A stretch of 64,000 bases of DNA from Kordiimonadales bacterium. Lineage in GTDB: Bacteria > Pseudomonadota > Alphaproteobacteria > Sphingomonadales > Kordiimonadaceae. Position numbers and translations under genes: made by a program. Below the pieces are notes generated by a model. That model saw nothing but the letters and a program-made list of their open reading frames with translations, ran no database searches and was not told the origin of the DNA. Location: contig WFTS01000008.1 of NCBI GenBank assembly GCA_015485385.1, forward strand, positions 19,959-83,958, given 5' to 3'. This document shows positions 1-64,000 of the stretch, piece by piece (within the stretch, counting starts at the first letter, position 1; each line of letters starts with the position of its first letter).

Positions 1-1
1 A

Positions 2-1060
2 ATCAAGGCGTTAACCGCTAACAAGCGTGTGAGTGAACTCGCCGCTTTGGCCAAAGAGTTTCGCCCCGACTTTGTTGCTATAGCCGATACCAATAAGCAT
101 AAAGAGCTTAAAGAACTATTGGCTGGAACCGGCATTGAATGTGCCGCTGGATCAGAAGCCGTTATTGAGGCGGCGAAACTAAGCTCTGATATTTTAATGG
201 CGGCCATCGTGGGGGCTGCGGGACTTCGTCCAACACTTGAAGCCGTGCGGCGAGGGGCAACGGTCGCGCTTGCCAATAAAGAATGTCTCGTGTGTGCCGG
301 TGATTTGATGATGCAGGAAGTTAAGGCTAACGGTGCGCATCTTTTGCCTGTAGATTCTGAACATAACGCCATTTTTCAGGTGCTAGAAGCTGATAGGCCG
401 GATGCCGTCCATAAAATAACACTAACGGCGTCAGGGGGGCCATTTTTGGGCCGCTCAGAGGAAAGCCTGAAGTCTGTAACGCCAGCCGAAGCTGTTGCCC
501 ATCCGAATTGGGACATGGGAGCCAAAATATCAGTTGATAGCGCAACCTTGATGAATAAAGGGTTGGAAGTCATTGAAGCCTATCATCTGTTCCCTGTTGA
601 AAAGGACCAAATATCCGTTCTTATGCACCCTCAATCGGTCATTCATTCGATGGTTGAATATATTGACGGCAGTACATTGGCGCAGCTTGGGTCCCCGGAT
701 ATGCGTATTCCAATTGCATCTTGTCTTGCGTGGCCAGAACGCATGCCTGTCCCTGCAAACACACTAGATCTTGCTTCCATTGGTTCTTTAACCTTTCAAG
801 AACCCAATTATGAGAAATTTAGGTGTTTGGCGCTGGCACGCGACGCACTAGAGGCTGGCGGTGCAGCCCCTGCGACGCTAAACGCAGCAAATGAAGTTGC
901 GGTCGATGCCTTTTTAACGGGGCGTATTGGCTTTCTCGATATTTCGTCGATCGTTGAAGAAGCCTTGACGCAAATCGACATGAAAGCGCCACATTCCCTA
1001 GCGAATGTGTTCGAGATTGATAGTGAAGCGCGCCATTTAGCAAGTGCATTGATCGCTTAG
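2..1060 (+). CDS. dxr: 1-deoxy-D-xylulose 5-phosphate reductoisomerase (5' truncated by window edge)
   Basis: Motifs VALANKECLVCAG, LLPVDSEHNAIFQ, SVDSATLMNKGLEVIEAYHLF; frame is open back to base 2, so the N-terminus lies outside the window. Confidence 0.95.
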   Translation: MKALTANKRVSELAALAKEFRPDFVAIADTNKHKELKELLAGTGIECAAGSEAVIEAAKLSSDILMAAIVGAAGLRPTLEAVRRGATVALANKECLVCAGDLMMQEVKANGAHLLPVDSEHNAIFQVLEADRPDAVHKITLTASGGPFLGRSEESLKSVTPAEAVAHPNWDMGAKISVDSATLMNKGLEVIEAYHLFPVEKDQISVLMHPQSVIHSMVEYIDGSTLAQLGSPDMRIPIASCLAWPERMPVPANTLDLASIGSLTFQEPNYEKFRCLALARDALEAGGAAPATLNAANEVAVDAFLTGRIGFLDISSIVEEALTQIDMKAPHSLANVFEIDSEARHLASALIA

Positions 1061-1080
1061 TCGAATAAAAAGGATTGTTC

Positions 1081-2190
1081 ATGGAAACCGCAGGACCAGG
1101 TCTAATTTTTACGCTAATCGCTTTCATCGGCGGCTTTAGCATTTTAGTTTTTGTCCATGAATGGGGCCATTATAAAATGGCGCGGCTGTTTAAGGTGCGT
1201 ATTGATACATTCTCTATTGGAATGGGCAAAGAAATCTGGGGGCGTACAGATAAAAATGGAACACGGTGGCGTATAAGCGCTGTCCCGCTTGGCGGGTATG
1301 TAAAATTTTTCGGGGACGCCTCTGCAGCCAGTAACCCTGGAGATTTACCAGAGGGCCTAAGCGAAAAAGAAAAAGCTGACTGCTTTCATTTTAAACCCTT
1401 ATGGCAACGAGCCTTGATCGTTTTTGCTGGGCCTGCCGTGAATTTAATTGCGGCAGTGATAATCCTTGGGGGGTTTGCTTATATTTACGGGGTAAATATC
1501 ACACCGTCGATTATTTCAGGGGTTGCTGAACAGTCACCGGCAGAAAAAGCAGGCTTTATGGCCGGTGACCGCATCCTTTCAATCGACGGCAAGGCTGTTG
1601 AGCGGTTTTCAGACGTGGGCGAAACGATACGTTTATATCCAAACGCGCGCGTGACTATCGAAATAGAGCGTGCAGGTGAGATCAAGTTCCTTCCGGTAAC
1701 GCTTGGTGAGTTCAAACAGCAGGATAGATTTGGAAATATCTATGTGATGGGGCGTCTTGGTGTGGCCGCAGTTGACGGTGTGCATCACACGGTTGGTCTT
1801 GGCGGGGCACTTCTTGAAGGAACGCGAAGAACGGTGCGTATGGGCAAAACTATGTTCTCCACACTTGGAGAAATTATCATGGGAATACGTTCCGTTAAAG
1901 AACTTGGAGGCCCGGTTAAAATTGCAAAAGTTATTGGAGAAGCGGCAAGCATCGGGGCGGCCAGCTTTATTTCAATTCTTGCTTTATTGTCGCTGAATTT
2001 GGGAATCGTCAATTTACTACCGATTCCCGTTCTCGATGGTGGGCACCTTATGTTCTATTTATTGGAGGCAATTAAAGGTTCTCCGCTCTCAAAAAAGGCT
2101 CAAGAGGCCGGATTTATTGCCGGAGCGGCCTTAATGCTGATTTTTATGGTGTTAGTAACACTGAATGACTTGCAATCTATGGCGCTCTAG
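1081..2190 (+). CDS. rseP: RseP/MmpA site-2 zinc metalloprotease
   Basis: HEWGH motif, PDZ region, NLLPIPVLDGGH motif; lies between dxr and bamA. Confidence 0.95.
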   Translation: METAGPGLIFTLIAFIGGFSILVFVHEWGHYKMARLFKVRIDTFSIGMGKEIWGRTDKNGTRWRISAVPLGGYVKFFGDASAASNPGDLPEGLSEKEKADCFHFKPLWQRALIVFAGPAVNLIAAVIILGGFAYIYGVNITPSIISGVAEQSPAEKAGFMAGDRILSIDGKAVERFSDVGETIRLYPNARVTIEIERAGEIKFLPVTLGEFKQQDRFGNIYVMGRLGVAAVDGVHHTVGLGGALLEGTRRTVRMGKTMFSTLGEIIMGIRSVKELGGPVKIAKVIGEAASIGAASFISILALLSLNLGIVNLLPIPVLDGGHLMFYLLEAIKGSPLSKKAQEAGFIAGAALMLIFMVLVTLNDLQSMAL

Positions 2191-2266
2191 GCCAATTTCA
2201 CCGCCACTATATAGATAGCGCTGGGTCAACAACCATTGTGCAAATAATTAAGACTGGGTTTAAAAG

Positions 2267-4852
2267 TTGCGTTTTTTAAATATGCGTTTGATTTTGTGCG
2301 CTTTTGTCGCACTAACAATCGGGGGAGCAACGCTAGCGGGACCAACTTTGGCCCAACAGCAGCCTGCACCCAAACAAGTGCCATTGATCCGTCAGATCAC
2401 TGTGGTTGGGAACGTGCGCGTTGAGCCTGAAACAATTGCGTCCTATTTGGTTGTGCGTGCGGGACAACCGTTTGATCCAAAGCTATTAGACACCAGTTTG
2501 AAGAACCTGTTTCGAACAGGCTTATTCTCAGATGTGGAATTTACCGAAGAGAACGGTGTGCTGTTGGTGCGGGTGGTCGAGAACCCAATTATCAACCGTA
2601 TTATCTTTGAAGGTAATAAAAAGCTTGATCGTGAAGACATGTTTGAGGAAGTGCGTATTCGCCCCCGGACAGTTTTCACACGCTCTAAAGTTCGCGCCGA
2701 TGTGAAGCGGATGATGAACCTTTACCGTACATCGGGTCGTTTTGCCGCCATTATTGAACCAAAGGTGGTTCAGCTTGAACAGAATCGCGTTGATGTGGTT
2801 TTTGAAATTCAAGAAGGCCCCAAAACCAAAATTAGCCGCATTAATTTCATCGGCAATAAAGACTTTAGTGATGGTGATCTCAGAGATGTGTTGGCAACAA
2901 AAGAAGCCCGTTGGTGGAAAATTTTCTCATCAAACGATACGTTTGATCCTGATAGACTTGCGTTTGACCAACAAGAACTTCGAAATTTTTACCGCAATGA
3001 AGGATATGCAGATTTTCGCATTATTTCAGCGGTGTCCGAACTAACGCCCGACAGGGAAGATTTTTTCATCACGTTCTCAGTTGACGAAGGCGAGATATAC
3101 AAATTTGGCACTATTGATGTGGAAAGCGAAATCCGCGATGTGGATGCCAAGCTTTTCAGGGCCTTTTTGTTGATGCGTGAGGGAAACACCTACAACGCTG
3201 AGGCAATTGAGAAGACAATTGAATCGCTTACAAATGCGGCAGGCCTGCTTGGCTATGCATTTGTTGATGTCCGGCCTAGCTTTGATCGCGATAAAGAAGC
3301 GCGCACCATGAGCATTAAGTTTAAAGTGCTTGATGCGCCGCGTGTTTATGTTGAACGCATCAATATTGGCGGCAACGTTCGCACGCTAGACCGTGTGGTT
3401 CGCCGGGAATTCCGCTTGCAAGAGGGCGATGCTTTTAATTCTACCTTGGTTACTCGCTCAGAAAACCGTCTGAAAAGATTGAATTTCTTCCGTGAAGCGG
3501 AGATCGAACAGCAGCAGGGTTCAAAGCCTGACCGCATGATATTGAATGTGAAGGTTGAAGAGCAGGCAACCGGTGAATTGAACTTGGGTGCAGGCTTTTC
3601 CAGCCTAGAGAACTTCATCTTTGATTTCTCTATTCGCGAGCGCAATCTGCTTGGTAAAGGGCAGGATTTAAGGCTTGGTGTTCGGCTTTCTGGTCGGCGT
3701 CAGGAAATTGATTTAGGATTTACCGAGCAATATTTCCTTGGGCGACGGGTTGCTGCCGGGTTTGATATTTTTGCCCGCAGAATCGATTCGTCCAGCTTTG
3801 GCTCTGTATTTGACACCAAATCTCTAGGCTTTTCACTGCGCGCAGGCATGGCCTTGAACGAATATTGGACTCTCTCAACACGTTATACGCTGCGCCAAGA
3901 TGATGTGACGACGCCAGATAGTTTTACAATCTCGCAGTTTAATAGTTTTTTCAGCAACATCTTGAGCAACTTCAATAATGGCAGTGCGGAGACACAGCAA
4001 GATCTGTTAATTCAATATGATACGGACGGTGATGGTGTGATCGAGACGGCAGATTTTTCTGCCGACGGCCAAAGCGAACCTAATATTAGTGAAATGGTTG
4101 AAGCCTCTACCTCTAGGGCGTTTCGGGAAAGTATCGGAAAACGGTTCCAGTCTATTCTTGGCTATTCTGTTGGCTTTGATACTCGCAACAGCATTATCCG
4201 GCCTACACGCGGCAACCAGTTTTTCTTCCATCAGGATTTTGCGGGTGTTGGCGGCGATGTTCGCTATTTGAAAAACCGTATCAACTTTGATAACTATTGG
4301 ACACCTTGGTCAGGTTGGACATTCCGCTTTGGCGGTGAAGCTGGTATCATTCTGGGTCTTGGTCAACAAGTGCGGCTTAGTGATAAGTTTTATATTGGTG
4401 GTCCGCGTATGCGTGGCTTCGATATCTCTGGCATTGGACCGCGTAACTTTAATAACGGTGCAAGAAACTCTCGGAGCTCACTTGGTGGTACGGCCTTTTA
4501 TATCGGACGCGGGGAATTATTCTTCCCGCTGGGGGATATGGCGCTGGAAAGCGGTATCAATGCGTCTGCGTTTGTTGATGTTGGGTCGTTGTTCCGTGCC
4601 CAAGAAGAACTTGCAGACTGTACATTCACTCAGGCAGAGTTTGATGCTGCTCAAGCAGATTCAGAAATTGTGTTTAACGGAAATACGAATTGTTTGGCGG
4701 GGAACTCTATATCGCCACGTATTGCGGTTGGTATTGGATTTTCGTGGCAATCACCATTCGGACCTTTCCGAATTGACCTATCTAAGACGATCAAGAAGCA
4801 GCTAGGGGACCGGCCACAAACCCTACAGTTTAACGTAGGAACAACTTTCTAA
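2267..4852 (+). CDS. bamA: Outer membrane protein assembly factor BamA (TTG start likely)
   Basis: Repeated POTRA-type segments, C-terminal beta-barrel with RMRGFDISGIGPR and terminal aromatic residue. Confidence 0.95.
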   Translation: MRFLNMRLILCAFVALTIGGATLAGPTLAQQQPAPKQVPLIRQITVVGNVRVEPETIASYLVVRAGQPFDPKLLDTSLKNLFRTGLFSDVEFTEENGVLLVRVVENPIINRIIFEGNKKLDREDMFEEVRIRPRTVFTRSKVRADVKRMMNLYRTSGRFAAIIEPKVVQLEQNRVDVVFEIQEGPKTKISRINFIGNKDFSDGDLRDVLATKEARWWKIFSSNDTFDPDRLAFDQQELRNFYRNEGYADFRIISAVSELTPDREDFFITFSVDEGEIYKFGTIDVESEIRDVDAKLFRAFLLMREGNTYNAEAIEKTIESLTNAAGLLGYAFVDVRPSFDRDKEARTMSIKFKVLDAPRVYVERINIGGNVRTLDRVVRREFRLQEGDAFNSTLVTRSENRLKRLNFFREAEIEQQQGSKPDRMILNVKVEEQATGELNLGAGFSSLENFIFDFSIRERNLLGKGQDLRLGVRLSGRRQEIDLGFTEQYFLGRRVAAGFDIFARRIDSSSFGSVFDTKSLGFSLRAGMALNEYWTLSTRYTLRQDDVTTPDSFTISQFNSFFSNILSNFNNGSAETQQDLLIQYDTDGDGVIETADFSADGQSEPNISEMVEASTSRAFRESIGKRFQSILGYSVGFDTRNSIIRPTRGNQFFFHQDFAGVGGDVRYLKNRINFDNYWTPWSGWTFRFGGEAGIILGLGQQVRLSDKFYIGGPRMRGFDISGIGPRNFNNGARNSRSSLGGTAFYIGRGELFFPLGDMALESGINASAFVDVGSLFRAQEELADCTFTQAEFDAAQADSEIVFNGNTNCLAGNSISPRIAVGIGFSWQSPFGPFRIDLSKTIKKQLGDRPQTLQFNVGTTF

Positions 4853-4882
4853 ATTGATTCAAAGGGAAATTGGGAAAATAAC

Positions 4883-5470
4883 ATGACTATCTATAAAACA
4901 TTTAGGCTTTTTGCCGCAGCAGTTATCGCTTCACTAAGCCTTGCAGCGGCTGCTCATGCGCAGATTTTTATTGTCGATAACGAGCGTGTTGAGCGCGAAG
5001 CGGCGGCGTATAAAGATTTCAACCTTCAGACAGACGAGATGCGTCAGCAGATCGTGCAGTTGCGTCAGTATATTTCTCGTGGGGGCGCCGCTGAACAGCA
5101 GTTGGGCGAGCTTGAGCAGAAGAAATCTATCATCGGAAATGATAAATACGAGCAAGAAAAGAAAAAGCTGCAAGAAACTTACGGTTTGTACCAGCAGCAG
5201 CTTCAAATTCTGGAATATCGGTTTGATCAGGTCCGTCAAGAAGCTATGGTTCAGGTTGAGCGCGCGCGCCAGCCGGTGATCCGCAGCTTGCTGAAAAGCA
5301 GGAAAGCACAGATCATTCTGCCTAAGCGTTTGGTCTTTGGCTCTGCGGCCGGCCTTGATATCACAACCGAGTTTATCGAGCTGTTGGACGCTGAACTGCC
5401 GTCTGTAACGCTAACAAAACTGCCTAAGCCTCAGCCAGCTGCCAAACCTGCACCTGCAAGCGGCAATTGA
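4883..5470 (+). CDS. OmpH/Skp family periplasmic chaperone
   Basis: Signal peptide, Q/E/K-rich coiled coil, position directly after bamA. Confidence 0.8.
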   Translation: MTIYKTFRLFAAAVIASLSLAAAAHAQIFIVDNERVEREAAAYKDFNLQTDEMRQQIVQLRQYISRGGAAEQQLGELEQKKSIIGNDKYEQEKKKLQETYGLYQQQLQILEYRFDQVRQEAMVQVERARQPVIRSLLKSRKAQIILPKRLVFGSAAGLDITTEFIELLDAELPSVTLTKLPKPQPAAKPAPASGN

Positions 5471-5490
5471 TTGCTTGAGTATCAGCTATA

Positions 5491-5928
5491 ATGGCTTTTG
5501 ATATTGCACAAATTATGGAAGCGATACCGCATCGGTATCCCTTCCTGTTGGTTGACAAAATTGTTGATGTTGAAAAGGGCGAAAGCGCTGTTGGCATCAA
5601 GAATGTCACAATTAATGAGCCGTTCTTCCCTGGCCATTTTCCGCAAAAGCCGGTTATGCCGGGGGTTTTGATCCTAGAGGCGATGGCGCAGACCGCAGGG
5701 GTTCTGGCCATTGATTTTCTTGGGGAAGATGCAAAAGGCAAGGTGGTTTATTTCATGGGTATTGACGGCGCTAAGTTTCGTCAGCCTGTTGTACCCGGTG
5801 ATCAATTACACCTAAAGGTAACCAAGACCCGTGGTGGTGGTGCCGTTTGGAAGTTTGACGCTGTAGCCACCGTGGACGGAGCTGTTGTGGCTCAAGCGAA
5901 GCTTACAGCAATGCTTGCTGCTGAATAG
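5491..5928 (+). CDS. fabZ: 3-hydroxyacyl-ACP dehydratase FabZ
   Basis: IPHRYPFLLVDKI, PGHFPQKPVMPGVLILEAMAQ motifs. Confidence 0.97.
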   Translation: MAFDIAQIMEAIPHRYPFLLVDKIVDVEKGESAVGIKNVTINEPFFPGHFPQKPVMPGVLILEAMAQTAGVLAIDFLGEDAKGKVVYFMGIDGAKFRQPVVPGDQLHLKVTKTRGGGAVWKFDAVATVDGAVVAQAKLTAMLAAE

Positions 5929-5950
5929 CCCCATAAACGATACGATTTAT

Positions 5951-5981
5951 ATAAAGGCTGGCCGTTTGTGTCGGCCTTTAT
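5951..5981 (+). terminator. Rho-independent-type hairpin after fabZ
   Basis: ATAAAGGCTG / CGGCCTTTAT arms (one G-U pair) around an 11-nt loop, 22 nt after the stop codon. Confidence 0.6.
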
Positions 5982-6014
5982 TCGTTAAGGACTATAAATA
6001 TTCGTAACGGGCTA

Positions 6015-6050
6015 TAAAAAAGACCCGCCTCATTAAGAAGCAGGCCTTTT
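6015..6050 (-). terminator. Terminator-like hairpin for gltA
   Basis: On the minus strand a GC-rich stem with G-U pairs followed by a T-run (AAAAAAGACCCGCCT...AGCAGGCCTTTT on +). Confidence 0.5.
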
Positions 6051-6071
6051 AAACTGATAGTGCTTGCGGTT

Positions 6072-7376
6072 TTATCTTTTGTCGATCGGCACATAATCCC
6101 GCTGTGGAGTGCCCGTGAATAGCTGGCGAGGTCGTCCAATTTTCTGTGTTGGATCTTCGATCATTTCTTTCCACTGGGAAATCCAGCCTGATGTCCGTGC
6201 GAGGGCGAACAGTACGGTAAACATGCTTGTTGGGAAGCCCATGGCCCGTAGGATGATGCCAGAGTAGAAATCCACATTCGGATATAGCTTTTTGCTAACG
6301 AAATACTCGTCCTCAAGTGCTATTTTCTCCAGCTCCATCGCCACATCAAACAGCGGGTCATCAACACCCAGTTCAGCCAGAACCTTGTGCGCAGTATCAC
6401 GCATCACGGTTGCGCGTGGATCAAAGTTTTTATAAACCCGGTGCCCAAAGCCCATCAAACGGAATGGATCCGCTTTGTCCTTGGCGCGGGCGACAAATTC
6501 AGGGATACGGTCAACTGTACCAATTTCCTCAAGCATATTCAGACAAGCTTCATTCGCGCCGCCGTGGGCAGGACCCCACAAACAGGCAATGCCTGCCGCA
6601 ATACATGCGAACGGGTTGGCACCAGATGAGCCAGCCAAACGTACGGTAGACGTTGAGGCATTTTGCTCATGGTCTGCGTGCAGAATGAAGATTAAATCCA
6701 TTGCGCGTTCAAGAGTAGGGCTAACAGTATAATCTTCTGTCGGCACTGAGAACATCATATTAAGGAAATTCCCGGCATAGGACAGTTTATTGTCCGGATA
6801 TACAAACGGCTGGCCGATGGAATATTTAAAGGTCATTGCTGCAATCGTCGGGATTTTGGCGATCAAACGATAGCTTGCAACCATGCGCTGGTGCGGGTCG
6901 TTTATATCCGTACTATCATGATAGAAGGCCGCCAGAGCGCCAACAACACCAACCATAATCGCCATCGGGTGCGCATCTCTGCGGAACCCACTGAAAAAGC
7001 GGTGCAACTGCTCGTGCAGCATGGTGTGGTTGGTAATGTCGTCCGTAAATTTTTTCTTCTCGGCCTTGCTTGGAAGCTCCCCAAACAATAACAGATAGCA
7101 AACTTCCATATAGTCGCTGTCTTTTGCCAATTGCTCGATAGGATAGCCGCGATACTGTAATTCGCCTTTGTCACCGTCAATATAGGTGATTTTGCTTTCG
7201 CAGCTTGCTGTTGATGTAAAGCCCGGATCAAACGTGAATTTGCCTGTTGCAGCATAAAGCTTGCGAATATCGATAACGTCTGGACCGACGGACCCCTCTA
7301 ATACAGGTAATTCAAGGTCTACGCCTTCTCCTACAAGTCTCATAGGATCTTTTGCCATTGTCGATACTCCTTTCAA
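6072..7376 (-). CDS. gltA: Citrate synthase (likely start at 7358, MAKDPMRL)
   Basis: [40 protein letters not shown] motifs. Confidence 0.96.
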
Positions 7377-7412
7377 AAAAATAACAACCCGCAGTGATGC
7401 GGATTGGGGTTT

Positions 7413-8825
7413 TTAAGCTGCAGCCTGATCGCGCAGACGCGCAATCGATTCTACCTGGCCTAAAATTTCCAGGGTCTCTGCAAGGTCACCTGACTGTTTT
7501 CCTCCAGTCAGAGCCGCTCGCAAGGGCTGCATTACTTTACCCGGTTTCAAATCCCTCGCTTCGGCGAAAGACATAATGGAATTCTTAATATCTTCACTAT
7601 TCCAAGACGTTAAGGCTTCCAGTTCATTTGCTACATCAGCAATTACCGGGCGAGTTTCGTCCGTGAATTGCTTTGCAGCTTTGTCGGTTAAGGCTATGGG
7701 CCGGATATCGCAGTAAAGGGCTGCGCTTTCGGAAATGTCCGGTAGCCGTTTTGCACGTTCTGCCAAACTTGGGAGCGCCTTTAAAAGACGGGCCTCTTCG
7801 GTTTTGCTTAACGCATGGTCAATAAGGTTTTCTAGGGCGCTTTTTATGTAAGGCAAGAGCTCAGACGCATTTAATGTGCGTAAATAATGGCTGTTGAGAC
7901 TATCAATCTTATCAAAATCGAAGCGTGATGGGCCTTTGCCGATATTTTCAAGGTTAAACCAATTAATCGCTTCTTGGGTTGAGATAATCTCATCATCGCC
8001 GTGGCTCCAGCCAAGGCGTAACAGATAATTGCGCATAGCTTCGGGTAGAAAACCCATATCTTCATAGGCATCCACACCTAATGCCCCGTGTCGCTTTGAT
8101 AGTTTTTTACCGTCGGGACCATGGATTAACGGGATGTGTGCATACTCTGGAACAGACCAGCCCATGGCTTCGTAAATTGGTAATTGGCGAAAGGCGTTAT
8201 TCAGGTGATCATCGCCTCGCACAATGTGGGTTACGCCCATATCATAGTCATCAACCACCACAGCAAGCATATAAGTGGGGGTGCCGTCAGAGCGCAGGAT
8301 AATCATGTCATCCAGTTCGGCATTTTGCACAGTAACAGAGCCTTGAACACGGTCCACAATGGTATGTGCGCCTTCTCGCGGCATTTTCATACGGATAGAA
8401 TAGGGTGTGTTCTCTGGGGCCTCTGCTTGTTTGTCGCGCCAAATATCGCCGCGAAAACGCTCTCCGCCAGCTCGTGCAGCATCCCGCTTTTCAGCCAATT
8501 CTTCCGCTGTAGCAAAACATTTATAGGCATTGCCACTTTCCAACAGAGCCTGAGCAATCTCACGGTGCCTGTCAGCGCGGCTTGCTTGGCTAATAGCATC
8601 GCCGTCCCAATCAAGTCCAAGCCACTGCAAACCCTTTAAAATGGCGTCAATAGCCTCTTGGGTGGATCGTTTGGTGTCAGTATCTTCGATACGCAGCAAA
8701 AATTTGCCGCCATTTGCCCTAGCAAAAAGCCAATTATACAACGCCGTCCGAGCCCCGCCGATATGGAGAAAGCCAGTGGGAGAGGGCGCAAAACGCGTTA
8801 CAATATCGGGCATGTCACTTGTCAT
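7413..8825 (-). CDS. gltX: Glutamyl-tRNA synthetase
   Basis: RFAPSPTGFLHIGGARTALYNW and KLSKRHGA motifs. Confidence 0.97.
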   Translation of the reverse strand: MTSDMPDIVTRFAPSPTGFLHIGGARTALYNWLFARANGGKFLLRIEDTDTKRSTQEAIDAILKGLQWLGLDWDGDAISQASRADRHREIAQALLESGNAYKCFATAEELAEKRDAARAGGERFRGDIWRDKQAEAPENTPYSIRMKMPREGAHTIVDRVQGSVTVQNAELDDMIILRSDGTPTYMLAVVVDDYDMGVTHIVRGDDHLNNAFRQLPIYEAMGWSVPEYAHIPLIHGPDGKKLSKRHGALGVDAYEDMGFLPEAMRNYLLRLGWSHGDDEIISTQEAINWFNLENIGKGPSRFDFDKIDSLNSHYLRTLNASELLPYIKSALENLIDHALSKTEEARLLKALPSLAERAKRLPDISESAALYCDIRPIALTDKAAKQFTDETRPVIADVANELEALTSWNSEDIKNSIMSFAEARDLKPGKVMQPLRAALTGGKQSGDLAETLEILGQVESIARLRDQAAA

Positions 8826-9027
8826 GCTCAGAACCTAATTCCTTATTTACAGTACAAATTGTCGGCACAAATTGGGGGAGTGTGCCCAAAGAAATATTTC
8901 AGCGTGGTTCTATCATATGTCTCGTGGGAACACAAATGGCTAGTGTATCAAAATTGGACCAAAACGCACTATTTACGCTAGTAAAGTCTCGTTTTGCGGT
9001 TAATGTCGCAAAAGGGGGGCCGGGTCG

Positions 9028-11103
9028 GTGCTTGATGGTTTTAAACAAGATGTTGCAGGGTCGCCTGCAGATGCGCTGCCTATCACGGCGAGGAAGCATG
9101 AAAGTAGTTTGCACGAAGAATGGCGGCTCATTGTCTTTGTTTTTATCTTTGGGCTTGGCTGTGCTTCCTTGATTAGGTATCCAAGCCTTATCCCCTCAGC
9201 CCTGATTATTGGCAGTTTTCTGCTATTTATAGCCCTTTTGCGATATGGTTTATATAGTTTTCAGCTTGCAGTCTGTTTGGCAATAATTCTAGCGGCAAGT
9301 GCGTCCAGTATGCGGCTTGCAAACTTGGCGGCCTATAATTTTACGCCTGAGCAATATGTCAATATCGAAGGCCGCATTGATCAATTGGATATCCGACCTG
9401 AAAAATCCACACGGTTGGTGATCAGCGTTTTAAAGCTTGAACGCTTTAGGGGCGACAAATCGCCGCGCCGGTTGCGCTTGGCGGTTCGCACCCAGCTTGG
9501 CCCGAATGTTAAGGTTGGATCAGTTGTCAGCTTAAAAGCGATAATCTCACCACTTCAAGGGGCCTTGGTCCCTGGCGGCTTTGATTTTGGCCGGGCTGCC
9601 CGGTTTCAACAAATTGGTGGGCAGGGCTATGCTGTCTCTAGCATAGACTTAATCAAAGGAGGCGACGCAAGCCCACAGCAATCGGGTTTTAATGTTTGGG
9701 TCACCTCTGTGCGCTACGGCTTGGCTGCGAAACTACAAGCGGCCATGCCGGGCCAGTCTGGGGCTTTGGCCGCTGCGCTTACGCTGGGACTGCGCCACGG
9801 CATCAGTGATCAAACCTCAGAGAATTTGCGTCGGGCAGGGCTGTCTCATCTGTTAGCGATCTCGGGCTTGCATATGGGCATAGTCGCGGCGGCGGCCTTC
9901 TTTGTCTTCGAGCTTTTGTTTGCCCTTATCCCGGCAATTGCACTTCGGATCATGCCGCGCAAGCTTGCGGTCATTCCCGCTTGGTGCCTCGCGCTGACAT
10001 ACTTATTTCTATCCGGCGGCAGCACATCTACGATCAGGGCCTTCCTTATGGTGACGGTTGCCATGCTTGCCGTTCTCACGAACCGGCGGGTTTTATCACT
10101 GCGCAGTGTGGCTCTTGCCGCGCTGTTTATCCTGACACTGTGGCCCGAAAGTATTTATACCGCTGGGTTTCAGATGTCCTTTGCGGCAACGACAGGCCTT
10201 GTTGCCTTCTATGAGAGGTTTTCTGCACGGCAAACAAAAAAGATAGGGCAGGTAGCAGCTTGGCAGCGTGTGGTGAGGGCGGTGCTGTTGATCGGCCTAA
10301 CCAGTTTAATTGCCCAAATTTCGGTTGCGCCGTTTGCGCTGTATCATTTTCAAGCAATCTCTGTGGTTGGGGTTGGGCTGAATATGCTCGTTTTGCCGAT
10401 CATCACCTTCGCGGTAATGCCTCTTTTGTTTGTTGCACTTATTTTGGCTGCGCTATCGTCGCTTGATCTGATCAGTTGGATGCTTGAGCCCTTACTTACG
10501 CTTGTCTTAAACATTGCTGAAGCCGGTGCAAGCCCGGCGTATGCCACACTGCGTATTACGCCAATGTCGGACCTAAGCTTTGCATTACTGCTGATTGCCG
10601 GTGGGCTTATGCTTTTGTTTTTAAATAAGAAAACCATGTTGGCCTCAACCGCATTGGTTCTTGTCGCCTTCAATTTACCCAAACCCATATTGCCCGATAT
10701 TTTAATCTCCCGCACAGGTGGGGTGATAGCCGAGTATAAAAACGGTATGGTTTTTGTGTCGGGCGGCAGAGCAAACAGCTTTCGCGTGCGTAGCTGGCAA
10801 CGTTACTGGGGCGCAGACCCATTTGCAGATATTGGCACCATAGCCAAATCGGGTGGATACGGCGCAAGCGGTATCAGGATGCATAATGGAGGCCTCTTGG
10901 TGCGCGTGACGGCATTAAGCCGTGTCCCGCAAGTCTGCGCAGAGGCCGATATCATACTATTGCCGCGCCGATATGTGCGCTATTGCAAAGGAGAGGGACG
11001 GATAGTTACCTTAGAAAATCTGGATAGACAGGGGCCTGCTGGTGTAATCGTAACACCCGAAAAACCGCCTAGAATTTTATGGTCAAATCCTGAGGCTGAG
11101 TAA
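9028..11103 (+). CDS. comEC: ComEC/Rec2 family competence/DNA-uptake membrane protein
   Basis: DUF4131-like N-terminus and polytopic competence domain with HLLAISGLHMGIVA. Confidence 0.88.
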   Translation: MLDGFKQDVAGSPADALPITARKHESSLHEEWRLIVFVFIFGLGCASLIRYPSLIPSALIIGSFLLFIALLRYGLYSFQLAVCLAIILAASASSMRLANLAAYNFTPEQYVNIEGRIDQLDIRPEKSTRLVISVLKLERFRGDKSPRRLRLAVRTQLGPNVKVGSVVSLKAIISPLQGALVPGGFDFGRAARFQQIGGQGYAVSSIDLIKGGDASPQQSGFNVWVTSVRYGLAAKLQAAMPGQSGALAAALTLGLRHGISDQTSENLRRAGLSHLLAISGLHMGIVAAAAFFVFELLFALIPAIALRIMPRKLAVIPAWCLALTYLFLSGGSTSTIRAFLMVTVAMLAVLTNRRVLSLRSVALAALFILTLWPESIYTAGFQMSFAATTGLVAFYERFSARQTKKIGQVAAWQRVVRAVLLIGLTSLIAQISVAPFALYHFQAISVVGVGLNMLVLPIITFAVMPLLFVALILAALSSLDLISWMLEPLLTLVLNIAEAGASPAYATLRITPMSDLSFALLLIAGGLMLLFLNKKTMLASTALVLVAFNLPKPILPDILISRTGGVIAEYKNGMVFVSGGRANSFRVRSWQRYWGADPFADIGTIAKSGGYGASGIRMHNGGLLVRVTALSRVPQVCAEADIILLPRRYVRYCKGEGRIVTLENLDRQGPAGVIVTPEKPPRILWSNPEAE

Positions 11104-11250
11104 TCTCAATAGAATATATGCCAAGCCGCTAGACAAACTCATGCAATAGCAGACTTCAGGACACGCTGGGCCTCAGGACGAACTGGGCCTCAGGACATAC
11201 CAGACTATAGCAAACCGCGGACTTTAAGAAGTGTAGCCGCTTAGGTGCAA

Positions 11251-11925
11251 TCAGTGATAGCGGCGCATCAAACCAACCAAGCGCCCCTGTACCTCAACAC
11301 GCTGCGCGTCTAACACTTGTGTCTGGTGGTCCGGGTTCGCAGGAACCAGTTCAATATTTTGACCATTATGCTGGAGAGTTTTCAACGTCGCTTCTTCGCG
11401 GTCAACAAGGGCGACAACAACATCCCCGTCACGCGCCGTTTTGCCGCTTTCGATTACCACAGTATCCCCGTCTAAAATTCCAAGACCGATCATGCTGTCG
11501 CCCGATATTTCAAGGGCAAAATAGTCACCGCGCCCAAGCATAGTCTGCGGAATAGCAACAAAGCTGTCACGTTGTTCTAGCGCCTCAATGGGGGTGCCTG
11601 CAGCAATGCGACCGTGCAGAGGAATATCTACAGTCTCAGGTGGGGGGGCAGACGCTTGCCCAAACGCGCCGCTTACTAGATTTGTAGGTGCAGCCTGAAT
11701 TTCTGGCATTTTAACAATTTCTAGCGCCCGCGCTCGGTTGGCCATTCTGCGGATAAAGCCGCGTTCTTCCAAAGCATTGATCAAGCGGTGCACACCAGAT
11801 TTTGATTTCAAACCCAGAGCATCTTTCATTTCATCAAAGGAAGGCGAGACGCCACTGTTAAGCAAGCGGTCATTGATAAACATAAGAAGCTGTTGCTGTT
11901 TTGCAGTTAACATGCGGCCCTCCAA
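11251..11925 (-). CDS. lexA: SOS repressor LexA (likely start at 11913, MLTAKQ)
   Basis: N-terminal winged helix, SGDSMIGLGILDGD catalytic Ser region, SOS box upstream. Confidence 0.96.
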   Translation of the reverse strand: MEGRMLTAKQQQLLMFINDRLLNSGVSPSFDEMKDALGLKSKSGVHRLINALEERGFIRRMANRARALEIVKMPEIQAAPTNLVSGAFGQASAPPPETVDIPLHGRIAAGTPIEALEQRDSFVAIPQTMLGRGDYFALEISGDSMIGLGILDGDTVVIESGKTARDGDVVVALVDREEATLKTLQHNGQNIELVPANPDHQTQVLDAQRVEVQGRLVGLMRRYH

Positions 11926-11941
11926 GCTTTGTTTTCTATAT

Positions 11942-11956
11942 GTTCTCTTTTAGTTC
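11942..11956. promoter_or_regulatory. Alphaproteobacterial SOS box
   Basis: GTTC-TCTTTTA-GTTC, exact match to GTTC-N7-GTTC, just upstream of lexA. Confidence 0.88.
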
Positions 11957-11994
11957 ACCTTTTGGATAAATGTCAAGCCTGTGAGAGATTTTGT

Positions 11995-13188
11995 TTAAAA
12001 TGGGATGAAGGGAACACTGTCCCCAGCGGTGACGGCATCGGCGTTTGGTGGACGCACGATCAAGCCATCAGACTGCGCAAGCACACTAAGTTGGCCACTG
12101 TCTTGTGAGACAGCCGCATCAACATGGCGCTCTCCCGGTCCTCCTATAAGGCGCGCACGCATATAATTTTGGCGGGGACCGTTTGCGGGCAAATCAGTCG
12201 CGCTTGGCAGCTGGATACCGCTTGGCATCGGGGCAGGGCGGCCCATAAGTTTATCAATTAAAGGCAGGAGGAATATGGTCGCACAAACAAAAGCCGAGGC
12301 CGGGTTTCCGGGAAGCCCCAAAATATGTTGTCCGTTCCGTGTTCCAAATATCAAAGGTTTACCGGGCTTCATTGCGACCTTCCAAAAATCCAAGGTCATG
12401 CCCTCAGCGGCAAGAGCCTCTTGCATGTGATCGCGGTCCCCAACGGAAGCACCGCCAATAGTGACAAGAATATCGGCATCTTTAGCGCTGGTAATCGCCC
12501 GGCGTAAACTGTTTATATCATCCCCCGCTTGGCCAAGGTCTATAGCGTCAGCGCCTATGCTGCGGATCATAACCATCAATTGGGGGACCGTGCTGTTTAC
12601 AGTCTCGTGCGGGGCAAATGTGGTTGCCTCTGGCGCAACAAGTTCGTCGCCGGTTGCCAAAAGTGCGATGCGCGGCTGACGAAAAACCATCAAGTGACTG
12701 TGGCCTGCGCTTGCCGCGACACCAAGCGATTTGGCAGTAATATAAGTGCCTGCCTCTAGGACAATTTGCTTTTCCTCGAAATCATAACCCTGAAGGCGGA
12801 TATGGTCCCCGGGCTTTGGTGCAACATCTGTGAAAATCCCCGCTTCAGAAGGGCCGGTATTTTCTTGCATGATCACTTGGTCAGCCCCCTTGGGGACAGC
12901 AGCGCCTGTATAGATGCGAACGGTTTTGCCAGACTGTAAAGAGCCGCTATAGGGGGCCCCCGCAGCACTGACACCGACCAGTTTTAACTGGGTCTCATCG
13001 CCTTTGAGGTCACCACTATTAACAGCGTAACCATCCATGGCGGAAACGTCGCAGCCGGGCTGGGACCGGCGTGCCTTGATTGCCCCGGATAAAACCCGGC
13101 CACCACAGTCAGCAAGTGCAAGCCGTTCTGTGGACAGTGGCACCGCTGGACCAACAATGCGGTCATATGCTGTTTTAACGGAAATCAC
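11995..13188 (-). CDS. moeA: Molybdopterin molybdotransferase MoeA
   Basis: [28 protein letters not shown] motifs. Confidence 0.95.
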
Positions 13189-13682
13189 TTTCCTGTCGCC
13201 TTAATATTGTTTTCAGCCTCAAAAAGCCCGGATTTTCCGCCGTCTTTCAAAAGCAGCCGTGTAGAGGAAATGACCATGCCTTTATCAACAGCCTTAGCCA
13301 TATCGTAAAGCGTAAGCGCCGCGACCGAGGCAGCCGTTAAGGCTTCCATCTCTACGCCTGTTTGGCCTGAAACTTTCACTTTGGCCTCGATCCGCATTTC
13401 GCTGGCGCTTAAAGGGCTGATGTCGATCTTAACGCTGGTTATGGCCAAAGGGTGGCAAAGCGGGATCAGGTCACTGGTTTTTTTGGCTGCCATAATGCCG
13501 GCTAAGCGAACAGCCGCCAGCACATCGCCTTTGGGCAATTTGTCATCAAGGATCAGTTGCATGGTTTCAGGCTGCATAACAACAATAGTTTCAGCTACAG
13601 CACGCCTGCTGGTGACAGATTTATCGCCGACATCAACCATGTGGGCGGCACCTGTTTCATCAATGTGAGTTAATTTGCTCAT
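13185..13682 (-). CDS. moaC: Cyclic pyranopterin monophosphate synthase MoaC
   Basis: [30 protein letters not shown] motifs. Confidence 0.96.
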
Positions 13683-14479
13683 GTGGTTTTCTTTTGTAAA
13701 GCGCGAACGGCAGCTTCTACATCGCTTTGGCGCATGAAAGTTTCGCCGATCAGGAAACAGCCTGCACTGGCCGCCTCACAAGCGCTAAGGTCTGCTTGGT
13801 TGCGTAGACCGGATTCTGCTACCGCGATTTTATCACCGGGAAGCCGAGGTGCAAGACTTAGTGTCGCCTCAAGCGAGACATCCATCGTTTTAAGATTGCG
13901 GTTATTGATGCCTATCAGCGGGGACTTTAGATTTAAAGCGCGGTCAAGCTCGACAGCGTTGTGGACTTCGATCAGAGCATCCATACCATATTGATGAGCG
14001 CAAGCCTCAATCTCTTGTGCCTCTATATCGGATAAGGCGGCCATGATGATCAAGATACAGTCTGCCCCTAAAGCGCGGGCCTCCACCACTTGATAAGGGT
14101 CGATCATGAAATCTTTTCGCAAAACCGGGATTTGAACGGCTGCCCTTGCTTCTTTCAGGTAGGCGTCTTTTCCTTGAAAATAGGGTTCATCCGTTAGAAC
14201 AGACAAACAAGCGGCTCCGCCTCGCTCATAAGCTGATGCAAGCCTCGCTGGATCAAAATCATCTGGCCGGATTAATCCTTTTGAGGGGCTGGCTTTTTTG
14301 ATCTCGCAAATGAAACCGTAGTCGCCGGCATTTCGTTTGTTTTGCAAGGCTTTGATAAAGCCGCGCGGCTGATCTGCTTGGCGCGCCAGAGCTTCCAGCG
14401 TGGTTAAGGATGTTTGTCTCTTTTTTGTGACAATATGTTCAGATTTGGTGTCACATATTTCTTGAAGAATATCAGCCAT
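13679..14479 (-). CDS. trpC: Indole-3-glycerol phosphate synthase
   Basis: [35 protein letters not shown] motifs. Confidence 0.96.
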
Positions 14480-15509
14480 CCAAAGCCCCTGTGGGTCTGG
14501 TGTTGGTGAAATTTATCCAGTTCTCCAGTGTCACACGCGTGTCACCACAGTCTATCGCTTTGCTTGCGCGGCCAATTCCGGCCTTAAAATCAGATGCAAT
14601 ACCTGCAACAACAAGGGCTGCGGCGGCGTTCATCAACACGATATCGCGGTATGCAGACTGTTTGCCAGCAACCAGCGCGCGGAGGGCGTCAGCGTTTTCC
14701 TTGGCGTCCCCGCCTTTAAGGTCATCCAGTGTTGAAACCGATAGGCCAACATCTTGCGGGCTAAGCTCAAACTCAGTAAATGCGCCGTTTTTTAGCTCTA
14801 CAACATGGGTTTTACCCGTTGTCGTGATTTCATCCAAACCGTCAGACCCATGGACAACCCACACATGCTCACTGCCTAGTTTGGCAAGAACCTGTGCCAT
14901 TGGGTGCAGCCATTTTTTGTCAAAAACCCCAAGAATCTGCCGTTTTGTCCCAGCCGGGTTTGCCAAGGGCCCGAGAAGATTAAATATGGTGCGAAGCTGT
15001 AATGACCCCCTTGCGGGTGCCACATGGCGCATGGCTTTATGATGGGCTGGCGCGAACATAAACGCGAAATTATTGGCCCGAAGGCTTGCTTCATTTTGCT
15101 CTGATGTCAGTTCCAGATTGGCGCCAAGGGCCATCAAAACGTCTGCTGAGCCTGATTTTGAAGAAACAGAGCGATTGCCGTGCTTTGCCACCGTGGCGCC
15201 TGCAGACGCTGCAACCAGAGCCGCTGCCGTTGATATATTATAGGTGCCGATACCGTCGCCGCCCGTACCGCATGTATCAACGCTGCCCTCAGGGGCCTCT
15301 AGCGGCGTTGCGCGTGCGCGTAAAACCCTTGCCCCACCAACGATTTCATCGACAGTTTCCCCGCGCAGCCTCAGCGCCATAATGAAAGCAGCCATCTGCG
15401 CCAAATCTGCTGATCCCGACATAATGATGTTAAAAGCTTCTTCTGCGCGCGCTTCGCTTAGACGTGCGCCGTCCGCCAAATCTGCAAGAATGGGCCGGAG
15501 ATCAAGCAT
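14472..15509 (-). CDS. trpD: Anthranilate phosphoribosyltransferase
   Basis: DTCGTGGDGIGTYNIST, KHGNRSVSSKSGSAD motifs. Confidence 0.97.
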   Translation of the reverse strand: MLDLRPILADLADGARLSEARAEEAFNIIMSGSADLAQMAAFIMALRLRGETVDEIVGGARVLRARATPLEAPEGSVDTCGTGGDGIGTYNISTAAALVAASAGATVAKHGNRSVSSKSGSADVLMALGANLELTSEQNEASLRANNFAFMFAPAHHKAMRHVAPARGSLQLRTIFNLLGPLANPAGTKRQILGVFDKKWLHPMAQVLAKLGSEHVWVVHGSDGLDEITTTGKTHVVELKNGAFTEFELSPQDVGLSVSTLDDLKGGDAKENADALRALVAGKQSAYRDIVLMNAAAALVVAGIASDFKAGIGRASKAIDCGDTRVTLENWINFTNTRPTGALDG

Positions 15510-16119
15510 GTTTACTGGCCTTAGCCTTGCATATATTCATAAAATTTTCCAATAGCTTATGGCCGTATTCTGATGCGATACTTTCGGGGTGGAATTGAAC
15601 CCCATACAGATCGTAATCCTTATGTTGAAGGCCCATTATTAAGCCGTCTTTCGTTTCTGCGGTAACAATAAGGCTGTTGGGCAAGCTGGCACGGTCAACA
15701 ATAAGCGAATGATAGCGTGTTGCCAAATAAGGCGAAGGGATATCTTTAAAAATCCCTGTGCTGTTGTGGGAAATTTCACTGGTTTTACCGTGCATCACAT
15801 GGGGGGCGCGCACAACAGACCCGCCAAAAACCTGACCGATAGTCTGGTGGCCAAGGCAAACACCAAGTAAAGGAATATTGCCTTTAGCCTCTTTGACTAA
15901 ATCGAGGCAAATCCCGGCTTGATCTGGTGTGCAGGGCCCCGGGCTTAGGATAATCCCTAGCGGATCCTTGGCTATCACTTCGTCAGGGGTGATCTGATCA
16001 TTGCGCCAAACCTCAACATCTGCACCCAATTCTTCAAGATAATGGTACAAATTGTAAGTAAAGCTGTCGTAGTTATCGATCAGGATATACATTGGGTTTG
16101 CCGTATAATTATGAACCAA
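15502..16119 (-). CDS. trpG: Anthranilate synthase component II, glutamine amidotransferase (likely start at 16092)
   Basis: DNYDSFTYNLYHY, GVCLGHQTIGQ, QFHPESIASE motifs. Confidence 0.95.
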   Translation of the reverse strand: MVHNYTANPMYILIDNYDSFTYNLYHYLEELGADVEVWRNDQITPDEVIAKDPLGIILSPGPCTPDQAGICLDLVKEAKGNIPLLGVCLGHQTIGQVFGGSVVRAPHVMHGKTSEISHNSTGIFKDIPSPYLATRYHSLIVDRASLPNSLIVTAETKDGLIMGLQHKDYDLYGVQFHPESIASEYGHKLLENFMNICKAKASKHA

Positions 16120-16189
16120 GAGTGGACATTGCGTTTTTCAATCAGATTGTCAATGCCAGACACGGCTACGCCCTGCAATTAAACATATA

Positions 16190-17428
16190 GTGACCATTAA
16201 ATTTATGCCCCATAAACCGACTAGATCCTTTTTTGAACGGCTCAATCAGTCTTTTACCGACAGCCGCTGGCAAAGCTATAAACGCTTTGCTTTGTGGGGA
16301 TATGGTGTGGTGGTCACACTGGTTCTCGCGTCCATGCTGTATGTTTTAAGCCTTGATCTGCCACAGACTGAGGGTCACGGAACAGTTGTCCATCAGGCAG
16401 CGGAAAACCAAGCCGTCCTTAGAGGGAGGGAGGCTGAAAACATCTATAATAAGCCTGCAGATAGTATGTCAGCAGGTCTAGCGAAAGAGACTGTAAGCCT
16501 GCTTGACGGGGGTGCAAAACCAAATGGGGACGCAAATTTAGATAGAGACGAAAGCGCAGATAAGCGAGCAAAACCTGATAGCGAAACGTTGGCAACGCTG
16601 GCATCAAAGGACGGGTCAATCACCATACCGGTGAAAGATATTGAGGCGATCTTACCAATCCCACAGGCGTCTGAACCTGCTTGGCGCACTTATGCCGCTA
16701 ATTGGACACAGAAGGGCCGAAAGCATATCGCCATTGTGATTGATGATTTAGGCCTTGATCAAGATATGAGCAAACAGCTTGCCCTTTTGGAGGGGCCGTT
16801 GACTTTGTCTTTCCTTCCGTACGCCGACGATATTAGGAGGCAAACTAAGTTGCTGCGTCAAAGAGGACACGAATTGATGGTGCATCTTCCTATGCAGCCG
16901 AAAGCCGTAACAGCTGATCCGGGGCCAAACGCACTTTTAGAGGATATTACTCCTGCTGAATTTGAACGGCGGTTGCAGTGGAATTTAGAGCGCTTCACAG
17001 GTTTTGTCGGTGTCAACAACCATATGGGCAGCGCGCTTACGGAAGATGCGGGGCTTATGGTGCGCGTGATGGTACAGTTGCGCAAGCGGGGCTATTTGTT
17101 TCTTGATAGCCTAACATCCCCAAATAGTGTTGGCTCTAGCGCAGCGCGCGCAACGGGCGTTCCCTATATTGAGCGCGATGTTTTCCTTGATAACGAGCGT
17201 AGTTTATCCGCTATTTTAGCGCAGCTTAAAAAAACTGAAGATATTGCTGCCATGCGGGGCTATGCCGTTGCAATTGGGCATCCTTACCCGGAAACCTTGA
17301 AGGCCTTGCAGTTTTGGTCAGCAAAATTAAACAGGCATACATTCAGCTTAGTGCCGGTTAGCCAGTTGGTGGCACAGCGTAGTGCGGCTGAAAAACTAGC
17401 AGAAATGAAAAAGGCGACAGGCCCTTGA
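16190..17428 (+). CDS. Divergent polysaccharide deacetylase family protein (YibQ/DUF610-like)
   Basis: N-terminal TM helix; IAIVIDDLGLD, HLPMQPK, NNHMGSALTED motifs. Confidence 0.85.
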   Translation: MTIKFMPHKPTRSFFERLNQSFTDSRWQSYKRFALWGYGVVVTLVLASMLYVLSLDLPQTEGHGTVVHQAAENQAVLRGREAENIYNKPADSMSAGLAKETVSLLDGGAKPNGDANLDRDESADKRAKPDSETLATLASKDGSITIPVKDIEAILPIPQASEPAWRTYAANWTQKGRKHIAIVIDDLGLDQDMSKQLALLEGPLTLSFLPYADDIRRQTKLLRQRGHELMVHLPMQPKAVTADPGPNALLEDITPAEFERRLQWNLERFTGFVGVNNHMGSALTEDAGLMVRVMVQLRKRGYLFLDSLTSPNSVGSSAARATGVPYIERDVFLDNERSLSAILAQLKKTEDIAAMRGYAVAIGHPYPETLKALQFWSAKLNRHTFSLVPVSQLVAQRSAAEKLAEMKKATGP

Positions 17429-17464
17429 TGTCATGCGTTAGAGCCAGCCTAAAGCACAGGCACA

Positions 17465-18988
17465 TTAGCCCCGATTAGATCCTGCGAAACGAAGGGCTTC
17501 TTTCGCGGCAACAACCAGGGCCCGTGCTTTTTGGTGGCACTCTTGATATTCAGATTCTGGGTCACTGTCGGCAACGACACCGGCACCGGCCTGCACATGC
17601 ATTACGCCGTCTTTAACAATCGCAGTTCTAAGGACTATCGCACTATCCATTGCGCCGTTTGCGCTGAAATAACCTACGCTTCCAGCGTATGGGCCGCGGG
17701 CCTCAGTTTCTAATTCGTCGATGATTTCCATCGCTCGGATTTTAGGGGCGCCAGAGACCGTACCCGCAGGAAAACCCGCAGACAGAGCATCAATTGCATC
17801 ATAACGAGGGTCTATTTCCCCGACCACGTTCGAGACGATATGCATCACATGAGAATAAAGCTCGATGGTGTTGCGCGCTGTTACTTTGACCGAGCCTTTT
17901 TGGGCCACGCGCCCCACATCATTTCGCCCTAAATCCAACAGCATCAAATGTTCGGACATTTCTTTGGGGTCTGAAAGTAGATCAGCGGCAAGACTATCGT
18001 CTTCAGCGGGGCCGTCTCCCCGTTTTCTGGTGCCTGCGATTGGGCGAATGGTCACTTCATTATCGCGCAGCCGCACAAGAATTTCAGGGCTAGAGCCAAC
18101 GATCGCAAAATCCTCAAACGCGAGATGATACATGAAAGGGGATGGGTTTGTACGCCGCAAAGCGCGGTAAAGCGAAAAGGGCGGTAACTCAAAGGGCATG
18201 GAAAAGCGCTGGCTAAGAACCACCTGAAAAATATCGCCAGATAAGATGTAATCTTTGGCTTTGGCAATCATATCATGGAAGCGCTCACGCGTGGTATTGG
18301 ACCGCGCCTCTTCAATTTTTGGAAGCGCAATCGACGGAACCACCGGAATGGGGGCGTCCAAGCGCTCGAGCATTGCCTCTAGCCGTTGTTGGGCCGCAGT
18401 GTATGCAGTTGCCGCATCCGTACTAGGGTCGGGCCTGACAGGCGTTACAAGTGTGATCAAGTTGGTGACACTGTCAAAAATAGCCATAATCGTGGCGCGC
18501 ACAAAAATAGATGTCGCCATACCAAGCGGGTCAGGCTTGGCTGGGCCCAGGGTTTCCATCTGACGCACCATATCGTAGGCCATATAGCCTACAAGCCCAG
18601 CAGCCATTGGGGGCAGGGGATGTGGCAGGTCGATCAGGCTTTCAGCCAGAAGGCCCCTCAGAGCATCAAGGGGGGGGCCCTCTACTGTTTCATATATGTT
18701 TGCACCGCCGGTATCGGCATTTCGGCAAATGCTTGTACCGGACGGATCATTTTTCCAGATGATATCCGGGCGCAGGCCAATGATAGAATAGCGCCCCCGT
18801 GCCTCGCCGCCTTCAACAGATTCTAACAAAAAGCTGTAAGGCTCGTTCGTTGCTAATTTTAAGTAAGCGGAAACCGGCGTATCCAGATCAGCCACAAGTG
18901 TCGTTGAGACAACTTGTGGCTTTTCCAAGCGATAGCGTTTTGCAAACTCATCCATCAAACGACATCTATTGCTGTGGATTTTCAGCAA
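17465..18988 (-). CDS. trpE: Anthranilate synthase component I (likely start at 18955)
   Basis: Chorismate-binding motifs GDIFQVVLSQRF, RPIAGTRKRG, GAPKIRAMEIIDELE. Confidence 0.96.
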   Translation of the reverse strand: MLKIHSNRCRLMDEFAKRYRLEKPQVVSTTLVADLDTPVSAYLKLATNEPYSFLLESVEGGEARGRYSIIGLRPDIIWKNDPSGTSICRNADTGGANIYETVEGPPLDALRGLLAESLIDLPHPLPPMAAGLVGYMAYDMVRQMETLGPAKPDPLGMATSIFVRATIMAIFDSVTNLITLVTPVRPDPSTDAATAYTAAQQRLEAMLERLDAPIPVVPSIALPKIEEARSNTTRERFHDMIAKAKDYILSGDIFQVVLSQRFSMPFELPPFSLYRALRRTNPSPFMYHLAFEDFAIVGSSPEILVRLRDNEVTIRPIAGTRKRGDGPAEDDSLAADLLSDPKEMSEHLMLLDLGRNDVGRVAQKGSVKVTARNTIELYSHVMHIVSNVVGEIDPRYDAIDALSAGFPAGTVSGAPKIRAMEIIDELETEARGPYAGSVGYFSANGAMDSAIVLRTAIVKDGVMHVQAGAGVVADSDPESEYQECHQKARALVVAAKEALRFAGSNRG

Positions 18989-20894
18989 ACAGGCTTTGCT
19001 GCAACACAGTGTTTATTGTGACGTCATAATTATTTAGCAAGTAGGCTTGATACTGAGCAAACACATCATTGGTCATATCGTCGTTCAGCTTTGCTTGCAG
19101 TGTGTCAACGGCAGCAGTGTTTTTCTGCGGATCGCCCGGTTTGATAGCATTCACTTTAACGACAATATAACCATTGCCGTCGTCTGCCCGGTTAAAATCA
19201 ATATCATTGACACCAAGATCAAATATTAATCTGCGGATAGATGGCGACAGAGACGATGATTTATCGCCGGTACGCCCTATGTTTTTGGCGGAAAAGGATG
19301 TGATATCAAGCGCAAGCGCGATTGTTTCAGCGTCTTCTCCGGCTGCAAGCCTCGCTTTTGCGTCTTCTGCAATTTCAGATGCTTTTGCCAATTGTTGTTC
19401 TTGAACCCAAGCTTTGCGAATGTCGTCTTCAACATCCTCAAATGGCTTGTCTTGAGGCTCGGTGATCTCGGTCACATCAACAAGAAAAAAGCCTTTAGCG
19501 CTATCGCTAGGGTCTAGTGGAATGATGTCAGGGTCACCACTGCTTTCATTAGAAAAAGCTTCCTGCAAGATACGGCCTTCTGTTTCAAGGGTTACAGCAG
19601 GCTGTCCACTAGGCAGCAATCCACGGCTGTCAACGTTTGATACGCTAGCCAGCGGTAGCTTTACAATTTTGGCAATGTCAGACAATTCAGAAGCTTCGCC
19701 CATTGCGTCTGATATAGCCTTATCCATGTCATACATGCGGTCTTCAGCTTCAAACTCTTTTAGGAATGAGGTCAGTTCGTCACGCACGTCGTCCAGTGTT
19801 TTTTCCACAGCTGGGGTGATAGAGACCACTTTAAACACATTCCATCCGCCAAAGCCTTCAAGTGGCTCGCTAACACCGTTCAGCGGTAGACTGAATATCT
19901 TTGCCGCAGCATCGTCGCCGTAATCTGGAACCAATTCTGACTGCTTAAAGGTGCCGAGCTCGATTTCCTCAGCGGTGAAGGCTGATACTGAAGCGCCAGC
20001 CTCAACAAAGTCGGCCCCGGCTTGAATTGCGACCAAAAAGGCTTCAGCCGCCGCTTTGTCTGGGAAGCTTACTTGTTGCAGGCCTCGTTGTTCTGGAATG
20101 ATATAATCGCGAGCACGGCTTTTATATTCTTCCTCAATTTTTTCCTCATCAAGTTCGATATCCCCCATGAACTGCTGGGGTGTTACGAGAATATAATTGT
20201 ATGAGCGCCTCTGAGGTGTGCGGTACGAGCCTTTGTTGGCTTCATAATATGTCTGTAGGTCTTCTTCTGTTGGAGTTGGGATGTTGGTAATGTCCCCAGC
20301 TTTGATGTCAAATAATGTGGCATCACGCAGTTCCTGCTGCCATACATAAAGCGCTTCTGCATATTGGCGAGGCATCCTGTTTTTAGCCTCAAACGATTGT
20401 ATCAGATTGCGCTGAGAGATAGTGTTGCGGATTTCGCTCATGAAAGTGTTGCGGGTCATCCCTGTTTGCTGGAGCACCTGAAGAATCATTTCCTTGCTTA
20501 GGGTTCCGTCTGGCAGAACAAACCCTTCGTATGATTCTAATTCTTTGCGCAGTAAAGTGTTACTGGCACGCAAACCAAGCTGCGATAGATGCTCAACCAC
20601 AGAGCTTTCCGCTATCATTTGCTGCAAGACTTGCTGATCGAGACGCATCATCCGGATCAATTGCGGGGCCGTGTATTGAGCACCAAATTGCGCTTGCAAG
20701 GCCTGCGCTCGATTTTGAACCCGGCGGTAATAGGTTTCTGTGGAAACAGGAGTATCCCCAACAGAAGCAACCTGTTGGTTATCACTATTGAAGGCGCTGG
20801 AGCCAATACCAAAGATCGCGAACGAGCCAATTAGCACACCCAACAAAATAGTCACAAAAATGGAGTCTAAACCTCCACGTAATTTGAGCAGCAT
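18966..20894 (-). CDS. SurA N-terminal/PpiD-like peptidyl-prolyl isomerase
   Basis: Single N-terminal TM (IFVTILLGVLIGSFAIFGIG) plus SurA_N and PPIC-like regions; placed upstream of trpE. Confidence 0.85.
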   Translation of the reverse strand: MLLKLRGGLDSIFVTILLGVLIGSFAIFGIGSSAFNSDNQQVASVGDTPVSTETYYRRVQNRAQALQAQFGAQYTAPQLIRMMRLDQQVLQQMIAESSVVEHLSQLGLRASNTLLRKELESYEGFVLPDGTLSKEMILQVLQQTGMTRNTFMSEIRNTISQRNLIQSFEAKNRMPRQYAEALYVWQQELRDATLFDIKAGDITNIPTPTEEDLQTYYEANKGSYRTPQRRSYNYILVTPQQFMGDIELDEEKIEEEYKSRARDYIIPEQRGLQQVSFPDKAAAEAFLVAIQAGADFVEAGASVSAFTAEEIELGTFKQSELVPDYGDDAAAKIFSLPLNGVSEPLEGFGGWNVFKVVSITPAVEKTLDDVRDELTSFLKEFEAEDRMYDMDKAISDAMGEASELSDIAKIVKLPLASVSNVDSRGLLPSGQPAVTLETEGRILQEAFSNESSGDPDIIPLDPSDSAKGFFLVDVTEITEPQDKPFEDVEDDIRKAWVQEQQLAKASEIAEDAKARLAAGEDAETIALALDITSFSAKNIGRTGDKSSSLSPSIRRLIFDLGVNDIDFNRADDGNGYIVVKVNAIKPGDPQKNTAAVDTLQAKLNDDMTNDVFAQYQAYLLNNYDVTINTVLQQSLFAENPQQ

Positions 20895-21098
20895 GCACCC
20901 GGCTCCCGTCGTGTTAAAATTTTTACAGCATTTGAAACAGCATTAAGCTGTTCAGGTCATATAGGGCGCGCATCATAAGCATGCAATTCGCAGGTCGCAA
21001 CCAATGATATTGCAGAATTTCCCGGCTGGTGTGCGGCTATTAATTTTGCTAAGCCTTACTGACGAAAAACATATACGAAAAAAAGGTAACAATTCCCA

Positions 21099-21854
21099 AT
21101 GCAAAAACCTCATCCACTGGTTGCTGGCAACTGGAAAATGAACGGTGTAACCGCCAGTCATGCTGAACTTGAAGCTCTGAGTACTTTATTGAAAACAGAT
21201 AGCCCTGCGGAGTGTGAAGTGCTGATTTGCCCACCAGCCACGCTTATCGCATCGTCATCAAATATGGGCTTGTCCGCGATTAAAATTGGGGCGCAGGATT
21301 GCCATTCTGAGGTTTCTGGGGCTCATACCGGTGATATTTCAGCGGTGATGCTGAAGGATGCAGGTGCAGACTATGTCATTGTGGGCCATTCAGAACGCAG
21401 GGCTGATCACGACGAATCCAGTGATTTGATCAATGCAAAAACCAAAGCGGTTCATAATGCAGGCCTTAGGGCTATTGTTTGTGTGGGGGAAACCGATGCG
21501 GAGAGAGTGGCCGGCGATACCTCCACCGTTGTTCTGGGTCAGCTTTTAGTCTCACTGCCAGATAGTTGTACGTCCGAAAATACCGTGATTGGCTACGAAC
21601 CTGTTTGGGCGATAGGCACAGGCAAAACCCCTACAGTTGAGGACGTGGCAGACATTCACACTGAAATTCGGACCGCCCTGACCGAGAGGTTCGGTGAGGA
21701 CGGCGCTATGTTCAGGATCATCTATGGTGGCTCGGTAAAGCCATCAAACGCCAAAGAGCTTATGGCGGCTCTAAATGTGGACGGGGCTTTGGTTGGTGGT
21801 GCAAGCCTGAAGGCGACAGACTTTAATGGCATTATCGCTGCTTACAGGGCATAA
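21099..21854 (+). CDS. tpiA: Triosephosphate isomerase
   Basis: [36 protein letters not shown] motifs. Confidence 0.97.
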
Positions 21855-21963
21855 ATTAAGCCTTGGCAAAAGCCCCGCTATGGGATAGAAACCGCGCTTT
21901 AATTCTTGGGCAAAATTTGTATAGTCGTTTGTGAGCTATACAAAGCATGATTAGGAACCCTTC

Positions 21964-22296
21964 ATGGAAACGATTTTCCTGACAATTCATACGATTGTAG
22001 CGATTGCCCTAGTGGCCACTATATTGCTGCAACGCTCTGAGGGCGGTGCGCTTGGCATTGGAAGTGGGTCTGGTGGCTTGATGTCTGCGCGCGGCGCTGG
22101 CGATGCGCTTACCAAAACAACCAAATGGCTGGCGATTGTCTTTTTGGCAAACGCGCTGTTTCTTGGCTGGCTTGCTGCAAACAAAACCGATGATCTGGAT
22201 GCGGTAACAAGTGAGATACCGCTTGAGCAACCGGCAGAGCAAACCGACGATCAACTGCCTGATCCGCAAGACTTACCAGAGCCAGGCGAGGGATAA
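21964..22296 (+). CDS. secG: Preprotein translocase subunit SecG
   Basis: Two TM segments with LLQRSEGGALGIGSGSGGLMSARG. Confidence 0.92.
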   Translation: METIFLTIHTIVAIALVATILLQRSEGGALGIGSGSGGLMSARGAGDALTKTTKWLAIVFLANALFLGWLAANKTDDLDAVTSEIPLEQPAEQTDDQLPDPQDLPEPGEG

Positions 22297-22303
22297 GAGA
22301 CAG

Positions 22304-22335
22304 AAAAACGGGGGCCAAGTGCCTCCGTTTCTTTA
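22304..22335 (+). terminator. Rho-independent-type terminator after secG
   Basis: AAACGGGGGC-caagt-GCCTCCGTTT hairpin followed by T-rich sequence. Confidence 0.65.
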
Positions 22336-22452
22336 TTTGAGACTGTTTGTTTTATTTAGACTGTTGAGTTTTTACACACAAAGTATCTGTGTATAGTGTA
22401 ATTCATTGGCATGCCTTTTGGTGGGCTGATATTTTTGGGTAAGAGGGGCGGT

Positions 22453-24084
22453 ATGACGCGCTATATTTTCATTACTGGTGGTGTGGTTAGTTCACTAGGT
22501 AAAGGCTTACTGTCGGCGTCTCTTGGCGCTTTATTGCAAGCGCGGGGCTATTCCGTAAGGCTTCGCAAACTTGACCCCTATCTGAACGTTGACCCCGGCA
22601 CCATGAGCCCATACCAACACGGTGAAGTTTATGTGACCGATGACGGTGCAGAAACAGACCTTGATTTGGGCCACTATGAGCGCTTTACCGGGGTTTCATC
22701 GCGTCAAAGCGATAATATTACGTCTGGCCGGATTTATCAGACGATCATCCAAAAAGAACGGCGCGGTGATTATTTGGGCGGCACTGTGCAGGTGATCCCT
22801 CATGTGACCGACGCTATCAAAGAATTTACACTTGCCGAGCAAGACGGTATTGATTTTATCCTGTGTGAAGTTGGCGGCACAGCCGGTGACATTGAAGCCA
22901 TGCCTTTTATGGAGGCTTTGCGTCAGTTATCAATAGATTTAGGTCGGGGCCGATCGATCTTCGTGCATTTGACATTGGTGCCGTACCTTGCGGCGGCCGG
23001 TGAGCTGAAGACCAAGCCAACACAGCACAGCGTTCGTGATTTGCGCTCTATCGGTATTCAGCCTGATATACTGGTTTGTCGCTCAGAACATGCGATCCCA
23101 GATTCTGATCGCCGTAAAATGTCGCTTTATTGTAATGTGCCTGAAACCTCGGTGATTTCAGCGCTTGATGTCTCTACCATTTATGAAGTGCCTGTCTCTT
23201 ACCATAAAGAGGGGCTTGATGTTGAGGTGCTGAAGGCCTTTGGTCTTGCGCACTCAAGCGAGCCAGACCTTAGCCAGTGGGAAGATATTATAGACCGCAT
23301 TAAAAACCCTGAAGGTGAGGTTACAATCGCTGTTGTAGGGAAATATACTGGCTTGAAAGACGCCTATAAATCCCTGAATGAAGCCCTTGCTCACGGCGGT
23401 ATAGCCAACAAAGTAAAGGTGAATATCCAGTGGTTTGAAGCCGAGGTGTTTGAACGTGAAGACGCGATTGAGCAGCTTGTTGATGTTGATGCAATCCTTG
23501 TTCCCGGTGGGTTTGGAAAGCGCGGCACCGAAGGGAAAATTGCGGCTGCAAAATTTGCGAGAGAGCGCAGCGTTCCGTATTTTGGCATCTGCCTTGGTAT
23601 GCAAATGGCAACAATTGAAGCCGCTAGAAACCTAGCAGGTGTGTCCGGTGCAGGGTCTACTGAATGTGAAGAACAAACCAACCCGGTCGTAGGCCTGATA
23701 ACCGAGTGGGTGCGCGAGGACGGCAGTGTAGAACAGCGCACAAGCGAAACCGATTTGGGCGGCACGATGCGGCTTGGGGCTTATCCGGCGAAACTTAAAG
23801 ATGGGTCATTGGTCGCAAAAATTTACGGTAAAACTGATATCGAAGAACGTCACCGCCACCGCTATGAGGTGAATATAGGCTATGTGAAACAGCTTGAGGA
23901 GGCTGGCGTTTCTTTTTCAGGCATGTCGCCTGACGGCACTTTACCTGAAATTATGGAACTGCCTGATCATCCGTGGTTTATCGGTGTGCAGTATCACCCT
24001 GAGCTGAAATCCAAGCCATTTCAGGCACATCCTTTGTTCGCCAGCTTCATTGAGGCCGCAATCAAGCAAAGCCGACTGGTCTGA
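22453..24084 (+). CDS. pyrG: CTP synthase
   Basis: [38 protein letters not shown] motifs; first in-frame plausible start 22453. Confidence 0.97.
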
Positions 24085-24123
24085 TACGGTCTGGTCTTTT
24101 TAGCTTTTCTATAAAAAATTACA

Positions 24124-24150
24124 AAAATGGGGGCTTTCGGCCTCCATTTT
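24124..24150. terminator. Terminator hairpin after pyrG
   Basis: AAAATGGGGGC / GCCTCCATTTT arms with 5-nt loop, flanked by A/T runs. Confidence 0.65.
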
Positions 24151-24202
24151 GCATTCTATCTGATAAGCGGTAAAATGTGCCTCTTGTGATAAGGATTAAT
24201 CC

Positions 24203-24994
24203 ATGTTGAAAATAGTTTCCGTCATAGTGGTGATGCTTGCATTTCATTCGGCTTCGTTTGCCGCGACGCCTGAAGAAAAAAAGGCCGAAGTGCTTTTGAA
24301 TGCGCAAGCTTTGGTGGAAAAGTTTGGTGGGTCAAGGGACCCGGCTTCCTTAAAAAGAATTAATAGCCAGATCGAACACAGTTGGGAAAATTATACCAAG
24401 CTTTACGGGACAAGAAACCCGCTTGCCATAAAGCTTGCTTTATTGCGGGCGCGCAGTGCAACGGCTGCAAAACAAAAAAAGCGTGTTGCTGCTAACTGGA
24501 GAACGGCAATCAAATTATTGCCAGTTCGCACTAAGGGCGCCCAGCGTTTGATTTATTATACCCAAGCTGCGAATGCCAGCGCAGATGTGCGAGACTATAA
24601 GGCGGCAGAACAATTTTTTGCTGCGGCTCAAATTTTTGCTGTTGTGCGAGGCAGTAACGCCGATAAATCCCGCCTTTATTTGCGACTTCAAGAGCTTAAA
24701 ACCGCAGGTGACGGGATGGAATGGCGCCGCTTGAACGATTCACTCTTGGATATGCGCAAATTTTCTGAGAATTTTGTTATGTGGTCTATCCCACGTTTGG
24801 ATGCCTTGCTTGGCGAAGCGGAAATACGTTTGGTGAGACAGCCAAATGACGACAAAGACAAGCGTATGATGCTTGGGGATTTAAAAGCCCGTATTCAATT
24901 GGTGCAAAAAGGCATGAACGGATCAGTGCCTCCTATTCAGGTTGATCGTATTCGCACGCTTTTTTATGCTCTTGAAGATAATTTTGGCCTTTAA
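24203..24994 (+). CDS. Secreted alpha-helical protein of unknown function
   Basis: Signal peptide (MLKIVSVIVVMLAFHSASFAA); Ala/Leu/Lys-rich TPR-like helical body; no recognised family motif. Confidence 0.65.
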   Translation: MLKIVSVIVVMLAFHSASFAATPEEKKAEVLLNAQALVEKFGGSRDPASLKRINSQIEHSWENYTKLYGTRNPLAIKLALLRARSATAAKQKKRVAANWRTAIKLLPVRTKGAQRLIYYTQAANASADVRDYKAAEQFFAAAQIFAVVRGSNADKSRLYLRLQELKTAGDGMEWRRLNDSLLDMRKFSENFVMWSIPRLDALLGEAEIRLVRQPNDDKDKRMMLGDLKARIQLVQKGMNGSVPPIQVDRIRTLFYALEDNFGL

Positions 24995-25095
24995 GGCGCG
25001 GCGATACCATAAGAATATTTCCTGATATACTATATATTTATTCCATCCTTAGAGCCTTGCAGCCAAGCTGTGAAAACGGTATGTAGACTGCTTGA

Positions 25096-26403
<1,308 letters not shown>

Positions 26404-26452
26404 CAGGTAATAGGGCAGGATATAGGCTGCGGACGTAGCCGGAAACACATGG

Positions 26453-26491
26453 TAGGGGTTTTAGCCGAATCGCGCTGAAATCCCTATTTTT
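26453..26491 (+). terminator. Rho-independent terminator after eno
   Basis: TAGGGGTTTTAGC - cgaatcgc - GCTGAAATCCCTA, 13-bp RNA stem with two G-U pairs, then TTTTT. Confidence 0.85.
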
Positions 26492-26551
26492 GTGAGAAAA
26501 CACATCAGTTTGCACTTGCATTGCCGATTCGATTATGAAATGATTCGAATC

Positions 26552-26863
26552 ATGAACGGAGTCGCAAACATATCTCGCAATGTCGCGCAAGCATGGCTGA
26601 CAGGTGTTTGGCTGTTTTTGATCGTTTATTTTGCCGCTTTTGCCTTTCAGGGCAATAGCAGTGTGTTTGTGCGTGATGCTCTGATCGCCCAGCAGGCTGT
26701 GCTTGAAGCTGAGGCAGAGCAAGTGGCTGCAAATCGTCAAATCCTTGAAAACAAAGTCAAAAACATGGGCGGCAAGACCATTGACCCTGATTTGCTTGAA
26801 GAACTTGTGCGGAGCAAGTTGGGTTTTGCACACCCTGATGAGATTGTGGTCTTTCTAAATTAA
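26552..26863 (+). CDS. ftsB: Septum formation initiator FtsB/DivIC family protein (start uncertain; ORF opens at 26492)
   Basis: Short single-TM protein with coiled coil (LEAEAEQVAANRQILENKVKNM) and C-terminal LGFAHPDEIVVFLN; between eno and pdhA. Confidence 0.82.
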   Translation: MNGVANISRNVAQAWLTGVWLFLIVYFAAFAFQGNSSVFVRDALIAQQAVLEAEAEQVAANRQILENKVKNMGGKTIDPDLLEELVRSKLGFAHPDEIVVFLN

Positions 26864-27021
26864 TGCTTTTGATTAGTTAACTATAAATCAGTTAATCTAA
26901 TTTTTTCTATATTTTTCAATATGTTAAATGTGGTTGCCAAAGCCCCTAAAGCGCTGTATCCATAGCAGAACGTTCCACATGTTTTGGGCACTCTGCTCAC
27001 ACCTTTTTTCGGAAGGCTGAT

Positions 27022-28053
27022 ATGGCACCTAAGAAATCGACAAAAAAGCCAGCTGCGTCCCCCAGACGTCGCTCGACTAAGCCCGCACTCTATAAAGCAG
27101 CTGATGATGAGTTGATTAGCTTTTATCAGCAGATGCTTCTTATCCGCCGTTTTGAGGAAAAAGCCGGGCAAATGTACGGCATGGGTTTGATCGGCGGCTT
27201 TTGCCATTTGTATATCGGACAAGAAGCCGTCGTTGTTGGAATTCAGACAGCTTTGAAGGATGGGGATAGCGTTATCACTGGCTACCGCGAGCATGGCCAT
27301 ATGCTAGTGGGCGGCACGGACCCTAAGGCCGTCATGGCAGAACTGACAGGCCGTAGTGGTGGCTGCTCTAGTGGCAAAGGCGGCTCGATGCACATGTTTA
27401 ATCCGGAGAAAGGCTTTTACGGCGGGCACGGTATTGTTGGCGCGCAGGTTTCTTTGGGGACAGGCCTTGGTTTTGCTGCGAAATACCGCAAAACAGACAA
27501 TGTATCTGTGGCCTATTTCGGGGACGGGGCCTCTAATCAGGGCCAAGTTTACGAAAGCTTTAACATGGCGCAAATCTGGGATTTACCGGTGGTCTATATC
27601 ATCGAAAACAACCAATATGCCATGGGGACTTCGGTTAAACGCGCTAGCTCGGAAATTGAGTTATGCCGCAGGGGTGAAAGCTTTCGTATCCCAGGTGAGC
27701 AAGTGGACGGCATGAATGTTCTGGCTGTGCGCGCTGCGATGGATAAAGCCGTCAAATACTGCCGTGATGGGAAGGGGCCCTATATTTTAGAGATGAAAAC
27801 ATATCGCTACCGTGGTCATTCTATGTCTGATCCAGCGAAATATCGCTCTAAGGAAGAAGTCCAAAAAATGCGGTCCGAGCATGATGCTATTGATCAGATC
27901 AAGGCTGTCATTCTTGATCGTGGCTTGATGGACGAAGCTGATCTAAAGGCGGCTGATAAAGCTATTAAAAGCAGAGTAGCAGACGCAGCGTCTTATGCTC
28001 AGGAGTGCCCGGAACCGGCGCTTTCTGAATTATATACCAATGTGTTGGCATAA
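27022..28053 (+). CDS. pdhA: Pyruvate dehydrogenase E1 component alpha subunit
   Basis: [51 protein letters not shown] motifs. Confidence 0.96.
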
Positions 28054-28067
28054 AGGGTGATTTGAAG

Positions 28068-29462
28068 ATGGCTATTGAAATAAACATGCCCGCACTGTCG
28101 CCGACGATGGAAAAAGGCACTTTGGCAAAATGGATGGTCAAAGAGGGTGATACGGTTGAAAGCGGTGATGTTATCGCTGAAATTGAAACGGACAAGGCTA
28201 CGATGGAAGTCGAGGCTGTGGACGAGGGAACGATTACACAAATCCTTGTAGCGGAAGGCACCGAAGATGTGCCTGTCGGTCAGGTTATTGCGATTTTAGT
28301 TGAGGAAGGTGAAGAAGCAGAGGCTTCGCCTGACGCTTTACCTGAGCCAACAAAGCCTGTGGTAGAGACAAAAGCATCTGCACCAGCTGATGTGCCAGCT
28401 CAGGATGTCTTTGTTGAACCAAGCGCCCCTGTGGTGGCCGTTACTCTGGCTGATCCTGCGGTTCCGCAAGGCACGGAAATGACCAATCTAACTGTGCGCG
28501 AGGCCTTGCGCGATGCGATGGCTGAAGAATTACGCCGTGATCCAGATGTGTTTGTCATGGGCGAAGAAGTGGGCGAGTATCAAGGTGCTTATAAGGTAAC
28601 GCAGGGTTTACTGGATGAATTCGGGCCAGACCGTATCATTGATACACCGATTACCGAGCACGGCTTTGCTGGACTTGGCGCGGGAGCGGCCTTTGCCGGT
28701 CTGAAACCTGTTATTGAATTTATGACGTTCAATTTCGCCATGCAGGCGATCGACCATATCATCAATTCAGCGGCCAAAAGCCGCTATATGTCTGGCGGCC
28801 TTGTTTCCTGCCCGATTGTATTTCGTGGCCCGAACGGTGCGGCATCACGGGTTGGCGCGCAGCATAGCCAAAACTATGCTGCATGGTACGCTAACGTGCC
28901 GGGCTTGAAGGTTATCGCACCTTACGATGCGGCTGATTGTAAAGGCCTTCTGAAAGCTGCGATCCTTGATCCCAACCCAGTGGTGTTCCTCGAGAACGAG
29001 CTGATGTACGGCGAAAGCTTTGATGTACCTGTGCTGGATGATTATGTGCTGCCGATCGGCAAAGCCAGAATTTTCCGCGAAGGCAGCGATGTGACGCTGG
29101 TATCTTATTCAATCACAGTTGGGGAAGCCCTAAAAGCCGCCGATATGCTGGCAGAGCAGGACATTAGCGCCGAAGTGATTGATCTGCGCACTATTCGTCC
29201 ACTGGATATTGAAACAGTGATTGAAAGCGTCAAGAAAACCAACCGCTGCGTTATCGCCGAAGAAGGCTGGCCGCAGTGTTCTGTTGCTAGCGATATTTCA
29301 GCGCAATTGATGGAAAAAGCGTTTGATTATCTGGATGCGCCGGTAACGCGCGTGAACAGTGTCGATGTACCGCTTCCGTATGCAGATAATCTTGAAAAAG
29401 CTGCCGTTGTAAATGCAGATAAAATTGTAACAGCTGTTAAAGCGGTTTGTTACTCTGAGTAA
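28068..29462 (+). CDS. pdhB: Pyruvate dehydrogenase E1 component beta subunit with N-terminal lipoyl domain
   Basis: Lipoyl motif [15 protein letters not shown] followed by transketolase-type E1 beta domain. Confidence 0.96.
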
Positions 29463-29573
29463 AGGAACCGTTATTAGACGTAGCGATCGCTATTCCTATT
29501 ATTCTATTTCTTTTGCATGTTGTTATTACAGAATATTTTTAAAATTTGGCACGGCCAAGAAAAGGGTCTTTCA

Positions 29574-30920
29574 ATGTCTATCGAAATTTTTATGCCCGCG
29601 CTTTCTCCGACAATGGAAAAAGGTACGCTTGCGAAATGGCTCGTTAAAGAGGGCGACAGTGTTGAAAACGGTGATGTGATCGCCGAGATTGAAACTGACA
29701 AAGCCACGATGGAAGTTGAAAGCATCGATGACGGCATTGTTGCCAAAATCTTTGTTGCTGAGGGCAGCGAAGATGTACCAGTAGGTGCTATCATCGCAGT
29801 TCTCGCTGAAGATGATGAGGATGTGGCTGATGTAGCCGCGCGTGCTAATGCACCAAAGGAAGCCGCAGCATCCGCTTCACAGGCGGTTGAGGCCGAACCC
29901 GTTGCTGATACTGCGACACCCGTAGCTGAGGCTGCACCCGCGCCAGTGGTTTCGTCCGCCGCAGTGGCTCCAACAACCGCTGGTCAGCGCATCAAGGCCT
30001 CGCCGCTTGCAAAGCGTATTGCGAAGCAGGCAGGGCTTGATTTAAGAACGATCACCGGGTCTGGCCCGCACGGACGCATTGTGAAACGTGATGTTGAAGG
30101 CGTAAGCGCACCGGCACCGTCTCTTGCTAGTTCTGCAGCACTTGCGAGCCCTACGGCCAAGGCTCCTGTAACCGCGCCGTCCGTCTCTGCCGCACCAGCC
30201 GCAGCACCAACTTACGGCCCGCATGATGATATTCCGTTCCGGGAAGAGCGCCTCTCTGGTATGCGCAAGGTCATAGCCAAACGCCTGACAGAATCTAAAA
30301 CTACTGTACCGCATTTCTACTTAACCATAGACTGCGAACTGGATGCATTATTGGCTCAGCGTAAGATACTCAATGCTAAATTAGCGGAAAGTGGCGGGAA
30401 GCTCTCGGTAAATGATTTCATCATCCGAGCCTCTGCTTTGGCGCTCAAAAAAGTGCCCGCAGCCAACGTTCAGTATGCCGGAGACAAAATCTATTGGTAT
30501 GAACGTGCCGATATTTCCGTTGCGGTTGCTATTAAAGGTGGTTTGGTTACGCCTGTGGTGCGTGGTGCTGATGCTAAGGGCCTTGCAGAGATTGCAGCGG
30601 AAGTGAAAACATTGGCAGGGAAAGCCCGTGACGGCAAACTAATGCCCGAAGATTATGCTGGTGGCACATTCTCGATCTCGAACCTTGGCATGTACGGAAT
30701 CAAAGAATTCAGCGCGGTTATCAACCCACCGCAAGGGGCGATTTTAGCCATCGGCGCAGGTGAACAGCGCCCTGTCGTCAAAGACGGCGCGCTAGCCGTG
30801 GCGACTGTGATGGGCTGCACGCTATCGTGCGATCACAGGGCCATTGACGGGGCTGTTGGCGCTGAATTTTTGCAGGCCTTTAAAGGCTTTATCGAAGATC
30901 CACTGACCATGTTGCTCTGA
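29574..30920 (+). CDS. pdhC: Dihydrolipoamide acetyltransferase (E2)
   Basis: Lipoyl domain [11 protein letters not shown], peripheral-subunit-binding domain, C-terminal catalytic [16 protein letters not shown]. Confidence 0.96.
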
Positions 30921-30976
30921 AAAACAGATACCGGTTGCACATTTAGCCCCATTTGAAGATTGCAGGATAATATATT

Positions 30977-32374
30977 ATGAGCACAGCATTTGACCTTATC
31001 ATTGTCGGTGGCGGTCCGGGCGGGTATGTCGCCGCTATCCGCGCTTCACAGCTTGGTATGAAAGTGGCCTGCGTTGAACGGGAATTGCTTGGTGGTATTT
31101 GTTTGAATTGGGGCTGTATTCCGACCAAGGCGCTGTTGCGCTCTGCCGAGGTTTATCACCTTGCGAAAAATGCTGCGAGTTTTGGCCTTAAAATACCCAC
31201 CGTTGAGTATGATTTGGACGCAATTGTAAAGCGCAGCAGGGGCGTTGCTGCTCAGATGAATGGCGGCATTGGTATGCTCTTCAAAAAGAATAAAGTTACC
31301 CACATTGAGGGCTCTGCGAAAATAAGCGGTAAAGGAAAGATAACCGTCACTGACAAGGACGGCAAAACCTCTGACTTTACAGCTGATAATATCATGATCG
31401 CAACAGGGGCCCGCGCGCGCGAACTTCCGCACTTGAAGGCTGACGGTAAACTGGTTTGGACGTATAGGCACGCTCTGGCCCCTAATGTCATGCCAAAGAA
31501 ACTGCTGGTGATAGGCTCTGGCGCTATCGGGATCGAATTCGCGAGCTTTTTTAACGAGCTAGGGTCCGATGTGACGGTCGTAGAAATGATGGACCGAGTT
31601 TTGCCTGTAGAAGATGAAGACATTTCGAAGTTCGCTGCTAAGTCTTTTAAAAAGCAAGGGCTTACACTGAAAACAAATGCATCGGTTACGGAATTACGGC
31701 ACGGCAAGAATACTGTCACATGTGTTGTTGAACAAAAGGGAAAACGCGAAGAAATTACCGTTGACCGCGTTATTATGGCGATCGGCATCACTGGCAATAC
31801 CGAAAATATAGGGCTAGAAGCCGCCGGTGTAAAAACAGACCGAGGCCATATTGTAACCGATGAATGGGGCTTTACCGGCATTGACGGTATTTGGGCTATT
31901 GGCGATGTTACTGGCCCACCGTGGCTTGCACACAAAGCTTCCCATGAAGGTGTTATCGCGGTTGAAAAAATCGCAGGGCTGAAGGATCTGCACCCGATGG
32001 ACAAGGGCAACATACCGGGATGTACATATTGTCGCCCGCAAGTGGCCTCTGTTGGCTTAACCGAAGCCAAAGCCATTGAACAAGGACACGAAGTTCGTGT
32101 CGGCAAGTTCCCCTTCATTGGGAATGGCAAAGCCGTTGCCCTTGGAGAGGCCGAAGGCATGGTTAAAACTGTGTTTGATAAGAAAACAGGCGAGTTGCTG
32201 GGTGCTCATATGGTGGGTGCCGAAGTGACAGAGATGATCCAAGGCTATACGTTAGGGCGCACCCTTGAAACAACAGAGCAAGAATTGATGCACACTGTTT
32301 TCCCACACCCTACACTTTCTGAAATGATGCACGAAAGTGTTTTGGATGCTTACGGCAAAGCTATTCACATATAG
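30977..32374 (+). CDS. lpdA: Dihydrolipoamide dehydrogenase (E3)
   Basis: GGGPGGYVAAIRASQLG, GGICLNWGCIPTKALL, HPTLSEMMHE motifs. Confidence 0.96.
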   Translation: MSTAFDLIIVGGGPGGYVAAIRASQLGMKVACVERELLGGICLNWGCIPTKALLRSAEVYHLAKNAASFGLKIPTVEYDLDAIVKRSRGVAAQMNGGIGMLFKKNKVTHIEGSAKISGKGKITVTDKDGKTSDFTADNIMIATGARARELPHLKADGKLVWTYRHALAPNVMPKKLLVIGSGAIGIEFASFFNELGSDVTVVEMMDRVLPVEDEDISKFAAKSFKKQGLTLKTNASVTELRHGKNTVTCVVEQKGKREEITVDRVIMAIGITGNTENIGLEAAGVKTDRGHIVTDEWGFTGIDGIWAIGDVTGPPWLAHKASHEGVIAVEKIAGLKDLHPMDKGNIPGCTYCRPQVASVGLTEAKAIEQGHEVRVGKFPFIGNGKAVALGEAEGMVKTVFDKKTGELLGAHMVGAEVTEMIQGYTLGRTLETTEQELMHTVFPHPTLSEMMHESVLDAYGKAIHI

Positions 32375-32433
32375 CTTTGCAAACACTATATGCTAGAGCC
32401 CGGTGTGGGCTTCAATGAATTGAATGTAGGATT

Positions 32434-33351
32434 ATGAACAAAGTGGAAAAATCACTACAAGTTCAGCGCAAGCCAAGCTGGATAAGGGTTAAAGCCCCGA
32501 TTAGTAAAGAATATGGTGTAACAAGAAAGCTTATGCGCGACAAAGGCTTGCACACTGTATGCGAGGAAGCTGCCTGCCCGAATATTGGCGAATGTTGGTC
32601 AAAAAAGCACGCGACAGTGATGATCTTAGGGGATACATGCACACGCGCCTGCGCTTTTTGTAATATCAAAACCGGCCGCCCTTTGGCTGTTGACCCTCTA
32701 GAGCCGATGAATACCGCACATGCTTGTGCAGGGATGGGGCTAAAGCATATTGTTATCACGTCGGTTGACCGGGATGATCTGGACGACGGCGGCGCGGATC
32801 AGTTTATCAAGGTGATCAAAGCCATTCGTGAGGTTAGTCCAGAAACAACTATTGAAATTCTGACACCTGACTTTAGAAACAAACCCGGTTCCATTGAAAA
32901 GGTTGCGGAGGCCAGACCCGACGTCTTTAATCATAATCTGGAGACGGTTCCGCGCCTTTATCCTAAAATCCGTCCGGGTGCGCGCTATTATCAATCTCTG
33001 CGACTTTTGGACACTGTAAAGCGCGTTGATCCAAGCATTTTCACCAAATCAGGCATTATGGTTGGCTTCGGTGAGGCGCGTCTTGAAATTAGTCAGGTTA
33101 TGGATGATATGCGTATGGCTGACATTGATTTTATGACGATCGGGCAGTATTTGCAGCCAACCCCGCGCCACGCACGCGTTGAACGCTTTGCCACACCTGA
33201 CGAATTTAAAACCTACGAGCGTATGGGCAAAGGCAAGGGCTTTTTGCAAATATCGGCGTCTCCATTGACGCGGTCGAGCTACCATGCGGGGGATGATTTT
33301 GCTAAATTGCGGGCCGCACGTGAAAAGAAAAACAAAGCATCACAAAAATAG
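32434..33351 (+). CDS. lipA: Lipoyl synthase
   Basis: [13 protein letters not shown] and radical-SAM [13 protein letters not shown] motifs. Confidence 0.97.
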
Positions 33352-33382
33352 TAGCTAGAGCGACTGAAGGGCCTCACTGGAC

Positions 33383-33823
33383 GTGCATAAATTTTCAGAG
33401 AAAAAAGCTTTTCCCTACAGCGCAGAACAAGTTTTTGATCTGGTTGCTGATGTTGGCAAATATCCAGAGTTTTTACCGTGGTGCGTTGGCGCTCGGATTA
33501 AAAACCGTGTGGATACTGGCTTTGACGCTGATGTTCTGATCGGCTTTAAGCTATTTCGAGAGACCTTTACATCGAGGGTGCGGCTAAACAAAGGTCGTTC
33601 AGTTGATGTGGACTATATCAAAGGCCCGATGAAACGCCTTTATAATCACTGGATATTTGAAGATCAGCCGGATGGCGGTTGCCTTGTCGATTTTGAAGTC
33701 GATTTCGAGTTTAAAAGTAAGATGCTTGAAGACATGATTGGCCCATTATTTGAAAAGGCTTGCCATAAAATGATGGCAGCTTTTGAGGATAGGGCAGAAT
33801 GTCTTTATGGATCAAAGCGCTAG
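33383..33823 (+). CDS. COQ10/RatA family START-like protein
   Basis: FPYSAEQVFDLVADVGKYPEFLPWC and DFEFKSKMLEDMIGPLF motifs. Confidence 0.9.
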   Translation: MHKFSEKKAFPYSAEQVFDLVADVGKYPEFLPWCVGARIKNRVDTGFDADVLIGFKLFRETFTSRVRLNKGRSVDVDYIKGPMKRLYNHWIFEDQPDGGCLVDFEVDFEFKSKMLEDMIGPLFEKACHKMMAAFEDRAECLYGSKR

Positions 33824-34317
33824 GAGGCAATTGCCTCTAACATCAAAGACAGGGCCGTTGTAACGGCTTGTTCTCGAACGGTGTCGCGGTCCATGTCTAA
33901 GAAAGTCTTTTTAACGGCAATCGGTGCGTCGCCAAGTTGTGCGATACCAAAGAAAACCGTGCCGACAGGTTTTTCATCACTGCCGCCGCCCGGTCCTGCA
34001 ATACCGCTGATGGAGACAGCAATATCTGCCCTAGAGTTGGCAAGCGCACCGTATGCCATTTCTTTGACAATGCCTTCAGAGACAGCCCCCAAGCGATCCA
34101 GGGATTTGGCGCTGACGCCCAGCATGTCTTGTTTTGCTTCATTTGTATAGGTAACAAAGCCACAGTCAACCACGTCTGAGGCTCCGGCAATGCTGGTTAG
34201 GGCCGAGGCCACCAAGCCGCCTGTGCACGATTCTGCTGTGGCTATCATAAACCCACGTTGCCGTGCAGCCTCAAGCAAACTTCCTGCTAGTAAAGTGATG
34301 TCGTCACTGAATTTCAT
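33820..34317 (-). CDS. CinA C-terminal domain / PncC nicotinamide-nucleotide amidase
   Basis: ATAESCTGGLVASALTSIAGAS and GIAGPGGGSDEKPVGTV motifs; stand-alone C-terminal domain. Confidence 0.9.
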   Translation of the reverse strand: MKFSDDITLLAGSLLEAARQRGFMIATAESCTGGLVASALTSIAGASDVVDCGFVTYTNEAKQDMLGVSAKSLDRLGAVSEGIVKEMAYGALANSRADIAVSISGIAGPGGGSDEKPVGTVFFGIAQLGDAPIAVKKTFLDMDRDTVREQAVTTALSLMLEAIAS

Positions 34318-34374
34318 GGTTAAAACTAGTGCAACTATGACAAAAGCTGCAAGTTTTTTCGCATCAACAGGCTG

Positions 34375-34878
34375 CTACGGCACATACTGTATGTATATGA
34401 GCAGTAAAATTGCAGCAAAAATGCCTGCGACGAGATCATCGACCATCACACCCAATCCACCAGATAGATGTTTGTCAATGAAGCCTATCGGCCACGGTTT
34501 TATAATGTCAAACACTCTGAACAGGGCGAAGCTGAGTATAATTTCACCAAATCCGTAAGGAAAGAATGCAAGCGGCAGCACCGCTAGCCATTGCCCTGCG
34601 ACCTCGTCAATGACAATTTCTGGGGCGTCATGAATGCCAGAGGCTTTTTCAATTGATCCGATAGCAGCGATCGATATGAGGCTAACAAATACGGCGCCAA
34701 AAAACAGCGACCATGCCGCAAAGGGAAGTTGCAAAAGCGCTACGGCTAAACCGATGCCGAGCAATGATCCCCATGTACCAGGGGCAGGGCGCAACAAGCC
34801 GGCCCCAAATCCAACCGACCACCAAAATGCGAGGCTTTTATGGCGGCCTTCCCAGTTCTTTATAGATTGTTTTGCCAC
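34375..34878 (-). CDS. pgpA: Phosphatidylglycerophosphatase A
   Basis: GLLRPAPGTWGSL, VIDEVAGQWLA, FRVFDIIKPWPI motifs. Confidence 0.92.
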   Translation of the reverse strand: MAKQSIKNWEGRHKSLAFWWSVGFGAGLLRPAPGTWGSLLGIGLAVALLQLPFAAWSLFFGAVFVSLISIAAIGSIEKASGIHDAPEIVIDEVAGQWLAVLPLAFFPYGFGEIILSFALFRVFDIIKPWPIGFIDKHLSGGLGVMVDDLVAGIFAAILLLIYIQYVP

Positions 34879-34938
34879 GGGTGGCTCCCTCGATCTGCGT
34901 TGAACGATCTTTGCTATGCGTTGAACTATATTTTTTAG

Positions 34939-36108
34939 TTAAAGTGGTAAGCGCACCGTAGCCGTAGCCTGTGCTGCAATGCCTTCACCCCGCCCGGTGA
35001 AGCCTAGCTTTTCAGTTGTGGTTGCCTGAATGCTAACCCTCGAGACATCTATCCCTAAAATCCGCGCAACATTCGCCTGCATTTCTTTTGAAAAGGGTCC
35101 AATTTTGGGCAGTTCACAAATGATGCAAATTGTCACGTTTGCAATAATCCCGTTCATGTTCCGGATAATCTCAGAGGCCTTGGTGATAAATATATCACTT
35201 TGAATATCCTTCCACTTTTCTTCATTTGGTGGAAAGTGTAAGCCTATGTCACCGGCCGCTACTGACGATAACAAAGCATCGGTTAAAGCATGTAAAGCCA
35301 CGTCAGCATCTGAATGGCCCTTTAGAGTTTTATCAAACGGAACTTTTATGCCGCATAAGACAACATGATCACCCGTTTCAAAACGGTGAACATCATATCC
35401 TGACCCAGTGCGAATATCTAAGGCCGCGTTCATAAGCCACCGTTCGGCTTTTTTGAAGTCCTCACTATGCGTTACCTTGAAATTAGTGTTACTGCCGGCT
35501 GATATCACAACCGAGTGCCCGGTATATTCCATAACTGCAGCATCATCGGTTAGGTTAGCTGTTGGTTGTTTAATCTGAACGCTTCGGTGTGCCGAAACAA
35601 GGGCGCCAAAATTAAAAGCCTGAGGCGTTTGCACAGCAAATAACCCCTCGCGGTCAATTGTGTTTTGAACGGTTCCTTCTCGAACTAATTTCAATGTGTC
35701 AACTACTCCAACGCCCGGAATAACCGCCATTGCGCCGTCTTGTAATCGTGATAAAAGCCCGTCGATTATGGGCTGGTCAACAAATGGCCGGGCGGCATCA
35801 TGAACGAGGACATGCTCAGGCGAAAGCGGAAGCAGCGCCTCTAAACCGTTGAAAACACTTGCCTGACGCGTCTCAGCCCCTGTTACAGGCGGCAGTAAAC
35901 TAAGGCCTTGTGTCGCCTCTTGATACAAAGCCGTGTCATCCCTGTGTATCACAACCTGAAACGCGGCTGTCGGCAGGCACTTTAACAGAGCATCAAGAGT
36001 TCTACGCAACAACGAAACTCCGGCAATTTTACGGTATTGCTTGGGAATGCCGTCTCCTGCACGGCTACCGCGCCCGGCGGCTACAATTATAACAGCGATA
36101 TTCGTCAC
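34939..36108 (-). CDS. ispDF: Bifunctional IspD/IspF (MEP cytidylyltransferase / MECDP synthase)
   Basis: IVAAGRGSRAGDGIPKQY (IspD) plus GSGYDVHRF, HSDADVALHALTDALL (IspF). Confidence 0.96.
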   Translation of the reverse strand: MTNIAVIIVAAGRGSRAGDGIPKQYRKIAGVSLLRRTLDALLKCLPTAAFQVVIHRDDTALYQEATQGLSLLPPVTGAETRQASVFNGLEALLPLSPEHVLVHDAARPFVDQPIIDGLLSRLQDGAMAVIPGVGVVDTLKLVREGTVQNTIDREGLFAVQTPQAFNFGALVSAHRSVQIKQPTANLTDDAAVMEYTGHSVVISAGSNTNFKVTHSEDFKKAERWLMNAALDIRTGSGYDVHRFETGDHVVLCGIKVPFDKTLKGHSDADVALHALTDALLSSVAAGDIGLHFPPNEEKWKDIQSDIFITKASEIIRNMNGIIANVTICIICELPKIGPFSKEMQANVARILGIDVSRVSIQATTTEKLGFTGRGEGIAAQATATVRLPL

Positions 36109-36211
36109 TTAGTCATCCTTATTTGAAAGGTCATAAATATCAAAGGAACCACCAAACATGGGCAGGCTTAATCAGGGTCTAGATTTTCATCAAGACTTCT
36201 GCCATAAGCAG

Positions 36212-36228
36212 TGCCTAATTATTAGGCA
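36212..36228. promoter_or_regulatory. 17-bp palindrome upstream of dusB-ntrBC
   Basis: TGCCTAAT-T-ATTAGGCA, perfect 8-bp arms, 23 bp before the dusB start. Confidence 0.5.
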
Positions 36229-36251
36229 GTCTTTAGTCTGGATGAGTAACT

Positions 36252-37238
36252 ATGGCTTTTAACATTGGTCCTGTGGAAATTAAAGACCCAGTATTTCTGG
36301 CCCCTATGTGCGGCGTCAGTGATATGCCGTTTCGCCGTTTGGTCAAGGGGTACGGTGTTGGTTTAGTGGTCTCAGAGATGATTGCCTCTGAAGCCATGAT
36401 ACGGGCCTCGCGCAAATGTATGAAAATGGCAACAAATTGCGCCGATGAGTTCCCCATGTCAGTTCAACTCGCGGGCTGTGAAGCCTCTAAAATGGCGGAG
36501 GCCGCACGTTTAAACGAAGACAGAGGCGCCGCAATCATTGATATCAATATGGGTTGCCCGGTCAAAAAAGTTGTCAATGGGCATGCCGGCTCAAGCTTGA
36601 TGCGGGATTTAGACATGGCTGGCGAGCTAATCGCGGCCACGGTGAACGCGGTTTCATTGCCTGTGACGCTCAAAATGCGGCTTGGTTGGGATGATAACAG
36701 CTTTAATGCGCCGGAATTGGCAAAAATTGCTCAAGAGGCTGGCATTAAGATGGTTGTCGTCCACGGGCGCACACGCTGCCAAATGTATAAAGGCCATGCG
36801 GATTGGGAAAAAGTTGGCATTGTAAAAGACGCCGTTGACATTCCGGTTATCGTGAACGGAGATGTCAATTGCTTGGACGATGTGTCACAAGCACTGGCAC
36901 AGTCAGGCGCTGACGGCGTGATGATTGGGCGGGGTAGCTACGGTAAGCCGTGGTTTCCAGCGCAGGCTATTCACTTCCTTAAAACAGGCGAGCGCATAGC
37001 AGATCCATCCTTAGAAGAGCAGCTTGCGACGATTTTGGCGCATTATGATGCCATGCTAAGTCATTACGGCAATACTACGGGGGTTAGGATCGCTAGAAAA
37101 CATCTTGGTTGGTATACAAAAGGCATTCACGGCTCGGCTGAGTTTCGTCACCATATTAACCGCCTTGATGACCCTGATCAGGTAAAGCACGATATCAAAG
37201 AGTTTTTCTTGCCGCTGTGTGATCAGGCCGCAGCCTAA
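36252..37238 (+). CDS. dusB: tRNA-dihydrouridine synthase B (NifR3-like)
   Basis: [47 protein letters not shown] motifs. Confidence 0.95.
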
Positions 37239-38329
37239 TGTCGTCTAAGCAGCCACATTTGGATGCTGACCTTTCTCATGAGGTTTTACACAGCCTTTAT
37301 CAGGCAATTCTTTTAATTTCGCCTGACAATACCATCACCGCGCTGTTTGCTCACAGCGAAGCGATCTTTGAGCAAAGCCGGGAAAGCCTGATCGGCTCTC
37401 CGGTTAGTACACTGCGCGGTGTTGGCTATGCTGCGATTGATTTGATTGAGCGATCCCGCAGCGAAGGCACACCTCTTAACAGCTATGACGTGGCTTGCCT
37501 ACCGCCCATTGGTGACATTGAACTGATGGACCTACACGCCCATCCACACAGCGTGGCTGGTGAAATATTGCTCTCAGTCCAGCCCCGGCGCATCACTGCA
37601 TTTTTGGAAAAAAAAGATGAAATGGAAGCCGCCGCGCGTTCGGTGAGTGGTTTGGCGTCCATGTTGGCGCACGAGATTAAAAATCCGTTGTCAGGTATTC
37701 GGGGGGCCGCGCAGTTGATGGGGCGTGCGCTTGATGACCAAAGCATCCGTTTACCTCAGCTTATATGCAAAGAAGTGGACCGGATTAAATCGCTGGTTGA
37801 TGAATTGGAAACTTTCAGCAATCCATCCGAACAGATATTAGACGCGGTGAATATTCATGAAGTTTTGGATCATGTCCTGAACGTTACTGTTGCTGGATTT
37901 GGGGCGAAAACCACTATAAGGCCACGGTTTGACCCCTCTTTACCCGCTGTTCACGGCAATTATGACCGGTTAATCCAGATATTTCTTAATCTGATTAAAA
38001 ATGCTGTTGAGGCCGCCGGACCTGAAGCGGATATTACTGTCACAACTGCATACCGGCATGGGATTTGGTTTAAAGGCTATACTGGCGCTCGCTACCGATT
38101 GCCAATTGAGATCACTGTGCATGATAATGGCCCTGGCATCCCTGACGAATTGAAAAGTCACCTATTTGACCCGTTTGTAAGCGGAAAAGAAGGCGGAACA
38201 GGGCTTGGTCTTGCTCTAGTGGCGCGGTTTGTTAGCGAAATGGGGGGCACTGTGACCTGTGATAATCACGCAAAAGGGGGCGCCGTATTTAAGGTGCAAC
38301 TTATGCTACACGAGGATGTTCAGCCATGA
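37238..38329 (+). CDS. ntrB: Nitrogen regulation histidine kinase NtrB
   Basis: LAHEIKNPLSGIRGAAQL H-box; HDNGPGIP, GGTGLGLALV; followed by ntrC. Confidence 0.94.
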   Translation: MSSKQPHLDADLSHEVLHSLYQAILLISPDNTITALFAHSEAIFEQSRESLIGSPVSTLRGVGYAAIDLIERSRSEGTPLNSYDVACLPPIGDIELMDLHAHPHSVAGEILLSVQPRRITAFLEKKDEMEAAARSVSGLASMLAHEIKNPLSGIRGAAQLMGRALDDQSIRLPQLICKEVDRIKSLVDELETFSNPSEQILDAVNIHEVLDHVLNVTVAGFGAKTTIRPRFDPSLPAVHGNYDRLIQIFLNLIKNAVEAAGPEADITVTTAYRHGIWFKGYTGARYRLPIEITVHDNGPGIPDELKSHLFDPFVSGKEGGTGLGLALVARFVSEMGGTVTCDNHAKGGAVFKVQLMLHEDVQP

Positions 38330-39777
38330 GCAGAAGCAAACCCACTATCATTGTTGCTGACGACGACATGACAATCAGGGTCGTTGTTGGTGAGGCCTTG
38401 CGTCAAGAAGGCTTTATGGTCATCGAAGCAGAAGACCTTCCCGAACTGGAAAGGCTAGTCCTTGGCGGCCAAGGGGACGCTGTGATCTCTGATGTGATGA
38501 TGCCAAGCGGAAACAGCCTTGAAATGCTGCCTGGCCTCCTAGCATCTCGCCCTGATATGCCGATCATTATCATGAGCGCCCAAAATACACTTTCAACCGC
38601 GATGGAAGCCGCAAATCAGGGGGCTTTTGATTATCTTCCCAAGCCATTCGATATAGATCAACTGGTTTCAATTGTCAGAAAGGCCGTGCGCAAAACGCCC
38701 TCGGCGCCGTCTGATACATTGGAAAAGGATGAAAATTTTCTTATCGGTCGTTCACCCGCTATGCAGGATATTTACCGCGCTATGGCAAGGATAGCGCAGA
38801 CCGACCTAACGGTGATGGTTATTGGGGAAAGTGGGACCGGCAAAGAACTTGTTGCGCGCGCCATTCATGCACATGGACCACGCAAAGATAACCCCTTTGT
38901 TCCGGTTAATATGGCGGCAATCCCTAAAGAATTGATCGAGAGCGAATTGTTTGGCCATGAACGCGGAGCCTTTACCGGAGCAGAAACACGCACATTAGGC
39001 AGATTTGGACAAGCTAAGGGCGGAACACTGTTTTTGGACGAAATCGGGGATATGCCACTTGAGGCCCAAACGCGGCTTTTGCGGGTACTCCAAGAAGGCG
39101 AATACCGCACAGTCGGCGGGCAGGCGATGATTAAAACCAACGTTCGTATTGTTGCTGCTACCAATAAAAATCTACGCTCTATGGTAAAAAATGGTGAATT
39201 CCGCGAGGACTTGTTCTTCCGTCTTAATGTTGTGCCTTTGAACATCCCACCGCTTAGGGACCGGGTGGAAGATGTGCCTGACCTAGCAGAACATTTCCTT
39301 CAAAAGGCAGTTGAAACTGGCTTGCCTTACAAGGCTTTAACCAAAAGTGCTAAGAAAACACTTCAATCCTTTGATTGGCCCGGAAATGTGCGTGAATTAG
39401 AAAATTTATTGCACCGGATTTGTGCCCTTCATCCGGGGAACGAGATTTCCGGGGCCGTGGTTAAGCAAGAATTTGATCGCTCGACATCTGATCAGGCGGG
39501 TGGGCCGATGAGCATTATGGCGAACGTGACAGGCGGCAATTTATCTCAAACCGTAAGGCTGCATTTGGATCAATATTTTGATTATCATGATGACGGCTTG
39601 CCGCCGCCTGGGCTGTATCACCGCATCTTACGGGAAATCGAACGGCCGCTTATTCAAAAAGTATTACAAGTGACAGGTGGGAATCAGCTGAAAACTGCGG
39701 ATATGTTGGGCTTGAACCGCAACACTTTACGCAAAAAGATCAAAGAATTAGAGATATCCGTAGCCGTTAAAAACTAA
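38326..39777 (+). CDS. ntrC: Nitrogen regulation response regulator NtrC (sigma54-dependent)
   Basis: Receiver domain, GESGTGKELVARAIH, GAFTGAE, Fis-type HTH at C-terminus. Confidence 0.95.
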   Translation: MSRSKPTIIVADDDMTIRVVVGEALRQEGFMVIEAEDLPELERLVLGGQGDAVISDVMMPSGNSLEMLPGLLASRPDMPIIIMSAQNTLSTAMEAANQGAFDYLPKPFDIDQLVSIVRKAVRKTPSAPSDTLEKDENFLIGRSPAMQDIYRAMARIAQTDLTVMVIGESGTGKELVARAIHAHGPRKDNPFVPVNMAAIPKELIESELFGHERGAFTGAETRTLGRFGQAKGGTLFLDEIGDMPLEAQTRLLRVLQEGEYRTVGGQAMIKTNVRIVAATNKNLRSMVKNGEFREDLFFRLNVVPLNIPPLRDRVEDVPDLAEHFLQKAVETGLPYKALTKSAKKTLQSFDWPGNVRELENLLHRICALHPGNEISGAVVKQEFDRSTSDQAGGPMSIMANVTGGNLSQTVRLHLDQYFDYHDDGLPPPGLYHRILREIERPLIQKVLQVTGGNQLKTADMLGLNRNTLRKKIKELEISVAVKN

Positions 39778-39946
39778 TACCAAGCCGTTCCATCTTATCT
39801 TTACTGGGCAAAAAAAGAGTAAACGCCATACAGGCTTCGCCCTAAAATTGGCTGGGCGTAGGTATGATCGTTTGGGCACAGGTATGATCGTTGGAGTTTT
39901 ATTCGGGTGATTTTTTGACCTAAAAATCGGCTTTTTTCTAAAAATT

Positions 39947-42334
39947 TTGCTCTTTGCTTGTGATATTTCTGGAACTATTGTTGTAAATATGCATCATGGC
40001 GACATGACGAATAAATCGGCATCTCAGCATGATCCCATATTACGGTCTGCACCGAAACTTCCCAGTAGGCGCTTAGTGCGCTTTATGCTTTGGGCAAGGC
40101 GGCTTAAATTGGCTGGCCGCATAGAAATTCTACTGTCTGTTCTTGCCGTTATTTCTGCCATTGCAACCTATATTGCCATGTCTCAAAAAGATGCGCCTTT
40201 CGATGTGGTGTCCGGCAAAACCATGCGGGTTTTACTCGGGATTAACCTCGCACTTTTGCTTGCTCTTGGTGTTGCCATTGGCCGATGGTTTGTGCGTCTT
40301 TGGGTTTCGCGCAAGGGTATGGAGGCAGGATCTCGGTTGCATACGAAGGTCACAGGGTTTTTCATCCTGATTGCCATTGTTCCCCCGATTATCATGACCG
40401 TTTTTTCAGTGCTATTTCTGGAATATGGTATTCAGGCATGGTTTAGCGAAAAAGTAAGGTTTGCGCTTAATAACTCGCTTGAGGTGGCTGAAACATATAT
40501 TTTAGAGCACCGCTCTAATATTGAAAAAGATATGCTCCAAATTGCTGGCGCCTATAATCAGTTATCACCGTTTCAACAGCGCGATCCGGCAGAATTACAG
40601 CGTTTGGCTGATTTTGCTCTGAGTGCAAGATTACTCAATGAAGTGATGGTGATTGAAGAACAAGGCAGTGGCGGCAAAATCGTCGCACGCGCTCAGGAAG
40701 ATATGAACTTGGGCACGTCTGGTTTTGACGGGGCACTGATTGAAAGAGTGCGTGCGGGCCAGACGGTCATAACCTCTGATTTCACCAATAATAAAGTGAT
40801 TGGTCTTATTCGTTTAACGTCCTTTTTTAAGCCGAGTTATCTTTATGTATCGCACGATTTAAGCCCGAATGTTCTCACTTACTTAAATTCCACACGCACA
40901 GCCGTTGATGATTACAGAAACCTCGAAGGGAAACGAGGGGAAATTCAATTACAGTTTAATGTTATCTTTATCATCATCGCCTTGCTGATTTTAATGGCCG
41001 CTATTTGGGTCGGGCTTTGGTTTTCAAGCCGTTTGGTGACACCGCTGTCTAATTTGGTGGATGCCGCTGAACGTGTAGGGCAGGGGGACTATCAAGCCCG
41101 AGTGCCAGTTGTCCCCACAAGTGATGAAGTTGGCACTCTTAGCCGGGCCTTTAACCGCATGACAGACCAACTCTCAGAGCACCAACGCGACCTTGTCGCT
41201 GCCAATAACGAATTGGACGAACGGCGCCGTTTCTTGGAAGAAGTGCTTGAAGGGGTGTCTGCTGGTGTGATTGGCCTTCAAAATGATGGCACCGTGTTTC
41301 TGCCCAATAGCTCCGCAAGCAGTTTGCTGGGTATCAGCTTTGAGGCCTTGATAGGGCACAGGCTTGATGAGGTTGTGCCCGAATTTGCTGATCTTTTGCG
41401 CCAAGCCGAGGAAACAGAGGGCGGTGAAGCCAAAGCGCAGGTTCAAATTGACGTTGGCGGAGAGAATTTAACTTTGATGGTGAGGGTGATTGCCGAACGG
41501 TCGGGTGACGGCGCTATTAGCGGGTATGTGGTGACGTTTGATGATCTTAGTGAACAGCTTGCTGATCAGCGCACGGCGGCTTGGGCTGATGTGGCGCGGC
41601 GCATTGCACACGAAATTAAGAACCCTTTAACGCCAATCCAACTGTCCGCAGAACGCCTCAAGCGCAAATATGCCAAGGATATTGTTAACGATCCAGGGGT
41701 CTTTACCCAGTGTACAGATACAATCATTCGGCAGGTTGGCGATTTACGCCGCATGGTAAATGAATTCTCGTCTTTTGCGCGTATGCCAGCCCCTATGTTA
41801 AAGCCCACCGACATGCATGATATGGTGAAACAAGCCGTGTTCTTGCAAGATGTCGCGGCCCCTAATGTTCAGTTTTCAACCATATTTGATGGTGATATTG
41901 ATGAAATTCCCTGTGATGGACGCTTGGTCGGGCAGGCTTTAACCAATATTTTAAAAAATGCCGTTGAATCTGTTTCCTCAAGGTTGGAACAAGACGCGCA
42001 GCATGAAACAGACACCATAGAGCCAGGTTTTATTCGGGTGCGGGTGTCACAGGATGCCGAGCGCACACTAATATCTATTGAAGATAACGGGCTTGGCTTG
42101 CCTCAAGAGCAAAAAGATCGATTGATGGAACCTTATGTTACAACACGCGTGAAGGGCACCGGCCTTGGTCTCGCCATTGTTCGCCGTATTATGGAAGAAC
42201 ACGGCGGCACAGTGCGCATCGCTGACAGGGCCCCTATCGGGGCGCGGGCGATCCTCGCTTTTTCCCATACGGCTTTGGAAAAGCGTGCTCAGAAGGCAAA
42301 AGACGGTCAAGAAGGATCGGCGGCAGCAGAATGA
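39947..42334 (+). CDS. ntrY: Nitrogen regulation histidine kinase NtrY (start uncertain)
   Basis: N-terminal TMs, HAMP, PAS, AHEIKNPLTPIQLSAERLKRKY; adjacent to ntrX. Confidence 0.93.
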   Translation: MLFACDISGTIVVNMHHGDMTNKSASQHDPILRSAPKLPSRRLVRFMLWARRLKLAGRIEILLSVLAVISAIATYIAMSQKDAPFDVVSGKTMRVLLGINLALLLALGVAIGRWFVRLWVSRKGMEAGSRLHTKVTGFFILIAIVPPIIMTVFSVLFLEYGIQAWFSEKVRFALNNSLEVAETYILEHRSNIEKDMLQIAGAYNQLSPFQQRDPAELQRLADFALSARLLNEVMVIEEQGSGGKIVARAQEDMNLGTSGFDGALIERVRAGQTVITSDFTNNKVIGLIRLTSFFKPSYLYVSHDLSPNVLTYLNSTRTAVDDYRNLEGKRGEIQLQFNVIFIIIALLILMAAIWVGLWFSSRLVTPLSNLVDAAERVGQGDYQARVPVVPTSDEVGTLSRAFNRMTDQLSEHQRDLVAANNELDERRRFLEEVLEGVSAGVIGLQNDGTVFLPNSSASSLLGISFEALIGHRLDEVVPEFADLLRQAEETEGGEAKAQVQIDVGGENLTLMVRVIAERSGDGAISGYVVTFDDLSEQLADQRTAAWADVARRIAHEIKNPLTPIQLSAERLKRKYAKDIVNDPGVFTQCTDTIIRQVGDLRRMVNEFSSFARMPAPMLKPTDMHDMVKQAVFLQDVAAPNVQFSTIFDGDIDEIPCDGRLVGQALTNILKNAVESVSSRLEQDAQHETDTIEPGFIRVRVSQDAERTLISIEDNGLGLPQEQKDRLMEPYVTTRVKGTGLGLAIVRRIMEEHGGTVRIADRAPIGARAILAFSHTALEKRAQKAKDGQEGSAAAE

Positions 42335-42381
42335 AACAGCGAAACCTATCTACATTTGATAATTTCAAGGAGAACTCCTAA

Positions 42382-43773
42382 ATGGCTCTTGATATACTGA
42401 TCATTGATGACGAAGCCGATATTAGGGACTTAATCGCAGGCATCTTGGAAGATGATGGGTATAGCGCTCGCACGGCCCATGATAGTGATAGCGGCTTGGC
42501 GCAAATTGAAGCCCGCCTTCCGTCCTTACTTATCCTAGATATATGGTTGCAGGGCAGCAAACTTGATGGCCTTGAAATTCTGGAGCTGGTCAAGTCTCGC
42601 CACAAGGATTTGCCAGTGATCATAATATCGGGGCACGGCAATATCGAAACCGCTGTCGCGGCCATCAAAAAGGGTGCGTATGATTTTATCGAAAAACCTT
42701 TTGAGGCTGACCATCTGATTTTAACGGTTGAAAGAGCGACCGAGGCCGATAAATTGCGGCGAGAAAATCAAGAATTGAGACAAAAAGCAGCCATTGCCGT
42801 TGATCTTACTGGCCGGTCAGCTGCGATTAACCAGTTGAGACAAAATATCGAAAAAGTTGCGGCCACAAACAGCCGAATTCTTATCCATGGTCCCTCTGGA
42901 TCAGGGAAAGAGGTTGCGGCGCGGCAAATACATGCGCGCTCGCACCGGTCGCGCGGGTCTATTATTGTGGTCAGTGCTGCATCGATGGAACCGCACCGTA
43001 TGGAGCAAGAGCTTTTTGGTGTCGAGCAAAATGGCGGGGTGGTGAAGACCGGGCTTTTTGAGCGCGCACATGGTGGCACACTCTTTATCGACGAAGTGGC
43101 GGATATGCCTCTGCCAACGCAGGGGAAAATCCTGCGGGTTCTCACCGACCAAGCCTTTGAACGTGTTGGCGGTAACAGCGGTGTTAACGTTGATGTGCGC
43201 GTGATTTCCGCAACCGCCAAGGACCTTTTGGCCGAGATTGAAGCCGGGCGCTTTCGTGAAGACCTTTATCACCGCCTGAATGTGGTTCCGCTATCAATGG
43301 CATCGCTTGCAGAGCGCAGGGAAGATATTCCGTTGCTGGCGCAGTATTTCTTGGAAACTCTGTCGCAAGCTACAAATCGTCCGATGGTTAAGCTGGCAGA
43401 TGATGCCATAGCAGCCTTGCAGTCCTATGAATGGCCCGGAAATGTTCGGCAGCTAAAAAATATCATGGAACGCATCATTATTATGGGCACGGGGGATGAC
43501 GAGACCGAAATCACGGCGGCGCACCTTCCTCAGGAAATTAAGATGGGCGCGAACGATTTGTTGCACTCTGATAATGATAACGCCATTATGACCACACCTC
43601 TACGCGAGGCACGAGAATCTTTTGAAAGGGAATATCTTAAAGTTCAAATCAATCGATTTGGCGGGAATATATCGCGCACTGCGGCTTTCATCGGGATGGA
43701 GCGCTCTGCTTTGCACCGCAAATTAAAGTCACTAGGGCTTTCGAACATTAATAAAACAACGGAAACCTGCTAG
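42382..43773 (+). CDS. ntrX: Nitrogen assimilation response regulator NtrX
   Basis: Receiver domain, AAA+ domain with GPSGSGKEVAARQIH, C-terminal Fis-type HTH. Confidence 0.93.
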   Translation: MALDILIIDDEADIRDLIAGILEDDGYSARTAHDSDSGLAQIEARLPSLLILDIWLQGSKLDGLEILELVKSRHKDLPVIIISGHGNIETAVAAIKKGAYDFIEKPFEADHLILTVERATEADKLRRENQELRQKAAIAVDLTGRSAAINQLRQNIEKVAATNSRILIHGPSGSGKEVAARQIHARSHRSRGSIIVVSAASMEPHRMEQELFGVEQNGGVVKTGLFERAHGGTLFIDEVADMPLPTQGKILRVLTDQAFERVGGNSGVNVDVRVISATAKDLLAEIEAGRFREDLYHRLNVVPLSMASLAERREDIPLLAQYFLETLSQATNRPMVKLADDAIAALQSYEWPGNVRQLKNIMERIIIMGTGDDETEITAAHLPQEIKMGANDLLHSDNDNAIMTTPLREARESFEREYLKVQINRFGGNISRTAAFIGMERSALHRKLKSLGLSNINKTTETC

Positions 43774-43812
43774 GCATTTTGGGCCAAATTCACTTTAAGG
43801 TATGGATGATTT

Positions 43813-45189
43813 ATGAAAGTAATAGTCTGCGGTGCGGGCCAGGTTGGTTTCAATATCGCCAAGCATCTAGCCGATCAAAATAACGATGTGACGGTCATCG
43901 ACCGTTCAAAAAGCTTGATCCGTAAAATCAGCGAGTCCTTGGATGTGCAAGCTGTTGTTGGCCATGCGTCTGATCCTAGCATGTTGAATAAGGTCGGCGC
44001 GGCTGACGCTGAAATGCTGGTGGCTGTCACACAGTCCGATGAGGTCAATATGGTTGCGTGTCAAGTTGCGCATTCGTTGTTCAGTATGCCAACAAAAGTG
44101 GCACGCATACGCAACCAAGCCTATCTTAAAAAAGGCTGGCGCGACCTGTTTTCACGCGAGAATATGCCCATTGACGTTATTATTTCACCCGAACTAGAGG
44201 TGGCCCACGCCCTTGCCCGCCGCCTTGAAGTGCCGGGCGCGTTGAATATGGTGCCTTTCATTGGCGGCAAAGTGCGCATGATAGGGCTTCTTTTGGACGA
44301 AGATTGCCCGGTCTTACATACGCCGCTACGCCAACTTACGGAATTATTTCCAAACCTGCACACAATCGTAACCTCCGTATTCCGGGCAGGGCGGTTGTTT
44401 GTGCCGCGCTCTGATGATCAGCTTCAGGCTGGCGACGCAATCTATATTGCCGTTGAGACAGAAACCACAGAACGCGCCATGGCTGTGTTTGGGCACGAAG
44501 AAAAAACCGCGCACCGCATTGTTATTGTTGGCGGCGGCAATATTGGCTATTCGCTTGCGTCCTTGCTGGAAAAAAGCGGCAGCACCGCCAACCTTAAAAT
44601 TATTGAAATGAAGAAAGATCGCGCAGCTTGGCTTGCTGAACGGCTTGAGAAAACGATTGTTATAAACGGTGACGCGCTGAACCGCGAAATTTTGGCTGAA
44701 GCCAATATCGAACAAACAGATACGATTGTCTCGGTGGCCGATGATGATGAGGTCAATATTCTATCTTCGCTATTGGCCAAGCAGCAGGGCTGCTCACGGG
44801 CAATCACTTTGATGAACAACCCCATATACGGTAGTTTGGTAGGCAGTATCGGCATTGATGTCGCACTTGACCCTCGTGAAACCACGGTATCTTCTATTGT
44901 GCGCCATATCAGACGTGGGCGCATCCGCGATCTCTACAGCCTTTTTGAAGGGCAGGCTGAGATCATCGAGGCCGAAATATTAGACGGCTCTGAAGTGGCA
45001 GGCAAAACGGTTGGCGATCTGCGCCTGCACGGGGATGTTAAGTTTGGCATGGTGGTTCGGGACGGTGAAACCATTGTACCACATTCAGACACCTTATTAA
45101 AAGACGGTGACCGCGTGGTTATTCTTGCCATGAGAAATTCGGTCAAAAAGATTGAGCAGTTATTTTCGGCACGGGCTGACATCTTTTAA
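43813..45189 (+). CDS. trkA: Trk potassium uptake system NAD-binding protein TrkA
   Basis: Two RCK_N domains (VIVCGAGQVGFNIAKHL; IVIVGGGNIGYSLASLL) with TrkA_C domains. Confidence 0.95.
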   Translation: MKVIVCGAGQVGFNIAKHLADQNNDVTVIDRSKSLIRKISESLDVQAVVGHASDPSMLNKVGAADAEMLVAVTQSDEVNMVACQVAHSLFSMPTKVARIRNQAYLKKGWRDLFSRENMPIDVIISPELEVAHALARRLEVPGALNMVPFIGGKVRMIGLLLDEDCPVLHTPLRQLTELFPNLHTIVTSVFRAGRLFVPRSDDQLQAGDAIYIAVETETTERAMAVFGHEEKTAHRIVIVGGGNIGYSLASLLEKSGSTANLKIIEMKKDRAAWLAERLEKTIVINGDALNREILAEANIEQTDTIVSVADDDEVNILSSLLAKQQGCSRAITLMNNPIYGSLVGSIGIDVALDPRETTVSSIVRHIRRGRIRDLYSLFEGQAEIIEAEILDGSEVAGKTVGDLRLHGDVKFGMVVRDGETIVPHSDTLLKDGDRVVILAMRNSVKKIEQLFSARADIF

Positions 45190-45214
45190 GGACAGACCTT
45201 AGCTAGGACCGCAT

Positions 45215-46657
45215 ATGTGGCGAAACAGGCTTTTTTATCTTATTGGCTGCTGGATTTTAATTCTTGTGGCCTTGATGCTTGTGCCTCTGGTTACGGCTAT
45301 GGTGCTCGGCGAAAAACAGTCCTTTCACAGCCTTTTTTCCTCCATCCTTCTTACAGGGCTTATTGGCGGCTCTTTGTTCCTTGGGTTTCGATCAACCGCG
45401 ACAGTGCGTACGCCTCGCTTAACCTTGTTGTTACCCATATGCGGAACTCTAGCCCTTAGCGTTGTTGCCGGTTTGCCGTTTTTCTTTTTAATGCCGGAAA
45501 ATGGGCTATGGCCCGCCATTTACGAAGGCACATCGTTGGTAACAACCAATGGATCAAGTGCATATGAAGGATCATTTGATAGCTTGATCGCCATATCCCT
45601 GTGGAGGGCAATCGCTGCGTGGGCTGGTGGTTTTTTCGCAATTTGCATTGCCTTGTCGTTTTTAACGGCAATGAATATTGGCGCTAGACAGCTTCACCAG
45701 TCGCCGTTGCCTTACGGAGATAGTGAAGTGGGCTACCCACGTTTGCGGTCAACCGCAATTGCGCTTTATCCGGTTTATAGTGCGGTAACGGCGCTATGCT
45801 GCCTTTTATTGTGGTTAAGCGGTCTAACAGCCTTTGAATCCTTAACCCTCGGCATGGCAACGATAAGCTCGACCGGGCTTTTTGAAAATTACGGCAACGG
45901 CATTACGGGGATATGGACACAGATTGTGCTGGTGGCTTTTATGTTCATCAGTATCATGAATTGGGATCTGCATTATGCACGCTTTAGAAAACGGCGCATA
46001 GGGGTAGGCCACGATATAGAGTTTTCCGGTGTGTTAGCCGTGGTTGTTAGTATGGTCGTATTACTCGGCCTTTTAACCTACACACTAGACATAAAAAGCC
46101 TGTGGCACAGTGTGTTTGCCGTCGTTTCCGCTGTTTCAACAACGGGCATTGTTCCGGCTGATTATTTAGAGGGCACAGGCCAGCACTTGACGGCAGGTAT
46201 TGTTCTGATGCTTGGTGCGGGCGTTGGGGGCAGCTTAGTCAGCGCTGGCGGAGGCCTAAAGCAGTTGCGTGTGTATATTATATACCGCACTGGCCGAGCA
46301 GAAATTGACCGGCTTGCACACCCGCACAGCCTCAGCGACATATCTATTGACGGCGCTACCATACAGAAACGTGACATTGAGGCTGTATGGCTGCTTCTTG
46401 GCAGTTTTGTCTTGGTCTTGGTCATTGGCTCTTTGTCACTTGCGGTCTTGGGAGTGCATTTTCAAGATGCCCTGTCCATGTCCTTTACGGCCCTGACGCT
46501 TTCTGGCCCCCTTATTACAATTTCTGACCCCATGTTTGGTGGATATGTGGGCTTGCGGGATGCGGACTATTCTATTCTTACAGTCTTGATGTTAGTGGGG
46601 CGGGTTGAAACATCGTTGTTGTTTGCGCTGTTCGCCAGATCACTTTGGCGCGGTTAA
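45215..46657 (+). CDS. trkH: Trk-type potassium transporter TrkH
   Basis: Polytopic; filter-type repeats TTNGSSAYEG, ATISSTGLFENYG, SAVSTTGIV. Confidence 0.92.
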   Translation: MWRNRLFYLIGCWILILVALMLVPLVTAMVLGEKQSFHSLFSSILLTGLIGGSLFLGFRSTATVRTPRLTLLLPICGTLALSVVAGLPFFFLMPENGLWPAIYEGTSLVTTNGSSAYEGSFDSLIAISLWRAIAAWAGGFFAICIALSFLTAMNIGARQLHQSPLPYGDSEVGYPRLRSTAIALYPVYSAVTALCCLLLWLSGLTAFESLTLGMATISSTGLFENYGNGITGIWTQIVLVAFMFISIMNWDLHYARFRKRRIGVGHDIEFSGVLAVVVSMVVLLGLLTYTLDIKSLWHSVFAVVSAVSTTGIVPADYLEGTGQHLTAGIVLMLGAGVGGSLVSAGGGLKQLRVYIIYRTGRAEIDRLAHPHSLSDISIDGATIQKRDIEAVWLLLGSFVLVLVIGSLSLAVLGVHFQDALSMSFTALTLSGPLITISDPMFGGYVGLRDADYSILTVLMLVGRVETSLLFALFARSLWRG

Positions 46658-46821
46658 ACGCACAATGCCTGTTGACCACGGCTAAAAAACTTTTACATAT
46701 AGACACGCAGCCTGCGTTCACTGTGTTAGGGGTCAGGCCCTAATTTACGGTTTTATGCGCATACGCATGCCCATGTGGGCCACGAACTAGAAAAATTAGA
46801 AAAGAAAAGTACGGACAATCC

Positions 46822-47070
46822 ATGTCAGAAAAAAATCAAAACCTTCAGGATGTCTTTTTAAACGCGGTTCGCAAAACCAAAACACCCGTTACCGTGTTTT
46901 TGGTTAACGGCGTTAAACTTCAGGGCGTCATCACTTGGTTCGACAATTTTTGCGTTCTGTTGCGCCGGGACGGACAATCTCAACTTGTTTATAAACATGC
47001 AATTTCAACAGTGATGCCTTCAGGCCCAGTTCAATTGTTTGAGCCTGAAAAGGAAGGCATCGAGGACTAA
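46822..47070 (+). CDS. hfq: RNA chaperone Hfq
   Basis: [37 protein letters not shown] and [10 protein letters not shown] motifs. Confidence 0.97.
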
Positions 47071-47073
47071 GCA

Positions 47074-48450
47074 TTGACAGACCGAAAAGACCAAGATCGC
47101 TCGGCTGAACATCAGCCGGGTGGCGGCTGGTCTACGGACGGGCTTGGGTATCTTCAAAATAAAATTGAACGCCAGCGTGTATTTGTCTTTCATCCTTATG
47201 TAAAGGCTGAGAAACCCACAGGGCTGTTTCGGTCACCCCAATCTAGGCTTGAAGAAGCGGTAGGTCTTGCCCAAGCGATCAGGATTGATCTTGTCGGCGG
47301 TGAGCTTGTCCCGCTTCGGACGATCAAACCGGCTACATATCTGGGGCAGGGCAAGCTGGATGAGATCAAAGCACAGGTCAAAGAACAAGAGCTGGACCTT
47401 TTGGTCTTTGACTGTGAACTTACGCCCATTCAGCAACGCAACCTTGAGCGCGCGCTAAAAGTAAAGGTGATTGACCGGACTGCCCTAATCCTTGAGATTT
47501 TCGGTGACCGTGCCAGTACCAAAGAGGGCGAGCTTCAAGTTGAACTTGCACATTTGGTATATCAGCGCAGCCGATTGGTTCGGTCATGGACCCATTTGGA
47601 ACGTCAACGTGGGGGCTCTGGCTTTCTTGGTGGCCCCGGTGAAAGCCAGATAGAATCTGACCGTCGCATCATCGCTGACCGTATCGTGCGTATTAAAAAA
47701 CAGTTAGAAGCTGTTTCTCGGACACGGACACTACACCGAGCCAGACGGCAAAAAGCGCCGTATCCAATCATCGCGTTGGTTGGCTATACAAATGCTGGAA
47801 AGTCTACTCTTTTCAACTGGTTAACAAATGCTGATGTCATGGCCGAGGATATGCTATTCGCAACTCTCGACCCAACGCTGCGGTCAATAGATTTGCCAAG
47901 CGGTCGCAAAGTTATTCTGTCTGATACTGTTGGGTTTATTTCTGAATTGCCCACCATGCTGATTGCGGCCTTTCGGGCGACCCTTGAAGAAGTCTTAGAA
48001 GCGGATGTGATTGTTCATGTTCGTGATGCTTCGCACGCGGATAGTGATGTTCAAAAACAGGATGTGATTGAAGTATTGGCAGAGCTTGGCGTGGATTTAC
48101 AAAGCGAGGATGAGGGCACGCCTGTTATAGAAGCCCTTAACAAAGCGGACCTGATGTCAGCCGAGGCATTAGAGAGGCTTCAAACACACGCAGAGAGACA
48201 CAAAGAGGTGATTCCTGTTTCAGGATTAACCGGCTTTGGCTGTGACGCTTTAATACAAGCGATTGATGATATTCTTGGAAGCAAAGACCATGTGATAGAC
48301 AAGCTTGTGCCTTATAGTGACGGCGCAGTGCAAAGCTGGTTGCACGGCAATACAAAGATATTGACCGAGGAGCACGGCGAGGAGGGCATAATGTACCGCT
48401 TTGTGGTTGATCCAATAATTTGGGCGAAATTTGAAAAGCGCGAGCGCTAA
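47074..48450 (+). CDS. hflX: GTPase HflX
   Basis: GGSGFLGGPGESQIESDRR, ALVGYTNAGKSTLFN, DTVGFISELP motifs. Confidence 0.96.
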   Translation: MTDRKDQDRSAEHQPGGGWSTDGLGYLQNKIERQRVFVFHPYVKAEKPTGLFRSPQSRLEEAVGLAQAIRIDLVGGELVPLRTIKPATYLGQGKLDEIKAQVKEQELDLLVFDCELTPIQQRNLERALKVKVIDRTALILEIFGDRASTKEGELQVELAHLVYQRSRLVRSWTHLERQRGGSGFLGGPGESQIESDRRIIADRIVRIKKQLEAVSRTRTLHRARRQKAPYPIIALVGYTNAGKSTLFNWLTNADVMAEDMLFATLDPTLRSIDLPSGRKVILSDTVGFISELPTMLIAAFRATLEEVLEADVIVHVRDASHADSDVQKQDVIEVLAELGVDLQSEDEGTPVIEALNKADLMSAEALERLQTHAERHKEVIPVSGLTGFGCDALIQAIDDILGSKDHVIDKLVPYSDGAVQSWLHGNTKILTEEHGEEGIMYRFVVDPIIWAKFEKRER

Positions 48451-49337
48451 CCAGCCTGTTTTCTATTGTTTTCGTCTTGTTTCACTTGATCCCAGAGTGC
48501 ATCCATTTCAGCCAGATCTGAGACCTCGGGGCTTTTACCCAGAGCGCTGAGTTTGGCCTCGACTGCGCGAAAACGTCGTTCAAACTTGGCATTTGCCAAG
48601 CGCAGACTTTCTTCAGGATCAAGTTTAAAATTCCTTGCTAGATTGCTGATAACAAACAGTAAATCTCCGAATTCCTCTTTCACGGCATCGGGATTGTCGC
48701 CTTTTTTCACTTCCTCTAATAATTCAGCGCATTCTTCTTGTATTTTCTCAATCACTTGCTCGGTCTCTGGCCAATCAAAGCCCACACGAGCTGCCCGATT
48801 TTGGAGCTTAATCGCTCGCAGAAGCGCTGGTAATCCGGGTGTTACACCATCAAGTGCGGATGGGGCCTTGCCTGTTTTAGCCGCTTTTTCAGCGCGTTCT
48901 TCAGCTTTCAAGCGTTCCCACGAGATAATCTGAGCCTCAGCGTCTTTGATGCTCATGTCCCCAAATACATGAGGGTGGCGCCGAACCATTTTTTCACTAA
49001 CCGATTGAACGACATCCTGAAAATCAAAGTGTTTTGCTTCCTTTGCCATTTGGGCATGGAATACTGTTTGGAACAAAAGGTCGCCAAGTTCATCACGCAA
49101 GCTATCCATATCTTTGTTGCGGACCGCGTCATCAACTTCATATGCTTCTTCGATTGTGTAGGGGGCGATACTGGAGAAATCTTGCTCTAGGTCCCATGGG
49201 CAGCCGGTTTCAGGCGTGCGCAGTTTTGCCATAATTTCGAGTAAATCATCGATGGTATATTGTTTTGCCATAGTCCCTGTCACTATTGGGTTGATCCAAA
49301 GCCGAACATCCGGCTTTATTGTCCAAGCGTCAAGCAA
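48447..49337 (-). CDS. mazG: Nucleoside triphosphate pyrophosphohydrolase MazG (likely start at 49271)
   Basis: CPWDLEQDFSSIAPYTIEEAYEV and EEFGDLLF motifs. Confidence 0.95.
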   Translation of the reverse strand: MLDAWTIKPDVRLWINPIVTGTMAKQYTIDDLLEIMAKLRTPETGCPWDLEQDFSSIAPYTIEEAYEVDDAVRNKDMDSLRDELGDLLFQTVFHAQMAKEAKHFDFQDVVQSVSEKMVRRHPHVFGDMSIKDAEAQIISWERLKAEERAEKAAKTGKAPSALDGVTPGLPALLRAIKLQNRAARVGFDWPETEQVIEKIQEECAELLEEVKKGDNPDAVKEEFGDLLFVISNLARNFKLDPEESLRLANAKFERRFRAVEAKLSALGKSPEVSDLAEMDALWDQVKQDENNRKQAG

Positions 49338-49348
49338 TAGAGGGCCTT

Positions 49349-50299
49349 ATGAGCAAATTTTTAAATGTATTTCTGGTTGCTATACTACTGTCTGGGGCTT
49401 CGGTTGCGGAGAGTGTGCCGGCGCCGCTTGATCAGAGTGTGCGCTACGGTATTCAAATACCGAAGGGTGGGTTGCAAGCCTTTCTCCGCTGGAGCCCAAG
49501 CCGTATCCCGTTGATTAGCCATCACCGTGGAGGCCCAGCCCCTGGATACCCGGAAAATGCGCTTGAAACTATGGATAATGCCTTAAAATATGGCCCCGGA
49601 TTGATGGAAATTGATGTCACTCAATTAGCAGACGGTACGTTGGTGCTGATGCATGATGATACCCTTGACCGCACAACGACAGGGCAGGGTCTTGCCTCAG
49701 CAAAAACATGGAATGATATCAAAGATCTGCGTCTGCTGGATGCTGATGGCACGCTGACAAGCTTCCGAGTGCCGCGCCTAACGGATGTGTTGCGCTGGAC
49801 AAAGGGCAGGGCGATCCTAACGCTGGATATCAAGCCGAGCACGGATTTCAAAGCCGTAGCTCAAGCGGTTAAATCAGCCGGAGCAGAAGATTACAGCGCC
49901 GTGATAGCCTATAATTTACAGCAAGCCATAGCCTTTCATAAAATTGCGCCAGACATGCCGATAACGGTTTCGCTTCGTAATGCCAATGAAATTTCCGCCC
50001 TAGAGGCCAGCGGCATAGCCGAGCGAAATGTTATTGCTTGGACAGGCACCAAACAGCTGCCAAAAAGCCATTATGAAGCACTGCACCGCAAGGGCTGGCG
50101 GGTTATTATGGGCACGTTGGGCAGCGGGGAATTGGCTATTGATAAGCAGATTGCCGCCAATGATAATGACGCCCGCTATCTTCAGCTTTATAAGGACGGC
50201 GTGGATATTATTGCCACTGACCGGTTTTGGGCCGTTCAGAACCAGATTAGAAATCCAAATATTTATTATCTCACCCAAATAAAAGTCCCGCTAAAATAA
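49349..50299 (+). CDS. Glycerophosphodiester phosphodiesterase family protein, secreted
   Basis: Signal peptide; HRGGPAPGYPENALETMDNAL, MEIDVTQLADGTLVLMHDDTLDRTT GDPD motifs. Confidence 0.9.
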   Translation: MSKFLNVFLVAILLSGASVAESVPAPLDQSVRYGIQIPKGGLQAFLRWSPSRIPLISHHRGGPAPGYPENALETMDNALKYGPGLMEIDVTQLADGTLVLMHDDTLDRTTTGQGLASAKTWNDIKDLRLLDADGTLTSFRVPRLTDVLRWTKGRAILTLDIKPSTDFKAVAQAVKSAGAEDYSAVIAYNLQQAIAFHKIAPDMPITVSLRNANEISALEASGIAERNVIAWTGTKQLPKSHYEALHRKGWRVIMGTLGSGELAIDKQIAANDNDARYLQLYKDGVDIIATDRFWAVQNQIRNPNIYYLTQIKVPLK

Positions 50300-50303
50300 T
50301 AGG

Positions 50304-51629
50304 TTAGCTGACATTTTTAAGAAATTTCTTTCGGCCAGAGGTGTGGCGTTCACGGGCATCACTTTCAATATAGCGGTCCGTTGTCTGCATAGAGGCGTGG
50401 CCTGCATCATCACGCACATGCTCTCGTGGGCGCCTTTTAACATCTTCTGAAATCGCTGTGTGACGCAACCAGTGAACTGTGGCAACGCGCAATTCCTCTG
50501 CATCAGCCTTATAACCTTCAGTGACCATGCGGTCATAGGCTGCGTCAAAACAGGTTTGCACTATGGTCCGGATTTGTCTCGTACTTGTCACAGGGCCAGT
50601 GCCAAGGTTTTTTGACACCAACGGCGTGGTTTCACCCGGAAACGGCAGCGGTGATAAACCCTGTGATATACGAAACCGCTTTAAAGCAGCTAGCATTTCA
50701 TTACACACAGCAATTCTACGACTTTTATTGCCTTTACCAATCACATGAAACCACCAGTGACCGTCATTATCCTTGCGAAAATCACCCATTGAGGGGGCCG
50801 AGCGCTCATCTGCAACAAGTTCTGAGATGCGCAGATACATGCCCAGTAAACAATTTAGAATAAACAATGATCTTTCATACGTGGCTGGCTTTTCCAGTGC
50901 CATTTGTTCAACCGTCTCAATAACAAAGTCCCACTGCATGGTGCTGATCCGGCGGACAGGAGCTTGCTGTTGGTTTTTGCGGATATATTTGCTTTTCTGG
51001 CGAATAAGCGCCACAGGATTGGCTTCGGTTATATTCTCTTGCATCAGGAAGTTATAGAAAGACGATAAAACCGAAAAAATAGCCTGCACAGACGCTTGCG
51101 ACAGAGTGAAATCACGGCGTTTTGGGGTTTCACCCTTCATATGGGCCGTTTTGCGGACCTGAACCACAAAGGGATGCCAGTCGGGATTGACCCCACGCCA
51201 GCCTTCAAGGCGCTTAAAGCGGGCCACATTTTTTGTGCCAATCCATGATTTCGGTGGTTTCTGGCAAAATTCTACATATGATTCAATATCTTCGCGCTTT
51301 AACGCTCTGACATTTGAACCACGGACGTGCCAAGCCCACTGTAACAAACGTTCAAGTTCACGGCGGTATACGTTAAACGTCGCCGGGCTTCCGTTGTAGC
51401 TGTAGATAAATTTCCAAGCAGCCTCATAGTCTGTGCTTGCGCCGTCGATGGGCTTTTGTTCGGGGAAAAATGCGTCACATGAAAAATCCTTCAATTGAAA
51501 CGGATTTTCAAGATGCTCAAGATTATCAAATATAGGCGACGGTTTACCGGGCGCTGTATGTTTTTGATCCAAATTCCTGTCTCCTAAAACCAGATAATCA
51601 ACGTCATCACCAAACAAACCGCAAATCAA
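50304..51629 (-). CDS. Tyrosine-type site-specific recombinase/integrase
   Basis: Catalytic set visible: LRISEL (R), GKGNKSR (K), HWLRHT (HxxR), DDAGHASMQTTDRYI (H/Y); SAM-like N-terminal core-binding region. Confidence 0.92.
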   Translation of the reverse strand: MICGLFGDDVDYLVLGDRNLDQKHTAPGKPSPIFDNLEHLENPFQLKDFSCDAFFPEQKPIDGASTDYEAAWKFIYSYNGSPATFNVYRRELERLLQWAWHVRGSNVRALKREDIESYVEFCQKPPKSWIGTKNVARFKRLEGWRGVNPDWHPFVVQVRKTAHMKGETPKRRDFTLSQASVQAIFSVLSSFYNFLMQENITEANPVALIRQKSKYIRKNQQQAPVRRISTMQWDFVIETVEQMALEKPATYERSLFILNCLLGMYLRISELVADERSAPSMGDFRKDNDGHWWFHVIGKGNKSRRIAVCNEMLAALKRFRISQGLSPLPFPGETTPLVSKNLGTGPVTSTRQIRTIVQTCFDAAYDRMVTEGYKADAEELRVATVHWLRHTAISEDVKRRPREHVRDDAGHASMQTTDRYIESDARERHTSGRKKFLKNVS

Positions 51630-51666
51630 TCACTTTGCCTACAGGCCAGCATTTCAGCCAAATCAG

Positions 51667-51698
51667 AATATTCCGATAATAATAATTATCGGAATATT
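51667..51698. repeat. 32-bp near-perfect palindrome upstream of the recombinase
   Basis: AATATTCCGATAAT-AATA-ATTATCGGAATATT, 14-bp perfect arms, 37 bp upstream of the recombinase ORF. Confidence 0.9.
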
Positions 51699-51798
51699 AG
51701 TCAATGGATATTTGTGCCCTATTTGCTGCGCGCATGTTGGGATCCTTAAATTAGCTGTATTCCGGCTAAAGTGTTTCTAACCATAGCTTCCCTATTTG

Positions 51799-51829
51799 GT
51801 GGGCCGCAGCTGTCGCGGCTGTTCCCCAC
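51799..51829. repeat. Hairpin-forming inverted repeat
   Basis: GTGGG/CCCAC outer and GCCGC/GCGGC inner arms. Confidence 0.6.
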
Positions 51830-51842
51830 TAGTTTTGGCAAA

Positions 51843-51857
51843 ACCGCTGTCAGCGGT
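51843..51857. repeat. 15-bp palindrome
   Basis: ACCGCTG-T-CAGCGGT, perfect 7-bp arms. Confidence 0.65.
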
Positions 51858-51882
51858 CTAGATATACCACTGGTTTGAAAAT

Positions 51883-52677
51883 TTAATCATGAAGTGCGCT
51901 TGGTATGTCGTGGCTTTGCGCCCAATCACTAAGCGGCGTGAAGGCTTGGTTATAGAGGTTTGCATATGTATCCCCTGTTCGCAGCTTGAGAATTGCTGCG
52001 TCAATAGCTGGAACCAGTCCAGAGTGGCGTTTATTCAAATAGATATGCATCGCCTTGATAGCCAGTGGCCGTGTGCGCAGTTTGATGTTTTTAATCCCCA
52101 ACGAACGGGCGATTTCTAACCCTTGCCAATATTCATAAACAACCACATCAAAGCGCCCTCTATTTAGCAGTTGAAACAGTCGTTCCCCGTTTTCGACTTT
52201 TGTTAAAGTCTTCACATGTTGGGTGTTTTCTTCAACGATCTTCCAACCGATGACAATGCCAACATTCAAGTCGTTGAGGCCCGACCATGTTTCAATTGGT
52301 GTCGCAAAGTCTGGGCGCGTAAAGGCGACAAATTCATAGTCAACCACCGAAGTGGGAACCATGATGAGGTTGGGAAACTGCTTTTCAAGGCCTTTGATGC
52401 GTAAAATATTGCCGTCATCAATGCCGTGCTCAACATTATAAAGGGCGCGCGCTGCGGGACGGCGTATAAAATTATGCTGAATTTTGGCATTATCCAACGC
52501 CAAACCAACCACTTTTATCTGGAATTGGCCCTGAATAGAGTTTTTAGCAAAGCCCATATTGATGCGCAGATTATCCTCTGCACCGCACACTTGTGAGCTA
52601 TTTGCAATCAACACCATGAAGGCAAATAGAGATGTCACGATCAGGCTTGGTCTCGTAAATATCACACAAGCATCCAA
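51883..52677 (-). CDS. Periplasmic solute-binding protein (SBP_bac_3-like)
   Basis: N-terminal hydrophobic signal; size and architecture of an extracellular solute-binding family 3 domain. Confidence 0.7.
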   Translation of the reverse strand: MDACVIFTRPSLIVTSLFAFMVLIANSSQVCGAEDNLRINMGFAKNSIQGQFQIKVVGLALDNAKIQHNFIRRPAARALYNVEHGIDDGNILRIKGLEKQFPNLIMVPTSVVDYEFVAFTRPDFATPIETWSGLNDLNVGIVIGWKIVEENTQHVKTLTKVENGERLFQLLNRGRFDVVVYEYWQGLEIARSLGIKNIKLRTRPLAIKAMHIYLNKRHSGLVPAIDAAILKLRTGDTYANLYNQAFTPLSDWAQSHDIPSALHD

Positions 52678-52685
52678 TAATCACA

Positions 52686-52729
52686 TAAGCCCTTATGATC
52701 AATAGCCTTATGATCAATGACCGGGCTTA
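52686..52729. repeat. Direct repeat pair inside an inverted repeat upstream of the solute-binding protein
   Basis: TAAGCCC ... GGGCTTA enclosing CCTTATGATCAAT x2 (52691-52703, 52706-52718). Confidence 0.7.
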
Positions 52730-52873
52730 CGGATCCTCATATTTGTACAAAATGTACAAAAACACCACTTCCCGCTAGAATTTATCACTTTCGGCGGCCT
52801 AATGCCATATAAACCATGCATTAAGTACAGCTCAAGCGAACAAATCGATAGCTTAGGCGGTTACGAAGGAGGC

Positions 52874-54274
52874 TTAGACGGCTTGAATTTTGCCTGCAAT
52901 TTGGTCCAGCAAGGTCATGACTTCCTTGGAGGCAACATCTGCCTCGGCCACGGCTTTCACCGCACCGTCTATATCGCCTTTACTATAGAGACGTGCCGCC
53001 GTTATGCCCGCCGCATGAACATCTTTATGTGGCTTTTGCAAAGCAGACCATTCCGGTAGGCGCGTGAAAAGAGGCTCATGTTGCTGGTCATACCATTTAC
53101 CAAGGCGGCAGCTATGATGGTCTGCAAGCTCGTTAGCGTCCAAGCGCGTTCTGCCTGCTAACATTTGCGCTAATTTCCGCATCCAGATCATATGGTCAGA
53201 TTTAGCCGCATAAACAACCGCTGCCTTGCCGCTTCGACCAACCAAATCATTGATGCCGGCTACGATCGGCCCCTCGGTTTTCTCTAAAACATCAATAACG
53301 CTGTTCACTTGTTCAACATTGTGCGCGCTCATGCGTGCAATAGTGGAAACTCCGGAAGAAACCTCCTGAGAAGCCTCTGCTTGTTGTCCTAGAATGCTGT
53401 TGATTTCATTGACGCGGCCATTCACAACATCCACCTGCTGTGAGATATTTTGCATCTGCTCGGTAGATTGATTGATAATTTCCCGCCCGGCTGTTGCTTT
53501 TTCATTGCCTTCGTTCATCGCATCAATGATGCCGCTCATTTCTGTGCGTAAATTATCAATGCGGGCGCGAATATTTTCAGTGGCCTGCGCCGTCTGCGTC
53601 GCAAGGCTTTTCACTTCGCTTGCCACAACAGCAAAGCCCCTACCCGCTTCACCCGCACGCGCGGCCTCAATGGTTGCGTTCAGCGCAAGCAAGTTTGTTT
53701 GCTTGGCAATATCTTCAATGTCTTTAACGATTGAGCCAATTTCCTCTGACGCAACCGACAAATCATCCACTTTCGCCGCTGAATTTTGAACCGACGTGGT
53801 AATTTCATCCATCGATGTTTGCGCCCTAAGCGCTGCATCAAGGCCAATGGCTGCACTTTCTGCAACTTGGTTCACGTCACCGGCCGCGCCTTCGGCACTA
53901 GAGGAGATACTGTTGACAGAGGCTGCCATTTCTTCCACCGCTGCAGCGATAGATTGGCTCTGGCTATCAATCTCTTTAATCTCGCGCATCATGCTGGCAA
54001 CACCTGCCACACCTTTGTTGGCCGTCACTGACATATCAACCGTGCGGGCTAGGCTGCCTTCGGCCCGCTTGATCAAAAGCGATGCCAATTGATGCACAAG
54101 CGTGGTTTGTGCACATGTACCCTCAGGCACGCGGTAGTAATCGCCTGCAAGCATGATCTGCAAAGATGTATCGATGTTTTTCAGCTGTGACTCTAAACTC
54201 ATGATTCTGTGATATCCAATAAATTGCAGGTCTATAAAATCGCCTGACTGACAATAAGTGCTAAGGTTAAACAA
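52874..54274 (-). CDS. Soluble methyl-accepting chemotaxis protein with C-terminal CZB zinc-binding domain (likely start at 54202)
   Basis: MCP signalling tip [51 protein letters not shown] motif [11 protein letters not shown]; no TM segment seen. Confidence 0.9.
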
Positions 54275-54307
54275 ACCCTTTATTTATGTAATATATATGC
54301 TTGATCG

Positions 54308-55210
54308 CTAGAGTAAATCAATCGGGGTTTTAATATAGCGCACACCGTTTGCTTCTTTCGGAGGCATCTGCCCTGCCCGCATATTAATTTGCACTGAGGG
54401 AATGATCAGGGCTGGTAAATCCAACTGACTATCGCGGCTGGTGCGCATAGCAACAAAATCTTGCTCGCTGATGGTATCATTTACATGAATATTATTGGCC
54501 TTCTGATCATCTACTGTGGTTTCCCATGCATAATAATCACGTCCCTTAGCCTTATAATCATGACACATGAACAGCCGTGTTTCACCGGGTAAAGCCAAAA
54601 TACGCTGGATTGAATTATACAAAACCTCGGCATCTCCGCCCGGGAAATCGCACCGGGCTGTGCCGTAATCCGGCATAAACATCGTATCCCCGATAAAGGC
54701 TGCGTCCCCGATATGGTAGGTCATGCACGCTGGAGTATGCCCTGGTGTCGCCATCGCCGACGCTTTAATGGATCCAATCATAAAGTCTTCGCCGTCCTCA
54801 ATCAGATGATCAAATTGACTGCCGTCCGTCTTGAAGGCCTGTTCCACGCCAAATATTGGCGCAAAAACATGTTGCACAGCCCCAACATTGGCGCCAATAG
54901 CAATTTTCCCGCCTGATTTTTCTTTAATATACTGTGCGGCCGTTAAATGGTCGGCATGCACATGGGTTTCCAGTATCCAGTCAAGCGTGAGCCCTTCCCT
55001 TTGCAAAAAGCTGATAAGCATGTCTGCGCCAGAAAAATGTGTTCGCCCTGAATTGCGGTCAAAGTTCATCACTGGATCAATGATAGCAGCCACTTTGGTT
55101 TCTGGATCATAGGCCACGTAAGAAATAGTGAAGGTATTTTGATCAAAAAAGGCTTCGACACTCAGCTTTGTCATCGGGCGTCTCCATTGGGGGTGAGATA
55201 TATATTTCAT
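54308..55210 (-). CDS. MBL-fold metallo-hydrolase, persulfide dioxygenase/Blh-like (likely start at 55174)
   Basis: THVHADHLTAAQYI, TPGHTPACMTYHIGDAAFIGDTMFMPDYGTARCDFPGG, HDY motifs. Confidence 0.88.
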   Translation of the reverse strand: MKYISHPQWRRPMTKLSVEAFFDQNTFTISYVAYDPETKVAAIIDPVMNFDRNSGRTHFSGADMLISFLQREGLTLDWILETHVHADHLTAAQYIKEKSGGKIAIGANVGAVQHVFAPIFGVEQAFKTDGSQFDHLIEDGEDFMIGSIKASAMATPGHTPACMTYHIGDAAFIGDTMFMPDYGTARCDFPGGDAEVLYNSIQRILALPGETRLFMCHDYKAKGRDYYAWETTVDDQKANNIHVNDTISEQDFVAMRTSRDSQLDLPALIIPSVQINMRAGQMPPKEANGVRYIKTPIDLL

Positions 55211-55417
55211 CTATAGCTTAGAATATAAACTCAACATATGGTTTCAATGGGTATTTTCTGAAAATGATCCTATTTTTTACAAACTGCTGGATAAATCCGA
55301 TTAGGATATGTTTGGCTGAAACAGAAATAATCTCTATACCGCTGAGCGCACCGAACTTAAAAAGATACTTAAAAAGATAAGGTGCTTGGGTTTAAATTCG
55401 ATGTAAGGAACGGCGCC

Positions 55418-55954
55418 ATGCCTCAAATATCCACTATATCCGTGAGCAAGTTTAAGAATATGGTCAACGATGGTTCGCCCATTATTATTGATGTTCGAAC
55501 GCCAAAAGAGTTTCAATCCTTTCACCTAAACGGGGCGATCAATTTGCCGCTTGGGGAGGTGACATACAGTAAACTTCAACAGGAAATGGGGGAACCCACA
55601 GACGGTACAGAGACTGTCTATATCCTTTGCCATTCGGGAAAGCGCGCTGAAGCAGCCGCAATAAAGCTGTCCGGCGAAAGCCCCGCATCTTTTGTTGTTG
55701 TCGAAGGCGGCAGTGTGGCATGTGATGCCGCAGGTATGGACATCATTCGCAGCGACACCAAAATATCACTGGAACGCCAAATTCGCCTAGTGGCTGGGGG
55801 GCTTGCCCTTATCGGTCTGGGTTTGGGTGTATATGCCAATACTGATTATTACGCGCTCACGGCCTTGGTCAGTGCTGACTTGATGTTTGCAGGTATTACA
55901 GATAACAGTGCTTTGAAACTTATTTTAGAACGCATGCCTTGGAATGCATCATAA
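55418..55954 (+). CDS. Rhodanese domain protein with C-terminal DUF2892-like TM segment (YgaP-like)
   Basis: IIDVRTPKEFQSFHLNGAINLPLG and active-site loop CHSGKRAE, then hydrophobic LVAGGLALIGLGLGVYA. Confidence 0.85.
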   Translation: MPQISTISVSKFKNMVNDGSPIIIDVRTPKEFQSFHLNGAINLPLGEVTYSKLQQEMGEPTDGTETVYILCHSGKRAEAAAIKLSGESPASFVVVEGGSVACDAAGMDIIRSDTKISLERQIRLVAGGLALIGLGLGVYANTDYYALTALVSADLMFAGITDNSALKLILERMPWNAS

Positions 55955-55977
55955 AACCTTTAAAGAAAGGGTTCAAA

Positions 55978-56523
55978 ATGAAAAGATTTTTTCTCCTATT
56001 ATCCTTATTTGCTTTTGCTTTACCTCTTAGCGCTCATGAAGACAGTGCGCCGCAAAAAGTGGATATTCGCAATGCCAAAATAACATCTGAAGGTATTCTT
56101 ACAGGCGGCCAACCTACGCAAGATCAAATCGCAGCCCTTAAAGCCGCTGGATACGGCACAATTATCAACCTGCGGCCGGATGCTGAGGTAAAGCGCGCCT
56201 ATGCAAAAACGAAAAACAGTGATCTTCACTATGATGAAGCTTCGGTCGCTGCCAAAGCCGGCATGAGCTATAAATCAATCCCTATTGCCTCAGGGGCGGA
56301 CCTAAGCATAGACAATGCCATCACGCTGGATAATATATTGAAAAACGCGAAAGACGGTGTTGTGATCCACTGTGTTAGCGGCAACCGCGCTGGGGCCTTG
56401 TTGGCGCTTCGGGCATATCACGTTCAAAAAAAATCAGCTGATGAAGCAATGGCTATTGGTCGCGCTGGAGGCATGACAAGCCTAAGTTCCACTGTTCGTG
56501 ATCTGTTAAAGCAGCCACAATAA
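55978..56523 (+). CDS. Secreted DSP/DUF442-like phosphatase (Blh N-terminal domain type)
   Basis: Signal peptide; ILTGGQPTQDQIAALKAAGYGTIINLRPDAE and P-loop HCVSGNRAGAL. Confidence 0.82.
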   Translation: MKRFFLLLSLFAFALPLSAHEDSAPQKVDIRNAKITSEGILTGGQPTQDQIAALKAAGYGTIINLRPDAEVKRAYAKTKNSDLHYDEASVAAKAGMSYKSIPIASGADLSIDNAITLDNILKNAKDGVVIHCVSGNRAGALLALRAYHVQKKSADEAMAIGRAGGMTSLSSTVRDLLKQPQ

Positions 56524-56612
56524 TATAGGTTCGCAGTTCATACAAAGACGGGATAGGGGCAAATGCTGCCCCTGCCCTTATTATCGTAGTTATGAAAGCT
56601 GACGTTAAGTCT

Positions 56613-57113
56613 CTAGTTGCGTGGATTTTCCAACAGTGTGTCAACAATTGCACAATCCGGCGTTTCCCCGCCGCTACATTTGTCAACCATCTCCTCAAGT
56701 GCGCTTTTCATATTAGCTAAATCAGCCATTTTGGCAGCTATCAGAGCTATGTTTGACTGCGCCTTATCTTTCACGCTGTCACAGCTTGCTTGGTTTTCTG
56801 TCATTTCTAATAATTCTGAAACCTCTTTATTAGTAAAACCAAGATCCCGCGAGCGTTTGATAAATTTCAGACGTGATAAATGAGCCATTGAATAACACCG
56901 GTGTCCTGCTTTGGTGCGAGGTGGGTCTGGCATCAAGCCGATTTTTTCATAAAAGCGAATTGTCTCAAGGTTCACACCGCTTTCTTTTGCTAAAGCGCCT
57001 CGCGTGTAATCACGTTTTTGAGATCGTACCATTTTATGCTTGCCCCTGTAATTAATACAGGGTTTACGGTACAAAAATCGAAACAAGAAATCAAACCCGT
57101 TTTTTGCAGCCAC
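56613..57113 (-). CDS. merR: MerR family mercuric resistance regulator (likely start at 57032)
   Basis: TRGALAKESGVNLETIRFYEKIGLMPDPPRT HTH; Cys ligands ASCDSVKDKA and CSGGETPDCAI; divergent to merTPA. Confidence 0.92.
   Translation of the reverse strand: MAAKNGFDFLFRFLYRKPCINYRGKHKMVRSQKRDYTRGALAKESGVNLETIRFYEKIGLMPDPPRTKAGHRCYSMAHLSRLKFIKRSRDLGFTNKEVSELLEMTENQASCDSVKDKAQSNIALIAAKMADLANMKSALEEMVDKCSGGETPDCAIVDTLLENPRN
57040..57070 (+). promoter_or_regulatory. MerR-type promoter/operator for merTPA
   Basis: TTGCCC -35, 19-bp spacer, TACGGT -10; dyad CCCTGTA-ATTAA-TACAGGG at 57044-57062 within/overlapping the spacer. Confidence 0.85.
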
Positions 57114-57147
57114 ACAAACCGGGCCAAATAGTAAAGTACATTATGTT

Positions 57148-57543
57148 ATGTCAGATATTGAACAAACCAACAGCGCTATTGAAGAAACGGACAGCGGAAA
57201 GACTTGGACTACAAGTCTTAGTGTGATCGGGGCTATCTTGGCATCCTCCTGCTGTATCCTGCCATTTGTGTTTTTAATGCTAGGGGTTAGCGGTGCCTGG
57301 ATAGGAACGCTAACCGCGCTAGAGCCATATAAAAACTATTTTTCAGCGATAACGCTTGTCTTTATCGGACTTGGTTTCTGGCATATTTATGTGAAGCCCA
57401 AAAAAGAGTGTGCCGCCAACGGTTACTGCGCCACACCAAAATCAGATTATGTAATTAAGACTATATTGTGGGTGTCCACTGTGTTGGTGCTTTTGGCGCT
57501 AACCGTTGATTATTGGGCCCCTATTCTTGGCAACTATATTTAA
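57148..57543 (+). CDS. merT: Mercuric transport protein MerT
   Basis: SSCCILPFVFLMLGVSGAWIGTLTALEPYKNYFSAITLVFIGLGF. Confidence 0.93.
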   Translation: MSDIEQTNSAIEETDSGKTWTTSLSVIGAILASSCCILPFVFLMLGVSGAWIGTLTALEPYKNYFSAITLVFIGLGFWHIYVKPKKECAANGYCATPKSDYVIKTILWVSTVLVLLALTVDYWAPILGNYI

Positions 57544-57559
57544 CCGAAAGGATATTCCT

Positions 57560-57913
57560 ATGAAAAATCTCATGAAAACGGCCTTGGTTGTTTCAGCTAT
57601 ACTAGTTGCAGCTCCTGTTGCGCCAAGCTTTGCTGACGGCGGCCATTCTGACACGCAGACGGCACAAAAGCATGATCAAAAAACGGTCACTTTTTCAATA
57701 GACAAAATGACGTGCGCCATGTGCCCTATCACCGTTCGCAAAGCGATGGAAAAAGTAGACGGTGTGACATCTGTTGTGACCAGCTTTGAAGACAAAACGG
57801 CTGTTGTGACATTTGACCCTGCAAAAGCTGATCTTACAGCAATTGCAAAAGCGTCTGAAATGGCTGGCTATCCTGCCACTTTGGAAGACCACAAAGACCA
57901 TAAAGGCGAGTAA
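57560..57913 (+). CDS. merP: Periplasmic mercury-binding protein MerP
   Basis: Signal peptide; KMTCAMCPITVRKAMEKVDGV HMA motif. Confidence 0.92.
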   Translation: MKNLMKTALVVSAILVAAPVAPSFADGGHSDTQTAQKHDQKTVTFSIDKMTCAMCPITVRKAMEKVDGVTSVVTSFEDKTAVVTFDPAKADLTAIAKASEMAGYPATLEDHKDHKGE

Positions 57914-57915
57914 TT

Positions 57916-59370
57916 ATGGCATTTGACCAACCAACATCAAACTGCTGTAGCAGCGCTGAGGACGGAACCAAAACCCGTATCATGGTTATTGGAGCAGGCT
58001 CGGCTGGGTTTTCTGCTGCCATTACAGCAGCAGACGCTGGTTCAGCGGTGACGCTGGTTGGTGACGGCACGATTGGCGGCACCTGCGTAAACATTGGCTG
58101 TGTGCCGTCTAAAGCCATGATCCGCGCGGTTGAGCCTCTGCATCAAGCGCGAGAGGCCAAGCGGTTTAGCGGCATAGCCTCTCATGCCGAAATCACAGAC
58201 TGGGCAGCACTTGTTGCTCAGAAACAGCATTTGGTTGATGAACTCCGTCAGGCAAAATACAGTGATGTTCTGCCGTCTCATCCTAATGTTGACTATATTG
58301 AAGGTCGCGCCAAACTGGTGGATGGCGGTGTTATGGTGGGCGATATGCTGCACACGCCTGACAAAATTATCATCGCGACAGGTTCGTCAAATAGTGTGCC
58401 GCCGATCCCCGGTATTGATACGGTTGATTATCTTGATAGCACCCGCGCGCTTGAACTGGAGACTTTACCGAAGTCTATGATAATAATCGGGGCTGGTGTG
58501 ATTGGGTGCGAGCTTGGTCAAATGTTTGCGCGCGCTGGCGTTCAGGTTCATTTATGTTGCCGCAGTCGCCTGCTGCCGCATATGGAGCCTGAGATTAGTG
58601 ATCACCTCAAGGCCGCCCTTACAGCCGAAGGTATCGCTGTTTATTGCGGCCTAGATTATCAGCAACTTGGACAAGTTGGCGGGCACATTAAGCTTACCAG
58701 CCACCAAAACGGTCTGACAGTGACGCTTGATGCTGAAACACTGCTTGTAGCAACTGGGCGCACCCCCAACACGGCTGGCATGGGGCTTGAGGATGTAGGT
58801 GTATCCCTAACGCCAAAGGGCGGGATTATCGTTGACCAAAATATGCGCTCCAGCGTGCCAACCATATTTGCGGCGGGCGACGTAACCGGGGACGATATGT
58901 TTGTTTATATGGCCGCATACGGTGCAAGATTGGCCGCGACAGCAGCAACAGCGCAGGATTGTTGCGACACCGAAGCCTATTCAAACGATACAATGCCAGA
59001 GGTGGTTTTCTGTGATCCGCAGGCCGCAACGGTGGGCTTAACAGAAAATACGGCACAGTCAGCCGGTTATAATGTGAAAACCAGTATTCTGACGCTTGAT
59101 CATGTGCCGCGCTATTTGGCTGCACGCGATACCCGGGGCGTTATCAAGCTTGTGGCTGACCGCGATACTGATGCCCTGCTTGGTGCTCATATATTAGCGC
59201 CCGAAGGCGGGGAATTGATCCAAACGGCTGTGATGGCGATCAAATCCGGCATGACAACAAAGGCCCTTGCAGCAACCGTTTTTCCGTACCTTACAGGGGT
59301 TGAAGGCCTGAAATTGGCCGCGCAAACCTTTGACAAGGATGTCAGCACCCTATCCTGCTGCGCGGGCTGA
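57916..59370 (+). CDS. merA: Mercury(II) reductase, no N-terminal HMA domain
   Basis: GGTCVNIGCVPSKAMIRA active site, FAD/NAD motifs, C-terminal vicinal Cys STLSCCAG. Confidence 0.95.
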   Translation: MAFDQPTSNCCSSAEDGTKTRIMVIGAGSAGFSAAITAADAGSAVTLVGDGTIGGTCVNIGCVPSKAMIRAVEPLHQAREAKRFSGIASHAEITDWAALVAQKQHLVDELRQAKYSDVLPSHPNVDYIEGRAKLVDGGVMVGDMLHTPDKIIIATGSSNSVPPIPGIDTVDYLDSTRALELETLPKSMIIIGAGVIGCELGQMFARAGVQVHLCCRSRLLPHMEPEISDHLKAALTAEGIAVYCGLDYQQLGQVGGHIKLTSHQNGLTVTLDAETLLVATGRTPNTAGMGLEDVGVSLTPKGGIIVDQNMRSSVPTIFAAGDVTGDDMFVYMAAYGARLAATAATAQDCCDTEAYSNDTMPEVVFCDPQAATVGLTENTAQSAGYNVKTSILTLDHVPRYLAARDTRGVIKLVADRDTDALLGAHILAPEGGELIQTAVMAIKSGMTTKALAATVFPYLTGVEGLKLAAQTFDKDVSTLSCCAG

Positions 59371-59380
59371 TATTTCAAGC

Positions 59381-59590
59381 TTTAAGGCCGTTTTTTATAA
59401 AGTATGAGGCCGTTTATCATACGCTTTAAGGCCGTATTTAGTTTAGGAATTAAGGCCGTATTTTTGGGCTAAGGGTGATTATCATACGGTTTAAGACCGC
59501 ATTTTAGGGCAAGGGAAATTATCTGATGCCTTATCCAATGATTAATCCTCGGCCTTATCGAATGATCAATCCTTAGCCTTATGCCAAAGA
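59381..59590. repeat. Degenerate short tandem repeats downstream of merA
   Basis: About five TTAAGGCCGTATTT-like copies (59381-59505), then 24-bp units GCCTTATCCAATGATTAATCCTCG / GCCTTATCGAATGATCAATCCTTA (20/24 identical) and a partial third. Confidence 0.75.
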
Positions 59591-59638
59591 GTATTAATCC
59601 CCTCACCGACACAAAATCTAGTAAATATAGAATTTTTC

Positions 59639-60184
59639 ATGGCAAGCACCGACTTAAAATTAGAAGACTGCGGAAGTTTACCGAAGCCCGGCCCTATCGG
59701 TAGGCTTGTGCGGCTTGGATTTGCGTATCTGTGTTTATATTATGTGTCCAGCTTATGGGCGGTTCGCGTGGATTTGTTAACAGAGGCTGGTCATGTGCGA
59801 CCACTTATTTGGAATGGCCTTCTGATTGGACTATTTCTTGTTAATTATGTGATTAACATCGGATTTTCTCGCGATTGGAAAAAACGCCCTGCGATCGTCA
59901 GCGCGCTTTTGTTTTTCAGTGTCGGAGTGTTTGGCTATTTGCAATCCGGTTCCTTTGAAATCGAACATTTAGCGCAGGTGATATATTATTGGGAAATTTA
60001 TGTCTTCGTCCATTTGGGGCTGGCATTTTTAATTGCGGCAATTATCGCAACTCCGGGGTGTGAAATGCGGGCGTTGCACCATCTGTTTTCGCGTGTGACA
60101 GGTGTGCAAACCCAGCAACATGTCTGCCCCATAGGTCCGCTAGGGGCGATTGACCGTTGGGAAAATATGAGGAAAAGAAGTTAA
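59639..60184 (+). CDS. Unknown membrane protein (about four TM helices) between mer and ars loci
   Basis: Open reading frame with several hydrophobic segments; Cys at both ends (LEDCGSLP; PGCEMRALHH; QHVCPIGPLG). Confidence 0.75.
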   Translation: MASTDLKLEDCGSLPKPGPIGRLVRLGFAYLCLYYVSSLWAVRVDLLTEAGHVRPLIWNGLLIGLFLVNYVINIGFSRDWKKRPAIVSALLFFSVGVFGYLQSGSFEIEHLAQVIYYWEIYVFVHLGLAFLIAAIIATPGCEMRALHHLFSRVTGVQTQQHVCPIGPLGAIDRWENMRKRS

Positions 60185-60295
60185 CCATCTGATAATAATG
60201 AGAGAATTCAGCGATTGTTTTTTCTGAATTAAGAACGGTTTTTTTCAAAAACACCCATCCTTATAGCTGTTTTAACGTGTCACAGTGTGTCACAC

Positions 60296-60631
60296 TCAAT
60301 TGCACACTGTGTGCAACGGTGTTTTCCCGCTATAGCAAACCTCAGGATGGCCGTCGCAGCAGTCCTGAACTAAATACTCAAGAAAATTATTTAACTCATT
60401 GATAGATATCGAGTAAAACAAGTTTCTACCAGAGCGTTTCATCTTGATAAGACCGGCTTGATTTAGGATATTTAGGTGTGCAGAAAGGGTGTTTTGCGGC
60501 ACGTTAAGCTTTTTAGCGATCTCACCCGCTGACACACCGTCGTCACCCGCCTTCATTAACATACGAAAAACAGCAAACCGTGTTGTTTGCGCCATCGCAC
60601 TTAATATAGAAATGGCTTTCTCATCTTTCAT
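60296..60631 (-). CDS. arsR: ArsR family transcriptional regulator
   Basis: Winged HTH GVSAGEIAKKLNVPQNTLSAHLNILNQAGLIKMKRSGRNLFYSI; Cys-rich tail DCCDGHPEVC. Confidence 0.9.
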   Translation of the reverse strand: MKDEKAISILSAMAQTTRFAVFRMLMKAGDDGVSAGEIAKKLNVPQNTLSAHLNILNQAGLIKMKRSGRNLFYSISINELNNFLEYLVQDCCDGHPEVCYSGKTPLHTVCN

Positions 60632-60643
60632 GGAAATACTCCA

Positions 60644-61888
60644 TTAAACCGCAGAAGTCTGTGAGTTTCTCTTTAGAGGAAGCGTTAATATAACGGCCAA
60701 AGCCACCATTATCGCCGATGCTATCAGGCAATAGACCAGCCCGAAATATTGGTAAATTAGGCCAGATAACAAGGTGCCTACCAAGCGCCCAATGGCATTG
60801 GCCGTATAATAAAAACCTACATTCAGCGCCACTTTATCATGGTCGGAAAAGGCAACAATCAAGTAGGAATGCAAGGCGGAATTGATTGCGAAGATCAATC
60901 CAAAGGCTATTAATCCCACGATTAAAAATATGGTCCGGTTGAACGAAATTGCAGTGTCACCCTTGGTTACAGCAAGGCCGGTTGCCAGTATAATGACACT
61001 GAACATCAAGATAGTTCCCCATATCTTAGCCGCTAAAATGGCTCCTTCACTCTCTTTGGTTTTTCTCAAAAAGTTCGGCACTAGCGCTTGCGCCGTCCCG
61101 TATCCAATGATCCAAAGAGCCATGAATCCTCCAATTTGATCAAAGCTCCAGCCAGCCTCACTTGCCAGAAACACAGGCAAACCAACAACAAACCACACAT
61201 CCCGGCTTGCGAATAAAAATATTCTTGCGGCTGATAAATAGTTAATTTCTCGCGTTTTTGAGAATAAATCTTTGCCGCGTATCTTGCTGCTGGCCTTTCC
61301 CAAATCAGATTTCAAGCTTGTCCAACAAACGCCCAGAACCAGCAGTAAAGCTGCCGCCATTGTGTATAGAGACCCGGCAAAGCCTATCGCTTCCAACAAG
61401 GCCCCTCCGATGAAAAAGCCCAGCCCTTTCAAGGCGTTCTTAGATCCAGTTAATCTAGAAACCCACTTGAAAAGCAACCCTTCACCGCTTTCGTTTACAA
61501 CCAGCTTCACCGCTGACTTGCTGCTCATTTTTGTGAGATCTTTGGCAATACCAGACAAGCCTTGCGCTGACATCACATAAATAACAGACGCCGCGCCGAC
61601 TAAGGAATTTGGTAATGCCGATAACATTAAAAGCGCTGCAACCTGAAGGCCAAGGCCAGAAAAAAGCGTGACCCTTAGGCCAAAACGCGCCCCAACCCAA
61701 CCGCCGACAAAGTTGGTTACAATTCCCATCACTTCATAGAGAAGAAACAGGAATGCCAAATCTAATGGGCTATATCCAAGGCCGTGAAAATGAAGCAACA
61801 CTAACATACGCAGTGCACCGTCTGTTAGCGTAAACCCCCAGTAAGCCGCTGTTACAACTGCATAATTTTTTGTGTCATTATTTTGCAT
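60644..61888 (-). CDS. arsJ: Organoarsenical (1-arseno-3-phosphoglycerate) efflux MFS permease ArsJ
   Basis: MFS protein YAVVTAAYWGFTLTDGALRMLVLLHFHGLGYSPLDLAFLFLLYE; immediately follows a GAPDH gene and precedes arsR. Confidence 0.9.
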   Translation of the reverse strand: MQNNDTKNYAVVTAAYWGFTLTDGALRMLVLLHFHGLGYSPLDLAFLFLLYEVMGIVTNFVGGWVGARFGLRVTLFSGLGLQVAALLMLSALPNSLVGAASVIYVMSAQGLSGIAKDLTKMSSKSAVKLVVNESGEGLLFKWVSRLTGSKNALKGLGFFIGGALLEAIGFAGSLYTMAAALLLVLGVCWTSLKSDLGKASSKIRGKDLFSKTREINYLSAARIFLFASRDVWFVVGLPVFLASEAGWSFDQIGGFMALWIIGYGTAQALVPNFLRKTKESEGAILAAKIWGTILMFSVIILATGLAVTKGDTAISFNRTIFLIVGLIAFGLIFAINSALHSYLIVAFSDHDKVALNVGFYYTANAIGRLVGTLLSGLIYQYFGLVYCLIASAIMVALAVILTLPLKRNSQTSAV

Positions 61889-61890
61889 GG

Positions 61891-62901
61891 CTAAATATCT
61901 GCTGCTATCATCGCGGTTAGATCTGCCATGCGGTTCACATATCCCCATTCATTATCGTACCAAGCATATAGTTTTAGCTGCGTGCCATTTACCACCATGG
62001 TTGATAAAGCATCAATGATGCTTGAGCGCGGATCATTGGTGTAATCAGCGGAAACAAGTGGGCGTTCTTCATAGCCTAAAATACCCTTCAGGTTGGTCTT
62101 TGAAGCCTCCTTAAACAGGGCATTTACAGCTTCAACCGTCGTTTCTTGCTCTAGTTCAAACACACAGTCTGTCAATGACCCGTTCAAGAGCGGCACCCGA
62201 ACCGCATGGCCATTTAAGCGGCCTTTAAGTTCAGGATATATCAAGGCAATCGCCGTTGCAGAGCCTGTTGTTGTTGGGATTAAGGAATTTAAGCAAGACC
62301 GTGCGCGGCGCAAATCTTTATGCGGGGCATCAACGATAACCTGAGTATTGGTTACATCATGGATCGTGGTTATGGACCCATGTTTGATGCCAAGTTCCTT
62401 GTGCACCACTTTTACAACGGGTGCCAAACAATTGGTGGTGCAAGACGCAGCGGTAACAAGATCATGCTGTGCAGGGTTATACAAATGGTCATTAACGCCC
62501 ATCACCAAATTTAAGGCGCTATCCTCTTTCACTGGGGCAGAAACCAAAATTTTTCTGATACCCGCATCATAATAAGGCTGAAGGCTGGCGCGTGTCTTGA
62601 ACTTGCCCGAGCATTCGATCACAATATCAACATCGTCTCCGGTCCAGTTTAGCTCAGCGGGGGACAGTTTTTCACTGAAGGAAATCTTGGTGCCACTAAT
62701 GGCAATAAAGCCCTGCCCCGCCTCAACAGGCTTGTCCCACCGGCCGTGAACACTATCAAACTCCAGCAAATGAGTAGCGGTTTCTACACCGCCTTTAGGC
62801 TCGTTGATGGCAACGATTTTAACGTCAGGGTTATCCCATATTGCGCGTACAAACAAACGGCCCATGCGGCCAAAGCCATTGATAGCAATGCGAACACTCA
62901 T
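61891..62901 (-). CDS. Glyceraldehyde-3-phosphate dehydrogenase, arsenic-cluster type
   Basis: [29 protein letters not shown]-type [24 protein letters not shown] motifs; start 62901. Confidence 0.94.
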
Positions 62902-62920
62902 AATGGTTCCTTGATTTAGA

Positions 62921-62950
62921 TATATCGATAATCGTGGATATAACGATATA
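62921..62950. promoter_or_regulatory. Putative ArsR operator upstream of gapdh-arsJ-arsR
   Basis: TATATCG ... CGATATA inverted repeat and tandem GATATAAC-GATATAAC, 20 bp upstream of the GAPDH start. Confidence 0.4.
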
Positions 62951-63003
62951 ACGCGGCGCAATCAAGCTAAACATTTTAAGGGATCATAATTTGGTAAAAG
63001 CCC

Positions 63004-63432
63004 TTAATCTTGGCCGTGGTTTTGGCACAAACGGTGGTCAGACAAGAGCTTGATGATTTGGCAGTCGGACACCGATCCGCCAGCACACGCGGTGACCATG
63101 CGCTCTAGTTCTGCTTTCAAAACCATCAAGGAGCTAATCTTTTCATTCACTTCCGCCAGATGATTTCGGGCTATAGTATCAATATCAGCACATGTTTGAT
63201 CAGGAACATCAGACAAGCTTAATAAGGCCCTAATATCATCAAGTGAAAACCCAAGCTCACGGCTGTGCCGGATGAAAGTTAAGCGCTCAAGGTGGCTGTC
63301 CGTGTAGATACGGCGATTGTTTGCGGCTCGTAAAGCCGCAGGCATGATACCAATATCTTCATAATAGCGGATTGTTTGAACTTTGCATTTTGCGCGCTTC
63401 GCTAAGGCGCCAATCATAAATTTTTCTGACAT
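63004..63432 (-). CDS. MerR family metal-responsive regulator
   Basis: IGALAKRAKCKVQTIRYYEDIGIMP HTH; TCADI and CAGGSVSDCQII Cys positions. Confidence 0.88.
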   Translation of the reverse strand: MSEKFMIGALAKRAKCKVQTIRYYEDIGIMPAALRAANNRRIYTDSHLERLTFIRHSRELGFSLDDIRALLSLSDVPDQTCADIDTIARNHLAEVNEKISSLMVLKAELERMVTACAGGSVSDCQIIKLLSDHRLCQNHGQD

Positions 63433-63491
63433 GGGGCTCTTTCTGTGCTGTCAACAGCTCGGGCGGAACGTCACAACCTCTAACACCGCGC

Positions 63492-63989
63492 TTACTGCCG
63501 TAAAATCAGCGCATCTCCGCGAAACTCTACACTGGCAAACCGGTCGAGTAGCGACATCCCAAGTAATGATCCAGCCATTTCAGAGCCGTTTACCGTGATA
63601 GGAATATCATAAAACACAGCGTCCCCTATGTTTATCCGGTCTGCATGGACCTGTGCAAACTTAACATCGCCATTAGCGGTTTGGGCGCTTTGATCAAATG
63701 TTAGATTTTGTTCATCAAAGCCCACACGTTTTGCGTCCTCAGGGCTAAGGACAACATTAGATGCGCCTGTATCTACCATCATAAACACTGGGGTTCCGTT
63801 TACATATGCTCGCAGCCAAAAATGGCCGTCTCTACCACGTTTGACAATCAACCCTTCAGCTGTTGTCGAAACCCCAACCGGATCAAGTGCAGACATGAAG
63901 CGTTCGCTGAAATCAGATTGGTAAAGATAAAATGTCGAAATACCTAATATGATAGCGGCCCATAATCCGGCAACTTTTATAGTTTTCAT
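63492..63989 (-). CDS. Retropepsin-like aspartic protease family (clan AA, TIGR02281-like), membrane anchored
   Basis: N-terminal TM; VFMMVDTGASNVVLSPEDAKRVG and GSLLGMSLLDRF motifs. Confidence 0.85.
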   Translation of the reverse strand: MKTIKVAGLWAAIILGISTFYLYQSDFSERFMSALDPVGVSTTAEGLIVKRGRDGHFWLRAYVNGTPVFMMVDTGASNVVLSPEDAKRVGFDEQNLTFDQSAQTANGDVKFAQVHADRINIGDAVFYDIPITVNGSEMAGSLLGMSLLDRFASVEFRGDALILRQ

Positions 63990-64000
63990 CAGGCTTGCGC

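What the first reader, a model, noticed from the sequence alone, without database searches (positions are those of the whole stretch)
51630..51698. Orphan tyrosine recombinase with an adjacent lox/dif-like 32-bp palindrome
The palindrome AATATTCCGATAAT-AATA-ATTATCGGAATATT lies 37 bp upstream of an intact tyrosine recombinase. Read as 13-bp arms with a 6-bp spacer (TAATAA) it has the geometry of a simple tyrosine recombinase core site (loxP is 13-8-13, dif is 11-6-11). No excisionase, relaxase or phage gene is adjacent. Inference: a self-contained recombinase and target, either an inversion/integration site or an autoregulatory operator.
Basis: partly seen in the sequence, partly recalled or inferred. 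Interest (0 to 1): 0.6.

Follow-up and report, generated by a model that had tools for sequence, protein, structure and literature searches.

The report
Borrowed chromosome-dimer resolution system (XerL/dif-like)
This bacterium has lost the standard two-enzyme XerC/XerD machinery that untangles fused sister chromosomes and appears instead to use one borrowed recombinase that cuts a perfect palindrome lying next to its own gene, at the point where DNA replication ends.

Summary
The palindrome is real and perfect (51667-51698, 14-4-14), unique in its genome, and lies upstream of an intact tyrosine recombinase. It is best explained as a dif site: the target of a single-recombinase chromosome-dimer-resolution system of the XerL type, so far described only in Legionellales (PMC9765430).

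Evidence:
1. The same site, consensus nnnnnTCCGATAN-NTNTNN-NTATYGGAnnnnn (13-6-13, asymmetric spacer), sits upstream of orthologues in 8 gene-linked lineages, 37-70% identical.
2. It marks the terminus. GC skew switches about 1.5 kb away, and all 18 KOPS motifs on the 84-kb contig converge on it.
3. In one relative (G553) gene and site are 210 kb apart, and the site stays near the skew switch (17.6 kb). This argues strongly against an operator.
4. The host has cleanly lost xerC, xerD and canonical dif. Its genus mates keep all three, with dif in the same GDPD-to-protease interval.
5. Close-orthologue hosts likewise lack canonical dif and a canonical XerC/XerD pair.
6. The protein nests inside a gammaproteobacterial clade, implying horizontal acquisition.

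Not shown: recombination activity, FtsK dependence, Legionella site identity.

The parts
51667..51698 (.). dif-like core site: arms AATATTCCGATAA / TTATCGGAATATT (13 bp), spacer TAATAA on + strand (TTATTA on recombinase strand)
   Evidence: conserved beside orthologues; unique in genome
50304..51572 (-). XerL-like tyrosine recombinase (about 423 aa, TTG start; longest ORF to 51629)
   Evidence: Phage_int_SAM_1 above its cut-off and Phage_integrase just below it; catalytic R/K/HxxR/H/Y; groups with Legionella XerL-locus gene
49319..50299 (+). GDPD gene: conserved left boundary of the terminus interval (canonical dif lies 15-28 kb from it in genus mates)
63492..63989 (-). aspartyl-protease gene: right boundary; its homologue lies just past canonical dif in G024 and G011 and 6.6 kb past it in G009
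49804..53638 (.). interval in which KOPS (GGGNAGGG) polarity flips; cumulative GC skew maximum at 50231

Best explanation
A single-recombinase dif/Xer chromosome-dimer-resolution module of the XerL family. After recombination between sister chromosomes produces a dimer, two copies of the 32-bp site are present in it. Four copies of one recombinase bind the four identical arms; strand exchange across the asymmetric 6-bp spacer turns the dimer into two monomers, presumably brought together and activated by the FtsK translocase, which tracks along converging KOPS. The module was acquired horizontally, apparently from Gammaproteobacteria, landed in or beside the old dif interval and replaced XerC, XerD and dif, which were lost. 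Shown by sequence: the site and its conservation, terminus position, loss of XerCD/dif, phylogenetic nesting. Inferred: binding, recombination, FtsK activation, and order of gain and loss.
For: Site conserved 69-164 nt before the aligned start of orthologues from 8 gene-linked lineages, down to 37% protein identity, with invariant TCCGATA arm core and two invariant spacer Ts that break symmetry. Terminus: window cumulative GC-skew maximum at 50231; 13 + strand KOPS all left and 5 - strand all right, no exceptions; skew also switches at the gene/site in G788 and G704. G553: gene at 2.068 Mb, site at 1.858 Mb, skew maximum at 1.876 Mb. G000 has no XerC/XerD match at 1e-30, mates have both; intact synteny with xerD and xerC missing. 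Canonical dif present in four genus mates near GDPD, absent in G000 and all close-orthologue hosts. Protein groups with the L. adelaidensis gene beside tig and four tRNAs. Legionella XerL alone is necessary and sufficient for recombination at a palindromic dif (PMC9765430).
Against: No recombination or dimer-resolution data. The genome is a 93% complete, 167-contig draft and the contig ends 11 bp beyond the protease gene. The E. coli KOPS consensus was assumed. FtsK was not examined. In G553 the site is 17.6 kb from the skew maximum. No site was found within the held sequence near the gene in G538, the Legionellales MAG or L. adelaidensis, where gene and site may be unlinked. The Legionella dif sequence itself was not available for comparison.
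Confidence: 0.88

Rival explanations
1. The palindrome is an operator: a repressor (or the recombinase itself) binds it to control transcription of the recombinase gene.
For: It lies 94 bp upstream of the likely start, and perfect palindromes are typical of dimeric repressors. Dual use as site and operator is possible.
Against: In G553 the site is 210 kb from the gene but 17.6 kb from the skew maximum. In G838 it is about 1.9 kb upstream of the gene. The spacer is conserved and always asymmetric. The site is unique in the genome. The host lost dif and XerCD.
Confidence: 0.04
2. The gene and site are the integration module (att site) of a mobile element inserted at the terminus.
For: Relatives occur on plasmids and in Tn3-type elements. 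G690 has two sites about 17.4 kb apart beside dif. The recombinase is sporadic in the genus, and the right flank carries mercury-resistance genes.
Against: Only one site copy in the genome, so no flanking pair. Same terminus position in several unrelated complete genomes. XerCD and dif are gone, which an ordinary integrated element does not explain.
Confidence: 0.06
3. The palindrome acts as a transcription terminator or RNA hairpin and the recombinase is an unrelated relic.
For: Folds stably as RNA (z = -4.4).
Against: No T-run after the stem on either strand. The recombinase is intact with all catalytic residues. The arm sequence, not only pairing, is conserved across lineages.
Confidence: 0.02

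Closest known systems
XerL/dif of Legionellales (PMC9765430)
   Same: Single tyrosine recombinase in the same protein group; palindromic, low-GC, intergenic site at the replication terminus; XerC/XerD and canonical dif absent.
   Different: Host is outside Legionellales (genus mates carry an ordinary XerC/XerD/dif set); recombinase gene and site are adjacent, whereas in L. pneumophila they are over 400 kb apart; arms 13 bp rather than 10-12.
XerH/difH (Campylobacter, Helicobacter)
   Same: One recombinase genetically linked to its terminus site.
   Different: difH arms show only partial dyad symmetry (per PMC9765430); the proteins were not compared here directly.
XerS/difSL (streptococci, lactococci)
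   Same: One recombinase next to its dif-like site as a module.
   Different: Different hosts; site arms only partly symmetric (per PMC9765430); the proteins were not compared here directly.
XerCD/dif
   Same: 6-bp spacer, ATAA...TTAT inner arms, terminus position; right arm TTATCGGAA is close to the genus dif arm TTATGGGAA.
   Different: Two recombinases and non-identical arms; here one recombinase and identical arms, and XerC, XerD and dif are lost.

Membership tests
XerL/dif (Legionellales type) | Recombinase is an XerL orthologue | tested here: met
   53% identical to the L. adelaidensis gene beside tig and four tRNAs; joins it in a group with support 96/89, apart from XerC/XerD. That this is the lpg1867 locus rests on my memory of the gene order.
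XerL/dif (Legionellales type) | Site with perfect inverted repeats at the replication terminus | tested here: met
   Perfect arms; skew and KOPS switch.
XerL/dif (Legionellales type) | Host lacks XerC, XerD and canonical dif | tested here: met
XerL/dif (Legionellales type) | Site sequence homologous to Legionella dif | not tested
   The sequence is only in a figure and supplement of PMC9765430; not held as text.
XerL/dif (Legionellales type) | Recombinase necessary and sufficient for recombination at the site | not testable with these tools
   Needs an experiment.
XerCD/dif | XerC plus XerD and a canonical 28-bp dif | tested here: not met
   No XerC/XerD profile match at 1e-30; no dif within 3 mismatches.
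XerH/difH or XerS/difSL | Recombinase belongs to the XerH or XerS group | tested here: inconclusive
   No solved structure matched by sequence at 0.001; a weak XerS-model match of 25.5 bits against a cut-off of 267; no direct tree with XerH or XerS.
Integrase of a mobile element | Element flanked by two copies of the site | tested here: not met
   Single copy in the assembly.

The most novel reading that the evidence does not exclude
Chromosome dimer resolution can be taken over: XerL-type recombinases first settle beside canonical dif with their own site (as in five sampled genomes that keep XerCD, with the second site 0.05-1.6 kb from dif), and in several lineages, including this one, the newcomer then displaces XerC, XerD and dif altogether. 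The replacement spreads horizontally across classes and would account for large proteobacterial genomes long listed as lacking dif/Xer.
Probability: 0.5. Interest if true: 0.78.

Novelty: new member of a known kind. Interest (0 to 1): 0.62.

Why it matters
Dimer resolution is core chromosome biology and XerCD/dif is nearly universal in Proteobacteria. A clean case of loss of both recombinases and dif, with a horizontally gained one-enzyme replacement in the same interval, shows that this machinery can be swapped. It extends XerL beyond Legionellales, and offers a candidate answer to the open question in PMC2731167 of how large genomes without dif/Xer manage. The tandem arrangement beside dif in other genomes gives a testable intermediate.

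Tried and rejected
Tn3 resolvase idea: a 51% homologue in genus mate G019 sits beside a Tn3-type tnpA, and Tn4401 TnpR is a distant relative; no transposase ORF was seen beside the window gene, and the site/terminus evidence fits dif better. General operator idea: core pattern absent in genus mates. A search of viral contigs found no relative and phage records only three weak ones. phmmer against PDB gave nothing. One genome-contig scan returned only a Legionellales MAG, so hosts of most orthologues remain unnamed. Literature searches for XerL found only two papers, one of them PMC9765430; subscription journals are not held. A two-base dummy region (L212) was fetched by mistake and not used.

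Full report
Observation. The palindrome stands exactly as described at 51667-51698. It is the only perfect palindrome of its class in the window, none occurred in 20 controls, and it has no second copy in the genome. The gene on the - strand has all tyrosine-recombinase catalytic residues. Its likely start is TTG at 51572, so the site lies 94 bp upstream.

Conservation. In homologues 60-70% identical the same site recurs upstream of the gene, and also in a 37% homologue. Read on the recombinase strand, nine lineages align as 13-bp arms and a 6-bp spacer. Arm positions 6-12 (TCCGATA) are invariant, and so are spacer positions 2 and 4 (T), which makes every spacer asymmetric. That is expected of a recombination core and is hard to explain for a repressor operator.

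Terminus. The window's cumulative GC skew peaks at 50231, 1.45 kb from the site. On the whole 84-kb contig the 13 GGGNAGGG motifs on the + strand all lie left of 49805 and the 5 on the - strand all lie right of 53637. In G788 and G704, single-contig genomes, skew switches at the gene/site. In G553 the gene is at 2.068 Mb, but the skew switch is near 1.876 Mb. Fetching that stretch revealed a perfect site, ACTATTTCCGATAA-taacat-TTATCGGAAATAGT, at 1.858 Mb. The site therefore tracks the terminus, not the gene. In G838 gene and site are about 1.9 kb apart.

Loss of XerCD/dif. The XerD profile finds a canonical pair in each of four well-assembled genus mates and nothing in G000 at 1e-30. Synteny shows this is not a gap in the assembly. 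In G000 aroK, a conserved hypothetical gene, accA and a ribonucleotide-reductase-like gene are in order on one contig, with a 716-aa penicillin-acylase-like ORF (named from its sequence, not tested) where xerD should be. The coq9 gene is followed directly by the ada genes, without xerC. Canonical dif (CGCATAATTTATATTATGGGAA) occurs once in each of these four mates and not in G000. In G024, G011 and G009 it lies between the GDPD gene and the aspartyl-protease gene; in G000 the same interval holds the recombinase and palindrome. Hosts of the close orthologues likewise lack canonical dif, and none has a canonical XerC/XerD pair; some have weaker Xer-like matches, best 1e-60 in G407.

Origin. In a 37-row tree the window protein nests inside a well-supported clade of orthologues from another family of the same phylum (99/98), far from XerC/XerD, and groups with the L. 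adelaidensis gene (96/89).

Comparison. PMC9765430 describes XerL/dif in Legionellales: one recombinase, palindromic dif at the terminus, no XerCD; the authors' stated ortholog search was against Legionellales. PMC2731167 lists Saccharophagus degradans and Colwellia psychrerythraea as large genomes without dif/Xer and asks whether a substitute exists. The present system fits as such a substitute; whether those species carry it was not tested.

Intermediate state. Five genomes that keep XerCD and dif carry a 32-39% homologue and a related site (TGCCGATAA-N6-TTATCGGCA) within about 0.05-1.6 kb of canonical dif: G632, G690, G678, G767, G605. G690 has a second copy 17.4 kb away. This suggests coexistence before takeover, but function is untested.

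Limits. No activity data; draft genome; KOPS consensus borrowed from E. coli; FtsK not examined.

Noticed in passing
window 56613-59370: Mercury-resistance cluster (MerR-family gene, MerT by Pfam, a MerP-like and a MerA-like gene) about 5 kb from the site.
   Followed up: partly
window 60644-63432: MFS transporter, GAPDH and a MerR-family regulator in a row; resembles an ArsJ/GAPDH arsenic module (from memory, not tested).
   Followed up: partly
L187, L188, L189, L190, L191: XerCD-bearing genomes carry a related recombinase and a second palindromic site within 2 kb of canonical dif; G690 has two such sites 17.4 kb apart.
   Followed up: partly
L003/L079: Genus mate G019 carries a 51% homologue beside a Tn3-type transposase, with a short 7-6-7 palindrome between them.
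   Followed up: partly
L032 4727-4750: Pseudomonas amygdali megaplasmid pMPPla107 has a close match to the site 1.3 kb upstream of a 40% homologue: possible plasmid dimer resolution.
   Followed up: no
L216 4768-6918: A penicillin-acylase-like ORF occupies the place of xerD between accA and its usual upstream neighbour.
   Followed up: partly
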